Origin: Burkholderiales bacterium
Lineage (GTDB): Bacteria > Pseudomonadota > Gammaproteobacteria > Burkholderiales > Thiobacteraceae
Length of the DNA stretch: 35,583 nucleotides
Assembly: GCA_018781585.1 (NCBI GenBank)
Contig: JADMJT010000099.1
Coordinates: 1 to 35,583, forward strand
Direction of reading: 5' to 3'
The translations under genes and the position numbers were made by a program. Shown one piece after another: positions 1-35,583 of the stretch. The notes beneath the pieces were generated by a model, which was given only the letters and a program-made list of their open reading frames with translations, was not told where the DNA came from and ran no database searches. Each line of letters begins with the position of its first letter. Position 1 is the first letter of the stretch.

Positions 1-2
1 GC

Positions 3-1193
3 GTCATCGAAACCGCGCGCAAGCACAAAGATAAGATCGGTAAAGTGTACGCCGGGCGCAATGGCATCATCGGCGCGCTGACCGAAGACCTGATCGACAC
101 CTCCAAAGAATCGGCGAAGGCGATTGCCGCGCTGCGTCATACGCCCTCCGGCGCCTTCGGCTCCTGCCGCTACAAACTCAAAAGCCTGGAACAAAACAAA
201 CGCGAATACGAGCGCCTGATCGAAGTATTCAAGGCGCACAACATCGGCTACTTCTTCTACAACGGCGGCGGCGATTCTGCCGATACCTGCTGGAAAGTGT
301 CGCAGTTGTCCGAAGCCATGGACTATCCGCTGCAAGCGATCCACGTGCCCAAAACCGTGGACAATGATTTGCCGATTACCGATTGCTGCCCGGGCTTTGG
401 CTCGGTGGCGAAATATATCGCAATTTCCACGCGTGAGGCGAGCTTCGACGTGGCCTCCATGTGCAAGACCTCGACCAAGGTATTCGTGGTGGAAGTGATG
501 GGGCGTCACGCGGGCTGGATCGCGGCGGCGGGCGGCATGGCAGCCGACAACGAAAACAATATTCCGATCGTGATTCTCTTTCCGGAAGTGGAATTCAATC
601 AGGACAAATTCCTCGCCAACGTGAAGCAGAAAGTCGAAAAATTCGGCTATTGCACCGTGGTGGTGTCGGAAGGCACGCATTATCCCGACGGCCGATTCCT
701 GGCCGAGGCTGGCACGCGCGATTCCTTTGGCCATGCGCAACTGGGCGGCGCGGCACCGGTGGTAGCCGCAATGATCAAAGACAAGCTGGGCTACAAATAT
801 CACTGGGCGGTGGCGGATTATCTGCAACGCGCCGCGCGCCATATCGCCTCCAAGACGGACGTGGAACAAGCGTACGCCTTGGGCAAGGCCGCCGTTGAAT
901 TGGCGCTTAAGGGTAAAAATTCGGTGATGCCGACCATCGTGCGCGTGTCCGACAAGCCCTACAAATGGAAACTCGGCGTGGCGGAACTGAAAGATGTGGC
1001 GAACAAAGAAAAAATGATGCCGCGTAATTTCATCACCGCTGACGGTTTTGGCATTACCACCAAGTGCCGCGCGTATCTTTCCGGTTTGATTAAAGGCGAA
1101 GATTACCCGCCGTATAAAGACGGCATGCCGAGCTATGTGCGCTTAAAAAACACGGCCGTGGCGAAAAAACTAAAAGGCGTGTTTAAACTTTAA
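3..1193 (+). CDS. pfp: Pyrophosphate-dependent 6-phosphofructokinase, 5'-truncated by window edge
   Basis: Frame 3 is open from base 3 (VIETARKHKDKIGKVYAGRNGIIGAL...), so the GTG at 45 is probably not the real start. Motifs GGGDSADT, PKTVDNDL, GFGSVAKY, VEVMGRHAGWIAAA are typical of PPi/ATP-PFK; GGGDS in place of the ATP-type GGDGS suggests PPi use. Confidence 0.9.
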   Translation, partial: VIETARKHKDKIGKVYAGRNGIIGALTEDLIDTSKESAKAIAALRHTPSGAFGSCRYKLKSLEQNKREYERLIEVFKAHNIGYFFYNGGGDSADTCWKVSQLSEAMDYPLQAIHVPKTVDNDLPITDCCPGFGSVAKYIAISTREASFDVASMCKTSTKVFVVEVMGRHAGWIAAAGGMAADNENNIPIVILFPEVEFNQDKFLANVKQKVEKFGYCTVVVSEGTHYPDGRFLAEAGTRDSFGHAQLGGAAPVVAAMIKDKLGYKYHWAVADYLQRAARHIASKTDVEQAYALGKAAVELALKGKNSVMPTIVRVSDKPYKWKLGVAELKDVANKEKMMPRNFITADGFGITTKCRAYLSGLIKGEDYPPYKDGMPSYVRLKNTAVAKKLKGVFKL

Positions 1194-1214
1194 GGACGTA
1201 GCGAGAGCGTCGCC

Positions 1215-1433
1215 ATGACATTAGAGCGCGCCCGAGAGTTACTGCTGATCCAAGCCGGGTTCGGCAGCTTTTATAATGGCAATTCGGCCAAATTGATTTT
1301 GTCCGAGGTGCAAAAAGAGCATGGCCAGGCCGCGGTCGATCAATTGATTCGCGAGTGTGGCTTGCAAGAAGTGTTCGACTTCAAGCCGGGCACCCGTTTT
1401 GAGAAGGGTATTGCAATCACCCAGTACGACTAG
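1215..1433 (+). CDS. Small conserved-looking hypothetical protein (72 aa) between pfp and hppA
   Basis: ATG ORF starting 21 bp after the pfp stop, same strand, between two PPi-metabolism genes. No family recognised. Confidence 0.6.
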   Translation: MTLERARELLLIQAGFGSFYNGNSAKLILSEVQKEHGQAAVDQLIRECGLQEVFDFKPGTRFEKGIAITQYD

Positions 1434-1498
1434 CAAGACAACACGGCCAGCCCCACCGGCCAAAGCATTAAGTTGCATATAACATTAATGGAGGAGTT

Positions 1499-3532
1499 AT
1501 GTCTGAAGGTCTGATGTTGGCGCTGGGATGCGCCGTGGTGGCAATTTTGTATGGCATCGTATCCACACGCTGGATTCTTGCTAAACCGACCGGTAACGCG
1601 CGTATGCAAGAGATCGCAGCGGCGGTGCAGGAAGGGGCTTCGGCCTATCTCAACCGGCAATACACCACCATCGGTGTGGTCGGCGTCGTGCTGTTCGTTT
1701 TAATCGGTTTTTTCTTGGCGTGGAATACCGCGATCGGGTTCGCCATCGGCGCGATCCTCTCCGGTGCGGCCGGCTACATCGGTATGAACGTCTCGGTACG
1801 CGCCAACGTGCGTACCGCAGAAGCCGCCAAAGATGGCCTCAATGCTGCGCTGAATGTCGCGTTTAAAGGCGGCGCCATTACCGGCATGCTGGTCGTGGGC
1901 TTGGGTCTGCTGGGGGTGGCGGGTTATTACGCCTTCCTCACCGGCAATGGCGCAACGTCAGCCGAAGCCACCCACGCGCTGGTGGGCTTAGGTTTCGGCG
2001 GCTCGCTGATTTCTATTTTCGCGCGGCTGGGCGGCGGCATTTTCACCAAAGGCGCTGACGTCGGCGCAGATCTGGTGGGCAAGGTCGAAGCGGGCATCCC
2101 CGAAGACGACCCGCGCAACCCGGCGGTGATCGCCGACAACGTGGGCGACAACGTGGGTGATTGCGCCGGTATGGCCGCCGACTTGTTCGAGACCTATGCG
2201 GTGACCATTATCGCCACCATGCTGTTAGGCGGTTTGTTGATGGCGAATGCAGGCCCGAATGCGGTGATCTATCCGCTGGTGTTGGGCGGCGTCTCCATCA
2301 TCGCTTCGATTATCGGCACCTTCTTCGTCAAAGCGCGTGAGGGCGGCAAGATCATGAATGCGCTGTATCGCGGTCTGGCGGTTTCCGGCGTGCTGGCGGT
2401 GGCGGCTTTCTATCCCGTCACCACTTGGCTCTTGGGCGAAGGCGTGATGATTGATGGGAAGATGATTTCTTCCATGAATATTTACCTCACTTCGCTCATC
2501 GGCCTAGCGCTGACCGCTGCGCTGGTGGTGATTACCGAGTATTACACTGCGACAGAGTACGCCCCGGTGCGCCACATTGCGCAAGCCTCCACTACCGGCC
2601 ACGGCACCAACGTGATCGCCGGTCTCGGCGTGTCGATGCGTTCTACCGCCGCCCCGGTGCTGGCCGTGTGTCTGGCGATCTGGGCCGCTTATGCGTTGGC
2701 TGGTTTGTACGGTATCGCCATCGCCGCCACCGCCATGTTGTCCATGACCGGGATTATCGTGGCGCTCGACGCCTACGGCCCGATCACCGATAACGCCGGG
2801 GGTATCGCCGAAATGGCAGGCTTGCCGGATAGCATCCGCAACATTACCGATCCGCTCGACGCCGTGGGTAACACCACCAAAGCGGTAACCAAAGGCTATG
2901 CCATTGGTTCCGCTGGTTTGGCCGCCTTGGTGCTGTTCGCCGACTACACCCATGCCTTGTCGGGTGGGGGCAAGGTGTTGACCTTCGACCTCTCCAATCA
3001 CATGGTCATCATTGGCCTGTTCATCGGCGGCATGGTGCCTTATCTGTTTGCCGCCATGGGCATGGAAGCGGTCGGCCGCGCTGCCGGCTCGGTGGTGGTA
3101 GAGGTTCGCCGCCAGTTCAAGGAGATCCCCGGCATCATGGAAGGCACGGCCAAACCCCAGTACGGCGTTTGCGTGGATATGCTCACCAAGGCTGCGATCA
3201 AAGAGATGATCGTTCCTTCGCTGCTGCCCGTCGCCGTGCCTGTGATTGTGGGCCTGACCCTCGGCCCGGTGGCATTGGGTGGGGTGCTGATCGGCACCAT
3301 CGTCACTGGCCTGTTCGTTGCCATTTCCATGACTACTGGCGGCGGCGCTTGGGATAACGCCAAGAAATACATCGAAGAAGGTAACTACGGCGGTAAAGGC
3401 TCCGACGCGCACAAAGCAGCGGTGACCGGCGATACCGTGGGCGACCCTTACAAAGACACTGCCGGCCCGGCGGTTAACCCCTTGATCAAGATTATTAACA
3501 TTGTGGCGCTGATGATTGTTCCCCTGCTGTAA
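1499..3532 (+). CDS. hppA: Membrane-bound proton-translocating pyrophosphatase (K+-independent type)
   Basis: SD ggaggag before the ATG; motifs [54 protein letters not shown] and [32 protein letters not shown] carries the Lys associated with K+-independence. Confidence 0.97.
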
Positions 3533-3553
3533 ATCTTGGTATTTGGATAAATT

Positions 3554-3590
3554 AAAGCCACCGCGTGAGCAATCACGCGGTGGCTTTTTT
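3554..3590 (+). terminator. Rho-independent terminator after hppA
   Basis: aaagccaccgcgtg-agcaat-cacgcggtggcttt followed by ttt: 14-bp perfect stem, 6-nt loop, T tract. Confidence 0.93.
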
Positions 3591-3860
3591 CTGGTGGGTT
3601 GTCCTGCGCGTCCCTTGGCGGAAATAGACTAAAAGGAATCTGTCGTCCTCGCGCTTTTGCTTATCAAGCCGCAGCTTTTTACGCCGCTAATCCTAGTAGC
3701 GGTGAGCATGGCCATGGTGTGTTTTCCGTAGTTCGATGAGATTGAGCAGCAAGGCGGTGAACGAAAGCGAAAAACCACTTTCTAATCAAGTCTAGCTAAA
3801 AGTTTCCTCCCCTGACTGCGCGTGAATGTAGCGGATTTCAAGGTATTATCAAGGGTGGGG

Positions 3861-3889
3861 TTGAAACAGTACCGGACTGGTACCACAAT
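3861..3889 (+). promoter_or_regulatory. Candidate sigma70 promoter for clpS-clpA
   Basis: ttgaaa (3861-3866), 17-nt spacer, cacaat (3884-3889), 22 bp before the clpS ATG. Confidence 0.45.
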
Positions 3890-3910
3890 AGGATCGTAAC
3901 GAGTAAAGAC

Positions 3911-4219
3911 ATGGCGCAGAAGGATCAACTTGGCACAATTCTTGAGCCGCAGAAAAGTAAACTCAAGGCACCGCCGTTATACAAGGTGCTTGTGTTGAAC
4001 GATGATTTCACGCCCATGGATTTTGTGGTGCAGGTATTGCAGAAGTTCTTTGGTTTGAACCGGGAGCGGGCGACACAGGTAATGCTCAAGGTACATCGAG
4101 AAGGCATGGGGGTTTGTGGGGTTTTCCCAAAAGATATTGCAGCGACGAAGGTTGATCTGGTAGTCTCTTTTGCAAGACAGCATCAACATCCGTTGCAGTG
4201 CGTAATGGAAGAAACTTAA
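3911..4219 (+). CDS. clpS: ATP-dependent Clp protease adaptor ClpS
   Basis: [27 protein letters not shown]...[31 protein letters not shown]; directly upstream of clpA. Confidence 0.97.
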
Positions 4220-4220
4220 G

Positions 4221-6491
4221 ATGATCTCGCAGGAACTGGAAGTCTCTCTCCACATGGCGTTTGTCGAGGCGCGGCAGAAGCGTCACGAATTCATTACGGT
4301 GGAGCATTTATTGCTGGCGATGTTGGATAATCCCTCCGCCGCGCAAGTGCTGCGCGCCTGCGCCGCCAATATCGAAGATTTGCGCAAAGTGCTGGGCGAT
4401 TTCGTGCAGCAGCACACCCCGATTGTCGGTGGCACCAATGAAGTCGATACCCAGCCCACGCTCGGCTTTCAACGCGTGATTCAGCGCGCTATTCTGCATG
4501 TCCAATCCTCCGGCAAAAAAGAAGTCACCGGCGCCAATGTGTTAGTCGCTATCTTCGGCGAAAAGGATTCGCATGCGGTGTACTTCTTGCACCAGCAAGG
4601 GGTGACCCGGCTCGATGTGGTGAACTACATCGCCCACGGCATCAGCAAGGTACAAGACAGCGCCGGCTCTGCCAAAGGCGGCGGTAACGATGCCGAGCCA
4701 GAAGCCGAGCAAGAGCAGCAGCCCGCGACCGCGCTCGAAAACTTTACCCAAAACCTCAATGTGCAAGCCTTGGCTGGCAAAATTGACCCGCTGATCGGGC
4801 GCGATTTGGAATTGGAAAGGGTCATTCAAACCCTGTGCCGTCGGCGCAAAAACAATCCGCTGCTGGTGGGCGAAGCTGGCGTCGGCAAGACCGCGATCGC
4901 CGAGGGTTTGGCGCGCCGCATCGTCGAAGGCAATGTGCCGGAGGTATTGGCGCAGAGCACGGTGTACTCGCTCGACATGGGTGCATTGCTGGCGGGCACC
5001 AAATATCGTGGCGATTTCGAGCAACGCTTGAAAGCGGTGTTGAAGCACCTACTCGATAACAATAAAGCGATTTTGTTCATCGATGAGATTCATACTTTGA
5101 TCGGTGCTGGCGCGGCCTCGGGCGGCACCTTGGATGCGTCCAACTTGCTCAAGCCCGCCTTGAGTTCCGGTGCGCTCAAGTGCATCGGCGCGACAACGTA
5201 TAACGAATACCGTGGCATTTTCGAAAAAGACCATGCCCTGTCGCGTCGCTTCCAAAAAATCGATGTGCCCGAGCCTTCCATCGCGGAAACCGTCGAAATT
5301 TTGCGCGGCCTCAAGTCGCGCTTCGAGGCGCATCACGGCATCAAATACACCGCTGCTGCACTCTCTACGGCCGCGGAGCTTTCGGCTAAATATATCAACG
5401 ACCGCCATTTGCCGGACAAGGCGATTGATGTGATCGACGAAGCAGGTGCTGCGCAGCGCATTTTGCCTAAATCGAAACAGAAGAAAATCATCACCCCGAA
5501 AGAAATTGAAGATATCGTGGCGAAGATCGCGCGTATCCCGCCCAAGAGCGTATCGTCCGACGACCGTTCCGCGCTCAAGAATCTGGATCGTGATTTGAAA
5601 GCCGTGGTGTTTGGCCAAGACAAGCCGATCGAAGCGCTGGCCACTGCCATCAAAATGGCGCGCTCAGGGCTGGGCAACCCCAGCAAACCGATCGGTTCGT
5701 TCCTTTTCTCTGGCCCCACAGGCGTGGGCAAGACCGAAGTCGCGCGGCAACTTGCCTACACCATGGGTATCGAGTTGATTCGCTTTGATATGTCTGAATA
5801 CATGGAACGCCATGCCGTGTCACGCTTGATCGGCGCGCCGCCGGGCTATGTCGGATTCGATCAAGGCGGCTTGCTGACCGAAGCCATCACCAAGCATCCG
5901 TATTCGGTGCTGTTGTTGGATGAAATCGAAAAAGCGCATCCGGATATTTTTAATATCCTGTTGCAAGTCATGGATCATGGCGCGCTCACGGATAATAACG
6001 GGCGCAAGGCCGATTTTCGCAACGTGATCATCATCATGACCACCAATGCCGGCGCGGAAGCACTGAACAAAACCACGATTGGCTTTACGCCAGGGGAAAA
6101 GGGCGGGGACGAAATGGGGGATATCAAGCGCCTATTTTCGCCCGAGTTCCGCAATCGCCTGGATGCGATGATTTCGTTCAAATCCTTGGATAAAGAAGTC
6201 ATCATGCGCGTGGTGGATAAGTTCTTGATGCAGCTTGAAGAGCAGTTGCATGAGAAGAAAGTCGAAGCGAATTTTACCGATGCGTTGAAAGATCATTTGG
6301 CGAAAAAAGGCTTTGACCCGCTGATGGGGGCGCGTCCGATGGCGCGGCTGATCCAAGATACGATACGCAAGGCGCTGGCCGACGAATTATTGTTCGGGCG
6401 TCTAGCCAGTGGCGGCAAGGTCACCGTTGATCTGGACGAAGCTGGGGAAGTGAAGCTTGTTTTTGAGGAAGAACCGGAATCGGTTGTTTAG
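4221..6491 (+). CDS. clpA: ATP-dependent Clp protease ATP-binding subunit ClpA
   Basis: Two AAA+ modules (GEAGVGKTAIAEG, GPTGVGKTEVARQ), Clp N-domain, DEIHTLIGAGAASGG, IGAPPGYVGFDQGG. Confidence 0.97.
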   Translation: MISQELEVSLHMAFVEARQKRHEFITVEHLLLAMLDNPSAAQVLRACAANIEDLRKVLGDFVQQHTPIVGGTNEVDTQPTLGFQRVIQRAILHVQSSGKKEVTGANVLVAIFGEKDSHAVYFLHQQGVTRLDVVNYIAHGISKVQDSAGSAKGGGNDAEPEAEQEQQPATALENFTQNLNVQALAGKIDPLIGRDLELERVIQTLCRRRKNNPLLVGEAGVGKTAIAEGLARRIVEGNVPEVLAQSTVYSLDMGALLAGTKYRGDFEQRLKAVLKHLLDNNKAILFIDEIHTLIGAGAASGGTLDASNLLKPALSSGALKCIGATTYNEYRGIFEKDHALSRRFQKIDVPEPSIAETVEILRGLKSRFEAHHGIKYTAAALSTAAELSAKYINDRHLPDKAIDVIDEAGAAQRILPKSKQKKIITPKEIEDIVAKIARIPPKSVSSDDRSALKNLDRDLKAVVFGQDKPIEALATAIKMARSGLGNPSKPIGSFLFSGPTGVGKTEVARQLAYTMGIELIRFDMSEYMERHAVSRLIGAPPGYVGFDQGGLLTEAITKHPYSVLLLDEIEKAHPDIFNILLQVMDHGALTDNNGRKADFRNVIIIMTTNAGAEALNKTTIGFTPGEKGGDEMGDIKRLFSPEFRNRLDAMISFKSLDKEVIMRVVDKFLMQLEEQLHEKKVEANFTDALKDHLAKKGFDPLMGARPMARLIQDTIRKALADELLFGRLASGGKVTVDLDEAGEVKLVFEEEPESVV

Positions 6492-6515
6492 CTAGCTTTT
6501 TGCAAGCGTTCAAAA

Positions 6516-6540
6516 AAATGGCCGACTAAGTCGGCCATTT
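6516..6540 (+). terminator. Hairpin terminator after clpA
   Basis: aaatggccgac-taa-gtcggccattt: 11-bp perfect stem, 3-nt loop, A-run on the 5' side; short T run on the 3' side. Confidence 0.7.
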
Positions 6541-6678
6541 GCATTTGCAAGGAATAAATTTAATGGCTAAGCCGATCCATCGTGTCCGGCATCGGCAGCC
6601 GCGATGAGGATGCAAAGTTGAGGTAGGATACATGCTGTGCTGCCGGATGGCTGCTCCCTCTTTTACGAACGAATAATT

Positions 6679-8973
6679 ATGCCAGTGCAAACCCCCATTT
6701 TTACTCAGGCCCGCAAACGCGACGGTCGCATTGTTCCATTTGATCAAAGTCGCATTACCAGCGCCTTGCAGCATGCCATGCAGGCGTGCAATGAGGGCGC
6801 GCTCAAGGTCGACCCCCAGCGTGTTTCGGATGCGGTGATGGAGGCATTGGGGAAACGCTTTGTTAGCGGCCATATTCCTCAAGTGGAAGAGATTCAGGAT
6901 CAGGTCGAGGAATCGCTGATCCTGCTCGATTTTCCCAAGACCGCGAAGGCTTACATTCTGTATCGCCACGAACGGGCGAAGATTCGGGACAAGGTGAAAG
7001 ATGTCCCTGAACATGTAAAAAAGCTGGCGGCCGAATCCAAACAATATTTCCGCAATCCGCTGGCCGAATTTGTGTATTACCGCACCTATTCGCGTTGGAT
7101 CGACGATGAGAGTCGGCGTGAAACCTGGATCGAGACGGTAGATCGCTACCTGTCTTTCATGCGCGAGAAACTGGGTGAGAAACTGACCGAATCCGAATAC
7201 GCCGAGTTGCGCACGGCGATTTTGTCGCAGCACATCATGCCCTCGATGCGTCTCATGTGGTCGGCGGGCAAAGCGGCGCGCAACAACAACGTCGCGGCTT
7301 ACAACTGCTCCTTCATCGCGCCGACGCGGCTCGATGATTTCGCCGAGATCATGTTTTTGCTTATGTGCGGCGTGGGCGTGGGCTTTTCGGTCGAGAGCCA
7401 GAACGTGCAATTGCTGCCCATCATCCAGCGCCAGAGTGGCCATATGATGCCGGCGCTTGTCGTGGTGGATAGCAAGGAAGGCTGGGGCGATGCGCTCAAG
7501 ATCGGCCTCAGCGCCTGGTACGAAGGCCGCGATGTGCGCTTCGATTTTTCCCAAGTGCGCCTCGCCGGCGCGCGGCTTTACACCATGGGCGGGCGTAGCT
7601 CCGGGCCGGGGCCGCTGCGCTCGCTGCTCGATTTCGCGCGCAGCAAAATTCTCGCGAATCAAGGCAAGCGCTTGGCCAACCTCGACGTGCACGACATCAT
7701 TTGCAAAATCGGCGAAGTGGTGGAGATGGGCGGTGTGCGCCGTTCGGCATTAATTTCGCTCTCGGATTTCGATGATGACGATCTGCGCAGCGCCAAGAGC
7801 GGGCATTTCTACATCAACAACCCGCAGCGCTCCATGGCCAACAATTCGGCGGTGTATGAGACGCGGCCGCGTGCGGTGGATTTTCTTGACGAGTGGTTGG
7901 CCTTGGCCAAGAGTGGGAGCGGCGAGCGCGGGATTTTTAATCGCGGCGGCCTGCCTGACCAGTTGCCGCCACGGCGTTGGGATAAGTTTGCACCGTATTG
8001 GCCGCGCTGCGGTGTCAATCCTTGCGGCGAAATCATTCTGCGCTCCAAGCAATTTTGCAATCTGACCGAAGTCATCGCGCGTGCCGAGGATACGCTGGAG
8101 ACGCTGGGCAAAAAAATGCGTCTTGCCACGATACTGGGCACCTATCAATCGTCGCTTACCGACTTCCCTTACATCTCGCGCGAGTGGCAGGACAATTGCG
8201 AGGAAGAGCGGCTCTTGGGCGTGTCCATCACGGGGCAGTGGGATTGCGCATTGGTGCGTGAAGCCGAAGTGTTGCGCACGCTGCGCGATCAGGCAATCGA
8301 AGTGAATCGCGAATATGCGGCGCGCTTCGGCGTCAACGCCTCTACCGCCATCACCTGCGTTAAACCTTCCGGCACCGTATCGCAGTTGGTGGATTCGGCT
8401 TCCGGCATGCATCCGCGCTATGCGAATTTTTATTTGCGCCGTATTCGCATCTCCGCCACCGATCCCTTGTTCGCGATGCTGAAGGAACAGAAATTTCCCT
8501 ACCAACCGGAAGTCGGGCAGTTGGAGACAACCGCCACCAGCTTCGTATTCGAGTTTCCCGTGGCGGCGCCCAAAGGCTGCACCACCCGCACCGATCTCAA
8601 CGCCATTGAGCAACTGGAATTCTGGAAGCGCGTGAAGCTCAATTTCACCGAGCATAACCCTTCAGTCACCATCACGGTGGCGAGCGATGAATGGATCGCT
8701 ACCGCGCATTGGCTTTATGATAATTGGCCCATCTTGGGCGGTTTATCTTTCTTGCCCCAATCCGACAGCGTGTACGAGCTCGCGCCCTACGAAGAGATCA
8801 GCGAAGCGGAATACCATCGCCGTGTGGCCAGCCTGCCGAAAATCGATTTCTCCTCCATCGTGGTATACGAGAAAGAAGACACCACCAAGGGCGCAAAAGA
8901 ATTCGCCTGCGTGGCTGGGCAGTGCGAATTGGATCCAGAAGAAGGCTCAGTGGCGATGGCGCCGGGTCGTTAG
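6679..8973 (+). CDS. nrdJ: Adenosylcobalamin-dependent (class II) ribonucleoside-triphosphate reductase
   Basis: N-terminal ATP-cone-like region (RKRDGRIVPFDQSRITSAL), YNCSFI, NPCGEIIL, C-terminal CVAGQC pair, no partner nrdB nearby. The ATG at 6679 (MPVQTP...) is a better start than the ORF-track start at 6637. Confidence 0.88.
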   Translation: MPVQTPIFTQARKRDGRIVPFDQSRITSALQHAMQACNEGALKVDPQRVSDAVMEALGKRFVSGHIPQVEEIQDQVEESLILLDFPKTAKAYILYRHERAKIRDKVKDVPEHVKKLAAESKQYFRNPLAEFVYYRTYSRWIDDESRRETWIETVDRYLSFMREKLGEKLTESEYAELRTAILSQHIMPSMRLMWSAGKAARNNNVAAYNCSFIAPTRLDDFAEIMFLLMCGVGVGFSVESQNVQLLPIIQRQSGHMMPALVVVDSKEGWGDALKIGLSAWYEGRDVRFDFSQVRLAGARLYTMGGRSSGPGPLRSLLDFARSKILANQGKRLANLDVHDIICKIGEVVEMGGVRRSALISLSDFDDDDLRSAKSGHFYINNPQRSMANNSAVYETRPRAVDFLDEWLALAKSGSGERGIFNRGGLPDQLPPRRWDKFAPYWPRCGVNPCGEIILRSKQFCNLTEVIARAEDTLETLGKKMRLATILGTYQSSLTDFPYISREWQDNCEEERLLGVSITGQWDCALVREAEVLRTLRDQAIEVNREYAARFGVNASTAITCVKPSGTVSQLVDSASGMHPRYANFYLRRIRISATDPLFAMLKEQKFPYQPEVGQLETTATSFVFEFPVAAPKGCTTRTDLNAIEQLEFWKRVKLNFTEHNPSVTITVASDEWIATAHWLYDNWPILGGLSFLPQSDSVYELAPYEEISEAEYHRRVASLPKIDFSSIVVYEKEDTTKGAKEFACVAGQCELDPEEGSVAMAPGR

Positions 8974-8977
8974 TGCT

Positions 8978-9871
8978 GTGCGTATCGGCATCGATTTAGG
9001 CGGTTCTAAAATCGAAATCATCGCCCTCGACCCATCAGGGCAGGAATTGGTACGCCGTCGCGTTGCCACGCCGCAGGGCGATTACTCCGCTACGCTGCAT
9101 GCGATCGCGGGGCTGGTCTATGGGGTCGAAACCGAATTGGGGCGCGAAGGCACCATCGGCATCGGCACACCCGGGGCCATTTCGCATGCTACGGGCCGGC
9201 TTAAAAATTCCAACTCCGTGTGCATGAACGGCCAACCGGTGCTGGATGATCTGCAACAATTGCTGGGACGAACCATTCGCATCCAGAACGACGCGAATTG
9301 CTTTGCGCTGTCCGAAGCGGTGGACGGTGCGGGAGCCGGCGCAGGCGTGGTTTTCGGGGTCATCATCGGCACAGGCGTCGGCGGGGGTATCGTAGTGAAT
9401 GGCAAGGTGCTCACCGGCCCCAATGCGATTGCCGGTGAATGGGGGCACAATTCGCTACCTTGGCCGTTGCCCGAGGAGCTACCAGGTCATCCCTGTTATT
9501 GCGGTAAATCGGGATGTGTCGAGACTTGGCTCTCCGGCCCCGGCATGGCGCGGCACCATGCGCAGCGCTTAGGGGCGACCTGGGATGCGCCGCGCATCAT
9601 CACCCGCGCGGCGCAAGGTGATGTCGCTTGCGAACAAACCTTGGTGGAATACGAAGACCGGCTCGCGCGCGCTTTGGCGCAGGTCATTAATATTCTCGAC
9701 CCTGATGTGATTGTGCTGGGCGGCGGTATGTCGAATATCGCCCGCTTGTATGAAAATGTTCCGCAGCAATGGGGTCGGTATGTGTTCTCTGACCAGGTCG
9801 ATACACGGCTGGTGCAACACCAGCATGGGGACTCGAGCGGGGTGCGCGGCGCGGCGTGGTTGTGGGATTAG
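8978..9871 (+). CDS. ROK-family sugar kinase (fructokinase / N-acetylglucosamine kinase-like)
   Basis: VRIGIDLGGSKIEIIALD, GTPGAIS, QNDANCFALSEA, GVIIGTGVGGGIVVNGK, GEWGHN, CYCGKSGCVETWLSGPG zinc motif. GTG start at 8978, four bases after the nrdJ stop. Confidence 0.93.
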   Translation: MRIGIDLGGSKIEIIALDPSGQELVRRRVATPQGDYSATLHAIAGLVYGVETELGREGTIGIGTPGAISHATGRLKNSNSVCMNGQPVLDDLQQLLGRTIRIQNDANCFALSEAVDGAGAGAGVVFGVIIGTGVGGGIVVNGKVLTGPNAIAGEWGHNSLPWPLPEELPGHPCYCGKSGCVETWLSGPGMARHHAQRLGATWDAPRIITRAAQGDVACEQTLVEYEDRLARALAQVINILDPDVIVLGGGMSNIARLYENVPQQWGRYVFSDQVDTRLVQHQHGDSSGVRGAAWLWD

Positions 9872-10293
9872 CTGAGCGCAGCAACACCTGCCAGCGCGAT
9901 CTCGCCGTCCTGCTCGGAGGTGACGCCGGACACGCCAATCGCGCCGAGAAATTCTCCCTTTACCACCAGCGGCAGGCCGCCTTCTATCGGGGTGGCGCCA
10001 GGTAAGCCCAAAATCTGCATCCTGCCGCCACTCAGGGCTTCGCTCCAGATTTTCGTGGGGCGCTTGAAGGCGAGGGCGGTGTACGCTTTGGCTTGGGCGA
10101 CCTCGACGCTGCCGATCTGCGTGCCATCCATGCGCGCCAGGTAAATCAAGTGCCCGCCATCGTCCACGATGGCGATCACCACATTCCAGCCCTTCTTGCG
10201 TGCAAATTTTTCCGCTGTCGTGGCAATCTGCTTGGCCGCTTCGAGCGTAAGGGTGTGTTTGGTGAGCAAGGTTGGCTGAGCGGATTTTTTCAT
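9868..10293 (-). CDS. GlcG/HbpS (DUF336) family protein
   Basis: LTLEAAKQIATTAEKFARKKGWNVVIAIVDDGGHLIYLARMDGTQIGSVEVAQAKAYTALAFKRPT...GGLPLVVKGEFLGAIGVSG. Confidence 0.88.
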   Translation of the reverse strand: MKKSAQPTLLTKHTLTLEAAKQIATTAEKFARKKGWNVVIAIVDDGGHLIYLARMDGTQIGSVEVAQAKAYTALAFKRPTKIWSEALSGGRMQILGLPGATPIEGGLPLVVKGEFLGAIGVSGVTSEQDGEIALAGVAALS

Positions 10294-11417
10294 AAGGCTG
10301 CTTTCTGCGCATAGCGATGTGCCAGCGCTTGTCGTTTGAGATAAGTTTCGCGTGCGAGGGTTACGTCTTCCAAGAAGTGCGGCAATTCAGCCAAGGTCAT
10401 CGCTTGCGGGCCGTCTACCAGGGCTTTGGACGGGGCAGGGTGAAAATCGATCAGGATCATGTTGGCCCCGGCGATCACCCCTTGCGCTACCACCTGCATG
10501 ATATCCAGAATACCGTCCGGCCCGACAGCGCGCGTGCCGACCGAGTGTGACGGGTCGATGCATACCGGCATGCGCGTCAGGCGTTTCACCACCGGCACAT
10601 GCGCGAAATCGACAAAATTGCGATGCGGGTCGCCCATATTGGTTTTCATGCCGCGCAAGCCGAATACGACTTTGCGGTTGCCCTCCGAGGCTAAGTATTC
10701 GGCGGCGTTGATCGATTCGTCCAAGGTAATGCCGAAGCCGCGCTTGATCAGCACCGGGAATTCTTGCTGGCGGCCGACGAGTTTGAGCAACTCGAAATTC
10801 TGCGTGTTGCGCGTGCCGATTTGCAGCATGACACCGGTCGGGTTGCCGGTTGCGCTAAGCGCGGCGCGGATTTCCGCCACATGCGATTCGTGGGTGATTT
10901 CCATGGCGATCACTTTGATGCCGTATTTTCCCGCCAACTCGAACACATAGGGCAGGCAAGTCTTGCCGTGGCCTTGGAACGAGTAAGGGCTGGTGCGCGG
11001 CTTATAAGCACCCATCCGCGTACACACCTGCCCCTGTTCCTTCAGCGCTTGCATCATGCGCTCAACATGCTCCGGTGTATCCACCGCGCAGAGGCCGGCG
11101 AAGATGTTTAAATTGTCTTGCGAGAAGGTGACGCCGTTGTATTCGAAATCGCTCGGGCGCGTATCGTCCTTATGTCGACCCAACACACGATACTCTTCCG
11201 ATACCCGCACCACGCGTTCCACGCACGGCAGGCTTTTCATATAGTCGAGCCCCAGCGCGGCGGTATCGCCGATCAAATACACCTCGGTCAGCCGTTGCTG
11301 TACACCCTGCTCGTGGTGCATGCGATATTGGATATTGGGTAGCTGATCGAGAAAGCCAATGAGCTGTCCGTACTCGGCGCCTTGTTGGTCAATATTGGGA
11401 GAGAGGATGAGAATCAT
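10290..11417 (-). CDS. 3-deoxy-7-phosphoheptulonate (DAHP) synthase, AroF-like (AroA-I-beta type)
   Basis: FAGLCAVDTPEHVERMMQALKEQG, GAYKPRTSPYSFQGHG, LQIGTRNTQNFELLKLVG, VLIKRGFG, DPSHSVGTR; ATGA overlap with the downstream GlcG-like gene. Confidence 0.88.
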   Translation of the reverse strand: MILILSPNIDQQGAEYGQLIGFLDQLPNIQYRMHHEQGVQQRLTEVYLIGDTAALGLDYMKSLPCVERVVRVSEEYRVLGRHKDDTRPSDFEYNGVTFSQDNLNIFAGLCAVDTPEHVERMMQALKEQGQVCTRMGAYKPRTSPYSFQGHGKTCLPYVFELAGKYGIKVIAMEITHESHVAEIRAALSATGNPTGVMLQIGTRNTQNFELLKLVGRQQEFPVLIKRGFGITLDESINAAEYLASEGNRKVVFGLRGMKTNMGDPHRNFVDFAHVPVVKRLTRMPVCIDPSHSVGTRAVGPDGILDIMQVVAQGVIAGANMILIDFHPAPSKALVDGPQAMTLAELPHFLEDVTLARETYLKRQALAHRYAQKAAL

Positions 11418-11462
11418 GGCTTATCCTGAAGATTGAGTGGGGCGCGAACTAGCCTGGATGAA

Positions 11463-11600
11463 TCAGGCTTCTGGTGTTAACCCAACGGCCTCGCAACTTG
11501 CCGGCCCGCAACGTAGATAGCCCCCGGTTTCATACCAATCAGGCAACACCCAGCGCTCGCAAAGCATACCATCAACCCTATGCGAATGGCGCGCTGCGCC
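11463..11600 (-). pseudogene. lpxH: Relic of the lpxH 3' end
   Basis: Reverse-strand frame reads LGAARHSHRVDGMLCERWVLPDWYETGGYLRCGPASCEAVGLTPEA*, matching the C-terminus of the intact LpxH at 12480-13229 (PARHVHTVDGKDCVRWVLADWYATGSYLRCDTTGC); no upstream lpxH body. Confidence 0.8.
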
Positions 11601-11603
11601 TAA

Positions 11604-12119
11604 CTAGCTATTCGAGTTCTTTTTCCACACGCGACTGCGCCACGCATGCACAACGGTGTATACCGTGACAGCAAAAAAAATTAACGCAAGCACTAGTTCG
11701 CCCTGAACATAGAGCCCCCACGAGACCGCGCCAAAAATAAACGAGTAAACAATATATCCAACTCTTTTGCGCCACGTCTCGGCTTTGCCCGGCATGTGCC
11801 CGCGATTCATGAGCGCCACCATCTCGGTGTTAAGGTATCCGCTTCGCAAGAAAAGGCGATCCCACATATACCAGGCCCACACCATTGCAAGTACACCAAT
11901 TGACAATGAAATATATAAAATTTCCTCGTGGCTTTTTGCTACTTCTGGATCATTCCATGCTGAAATAAACAAATCCCAGCCGCCAATGAATACCGATGTT
12001 GCAATTGCGCCAACAAGAAGAGCTATGCCAAATGTTCCTGGCAAAAACACAAGGAACGTAATCAGTGCAAGGGCATAACGCCTATGTTGTCTTTTCTTAT
12101 CACCAACATCTTCGTTCAT
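11604..12119 (-). CDS. Hypothetical membrane protein (171 aa, about four TM helices)
   Basis: Hydrophobic segments ALALITFLVFLPGTFGIALLVGAIATSVFI, ILYISLSIGVLAMVWAWYMW, VGYIVYSFIFGAVSWGLYVQGELVLALIFFAVTVYTVV. No family recognised. Confidence 0.7.
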   Translation of the reverse strand: MNEDVGDKKRQHRRYALALITFLVFLPGTFGIALLVGAIATSVFIGGWDLFISAWNDPEVAKSHEEILYISLSIGVLAMVWAWYMWDRLFLRSGYLNTEMVALMNRGHMPGKAETWRKRVGYIVYSFIFGAVSWGLYVQGELVLALIFFAVTVYTVVHAWRSRVWKKNSNS

Positions 12120-12159
12120 TCAGGCCTCGTATTGAGTTGTTCGCAAATGGTGCTTGCAT

Positions 12160-12430
12160 TTTGTTTTTGTGCGCTACGCGCTTTTGGTTTAGCGTCGGTC
12201 ATGCCCCGACGGGGCAGTTACCTTCTTTTGCTTGTCCAAAAGAAAGTAACCCAAGAAAAAGACACCCCCTTTACCGCCCTTCGGGTTCCCTGCGTTGCTC
12301 GCCATGCCGGGCGGCTGCGCAACTCGCACGTTCCGCTTCGCGGAGCCTTGCTCGAACAAGTGCTCGCCGACTTCCCCCGGCATGGCTGCGCTACTCGGCG
12401 GTGCAGAGGGGCCCCGAAAACAAAGTCAAC
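12160..12430. repeat. Structured non-coding dispersed-repeat-like element
   Basis: Nested inverted repeats: gcccc-gac-ggggc (12203-12215); gttaccttcttttg-cttgtc-caaaagaaagtaac (12217-12250); long-range gccatgccggg (12301-12311) / cccggcatggc (12376-12386). Resembles, from memory, a family of untranslated repeats common in proteobacterial genomes. Confidence 0.65.
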
Positions 12431-12479
12431 ACCAGCGGTTCACCAACACTTCGTATATTCGTCATGATGAGTGCAAGGA

Positions 12480-13229
12480 TTAATAATGTTTTGGCTTCGG
12501 TGTTTTTTCCATGGCGTGCGCTACGCATCCTGTTGTATCACAGCGCAGATAGCTGCCTGTCGCATACCAATCTGCCAGCACCCAGCGCACGCAGTCTTTG
12601 CCATCCACTGTATGCACATGCCTGGCCGGGCGGTGGGTATGGCCGTGGATCAGGCGCGGGTAACCCTGTGCACGCAGGATGCTTGCGACGGCATCCGCAT
12701 TGACATCCATGATCTCGGCAGACTTGTTGGATTTTTCTTGCGCGCTCCTTTTTCGCAGCTCATCGATCTGCGCCTTGCGCTGGTTTAAGGGCTGTGTGAG
12801 GAAATTGCGTTGCCACTCGGCACTGCGCACCATGATACGGAATTGTTGATACGCCACATCGTCGGTGCACAGCGTATCGCCGTGCATCAGTAGGGTAGGG
12901 GTACCGTAGAGATCGAGAAGGAAAGGGTCGGGCAACAGCGTCGCTTGCGCCGCACGCATGAAGGCATCGCTCAGCAGAAAATCCCGGTTGCCGTGCATGA
13001 TGTAGACACGTGTTCCCTGCTTTGCCAAGCCCGCCAGCGCGTTAGTGATGGTCAGATGAAACGGATCGGCCAGGTCATCATCGCCGGCCCAGTATTCAAA
13101 AAAATCACCCAGGATATACAGCGCTTCCGCTTGCGGTGCGATGTCTTGCACGAAACGCATGAACAGCGCATTGATCGCGGGACGGGTGGGGCAGAGGTGG
13201 AGATCGGAGATGAAGAGGGAGTGGGGCAT
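12480..13229 (-). CDS. lpxH: UDP-2,3-diacylglucosamine diphosphatase
   Basis: SLFISDLHLCPTRP, LYILGDFFEYWAGDDD, YIMHGNRDFLL, LLMHGDTLCTDD, LIHGHTHRPARH: calcineurin-like LpxH motifs. Confidence 0.95.
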   Translation of the reverse strand: MPHSLFISDLHLCPTRPAINALFMRFVQDIAPQAEALYILGDFFEYWAGDDDLADPFHLTITNALAGLAKQGTRVYIMHGNRDFLLSDAFMRAAQATLLPDPFLLDLYGTPTLLMHGDTLCTDDVAYQQFRIMVRSAEWQRNFLTQPLNQRKAQIDELRKRSAQEKSNKSAEIMDVNADAVASILRAQGYPRLIHGHTHRPARHVHTVDGKDCVRWVLADWYATGSYLRCDTTGCVAHAMEKTPKPKHY

Positions 13230-13230
13230 G

Positions 13231-13317
13231 CAGGATCCGGGATTTAGGATTCAGGATTCGGGGAAAGTTAAAAACTCACGGCGTGCCGCCCTGAATCCCG
13301 AATCCTGATCCCTGTCC
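13231..13317. repeat. Imperfect inverted repeat of GGATTC-type units between lpxH and ppiB
   Basis: caggatccgggatttaggattcaggattcgggg (13231-13263) and ccctgaatcccgaatcctgatccctgtcc (13289-13317) are imperfect reverse complements. Confidence 0.7.
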
Positions 13318-13809
13318 TTAAACGACTTCCGCGCTTTCGATTACGACGTCATCTACCGGGACATCTTGATGACCGCCTTTGTTGCCGGTGCGGACTTTTC
13401 TGATCTTGTCCACGACATCCTGTCCTTCGACGACTTTGCCGAATACGCAGTAGCCCCAACCTTGTGGGGTAGGCGAGGTGTAGTTCAGAAAATCGTTGTT
13501 CGATGCATTGATAAAGAATTGTGCGGTGGCGGAATTCGGATCAGATGTGCGCGCCATGGCAATCGTGTAGATATCGTTTTTCAGGCCGTTGTCGGCTTCA
13601 TTCTTGATTGCCGCACCAGTGGGTTTTTGATTCATGCCCGGCTCGAAGCCACCACCCTGAATCATAAAGCCATCAATCACGCGATGAAAGACCGTGTTGT
13701 TGAAGAAACCGTTTTGCACATACTCCAGAAAATTCGCAACCGTAATGGGCGCTTTCTCGGCATCAAGTTCCAGCGAGATGTCGCCGTGGTTGGTTTTTAG
13801 TTTTACCAT
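13318..13809 (-). CDS. ppiB: Peptidyl-prolyl cis-trans isomerase B (cytoplasmic cyclophilin)
   Basis: [62 protein letters not shown]; no signal peptide. Confidence 0.95.
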
Positions 13810-14419
13810 TGGTCTTTCCTTTCGATTTCACTTGGGTCGGGGGCGATTCAATTTCTTCTGGCAGGATCGCGACTTTTTCGATCACGATCGGTTCCACCGG
13901 CACATCGGACGCGAAAGGCCCGCCTGCACTGGTTTGAATGTCGGCGATTTTTTGCACCACATCCATGCCTTTCACGATTCTACCGAACACGGCATGGCCA
14001 TAGTAGTCAGGGTGATCGCGGTGGTGGTTGAGATGCTTATTGCTTTCCAAATTAAAGAAAAACTGCGAGGTGGCGGAGTTCGGATCGCGGGCGCGCGCCA
14101 TGGCGATGGTGCCTACCTCGTTGGTGAGACCATTTTTTGCTTCGCACTGAATGGGATCTTCCCCTTTACGCCAATTCATCGCTTTGTCGAAGGCGCCGCC
14201 TTGCACCATGAAATTTTTCACCACGCGATGAAAAACAGTGCCCTCATAAAAACCATTTTTGACGTAATGTAAAAAATTTTCCACCGTCTTAGGCGCTTTA
14301 TCAGGATACAACTCGACCACAATGTTGCCTTGATTGGTTTGCATTTCGACCATGGGGTGGCCGGCGTGGGCAAGGCTGGCGACGACGGAGAGGAACAGTG
14401 CAGTAAGCAGCAATTTCAT
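13763..14419 (-). CDS. ppiA: Periplasmic peptidyl-prolyl cis-trans isomerase A-like cyclophilin
   Basis: Signal peptide [19 protein letters not shown]; cyclophilin motifs [32 protein letters not shown]; 3' end overlaps the ppiB start by 47 bp. Confidence 0.92.
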
Positions 14420-14493
14420 TTTGGCCTCCTAAGTAACGTGTTTAGATGGTCTTAGGTTAAACAAATCGGGCGAATTAACGCATTACGGTTAGG

Positions 14494-15807
14494 TTAACCC
14501 GCAGCGCCTTCATAAACAATTTTCCATGTTTCGCCCTCTTGTCTCCAGTATTGGCGCTTGCGCATTTGGTTGTTCAGATTGTTGCTGCGGTAATCTTGGT
14601 CGAAAGTCACCACAATCAAGTTGTCTTTGCCCGGATAGCGGAACATGCTGAGGTTGGTCAGTTGTACTTTGACCGAGGTCTTGCCGGCATTCACCGCGCG
14701 CTTTTGTGCGGCCCATGCGTCAAAATCCTGGCGCTCACTCGTGAAATTTTGCGCATAGTGAGCAAGATAGCGCTCGGCATTGCGGCTTTCCCAATCGCGG
14801 CGCCACGATTCGACGTCGCGCATAATTGCCTCGCGCTGGCCCTTCCACGCTTTACGGTCGATCCAGGCCACGTCGTTGCTGATGATCACCGGTGTCTGGC
14901 CCACTTGCAGGAATTTCTCGACTGATTTCAGGTCTTCGTTGGTCAGCACCACGCAACCGTTGCTGGCGCGCGGCGGGCGACTATAGGTATCGCTCGGCAC
15001 GCCATGCAGCCAAATGCCATGGCCATTCTTTCCCAGACGTTTGTCCCATTCATTCGGGTAACTGATGGGATAAGCGCCCGCGCCATAAAAGTCCGTCAGC
15101 TTGGCCTTGGGCAGGTTATCCACCACGACGTACACACCAATCGGCGTGCGCTGGTCGCCTTCCTTCAATTTCTCTGAACCTTTGAGGCCGCTGGAGATGT
15201 AGTAATCCGCCACGTAGCGTGGTTCGCCATTATCGTTTTTGTAGAGATAGAGCCGCGATTTGTTGGTGTCCACCACTACCGCGTGGTGTTGGTTCGGTTC
15301 GAATTGCAGCAAGTATTCCGGCACGAGGTCGAGTGGCGCCGGGTCGAGGTAATGTTGCAGCCGCACCCGCGCTTCATCGCGTAAATCGGACAAGCGATTA
15401 GGCGGGACACCGGGCGCATTGCCGATGGTGGCGATCGGCCGCGCGCGCGCCATGAGCAAATCGCCCTTGATCAAGTGCGCCAAACGGAAATTCGGATTGA
15501 GGGTGAGGAGCTTGTCGATCTGCTTGAGCGCGGCATCCAGACGATTGCCTTGGATGTCGATCAGACTTTGAACCAGCAGCGCTTCGGGACTGCTTGGCAG
15601 TTTATCGCCGCTGCCTTGGGCCGGATGGGGGCGATTGCCCATCGCCGTGGCGGGCGGCTCAATCAGCGGCAGCAGGATCAGCCAAGCGCCCAACACCAGG
15701 AGCTTGCCCCGGTGGCGCGAAAGCAAAGCAAAGGCGCGTCCCGTACGCGAACTGGCGATGAGGGGAGAGGCGCTTAGGCGCCGACGCGCTCTTGCTGAAT
15801 AAGCCAT
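14494..15807 (-). CDS. L,D-transpeptidase (YkuD/ErfK type) with TPR-like N-terminus and C-terminal NTF2-like domain
   Basis: HHAVVVDTNKSRLYLYKN, TPIGVYVV, GHGIWLHGVPSDTYSRPPRASNGCVVL catalytic region. Confidence 0.88.
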   Translation of the reverse strand: MAYSARARRRLSASPLIASSRTGRAFALLSRHRGKLLVLGAWLILLPLIEPPATAMGNRPHPAQGSGDKLPSSPEALLVQSLIDIQGNRLDAALKQIDKLLTLNPNFRLAHLIKGDLLMARARPIATIGNAPGVPPNRLSDLRDEARVRLQHYLDPAPLDLVPEYLLQFEPNQHHAVVVDTNKSRLYLYKNDNGEPRYVADYYISSGLKGSEKLKEGDQRTPIGVYVVVDNLPKAKLTDFYGAGAYPISYPNEWDKRLGKNGHGIWLHGVPSDTYSRPPRASNGCVVLTNEDLKSVEKFLQVGQTPVIISNDVAWIDRKAWKGQREAIMRDVESWRRDWESRNAERYLAHYAQNFTSERQDFDAWAAQKRAVNAGKTSVKVQLTNLSMFRYPGKDNLIVVTFDQDYRSNNLNNQMRKRQYWRQEGETWKIVYEGAAG

Positions 15808-16808
15808 TTGTCTCCGGATTTAACCAACGCCAATGTCTTGGTGGTGGCGGAATTTAATGTGTCTGCCTTATAGGTTTGGCGGAAAGTGACGGACGCATGC
15901 GTCTCATCTTTCAGCGTGATCTTGACGCTGGATAAGCTGACCTGGATGTTCTTCGGCGCCTGGATACGTTCCTTGCGAACCTTTTCCCATGCTGCACGCG
16001 GCTCGCCCTTGGGCGTTTTGAAGTCCGGCGCATAGTAGCCAAGGTATTCGCCAACATTTTTATTCGACCAGGCGTGGGCCCAGTTGTTGACCATGCCCAG
16101 GATGGCTTGCGTCGGGTCTTGTTTAGGCTTATCGGCTTTTTCCACCGGTTTTTCAGTAGCTTTCTCGACTATTTTTTCAACTGGTTTGGCGATGGGGGCG
16201 GGCGCAGTGACGGGGCTAGGGGTGATCGGCTTGGCCGCCTGCACGGCAGGCGCGCTAACGCTCGCTTTGGCTGAGGGGCGCTGATGCCGGCTATTGACCG
16301 GGAAAATCTCTTTGATTAACGAGAGCTTGGTCTGTGCCGCGGCGTTGGATTTATCCAATTGCAAGGCGCGGTCATAGGCTTGGCTGGCCATTTTGGCGTA
16401 GATATCGCCCAGATTTTCATGCGCGGTGGCATAGGAAGGATGGGTTTGAATCGCCAACTCCAGCGCTTGGCGCGATTTGTCGTATTGCTGCTGCGAGGCG
16501 TAGAGCACTGCGAGGTTGTTATAGGGCTCGGGCAACTCGGGGTAGTCCTCGGTCAGGGCGGTGAACATCTTGATCGCTTCGCCGGTTTTGTTCTGCTCGG
16601 TCAGAATCACGCCCTTGAGGAAACGTCCCTGTGCATCTTTGGGGCGGCTGGCCAGGTAGCTATTGACGCGGTCGAGCGCTTGATTGTGGTTGCCCTGCTT
16701 GACTAAGGCTTGGATGTCCTGCAGCTCGTCCGCGCGGGCGGGTGTGCTTGCCGCAGCGAATAAGAAGGCGGCGAGGGCGAGGGCAGAGGCAATGTGGCGT
16801 GAGGTCAT
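15774..16808 (-). CDS. Periplasmic TPR protein with C-terminal NTF2-like domain
   Basis: Signal peptide, TPR repeats (PEPYNNLAVLYASQQQYDKSRQALELAIQTHPSYATAHENLGDIYAKMASQAYDRALQLD), Cds6/SnoaL-like tail; 34-bp overlap with the next gene. Confidence 0.82.
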   Translation of the reverse strand: MTSRHIASALALAAFLFAAASTPARADELQDIQALVKQGNHNQALDRVNSYLASRPKDAQGRFLKGVILTEQNKTGEAIKMFTALTEDYPELPEPYNNLAVLYASQQQYDKSRQALELAIQTHPSYATAHENLGDIYAKMASQAYDRALQLDKSNAAAQTKLSLIKEIFPVNSRHQRPSAKASVSAPAVQAAKPITPSPVTAPAPIAKPVEKIVEKATEKPVEKADKPKQDPTQAILGMVNNWAHAWSNKNVGEYLGYYAPDFKTPKGEPRAAWEKVRKERIQAPKNIQVSLSSVKITLKDETHASVTFRQTYKADTLNSATTKTLALVKSGDKWLIQQERVGA

Positions 16809-16899
16809 TATGTTATACTTTCGTCCAGTTAAGCCCTTGTTCTAACCATCGATTTTACCAACAACCGCGCCCCGGCGACAATTTGTTTTTCCCCATTTC

Positions 16900-18315
16900 A
16901 TGCCTGCCTTGAAAACTCGCTTCGCCCCCAGCCCCACGGGCCTGATCCATTTCGGTAATGTGCGCACCGCGCTGTTCAATGTATTGCTCGCACGAAAGGA
17001 AGGTGGCGCATTCCTATTACGCATCGAAGACACGGATTTCGAACGTAGCCGCGAGGAGTATATCCAGGCGCTGATGGAAGATTTGCATTGGCTCGGTCTG
17101 GATTGGCAGGAGGGCGAGCAGGCGGGGGGGGCTGCCGCGCCTTACCGCCAATCGCAGCGTACCGCAGCGTATGAAAAGTATATGGCCGAGCTGGCGTCGA
17201 TTGATCGCGTCTACCCCTGCTTTTGTTCTGCGGTGGAGCTGGAAGTGTCGCGCAAAGTGCAAGCCGCCTCCGGCAAGCCCCCGCGCTATTCGGGCAAATG
17301 CGCGCATTTGAAGCCGGATGAAATCGTCAAGAAAAAAGCCGAGGGTTTGCCTTACACCTTGCGTTTTCGCATGCCAAAAAGCGAGGCGCTCACTTTCGAC
17401 GACGTGGTGCGGGGTGCGCAAAAGTTTCCGTCCGAGGATATCGGCGATTTCATCATTCGCCGTTCCGACGGCAGCTTCGCCTTCTTTTTCGTCAATGCCA
17501 TCGACGATGCGCTGATGGGCGTGACCCATGTGCTGCGCGGCGAGGATCATCTCACCAACACCCCGCGCCAAATCGCGCTGCTGCAAGCTTTGAGTATGGC
17601 TGCGCCGATTTACGGTCACATCTCGCTCATCGTCGATGCTCACGGCGCGCCGCTCTCCAAACGCAGCGGCAGCCTCTCGGTGCAGGAGTTGCGCGAAATG
17701 GGTTACTTTCCGATCGCCGTGAACAATTACCTCGCGCGCTTAGGCCATCATTTCGTCGAAACCGGCTTGATGGATCTGGATGCGATGTCATCAGCTTTTG
17801 ATCAATCCCACTTGGGCCGCGCCCCGGCGCGCTACGACCGCAGCCAATTGGATTACTGGCAAGCACAGGCGGTACAGCAGGCCGACGCGACTACCTTGCT
17901 GGATTGGCTCACCCCGACGCTGAAGGGCTGGGTGCCAGAAGCGTCGCTGGCTGAATTTGCACAAGCCGTGCGCGCGAATATCGTGTTCCCGCACGATGCC
18001 CGGCTCTGGGCGGAGGCGGTGTATGCCGATGCTTTGCCGATTTCCGACGATGCCCGTCAAGTACTAGATAACGCTGCGCCGAATTTTTTCCGTGCGGCGG
18101 TGGATGCGCTGGGGGATGACATGGATTTCAAAGCCTTCGCCAATCGCGTCAAGTCGGCCAGCGGCACGAGCGGCAAGAATTTGTTTTTACCGCTGAGAGC
18201 TGCGCTCACCGGTCAGACCTATGGCCCGGAAATGCCGGCGCTATTCAAGCTCATGGGGCATGCGCGGGCGCGGCATCGTCTGACGCAACACGTACTCGCC
18301 AGCGAAATCGATTAA
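16900..18315 (+). CDS. gltX: Glutamyl-tRNA synthetase
   Basis: TRFAPSPTGLIHFGNVRTALFN, FLLRIEDTD, LSKRSGSLSVQELREMGYFP. Confidence 0.96.
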   Translation: MPALKTRFAPSPTGLIHFGNVRTALFNVLLARKEGGAFLLRIEDTDFERSREEYIQALMEDLHWLGLDWQEGEQAGGAAAPYRQSQRTAAYEKYMAELASIDRVYPCFCSAVELEVSRKVQAASGKPPRYSGKCAHLKPDEIVKKKAEGLPYTLRFRMPKSEALTFDDVVRGAQKFPSEDIGDFIIRRSDGSFAFFFVNAIDDALMGVTHVLRGEDHLTNTPRQIALLQALSMAAPIYGHISLIVDAHGAPLSKRSGSLSVQELREMGYFPIAVNNYLARLGHHFVETGLMDLDAMSSAFDQSHLGRAPARYDRSQLDYWQAQAVQQADATTLLDWLTPTLKGWVPEASLAEFAQAVRANIVFPHDARLWAEAVYADALPISDDARQVLDNAAPNFFRAAVDALGDDMDFKAFANRVKSASGTSGKNLFLPLRAALTGQTYGPEMPALFKLMGHARARHRLTQHVLASEID

Positions 18316-18340
18316 TGTAACTCGCAAAGTGAGTCTATGT

Positions 18341-18379
18341 CCCTCTCTCCCGCGTGCGGGAGAGAGCTAGGAGAGAGGG
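18341..18379. repeat. Purine/pyrimidine hairpin repeat between gltX and cysS
   Basis: ccctctctcccgcgtgcgggagagagctaggagagaggg: stem ctctcccgc/gcgggagag plus a second gagagaggg arm. Confidence 0.7.
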
Positions 18380-18444
18380 CTTCCTTAGCGAATTTCATAT
18401 TCCGAGGTAGCTATTGTTAAGGCCGTTAGGAGTCAAGCCCATCC

Positions 18445-19860
18445 ATGTTGATCTACAATTCGCTCGCCCGCGATAAGCAAGTATTTCAGCCGATCAATCC
18501 CGGCGTCGTGCGTATGTACGTCTGCGGCATGACCGTGTACGACTATTGCCATCTGGGGCATGCGCGGGTGATGGTGGTGTTCGACCTGGTGTATCGCTGG
18601 CTCAAGGCGAGCGGCTTTGAGGTGAACTATGTGCGCAACATCACCGACATCGACGACAAAATCATCAAGCGCGCGGCGGAAAATAATGAGCCGATCGATG
18701 CCTTGACCGAACGCTTCATCCAGTTCATGCATGAGGATGAAGCCCGGCTTGGCATTCTGCCGCCGACGCATGAACCGCGCGCCACCCAATTCGTGCCGGG
18801 CATGGTTGCGATGATTCAAACCCTAGTGAATAAAGGTCTCGCCTATCCGGCGCCGAATGGCGATGTGTATTACGCCGTGCATCTTTTCCACGGCTACGGC
18901 AAGCTCTCCGGCAAATCGCTGGACGATTTACGTGCTGGTGAACGGGTCGAAGTGGATGTGAATAAGCGCGACCCGCTCGATTTTGTGCTGTGGAAAGCGG
19001 CCAAGCCGAATGAGCCGGCGTGGGATTCGCCCTGGGGCAAAGGCCGCCCCGGCTGGCATATCGAATGCTCGGTGATGAGCGAGCATTACCTGGGCGAGCA
19101 ATTCGACATCCACGGCGGCGGCCAGGATTTGCAATTTCCACATCACGAAAATGAAATCGCGCAAAGCGAAGGCGCGCACGACCACCCGTTCGTGAATTAC
19201 TGGATGCACAACGGCTTCGTGCGCGTGGACAACGAAAAAATGTCGAAATCGCTCGGCAACTTCTTCAGTATTCGCGAAGTGTTAGGACAATTCGATCCTG
19301 AAACGGTGCGTTTCTTTATTCTGCGCGCGCATTACCGCAGCCCCTTGAACTACTCGGATCAGCATTTACAGGATGCCAAGCAGTCGCTCGATGGGCTCTA
19401 CATAACGCTGCGTGATGTGGTGCCTGAAGCAGTGGAGATAGATTGGAGCGATGCCTATGCCACACGCTTTAAAGCGGCAATGGATGACGATTTTGACAGC
19501 CACGGCGCGATTACCGTCCTATTCGAATTGTCGCGCGAGGCGAACAAGGCTAAATCCGGCAAGTTATCTGGGCTGTTGAAAGCTTTGGGTGGGGTGCTGG
19601 GGCTGTTGCAGCAAGATCCTCCGCGATATTTGCAGGGAACGGTCTTGAATGCGAAAGCAGGGGAATGGGCTTGGGAGGTTACTCGTGGCCAGATCGTCGG
19701 AGGCTACTCGCAGGAACATATTGACCAACTCATCACCGAACGCCTCGCTGCCCGAAAAGCCAAAGACTTCACCCGCTCCGATGCGATCCGTAAGGAGTTG
19801 TCAGACGCGGGTGTAATCTTGGAAGACGGCCCGCAAGGCACGACCTGGCGCCGCGTTTAG
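18445..19860 (+). CDS. cysS: Cysteinyl-tRNA synthetase
   Basis: [56 protein letters not shown]. Confidence 0.97.
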
Positions 19861-19865
19861 ATCTC

Positions 19866-21617
19866 TTATAGATCCCAACGATAGCCGATAAAGAAGAAGC
19901 TGCGCTGCGTTGTGTCCTGTTGGGTGGTGCCGTTGGTCGTGCTATGTTCGAGCCCGGCTTCGCCTTCCAAGGTGAAATTTTCTTTCATCTTGTATCCGAT
20001 GCGCACGGTCGGCGAGATGCGGGTCAGCTTTGTGCCTAGGTTGTCCTTTTGCGTATACAAACGTAGCGCACCATCCACCGTCCACTTTTCTTGAAACGTC
20101 GATAAGTTGTTGATCGAGAGCGATTGGCCATCATATTGCCGCCCCGTGATCAAGCTCCCGTTAACCACAGTAATATCTTTATCGAACACCAGTCCGGTAG
20201 CGATTGCTTGCAGGGTGTAAGTGGTCACGATGCCGGTACCCTCAGTAGCGGGCAGTGTGCCGCTGGCGCTGGTGCCAGAGACTTGCGATAGTTTGATATC
20301 GCCACCCAGTTGCCAGCGCGGGGTGAAGGGACGCGTCACGCCGAACAATAGGAAATCGGAGGTGGCGGTCAGTGCTTTGGCGCGCCGGCGCAATTCGTCT
20401 TCTGAAATGGTTTGCAGCAAGGTACGGATAGAAGTGCTGGTCTCTCCGGAAAGCGCATTGGTGGTCTGCATGGTCGGCGTTTTGCGGTGGTCGAGCAGTA
20501 GCGTGTAAGACGTGCCATCCTCGCTAATTAAATTGCCTTGGAAGAGCGCGACGTTGAGCACCTCATAGGATGCATCGTAGTCAATCAAGCTGTAGGCGGA
20601 ACGGTTCGCATCGAAGTAACGCAGCTCGGCGCCGACGGCGAGCCGATCAGTAATATCGTCGACGCGTTGGTGGATGGTGTAGACGTTGCCGCTCCAGTGC
20701 TCGGCGAAGGTGCCGCCATCCACGCTGGCGCCGTAGAAATAACGTTGAGATTCCAGATTGCTGCTTTCCGCCGGGGTGCCGATGACGCCATTCACGCGCC
20801 ACTTAGGCGCAACGCCATAGCCGCCCAAGACGCCGTCGAAGCGGCCGAGCACGCCGCCGGCGTTACCGGACTGCCGCCCCATACGCGCCGAATAGTCGTG
20901 TTCCTTGTTCTTGAGATCGAAGAATGCTGAGGTGAGGCGGTTGTCGTCCTTGCCGGTCTTGAGGAAATTCAAAGTGTGCGTGTCGCGCAGCACGAGCCGG
21001 TTGTCGTATTCGCTGCTGCGGAAACGGGCATTCAAGTCAAGGTTGGTGATGATGGAAGATTGATCAGTGCTGGAGAGGGTTGCCTTGTCGATGGTGGAGG
21101 TAGTGTTGGTGGTGATTTCGGCGTGTGTATTGCCGTAATAGTAGTTCTGCGACAAGCTGCCGAAGATCAGTGTTTCAGAAACTTCTTCGCGCTTTTTCGC
21201 TACGCGCAGCTTCGGGGTTTGGGCCGGGGCCAAATTAGCCAAGCGCTGGCGCACTCGCTCCGCGCCTTCTCCCGTTGGGTACTCTTTCAGATACAGCTCG
21301 TATTCAATTTTGGCTCTACTGATCTGCCCGTTTCGCTCGCGCGCTAAGCCGATGAGTTCTTGACCCTCTTGCTTGAATGGCGTTGGGGGAAGCCTGAGTA
21401 AACGGTTTAGTGTTCCAATCGCAAGCTCGATATCGCCTGCGCTGAGCGCTTCGCGGCCCTTGATCAAAAGCGCTTCAGCTTGGGCCTCAATGGGGCCGGC
21501 GGCGGTGCTGCTTGCGTTTGCGGTGGCTGGAGAGGGAGGAAGGGCGGTGGCGGTAGGTTCCGCCCATGAGAGGCTTGGCAGTAGGCTGGCGCAGATCAGA
21601 AGAATGGGTACCCTCAT
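19866..21617 (-). CDS. Outer-membrane beta-barrel (porin-like) protein with N-terminal TPR region
   Basis: Signal peptide MRVPILLICASLLPSLSWA, TPR-like helical region, then alternating amphipathic strands to C-terminal SFFFIGYRWDL; adjacent to multiheme cytochrome genes. Confidence 0.75.
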   Translation of the reverse strand: MRVPILLICASLLPSLSWAEPTATALPPSPATANASSTAAGPIEAQAEALLIKGREALSAGDIELAIGTLNRLLRLPPTPFKQEGQELIGLARERNGQISRAKIEYELYLKEYPTGEGAERVRQRLANLAPAQTPKLRVAKKREEVSETLIFGSLSQNYYYGNTHAEITTNTTSTIDKATLSSTDQSSIITNLDLNARFRSSEYDNRLVLRDTHTLNFLKTGKDDNRLTSAFFDLKNKEHDYSARMGRQSGNAGGVLGRFDGVLGGYGVAPKWRVNGVIGTPAESSNLESQRYFYGASVDGGTFAEHWSGNVYTIHQRVDDITDRLAVGAELRYFDANRSAYSLIDYDASYEVLNVALFQGNLISEDGTSYTLLLDHRKTPTMQTTNALSGETSTSIRTLLQTISEDELRRRAKALTATSDFLLFGVTRPFTPRWQLGGDIKLSQVSGTSASGTLPATEGTGIVTTYTLQAIATGLVFDKDITVVNGSLITGRQYDGQSLSINNLSTFQEKWTVDGALRLYTQKDNLGTKLTRISPTVRIGYKMKENFTLEGEAGLEHSTTNGTTQQDTTQRSFFFIGYRWDL

Positions 21618-21648
21618 GGGATGGTGTCCTCACTGTTCCTGGTCATGT

Positions 21649-22110
21649 TTATTTTTCGCTCTTTGGTTGGGTAGTTTCAGGGCTGCTTAGTGCGGTGACT
21701 TGCAGTGTCACACTGTAGGCATCTTTGCCCGGCTTAATCTTGTATTGGACTGGCCGCGAAAATTGGATAACAACACAATGGTTAGAGCTGGCAGCATCGC
21801 ACGATCCGCGTGGGCTATAGCTCACTGTGAACGAGGGCAGTAAATCCGAGGGCGGCGATTTCCGTTGTTCCTGTGCCTGCAGCGGTTCTGGCGTATCTAG
21901 TGCCAACAGCCGGAAATAAACCTGGATCTTGTCCCCCTTATCCTTGGGATAGTGCCGCAGGTATTGGATCTGCGAGGCGAAGCGGATATTGACCTCGGCG
22001 CCACCCGCCACCGGATTGATTTCGATCTCATCCAAGAGCTGTGCGTTCGCGAACTGCGCCAGTCCCAGTATCAGGCAAGTGAAAATCAGTTTTACAAGTG
22101 CGTTGATCAT
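21649..22110 (-). CDS. Periplasmic hypothetical protein, AMIN-like fold possible
   Basis: Signal peptide MINALVKLIFTCLILGLAQFANA; LLDEIEINPVAGGAEVNIRFASQIQYLRHYPKDKGDKIQVYFRLL. Confidence 0.65.
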   Translation of the reverse strand: MINALVKLIFTCLILGLAQFANAQLLDEIEINPVAGGAEVNIRFASQIQYLRHYPKDKGDKIQVYFRLLALDTPEPLQAQEQRKSPPSDLLPSFTVSYSPRGSCDAASSNHCVVIQFSRPVQYKIKPGKDAYSVTLQVTALSSPETTQPKSEK

Positions 22111-22131
22111 ACTGTTTTCTCCCCACTCAAT

Positions 22132-25100
22132 TTAGAATCCCCCATCGGTGGAGCGATGTTTGCTGTCGCGCCTCTGCTTGATAGTGGTGAAGGAGCTGCT
22201 CGTATATTCGTGGCAACTCCCGGCGCAATTCTTGAGTTCGGCCACCGTGTACACGATCTTCGGGCTATCCACTTTTTTGTGCGAATCGGGCTTGAACTTG
22301 CCCGCATGGCAACCGGCGCAATCGGGTTTGTAGCCGCCGTATTGCCAAGCGATCACTTCATTATTGGTTTTGTGGCAAGTGGCACAGGTCACGCCCGCGT
22401 TATGCGGCTTATAGTATGGCGTTGTATGCGTATAGCTAGTCGCCGGCGTCCAGCCGGTGGTGCGATGGCAGGATTCGCAAGCGCGCGTGGTGATGAAGTG
22501 CCCCCCGCCCTTACCTGTGGCAGTCGCTCCATTATGGCAAGTGGCACATCCGGTCGTGATCCCTGTGTGACTCATCTTGGCACCAGCGAAACTGGTAGTG
22601 GACTTATGGCAAGTCTCGCACGCGGCAGTAGTCAGAATATGGGAACCGGTCTTACCGATCGCTGTGGAACCGTTATGGCAAGTGGCACAGCCGGTGGTGA
22701 TGCCGGTGTGATTCATCCTGGTGCCGGCGAAACTGGTAGTGGACTTATGGCAAGTCTCGCACGCGGCAGTAGTCAGAATATGGGAACCGGTCTTACCGAT
22801 CGCTGTGGAACCGTTATGGCAAGTGGCACAGCCGGTGGTGATGCCGGTGTGATTCATCCTGGTGCCGGCGAAACTGGTTGTCGACTTATGGCAAGTCTCG
22901 CAGGTGGCAGTAGTCAGAATATGTGAACCGGTCTTACCGATTGCGGTGGAACCGTTATGACAGGTGGCACAACCGGTGGTGATCCCGGTGTGATTCATCC
23001 GGGTGCCGGCGAAACTGGTAGTGGACTTATGGCAAGTCTCGCACGCGGCAGTAGTCAGAATATGGGAACCGGTCTTACCGATCGCTGTGGAACCGTTATG
23101 GCAAGTGGCACAGCCGGTGGTGATGCCGGTGTGATTCATCCTGGTGCCGGCGAAACTGGTTGTCGACTTATGGCAAGTCTCGCAGGTGGCAGTAGTCAGA
23201 ATATGTGAACCGGTCTTACCGATTGCGGTGGAACCGTTATGACAGGTAGCACAACCAGTCGTGATGCCGGTGTGATTCATCCGAGTGCCAGTGAAACTGG
23301 TGGTGGACTTGTGACACGTCTCGCATGCGGCGGTGGTGAGGATGTGCGAGCCAGACTTGCCGATGGCTGTGCTGCCGTTGTGGCAGGTGGCGCAACCAGT
23401 CGTGATGCCGGTGTGATTCATCCGGGTGCCGGCGAAACTGGTGGTGGACTTGTGACACGTCTCGCAGGCGGCGGTGGTCAGGATGTGCGAACCGGACTTA
23501 CCGATGGCTGTGCTGCCGTTGTGGCAGGTAGCACAACCAGTCGTGATGCCGGTGTGATTCATCCGGGTGCCGGTGAAACTGGTAGTGGATTTATGGCAGG
23601 TCTCGCATGCGGCGGTGGTGAGGATGTGCGAACCGGACTTGCCGATGGCGGTGCTGCCGTTATGGCAGGTAGCACAACCAGTCGTGATGCCGGTGTGATT
23701 CATCCGAGTGCCAGTGAAACTGGTGGTGGACTTGTGACACGTCTCGCATGCGGCGGTGGTGAGGATGTGCGAACCGGACTTGCCGATGGCGGTGCTGCCG
23801 TTATGGCAGGTAGCACAACCGGTAGTGATGCCAGCGTGATTCATCTTTGCGCCGAGGAACGAGGTAGTCGACTTATGGCAGGTCTCGCACGTCGCAGAAG
23901 TGGTGATGTGCGTGCCAGACTTGCCTTTAGCCGTCTTGCCGTCATGGCACGAGGCGCAGCCGGTGGTGACACCAGTGTGATTCATCTTGGTACCCAAGAA
24001 GCTGGTGGTGGACTTATGGCAGGTCTCGCACGCGGCAGAAGTCGTGATGTGCGTGCCGGACTTGCCCTTGGCGGTCGTGCCATTGTGGCAAGAGGCGCAA
24101 CCGGCGGTGACACCGGTGTGATTCATCTTGGCGCCGAGGAACGAGGTGGTCGACTTGTGACAGGTTTCGCAAGTCGCAACAGTCGTGATGTGGGTAGTCG
24201 ACTTGCCTTTAGCCGTCTTCCCGTCATGGCAGGTGGCGCAACCGGTAGTGACACCTGTGTGATTCATCTTGGCGCCGAGGAATGACGTGGTCGAAGCGTG
24301 GCAAGTCTCGCATGTCGCAGAAGTCGTGATGTGCGTGCCGGACTTGCCTTTAGCGGTCGTGCCATTGTGGCAAGACGCGCAACCGGTGGTGATGCCGGCG
24401 TGATTCATCTTGGTGCCGAGGAATGAAGTGGTCGACTTGTGACAAGTTTCGCACGCGGCATTGGTCACGATGTGCGTGCCCGACTTGCCCTTGGCCGTCT
24501 TGCCATCGTGGCAAGTAGCGCAACCGGTCGTGACACCGGTGTGATTCATCTTGGCGCCCAAGAAACTGGTGGTGGACTTATGGCAGGTCTCGCACGCAGC
24601 AGACGTCGTGATGTGTGAGCCGGACTTGCCTTTAGCGGTCGTGCCATTGTGGCAAGAGGCGCAACCGGTCGTGACACCGGTGTGATTCATCTTGGTGCCG
24701 AGGAATGAAGTGGTGGACTTGTGACAAGTTTCGCACGCGGCATTGGTCACGATGTGCGTGCCGGACTTGCCCTTGGCGGTCTTGCCATCGTGGCAAGTAG
24801 CGCAGCCGGTGGTTACACCGGTGTGATTCATGGTGGCGCCCAAGAAACTGGTGGTGGACTTATGGCAGGTCTCGCACGCAGCAGACGTCGTGATGTGTGA
24901 GCCGGACTTGCCTTTAGCGGTCGTGCCATTGTGGCAAGAGGCGCAACCGGTCGTGACACCGGTGTGATTCATCTTGGTGCCGAGGAATGAAGTGGTCGAC
25001 TTGTGACAAGTTTCGCACGCGGCATTGGTCACGATGTGTGTGCCCGACTTGCCCTTGGCCGTCTTGCCATCGTGGCAAGTAGCGCAACCGGTGGTGACAC

Positions 25101-26619
25101 CAGTGTGATTCATCTTGGTACCGAGGAATGAAGTGGTCGACTTGTGACAAGTTTCGCACGCGGCGGCAGTCGTGATATGGGTAGTCGATTTACCTTTAGC
25201 GGTCGTGCCATTGTGGCAGGAGGCGCAGCCGGTGGTGACACTGGTGTGATTCATCTTCGCGCCGAGGAATGACGTGGTCGACGTGTGACAAGTCTCGCAA
25301 GTGGCAGACGTTACGATGTGCGAACCGGACTTGCCCTTGGCCATCTTGCCGTCATGGCAAGTCGCACAACCGGTGGTGATGCCAGCGTGATTCATCTTTG
25401 CGCCGAGGAACGAGGTAATCGACTTATGGCAAGTCTCGCACGCGGCAGCAGTCGTGATGTGGGTAGTCGATTTACCTTTAGCGGTCTTCCCGTCATGGCA
25501 GGTGGCGCAACCGATGGTGACACCGGTGTGGTTCATCTTGGTACCCAAGAAGCTGGTCGTGGACTTGTGACAAGTTTCGCAAGTCGCATTCGTCACGATG
25601 TGCGTGCCGGACTTGCCCTTGGCCGTCTTGCCATCGTGGCAAGTAGCACAACCGGTGGTGACCCCGGTGTGATTCATCTTAGCGCCGAGGAACGATGCAG
25701 TTGAGGCGTGACACGTCTCGCACGCAGCGGTCGTCGCGATATGGGTAGTCGATTTGCCCTTGGCTGTCTTGCCGTTATGACAAGTCACGCAAGTGGCGAT
25801 GGCCACGGAATGGTTAAAGCTTACCCCGGCTTTATAGGTGCTGGTGGTGCGGTGGCAGATCTCGCAGTTGTCACCATTTCTGATATTGGCCGGGCTGTGC
25901 AGCGTGTCCTTGGGTTTGCCCCGCGTGCGGATATCGTTGTGGCACCCGATACAGCCGGTTGAAATGTCGAGATGGTTGAAAGCGGTGACTGGAACCCAAG
26001 CCGAAGTGCGGTGGCAGGCCGCGCAGGAGGCGATAGTCGCGATGTGTTTCGAGGATTTACCGGTCGCGATGACACCATTGTGGCAGGTGGCACAGGCGGC
26101 AGGATCAGCGCTTTTATGGTTGAATTTTGCCGGCGTCCAAGCGACAGTTATATGGCAGGAATCGCATGAGGCAGTCGTTCGAATATGGCTGGCCGATTTA
26201 CCGGGGGCGCTTTTGCCGTTATGGCAGGTGGCGCAAGTGCCGGGCGCGATGCCGGAGTGCGAGAAGATTGCGGGCGACCAAGCGCTGGTGTGGTGGCATG
26301 TATCGCAGGGTTCCGCAGTGGGGATGTGCGTAGAGGGCTTGGCGGCACCCCCCATTTTATTGCCGGCGATATGGCAATTCTGGCATTGGGTCGGGGTGCC
26401 TTTGAAAACGCCTTGCACATGGCAAGATTCGCATTTAGCGCGCGCGTGCGCCCCAGAGAGCGCGAAGCCGGTTTTAAGATGGCTGAAATTGGCGCGGGGT
26501 TTGGCTTCTGCTCCCCAACCCGGGGTCATCCAGAGCGTGGCGCAGAGCGCGGCCAGAAGGGCAAATGCCCATGCAAGCTGGCGTGCAAACGCTACATAGC
26601 TCCTCTGCCCCTGGAACAT
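22132..26619 (-). CDS. Giant multiheme c-type cytochrome (59 CXXCH + 1 CX3CH)
   Basis: Manual count of heme motifs in the translated ORF (22132..26634). The internal ATG at 26617-26619 has SD agggggtttt-ATG and gives signal peptide MFQGQRSYVAFARQLAWAFALLAALCATLWMTPGWGAEA, so I prefer it over 26634. Confidence 0.95.
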   Translation of the reverse strand: MFQGQRSYVAFARQLAWAFALLAALCATLWMTPGWGAEAKPRANFSHLKTGFALSGAHARAKCESCHVQGVFKGTPTQCQNCHIAGNKMGGAAKPSTHIPTAEPCDTCHHTSAWSPAIFSHSGIAPGTCATCHNGKSAPGKSASHIRTTASCDSCHITVAWTPAKFNHKSADPAACATCHNGVIATGKSSKHIATIASCAACHRTSAWVPVTAFNHLDISTGCIGCHNDIRTRGKPKDTLHSPANIRNGDNCEICHRTTSTYKAGVSFNHSVAIATCVTCHNGKTAKGKSTTHIATTAACETCHASTASFLGAKMNHTGVTTGCATCHDGKTAKGKSGTHIVTNATCETCHKSTTSFLGTKMNHTGVTIGCATCHDGKTAKGKSTTHITTAAACETCHKSITSFLGAKMNHAGITTGCATCHDGKMAKGKSGSHIVTSATCETCHTSTTSFLGAKMNHTSVTTGCASCHNGTTAKGKSTTHITTAAACETCHKSTTSFLGTKMNHTGVTTGCATCHDGKTAKGKSGTHIVTNAACETCHKSTTSFLGTKMNHTGVTTGCASCHNGTTAKGKSGSHITTSAACETCHKSTTSFLGATMNHTGVTTGCATCHDGKTAKGKSGTHIVTNAACETCHKSTTSFLGTKMNHTGVTTGCASCHNGTTAKGKSGSHITTSAACETCHKSTTSFLGAKMNHTGVTTGCATCHDGKTAKGKSGTHIVTNAACETCHKSTTSFLGTKMNHAGITTGCASCHNGTTAKGKSGTHITTSATCETCHASTTSFLGAKMNHTGVTTGCATCHDGKTAKGKSTTHITTVATCETCHKSTTSFLGAKMNHTGVTAGCASCHNGTTAKGKSGTHITTSAACETCHKSTTSFLGTKMNHTGVTTGCASCHDGKTAKGKSGTHITTSATCETCHKSTTSFLGAKMNHAGITTGCATCHNGSTAIGKSGSHILTTAACETCHKSTTSFTGTRMNHTGITTGCATCHNGSTAIGKSGSHILTTAACETCHKSTTSFTGTRMNHTGITTGCATCHNGSTAIGKSGSHILTTAACETCHKSTTSFAGTRMNHTGITTGCATCHNGSTAIGKSGSHILTTAACETCHKSTTSFTGTRMNHTGITTGCATCHNGSTAIGKTGSHILTTATCETCHKSTTSFAGTRMNHTGITTGCATCHNGSTAIGKTGSHILTTAACETCHKSTTSFAGTRMNHTGITTGCATCHNGSTAIGKTGSHILTTATCETCHKSTTSFAGTRMNHTGITTGCATCHNGSTAIGKTGSHILTTAACETCHKSTTSFAGTRMNHTGITTGCATCHNGSTAIGKTGSHILTTAACETCHKSTTSFAGAKMSHTGITTGCATCHNGATATGKGGGHFITTRACESCHRTTGWTPATSYTHTTPYYKPHNAGVTCATCHKTNNEVIAWQYGGYKPDCAGCHAGKFKPDSHKKVDSPKIVYTVAELKNCAGSCHEYTSSSFTTIKQRRDSKHRSTDGGF
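22606..25722 (-). repeat. Tandem array of 23 x 141-bp (47-aa, two-heme) units within the giant cytochrome gene
   Basis: The C[E]TCH-coding 15-mer begins at 22606, 22747, ... 25708; 22 x 141 = 3102 fits exactly. Unit consensus CETCHKSTTSFxGxxMNHTGxTTGCATCHxGxTAxGKxGxHIxTxAA. Confidence 0.95.
22721..23247 (-). repeat. Recent 282-bp (two-unit) tandem duplication inside the 141-bp array
   Basis: About 245 bp from ~22721 to ~22965 reads identically at offset +282 (~23003 to ~23247), although the intervening single units differ. Confidence 0.8.
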
Positions 26620-26649
26620 AAAACCCCCTGACATATATTGTTATTTTGG

Positions 26650-26678
26650 AATTTATCCAGTGGTAGGGTGTATGTCAA
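26650..26678 (-). promoter_or_regulatory. Candidate sigma70 promoter for the giant cytochrome gene
   Basis: Reverse strand TTGACA (26673-26678), 17-nt spacer, TAAATT (26650-26655), in an AT-rich intergenic gap upstream of the start codon. Confidence 0.6.
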
Positions 26679-26718
26679 GTTAAGTTCCCTTCATAAGTTA
26701 ATATATTTTAATGAATTT

Positions 26719-28509
26719 TTACTTACCAAACCCCATTTCACCCTTGATGGTTTTGAATGACGACGTCACATGGCAGCGTTCGCATTGGCGACCGAAGCTG
26801 CCATCGTGCACATCTTCTCGCTCATGGCAGCTGACGCAGGTGCCGGAGAGGCTGAGTTTGCCTGGCATCGGGCGGGTATGGCAGGCCACGCATTCCAGCC
26901 CCTTGTGCCCGCCGTCGAGCTTGAATTTGGTGCGCTGGTCGTGATCGAAATCCCATAGTTTCCAATCCCTTGCGTTGTGGCATTGGCCGCATTCGGTGCC
27001 CAGGCGCTTTTTGTGGACATCTTCTTTCGCATGGCAGGCGTTGCATTCCATGGAGGCGTCCTTGAAGGCGGGCGTCAGGTGGCATTTTTTGCATTCCACC
27101 TTGATATGCTTGCCCAGCAGGGGGAAGCGCGCCAAACCGTGATCGAAACTGGTGTCTTTCCAGTCTTTCTCGTTGTGACAGGATTCGCATTTTTTGCCTT
27201 CCTGGCCCTTGTGTTTATCGTCTTGCTGGTGGCAGGCGTAGCAGGTCGATTGCACCTTGTCCTTGTAGAGATGCCCTTTGTGGCAAGCCATGCATTTCAC
27301 CTTGATATGCTTGCCGCGCAAAGGGTATTTGGTATCGCGGTCATGCTGGAAAGTGCTGATTTTCCAGTCTTTTTCCTTATGACAGGTTTCGCATTTCTCC
27401 CCGTATTTGCCTTTATGCTCGTCTTCTTTCAGGTGGCAGGCGATACAGGCGGTTTTTAGCTTGTCGCGGTAGTTGGCGTTGGTGTGGCAAGCGGTGCACT
27501 TAGCCGCTTTGTGCTTGTCGCGTAAGGGAAATTTGGTGTCCTGGTCGTGGTTGAACGAGGTCGTACGCCACTCGCGCTCGTTGTGGCAGGATTCGCATTT
27601 CTCACCCAAGCCGCCCTTATGCACATCGTCCGCGCGGTGGCAGGCGACGCAAGTCGTTTTAAGTTTTTCTTTATATAACCCGCTCTTGTGGCAGCTCTCG
27701 CATTTCGTCGTGCGGTGTTTGCCGCGTAGGGGGTAGCGGGTTTTGTCATGATTGAAGGTCATTTCCTTCCAGTCGCGCTCGGTGTGGCACGACTCGCACT
27801 TGGCGCCGAAGCTGCCTTTATGCTTGTCGTCCTTGCGATGGCAGGATAGGCAGTCCCGCGGCACGCCCTTGAAGCGCTGGTTTTGATGGCAATCCTCGCA
27901 CTTCACGTCGGCATGCTTGCCGGCAAGGGGGAAGCGCGTTTTTTCGTGGTCGAATTTCGCGGCTTTCCAGTCGCGCTCGTTGTGGCAGGTTTCGCACGCC
28001 GCGCCCAGATTGCCTTTGTGCTTGTCGTCTTTTTTATGGCAGGCATTGCACTTGGTGGCGGTATCGCGGTACTTGACGCCGGGACGATGGCAATCGCGGC
28101 AGGCGATTTTTGCGTCGGCGTGCCCGCCTTTTAAAATAAAATCCGTCTTGGTGTGATTGAAGGATTTCTCATCCAAGGGTGCGATATGGGCGGCGCGGCC
28201 CTTGTGCTCGGTGTGGCAGGCGCGGCATTCCTGCTCGGTCAAGCGGCCATGGTAGCCCTGTTTCTGGCGCACATCGCTTGCCACGTCTTTGTGGCAATCC
28301 AGGCACAAGCCGGTTTGCGCCGCTTTGTTGAAGCGCATATGGCATTTGACGCATTCGCTTTCGTACTTGGCGTGCCCCTCGATCACTTTGCCCGGCATCA
28401 GCACCGATTCGATGCTGTCGGCGCGCGCCCCGGCAGCGCAAAAAAACATGAGAAGTATGGCGGTGAGCCAGGCCAAGCACGGCCTAATACATGTGCACTG
28501 CGATGACAT
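26719..28509 (-). CDS. Multiheme c-type cytochrome with 24 CXXCH motifs
   Basis: 24 CXXCH counted. The true start is probably the ATG at 28507-28509 (MSSQCTCIRPCLAWLTAILLMFFCAAGARADS signal peptide), overlapping the upstream gene by 26 bp, rather than the ORF-track start at 28698. Confidence 0.93.
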   Translation of the reverse strand: MSSQCTCIRPCLAWLTAILLMFFCAAGARADSIESVLMPGKVIEGHAKYESECVKCHMRFNKAAQTGLCLDCHKDVASDVRQKQGYHGRLTEQECRACHTEHKGRAAHIAPLDEKSFNHTKTDFILKGGHADAKIACRDCHRPGVKYRDTATKCNACHKKDDKHKGNLGAACETCHNERDWKAAKFDHEKTRFPLAGKHADVKCEDCHQNQRFKGVPRDCLSCHRKDDKHKGSFGAKCESCHTERDWKEMTFNHDKTRYPLRGKHRTTKCESCHKSGLYKEKLKTTCVACHRADDVHKGGLGEKCESCHNEREWRTTSFNHDQDTKFPLRDKHKAAKCTACHTNANYRDKLKTACIACHLKEDEHKGKYGEKCETCHKEKDWKISTFQHDRDTKYPLRGKHIKVKCMACHKGHLYKDKVQSTCYACHQQDDKHKGQEGKKCESCHNEKDWKDTSFDHGLARFPLLGKHIKVECKKCHLTPAFKDASMECNACHAKEDVHKKRLGTECGQCHNARDWKLWDFDHDQRTKFKLDGGHKGLECVACHTRPMPGKLSLSGTCVSCHEREDVHDGSFGRQCERCHVTSSFKTIKGEMGFGK

Positions 28510-29377
28510 GAAACACCGCGCTGAAGGCGAGCATATAAACGAAGGGGACATGCAGCACATGCCAAAGTGAAAACATGCGCTCGTAAGCAGCAAACTGATG
28601 CACGCGCTGCACTTCCGCCACGTAGTCCGCCAGCGCCGGGGTAATTTCGGCCAGGAATTTGCGCAGGGCTTGCCGATCCAGGCCGTGTTGCGCCGCATCG
28701 GTTTTAAGGGTTTTTTTCAGCGCTTGCAGGCAGTGCCGATAGGTGCGCCGCTTATACCAACCCAGGGTCATGAAGCGCCAAGCGCGGGTGATAAAGGAGC
28801 CGGAGGTGTCTTTGGCGCGCGCTTCGAAGGCTTGGAGCAGGGCTTCCGCCTGCGGCGCGAAGCGCAAGCGGGATTCCACATCCCCCGCATGCAGGCCGAG
28901 TTCCGCTTGCATTTCCTTCAGATTCGCATGGCTGCCATAGAGGCCGTGGTGAATGCGCGTGTAGATGAAACGGCCGATCACGCCGCTGCCGGCCACCAGC
29001 AGCATGGACACCAACGCTACCCCGGCATTGAGCGAGCCGATGCTGAAGGTCGAGTGAAACAAGATCAACATCGGGCCGGCGATCCCGAGAAACATGTGGG
29101 TGCGGAACCAGGGTTTGATCGGTCCCCAGCCATGCATGAAACGCAAATGTTTGCGTAGCGGGTAAGTGAGCAGCATCAGCATCATCACGCCGCCGATCAA
29201 TCCCATGTAATAGCCTAAGTCGGATCCCGCAGTGTAGTAATCGCCTTGCGCGACCAACCAGGCGGCAGCCATGGCGAGGATCAACGCGAGACTGATTCCA
29301 GCGCGCTTGATGATGGCAGCGTTAACGGCCGGCTGCCGGGCTTCGGTCTGGGGAAGGGCTGCTGCGGGATTAGTCAT
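28484..29377 (-). CDS. Cytochrome b / ferric-reductase-like transmembrane protein
   Basis: Several TM segments with His pairs (RTHMFLGIAGPMLILFHSTF; LWHVLHVPFVYMLAFSAVFHVIAVHMY); adjacent to multiheme cytochromes. Confidence 0.78.
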   Translation of the reverse strand: MTNPAAALPQTEARQPAVNAAIIKRAGISLALILAMAAAWLVAQGDYYTAGSDLGYYMGLIGGVMMLMLLTYPLRKHLRFMHGWGPIKPWFRTHMFLGIAGPMLILFHSTFSIGSLNAGVALVSMLLVAGSGVIGRFIYTRIHHGLYGSHANLKEMQAELGLHAGDVESRLRFAPQAEALLQAFEARAKDTSGSFITRAWRFMTLGWYKRRTYRHCLQALKKTLKTDAAQHGLDRQALRKFLAEITPALADYVAEVQRVHQFAAYERMFSLWHVLHVPFVYMLAFSAVFHVIAVHMY

Positions 29378-29596
29378 GCGTCAGGGATACCTTGTGCTGA
29401 GGTTCATTCGAACCGAGTTTACTGGTCGCGCCGGGGCTTGTGCAATGCCTGTGCTGCGGAAAAGATATTGAATGATGTGGCTGCATGCTAGTATTTTCGG
29501 CTTTAGTGGAAATTTCTCCATTAAAGATCGTTAATCCCGTCATCGGCGCATCCTCAGTACGATGGGCTCGCAGGTGGCTAAATAGCGTGGCGAAGA

Positions 29597-30904
29597 ATGG
29601 TGTTATCGACGGAACTGATTAGCGTATTGCTCTATCTTTCTCCGCTTGCGGTCGTGATGTATTTGTATCTGCGGCGGCATGCGAAACGCGCCGCGCAGCA
29701 TGCGGGTGTGTTGCGCGAGTCGGTGGAAGCGGGGCTCAATGAGCCGCCCTCGCTGCATCCGGTGATCAACCCGAATCGTTGTATCGGCTCCGGCGCCTGC
29801 GTCAAAGCGTGTCCGGAAAAGGCGCTGGGCATCATCAACGGCAAGGGTCAGTTGATCAATGCCTCCTCCTGTATCGGCCACGGTGCGTGCCGGCTGGCCT
29901 GCCCGGTGGATGCGATTCAACTGGTATTCGGCACCGAAAAGCGCGGCGTGGACATTCCGCAAGTGCAGCCAAATTTCGAAACCAATGTGCCGGGAATTTT
30001 TATTGCCGGCGAGTTGGGCGGCATGGGGCTGATCCGCAATGCGGTGGAGCAGGGCCGGCAGGCACTGGAATCCGTTGCGCAAACAAAAGATCGCGAGGGC
30101 GAACTGGATGTGGTGATCGTCGGCACTGGCCCCTCTGGCTTATCCTCTGCTTTGGCCGCGATGGAGAAGAAGCTGCGTTTTGTCGCGGTGGAGCAAGAGG
30201 ATTCTTTGGGCGGCACGGTCTATCACTATCCGCGCAACAAGGTCGTGATGACCAGACCCATGCGCCTGCCCATGGTCGGCACGGTGAAAATGGGTGAGGT
30301 GAGCAAGGAATCTCTGCTCGAATTCTGGAATGGCATCATTCAGAAAACCGGACTCAAAATCAACTTCAACGAACGCATGGAAAAGATAGAGCAAACCGCT
30401 AGCGGCTTCGAGGTCCAGACCAATCGCCAGGTGTACCGCACGCGCAATGTGTTGCTCACCATTGGCCGCCGCGGCACCCCGCGTAAGCTGGGGGTGGCGG
30501 GCGAGGAACAGCCCAAAGTAGTGTATCGCTTGATCGACCCCGAGCAGTATCGCGGCCAGCATGTGCTGGTGGTGGGCGGCGGCGACAGCGCCTTGGAAGC
30601 GGCGCTGGCCATTGCCGATCAGCCTGGCAGCACGGTTGCCTTGTCTTACCGCAGCGAGGCATTCGGCCGGGTCAAACCCAAAAATCGGCAGCGACTGGAT
30701 GCGGCGCAAGCGGCGGGCCGCGTGCAGGTCTTGCTCAAATCGAGCGTGAAGGAAATTGTGTCTGATGCGGTGTCGATTGAGCATGATGGCCAAACCCTGT
30801 CGCTTAAGAATGACGCAGTGATCGTGTGCGCCGGCGGTATTTTGCCGACGCCCTTTTTGAAAGAGATTGGCATCATGGTGGAGACAAAACATGGCACAGC
30901 CTGA
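29597..30904 (+). CDS. Membrane-anchored ferredoxin-domain / FAD-NAD(P) (thioredoxin-reductase-like) oxidoreductase
   Basis: N-terminal TM helix; CIGSGACVKACP and CIGHGACRLACP; GIFIAGELGGMGLIRNAVEQG; FAD motif VVIVGTGPSGLSSALAA; NAD(P) motif VLVVGGGDSALEAALA. Confidence 0.88.
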   Translation: MVLSTELISVLLYLSPLAVVMYLYLRRHAKRAAQHAGVLRESVEAGLNEPPSLHPVINPNRCIGSGACVKACPEKALGIINGKGQLINASSCIGHGACRLACPVDAIQLVFGTEKRGVDIPQVQPNFETNVPGIFIAGELGGMGLIRNAVEQGRQALESVAQTKDREGELDVVIVGTGPSGLSSALAAMEKKLRFVAVEQEDSLGGTVYHYPRNKVVMTRPMRLPMVGTVKMGEVSKESLLEFWNGIIQKTGLKINFNERMEKIEQTASGFEVQTNRQVYRTRNVLLTIGRRGTPRKLGVAGEEQPKVVYRLIDPEQYRGQHVLVVGGGDSALEAALAIADQPGSTVALSYRSEAFGRVKPKNRQRLDAAQAAGRVQVLLKSSVKEIVSDAVSIEHDGQTLSLKNDAVIVCAGGILPTPFLKEIGIMVETKHGTA

Positions 30905-32180
30905 AATCTGGTTCTGGATAAGCGCAATTGTGTTGACCCTGTTCGCGCTCGGGGTGGTGTTGCGCCCCTTGCTTTCCAAGCGCGAGATCGCCACACCCGA
31001 TCAGATCGAATCGAATGCCGCGATTTATCGCGGCCAACTCGACGAGTTGGAGCGGGATTTGGCCGCCGGCACGCTGGATGCCGAGCACTATGCCGAGAGC
31101 CGGCGCGAGCTCGAACGCCGTTTGTTGGAAGAAGCTTCGTCGTCCGCCTTGCCGCGCCCGCCTGTCGCGCGCCGTTGGTGTTTTGCGCTGTTGGTGGCCG
31201 CGCTTTTGCCGCTGACGGCCCTCGGTTTGTATTACCAATTGGGGCGCCCCGATGCGATTACCTACGCGCCCTTGGATAATTTGATGGCGCAGGAAAAGCC
31301 TGAGGGGCACGCGAAGGATGCAGATTTGGATCCCTTGGTGGCGCGCTTGGCGGCGCGGCTGCGCGACAAGTCGCCGGAAGACGGCGAAGGTTGGGCTTTG
31401 TTGGCGCGTTCCTATGTGGAGCTTAAGCGCCATGCCGAGGCGTCGGCGGCGTTCGCAAAAGCTGCCGCGCTGTTGCCGCGCGATCCTGTCTTACTGGTGG
31501 ATTACGCTGATGCGCTGGCCATGGCGCAGGGCAGGCGCATGGAAGGCAAGCCCGCGCAACTGGTCGAGCAAGCGCTGGCGCTCGACCCGCGCAACGAAAA
31601 AGCCTTGATGCTGGCCGCGACACACGAATTCGATCGTCACCGCTACCCTGAGGCCATTAAATATTGGGAACGCTTGAGCCATGTGGCGTCCCCAGGATCA
31701 GAATCGGCGAAAGAAGCACTAGCCAGTATTGAGGAGTCGAAAGCGATCCTATCCGGCAAGGCCGTAGCCGCAGCACCCGCCGCGCCGATCGAGGCGCCTG
31801 CCCAAGTCGTAACCGCGCCGCGTGCTGCTCCCGCTTCCATAGAGATACGCGGTGAAGTGACACTCGCACCCGCCTTGGCACGCCGCGTCAAGCCCACCGA
31901 TACCTTATTCATTTTTGCGCGCGCTGCGACTGGTCCGCGCATGCCGGTTGCGATCATCACGGCAAAGGCGAATGCGCTACCATATCTGTTCACTCTGTCG
32001 GATAGCATGAACCTGATGCCGGGCCGCAATTTGTCCGAGATGGAAAGCGTGGTGGTGGTGGCGCGCATCACCTCCTCCGGCCAGGCCACGGTGCAAAGCG
32101 GCGATCTCGAAGGCGCCACGCCGCCGCTGCGCCCCGGCGGCCAGCCAGTGAAACTGGTGATCGACCGTGTCACGCCTTAA
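30891..32180 (+). CDS. ccmI: c-type cytochrome biogenesis protein CcmI/CycH-like with TPRs
   Basis: MAQPEIWFWISAIVLTLFALGVVLRPLLSKRE...AIYRGQLDELERDLAAGTLDAEHYAESRRELERRLLEE, TPR region, C-terminal domain; overlaps the preceding CDS by 14 bp. Confidence 0.85.
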   Translation: MAQPEIWFWISAIVLTLFALGVVLRPLLSKREIATPDQIESNAAIYRGQLDELERDLAAGTLDAEHYAESRRELERRLLEEASSSALPRPPVARRWCFALLVAALLPLTALGLYYQLGRPDAITYAPLDNLMAQEKPEGHAKDADLDPLVARLAARLRDKSPEDGEGWALLARSYVELKRHAEASAAFAKAAALLPRDPVLLVDYADALAMAQGRRMEGKPAQLVEQALALDPRNEKALMLAATHEFDRHRYPEAIKYWERLSHVASPGSESAKEALASIEESKAILSGKAVAAAPAAPIEAPAQVVTAPRAAPASIEIRGEVTLAPALARRVKPTDTLFIFARAATGPRMPVAIITAKANALPYLFTLSDSMNLMPGRNLSEMESVVVVARITSSGQATVQSGDLEGATPPLRPGGQPVKLVIDRVTP

Positions 32181-32320
32181 CTCGGTGCTCTAAGTCCGAA
32201 TCCCATTGCCCGCCCGCCGGGCGCGGCTTATGATGGCGCGGTTACCGCCAAAGGGGCCGCGCCATCGCAACGTTCAAGACTGTTTTCCCGCCACTGCTGA
32301 TTGAGCTGCAGCACCACTTA

Positions 32321-34675
32321 TTGTTCGTGAAAAGCGTGGTGGATCGCGTATTCGCGGATGACGTCGCCACCGCCGCCGGTTTGCCCGAGCCAGAGTATTG
32401 GCATTGGTATGACAACGCTGATAATCGCTTGGTAAAACAACTGGCAAACGACGATTTGCGTGCTGCGTGGGTGCATACCGGGCGCGTGCATAAACAGTTT
32501 CTCAAGGCAGCCGAAGCCGCGGTCAACCTTGCCGCCAAGGGCGAGCCGGCCCGAGCACGTATTCAACTCAATGAAGTATTTTCCCTTTCTAATGAGCTCA
32601 CCGGTTTGCTGGTGGGCGGCAGCATTGCCGAGTTGGTGAGTGCGATTCAAGCGCACGAGCAACTATTGGCCACGCGCTACGAGCGCGATTTTCTCGAAGC
32701 GACCCACATGGGGCGTTTTACGCTGCGCTTGAGCGATAACGTGATCATGGAAGCGGATGATAGTTTCCTCGATTTTTGTGGCTATACGCGTGAAGATTTG
32801 ATCGGCAGTACGGTCAATGCGCTGCTCGGAAAACCGGCGCTGTCGCGCATGACGACCGCCGCGCGCAATATGGAGAAGACCGAACGCGTTGCGATCAAGG
32901 CCAAGCATGGGGCCGGTCATCCGATCACGCTGGATGTTATCGCCTACATCGACCACGACAACCATGCCGAGCTGCTGCACGCTTTCGCGGTAAACGTGAC
33001 GCAGACCGAGACCGAAGCGCAGCAGCGGCGCTTGCTCTCGACCGCAGTTGAGGCCTCCGGCCAATCGGTGATGATCACCAATGGCAAGCAGGAAATTGTC
33101 TACGTAAACCCTGCTTTCACGCTCATCACGGGCTACGAGTCAGAGGAGGTGCTAGGGAAAACGCCGCGCTTCCTACAGGGCGCGGAGACCAGCCAAGCGA
33201 CGCGGGTGGCGATTCGCGAGGCGCTCGCGGCGCACAAGCCGGTGCGGGTGGAGATTCTGAATTACCACAAAAGTGGGCGGCCTTATTGGCAGGATTTATC
33301 TATCGTGCCGGTGCTCGACGATGAGGGTGAGGTCACGCACTTTGTGGCAATCGAAGTTGATATCACCGAGCGCAAAAAAGCGGAGCAGGAAATTGCCCGC
33401 ATTGCGATGGAGGATCATCTCACCGGTTTGGCCAATCGGCGCGCGGCGGAAGATCGCTTGGAATTGGAGTGGGGGCGGGCACGACGCGATCATGGTGATT
33501 TTGCCATAGCGATCGCCGATATTGACCGCTTTAAATTAGTGAACGATCAGTATGGGCATCACATCGGCGACCAAGTGCTAAAGCACGTCGCGGGGGTGAT
33601 GGCGTCTAACCTGCGTGGCGGCGACTGGATCGCGCGCTGGGGCGGGGAAGAGTTCATCGTCTGCTTCCACGACTTGGACCGGCGCGGCGCGCTGACCGCC
33701 GCGGAGCGGCTACGCAAGCAGGTGAAGGCAAAACCCATTACGCTGCCGCAGGGCGAGCTGCCGGTGACGGTGAGCATGGGTGTATCGCTGTATGGAACGG
33801 AACACAAAAGCATCGAGGAAATGCTCGCCCAAGCGGATGCCTTGCTGTACGAGGCCAAGCATGCGGGGCGGGACAAGGTGATGTGCGCGGGCAAAGACGC
33901 GACCCGCAAGGGCGGCGTGATCTGGGAAGGCTCGCAAGTGCAAAGCGCGCTGCACGAAGGACGGGTGTTGCCGGCGTATCAGCCCATTGTCGATCTGCGC
34001 ACCGGGCGTATTGTGGCCGACGAAGCGTTGGCGCGTATTCGCGCCAAGGATGACTCTTTAATTCCCGCGATTAATTTTATCCAGGCGGCGGAAGCGCTGC
34101 ACCTTATCGGCGCCATCGACGAGACCATTTCCAGCAGTGCGCTGGAGCGTTGTTCTGTTTCGATTGCGGGCCAGGAGGAAGAAGCGTTTATTGCTCACTT
34201 CATTAACCTCTCGCCCCAATTCCTCGCCAATCCCGAAGCGGTGGACAATCTGCTGGAACGCGCACGCGACTATTGCACGCGTTGCGGCATGAATAACGCT
34301 TCGAACAAACCGATGGTGATCGAAATTACCGAGCGCCAGTCAGCCGATATTTTGTTGCTGAAAAAACATCTCAAGCCGCTGATGGATTTCGGCTTCCGGC
34401 TGGCGCTCGATGATTTCGGCAGCGGTTATTCTTCGTTTTTGTATCTGGCCGAACTACCGGTCAATTTCATCAAAATAGAAGGCTGGATGGTGAACCGGAT
34501 CAACCAGGACAAACGCATCCGGCAGTTGGTTGAGACGCTGGTCAATACCGCGCAGAAATTTAATATCCTCACCGTGGCGGAGTGCGTCGAAGATCCGGAA
34601 ACGGCACAGGTGTTGTGTGATATCGGCGTCGATTGGGCGCAGGGGTATTACTTCGCCCGACCCGCGGTGGCGTAG
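32321..34675 (+). CDS. PAS-PAS-GGDEF-EAL cyclic-di-GMP protein with CZB-like N-terminal region
   Basis: RWGGEEFIVCFHDLDRRGA (GGDEF), ADEALARIR / INLSPQFL / EITERQSADI / LDDFGSGYSSFLYL (EAL), two PAS segments. TTG start by ORF track; start uncertain. Confidence 0.88.
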   Translation: MFVKSVVDRVFADDVATAAGLPEPEYWHWYDNADNRLVKQLANDDLRAAWVHTGRVHKQFLKAAEAAVNLAAKGEPARARIQLNEVFSLSNELTGLLVGGSIAELVSAIQAHEQLLATRYERDFLEATHMGRFTLRLSDNVIMEADDSFLDFCGYTREDLIGSTVNALLGKPALSRMTTAARNMEKTERVAIKAKHGAGHPITLDVIAYIDHDNHAELLHAFAVNVTQTETEAQQRRLLSTAVEASGQSVMITNGKQEIVYVNPAFTLITGYESEEVLGKTPRFLQGAETSQATRVAIREALAAHKPVRVEILNYHKSGRPYWQDLSIVPVLDDEGEVTHFVAIEVDITERKKAEQEIARIAMEDHLTGLANRRAAEDRLELEWGRARRDHGDFAIAIADIDRFKLVNDQYGHHIGDQVLKHVAGVMASNLRGGDWIARWGGEEFIVCFHDLDRRGALTAAERLRKQVKAKPITLPQGELPVTVSMGVSLYGTEHKSIEEMLAQADALLYEAKHAGRDKVMCAGKDATRKGGVIWEGSQVQSALHEGRVLPAYQPIVDLRTGRIVADEALARIRAKDDSLIPAINFIQAAEALHLIGAIDETISSSALERCSVSIAGQEEEAFIAHFINLSPQFLANPEAVDNLLERARDYCTRCGMNNASNKPMVIEITERQSADILLLKKHLKPLMDFGFRLALDDFGSGYSSFLYLAELPVNFIKIEGWMVNRINQDKRIRQLVETLVNTAQKFNILTVAECVEDPETAQVLCDIGVDWAQGYYFARPAVA

Positions 34676-34732
34676 TCACGAATCGACGCACGGGAAGTGT
34701 GCTAGCATGCGCGCTTTTCTGCGAAGCTCCCC

Positions 34733-35287
34733 ATGAAAATCTGCATCGTTTCCGACAGTCATGACAATCGCCGCCTGCTTGGCAGCGCGGTGGAAGACGC
34801 CAAGCTGCATGGCGCAGAAGCCGTGCTGCATTGCGGCGACGTGGTCGCGCCGACCACCCTGCGCGTGCTGCAAAAATTCGGTTTGCCGGTGCATGTGATT
34901 TACGGCAACAACACCGGTGATTTGTACAATATGTCCAAGCTTGCCCACGAGCCAGAAAGTGTCGTGCATTTCCATGGCCCCGATGCGGGCATCGAGTTGG
35001 CGAATAAAAAAGTGTTCCTGGTGCATTACCCCCACTATGCGCAAGGGATGGCGACGACCGGCGACTGGGACTTGGTGTGCTGCGGCCACGACCATCGCTC
35101 GGAGATTCGGTGGGTAGCCAATGTTAAAGGCGGGAAAACCCTCCTAGTGAATCCCGGTACGGTCGGTGGCGTAGGTTCTCCGCCGACGTATGTGCTGGGC
35201 GATCTGAATACGATGGAATTTGAAGTCATCAATGTACCGGCGCAGCAGGGTGAATTGTGCAACATGCCGCGCGTGGCCAAGCATTAG
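34733..35287 (+). CDS. YfcE/MJ0936-family metallophosphoesterase
   Basis: MKICIVSDSHDNRRLL, VLHCGDVV, VIYGNNTGD, VHYPHYAQ, CCGHDHRSEI, LVNPGTVGG. Confidence 0.9.
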   Translation: MKICIVSDSHDNRRLLGSAVEDAKLHGAEAVLHCGDVVAPTTLRVLQKFGLPVHVIYGNNTGDLYNMSKLAHEPESVVHFHGPDAGIELANKKVFLVHYPHYAQGMATTGDWDLVCCGHDHRSEIRWVANVKGGKTLLVNPGTVGGVGSPPTYVLGDLNTMEFEVINVPAQQGELCNMPRVAKH

Positions 35288-35534
35288 CGTCCGCTAATGC
35301 GTAGTCTCGCCCGCGTCTTCAAATTGACCGTCTCTATCGACATATAAATAATTTCAATTGTGTTTGACGAAGCCAAATCTGGAACGCTGATTCGAATCAG
35401 AGTAAGATCCGGTGTCTTGAAATACGCCTTTTCGCCAACAGGGCGTCAATGAAATACTCGATTTAATTACCATCTAAAAAGCTTAGTGGCCTTAACCACC
35501 ACTGATCGACAACCATCCGTATTTGGAGGACCTC

Positions 35535-35583
35535 ATGACGGAAGTAGTGGCAACCAACCAGACCATTTTGGTGGTCGGCGGCG
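35535..35583 (+). CDS. 5' end of a Rossmann-fold (probable FAD/NAD-binding) protein, truncated by window edge
   Basis: SD ggagga then ATG; MTEVVATNQTILVVGG beginning a GxGxxG-type motif. Confidence 0.55.
   Translation, partial: MTEVVATNQTILVVGG

Follow-up and report, generated by a model that had tools for sequence, protein, structure and literature searches.

The window, by which we mean the whole 35,583-nucleotide stretch of DNA analyzed here, carries on its minus strand a gene for an external cytochrome with 60 heme-binding motifs. Next to it lie genes for an inner membrane protein (IMP), a periplasmic 24-heme cytochrome, and an outer membrane porin, and the order IMP/24-heme cytochrome/external cytochrome/porin is also kept in relatives. 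These are the parts of PCC3, a porin-cytochrome system that has been predicted since 2017 (He et al., PMC5566968). The features, by position in the window, are as follows.

19866 to 21617, minus strand: TPR domain and predicted 22-stranded outer membrane beta-barrel, the PCC3 porin (583 aa)
21649 to 22110, minus strand: secreted 153-aa protein, separate here and fused to the porin N terminus in most relatives
22132 to 26619, minus strand: 60-heme external cytochrome of the PCC3 cluster, from motif count and cluster context (1,495 aa; alternative start, 26634)
22132 to 22500 (approximate borders), minus strand: C-terminal end region of that cytochrome, with an atypical CX3CH heme motif and an -HRSTDGGF terminus, shared with seven relatives
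22518 to 25692, minus strand: tandem array of a 141-bp unit (47 aa, two hemes) in 22.5 copies, found with TRF
25740 to 26619 (approximate borders), minus strand: signal peptide and conserved N-terminal end region with ~9 hemes
26719 to 28698, minus strand: periplasmic 24-heme cytochrome (24 CXXCH motifs in triheme cycles of 17-18-32)
28484 to 29377, minus strand: IMP with five helices, two WX3HX13H motifs, and SGXXG (297 aa), likely a di-heme cytochrome b
29597 to 30904, plus strand: N-terminal hydrophobic segment, two [4Fe-4S] motifs, and an FAD/NAD(P) oxidoreductase (Pfam), divergent from the cluster
30867 to 32180, plus strand: CcmI/CycH cytochrome c biogenesis protein (TIGR03142, above cutoff), adjoining the cluster

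The longest open reading frame of the external cytochrome runs from 22132 to 26634 on the minus strand (1,500 aa). The ATG at 26619, which follows an AGGGGG Shine-Dalgarno sequence and lines up with the start in a sister species (L012), yields the 1,495-aa protein. A scripted count found 59 CXXCH motifs and one CX3CH motif (CAGSCH, the last in the chain), in agreement with a first-pass annotation that had read these numbers, as well as a repeating two-heme module of 47 aa, from the sequence and had left the strand unstated. TRF recovered that module as a 141-bp period, with 82% matches and 0% indels over the 22.5 copies. Heme motifs are spaced by 24 and 23 residues in alternation along most of the chain, and ~9 hemes at the start and ~4 at the end lie outside the 47-aa repeat, in conserved end regions. 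All of the 121 cysteines belong to heme motifs except one in the signal peptide, a Sec-type sequence with its hydrophobic stretch at residues 14 to 32. A single signal peptide-bearing protein carries the 60 heme motifs, and its 47-aa two-heme modules form an array between conserved ends.

Histidines outside the motifs number 62, and 54 of the 58 inter-motif intervals contain exactly one. The binomial chance of this pattern against the background His frequency is ~1e-18, a figure in which independence is overstated, the intervals being duplicates of one another. The 47-aa module (24 + 23 spacing) was found in 23 external cytochromes of our set, with 3 to 25 modules apiece; all 197 modules compared from these proteins have a His at module position 41, and essentially all have a second one at position 17 or 18. 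Across 40 complete external cytochromes with 11 to 76 hemes, spare histidine number rises in step with heme number (slope, 1.03; r, 0.997), so that one candidate distal His per heme appears to be a rule of the whole family. The first-pass annotation had claimed one spare His per heme and, from this, an all-bis-His, polymer-like heme wire. The ratio was borne out both here and family-wide, and because each heme has a distal candidate, with histidine number and position that fit, all-bis-His ligation is likely. Polymerization was not supported; the hemes belong to one covalent chain. An AlphaFold model of the C-terminal 448 aa (array plus end), made with 14 aligned sequences, had a mean pLDDT of 42.5, which marks it as a poor model.

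Most complete external cytochromes have a C terminus of one of a few types. The CX3CH/HRSTDGGF type is common to the window protein and L060, L068, L071, L090, L103, L104, and L124, and many other external cytochromes end in a CX4CH version (CSxSGCHRPLG..G..Y..W). The N-terminal stretch common to these proteins has the consensus FDH.KTGF.L.G.H...CESCH..G.FKGTP..C..CH, which resembles, in a comparison of consensus sequences, the triheme repeat of the periplasmic cytochrome. Presumably the ends attach the protein to a substrate or to other parts of the conduit, and the array determines reach.

The neighboring genes have the traits by which PCC3 is recognized. The IMP signature included in the description of PCC3 clusters by He et al. 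in 2017 (PMC5566968) is present, with WX3HX13H at residues 90 and 272 and SGXXG at residue 131, and the protein has the five hydrophobic segments and the length (~300 aa) expected of a PCC3 IMP; its motif residues are invariant in 16 aligned proteins. The periplasmic cytochrome, with its 24 CXXCH motifs, falls in the PCC3 range (median, 21; 21 to 27 in Gallionellaceae). Its real start is probably further downstream than annotated, near 28509, and a sequence search returned no solved relative. The external cytochrome, at 60 motifs, 25 aa per heme, and with repeats, likewise lies within the 22 to 39 aa per heme of PCC3.

The porin was modeled by AlphaFold with a mean pLDDT of 87.8 and ~22 strands, and Foldseek matched the model to outer membrane barrels. 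Forty-eight open reading frames that adjoin other external cytochromes in PCC3 loci are homologous to it, and by this homology it probably represents the PCC3 outer membrane barrel. Its best 50 PDB fold matches were general outer membrane barrels with low TM-scores and included no MtrB, and it had no MtrB_PioB Pfam match. The 153-aa domain is fused to the barrel protein in most relatives, so the two genes here amount to one split porin; the same split occurs in L060 and L103, and no Pfam domain was found in the 153-aa protein. A SPOR (peptidoglycan-binding) domain stands beside the TPR domain in 6 of 25 aligned PCC3 porins, which suggests cell wall anchoring.

The kind of system at this locus is not new, and the external cytochrome is a member of the published PCC3; the separate, simpler kind of wire that the first-pass annotation had envisaged was not borne out. 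We made the assignment from gene order, motifs, and homologous neighbors, without alignment to published PCC3 sequences. CcmI was rejected as a conserved part of the cluster, as it is adjacent in the closest relatives only. Rfam gave no RNA element match, and promoter and terminator scans did not rise above shuffled sequences. Elsewhere in the window, a phosphofructokinase family gene, perhaps pyrophosphate dependent (3 to 1193), and a proton-pumping pyrophosphatase gene (1499 to 3532) are neighbors.

Using the IMP as the query against whole genomes and 80 named loci, with duplicates removed, we compared heme numbers among relatives. Of 84 loci with a complete periplasmic cytochrome, 62 have 24 hemes in it, 12 have 27, and 6 have 21, so that 80 show one of these three counts. 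The open reading frames behind the four remaining counts look split or damaged; the pieces add up to a common number in, for example, two of these loci (9 + 15 = 24 in L084; 18 + 9 = 27 in L073). Periplasmic heme spacings run in three-heme cycles, which explains why the counts step by three. External cytochromes have from about 11 to 76 motifs, with a median of 26; the external list begins at 9, and its entries L073, L084, and L115 are probably parts of a periplasmic gene that has been split. For Gallionellaceae PCC3, Hoover et al. (2023, PMC10734462) reported 21, 24, and 27 periplasmic hemes and 10 to 35 external hemes, and our survey extends these counts and makes the contrast between periplasmic and external numbers explicit.

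Several records in the survey stand apart. PCC3 clusters were found on contigs titled as Klebsiella pneumoniae (L117) and Rhizobium (L066) MAGs, which are probably misbinned or mislabeled; L066 resembles a Thiobacillus locus (L064). A second, distant IMP type occurs beside 10-heme cytochromes in one genus (L056 and L057; genomes G004 and G003) and perhaps belongs to another multiheme system. Two relatives are recorded as strains and not as MAGs: Novimethylophilus kurashikiensis La2-4 (L124) and Hydrogenophaga aromaticivorans D2P1 (L136).

Wide variation in heme number would be tolerable if the hemes served chiefly as a capacitor near the outer membrane, with reach of secondary importance, a role that has been put forward for PCC3 (PMC10734462). 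We consider such charge storage unlikely, since the regular heme spacing and the 1:1 His ratio suit a continuous chain and storage would not need conserved ends.

The array itself appears to be both selected and mobile. Pairs of window modules differ at 58% of synonymous and 17% of nonsynonymous sites (pS, 0.58; pN, 0.17), and pN/pS among the 25 window modules is 0.29, which points to purifying selection and indicates that the copies are real and selected as protein. Modules two apart in the array are more alike in DNA (identity, 0.859) than adjacent ones (0.818), which suggests duplication in four-heme steps. The nearest neighbor of a module lies within the same protein in 59% of cases, versus 6% when labels are shuffled, and the figure for window modules is 92%; modules are evidently homogenized within each protein. 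The IMP of the sister species L012 is 90% identical to that of the window, and the N-terminal ends of the two external cytochromes, over the first ~10 hemes, align position for position at ~90%. Array modules, by contrast, match best at other positions, so that positional orthology is lost. In the sister genome G002 the two ends of the gene lie on two contigs (L012 and L156) that both break inside the array, and G003 is apparently broken likewise (L014 and L159). Over all loci, 24 contig ends fall inside the external gene, compared with 6 inside the periplasmic gene. The external array thus seems to turn over between sister species while its ends are conserved, and it breaks assemblies. Because exact repeats of 200 to 250 bp are present in the window array and sister contigs end inside theirs, the figure of 60 hemes is an assembly count, and the real copy number could be a few modules off the assembled 22.5.

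The same exact repeats and broken sister contigs, together with the range of about 11 to 76 motifs in relatives, would be expected if array length were mostly a product of neutral repeat slippage or of assembly and had no functional meaning. We regard this as quite unlikely: the excess of synonymous over nonsynonymous divergence implies that most copies are real and selected, and there are no indels across the 22.5 copies. Assembly artifact as the sole explanation was rejected, copy number apart, as the modules have diverged at synonymous sites. Not every array is labile. Three loci from three genera (L044, L045, and L047) have 63 motifs each and little internal similarity, which counts against free length change; their array appears to be old and stable in length, unlike the homogenized 47-aa arrays.

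A gene divergent from the cluster and coding for a membrane-anchored flavoprotein lies within 1 kb of the IMP gene in 55 of the 87 loci with enough upstream sequence and is absent there in 32. A word search of the main text of He et al. (PMC5566968) for flavoprotein, 4Fe-4S, and pyridine nucleotide found no mention of them. The protein may link NAD(P)(H) with the IMP, and it is a candidate for an associated or missing part of PCC3, at the cytoplasmic end of the circuit. We tentatively propose that PCC3 connects NAD(P)H with the exterior in one circuit, in which the flavoprotein couples NAD(P)(H) to the di-heme b-type IMP, the periplasmic cytochrome stays within one triheme unit of 24 hemes, and the external wire is adjustable. 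Periplasmic length would be fixed by the need to bridge the periplasm, and two-heme modules would be gained and lost by recombination between fixed ends.

The genome around the cluster encodes three RuBisCO large-subunit genes, secretins, and, on contig C11, a decaheme MtrA/MtoA homologue with an MtrB/PioB barrel (G000 C11:19167-22098; L138/L154). The likeliest setting, to judge from this gene content, is an autotroph supplied with electrons by reduced iron, whether solid or dissolved, or by some other extracellular donor.

Our best explanation is that the window gene belongs to a complete PCC3 porin-cytochrome system as its external multiheme cytochrome, and we think this probable as a whole, a judgment that covers PCC3 membership, the wire, inward flow, and an array length that changes by recombination. 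The cytochrome would be exported and its hemes attached by the Ccm system, with every heme bound by the His of its own CXXCH and by one spare His. The chain would fold into a single covalent heme wire, roughly 50 nm long, outside the outer membrane. Hemes in MtrCAB and OmcS are spaced ~0.8 to 0.9 nm apart; by that estimate, 24 hemes would cover ~20 nm, near the width of the periplasm, and 60 hemes ~50 nm. Electrons leaving the wire would cross the 22-strand barrel, move along the 24-heme cytochrome that bridges the periplasm, and arrive at the di-heme b-type IMP, which meets the quinone pool. In this autotroph they would most likely flow inward, with Fe(II), minerals, or some other solid as the donor. 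Array length would shift through inter-module recombination, with selection acting on heme spacing and only weakly on number. The outer-surface electron wire suggested in the first-pass annotation is supported as the best inference.

Direction of flow is the part of this scheme with the strongest competitor. The same PCC3 protein could serve to unload electrons onto minerals, humics, or partner cells, as conduits of the MtrA/MtoA type are regarded as reversible (PMC10734462), an NAD(P)H-type flavoprotein adjoins the cluster in many loci, and PCC3 in Sideroxydans lithotrophicus ES-1 is not induced by Fe(II). That strain downregulated its PCC3 genes on Fe(II) (PMC8788666), and its external cytochrome, Slit_1448, scored 0 in every listed proteome, magnetite included (PMC12016527); the ES-1 data count against our best explanation and offer no support there for a role in dissolved Fe(II) or magnetite oxidation. 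Outward flow is nonetheless doubtful here given the autotrophic gene content and the frequency of PCC3 in iron oxidizers (PMC5566968, PMC10734462), and we retain inward flow as the preferred direction.

Conduction through many hemes outside the cell invites comparison with OmcS, OmcE, and OmcZ of Geobacter, and the extended heme chain and extracellular placement inferred for our protein are analogous to theirs. The analogy stops there. No such chain was recognized among the PDB sequence matches, so that the functional comparison with nanowires drawn in the first-pass annotation found no counterpart in sequence there; those filaments are polymers of small subunits, whereas a single polypeptide holds 60 hemes here, and the operon includes porin and periplasmic partners. 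That the protein is a subunit of a self-assembling cytochrome filament is therefore very improbable.

MtrCAB, MtoAB, and PioAB offer a functional analogy, with a cytochrome and a barrel across the outer membrane, although their cytochrome is a decaheme, compared with 24 plus 60 hemes here, and the genome has its separate MtrA/MtrB-type pair. The external cytochrome has weak local similarity (E, 5e-8) to the decaheme chain of PDB 6r2q, which we take to be MtrA of MtrCAB (the name in the table differs). Identity with DmsE/MtrA (TIGR03508, a 258-position model) was rejected: the best single stretch scored 46 bits, versus 280 for the MtrA/MtoA homologue on C11, and the whole-protein score of 259.8 passes the cutoff solely by summing 12 partial stretches. 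Such summed scores could lead automatic annotation to misname multi-repeat cytochromes.

Published PCC3 clusters agree with the window in their four parts, gene order, IMP motifs, and 21- to 27-heme periplasmic cytochrome, and their external cytochromes are, as here, rich in Thr, Ser, Ala, and Gly, repetitive, and sized at ~25 aa per heme. External cytochromes with repeats and up to 85 hemes had already been published (PMC5566968), so the 60 hemes of the window protein exceed the 10 to 35 of Gallionellaceae and fall short of that maximum. What differs is the unusual regularity of the array (47 aa, 22.5 copies) and the encoding of the porin N-terminal domain by a separate gene. The closest parallels are in Thiobacillus and Gallionellaceae (L061, L064, L104, and others), which have the same 24 + 23 spacing and 47-aa module in arrays of 19 to 22 modules; the C-terminal ends of Thiobacillus L061 and L064 are of the CX4CH type, unlike that of the window protein. 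The near-perfect two-heme periodicity offers a minimal unit for studies of structure and of the length dependence of conduction, and near-fixed periplasmic heme number set against variable external number gives a concrete hypothesis of a bridge and an adjustable reach. As a large and very regular member of PCC3, the window protein illustrates how a molecular wire may gain and lose length.
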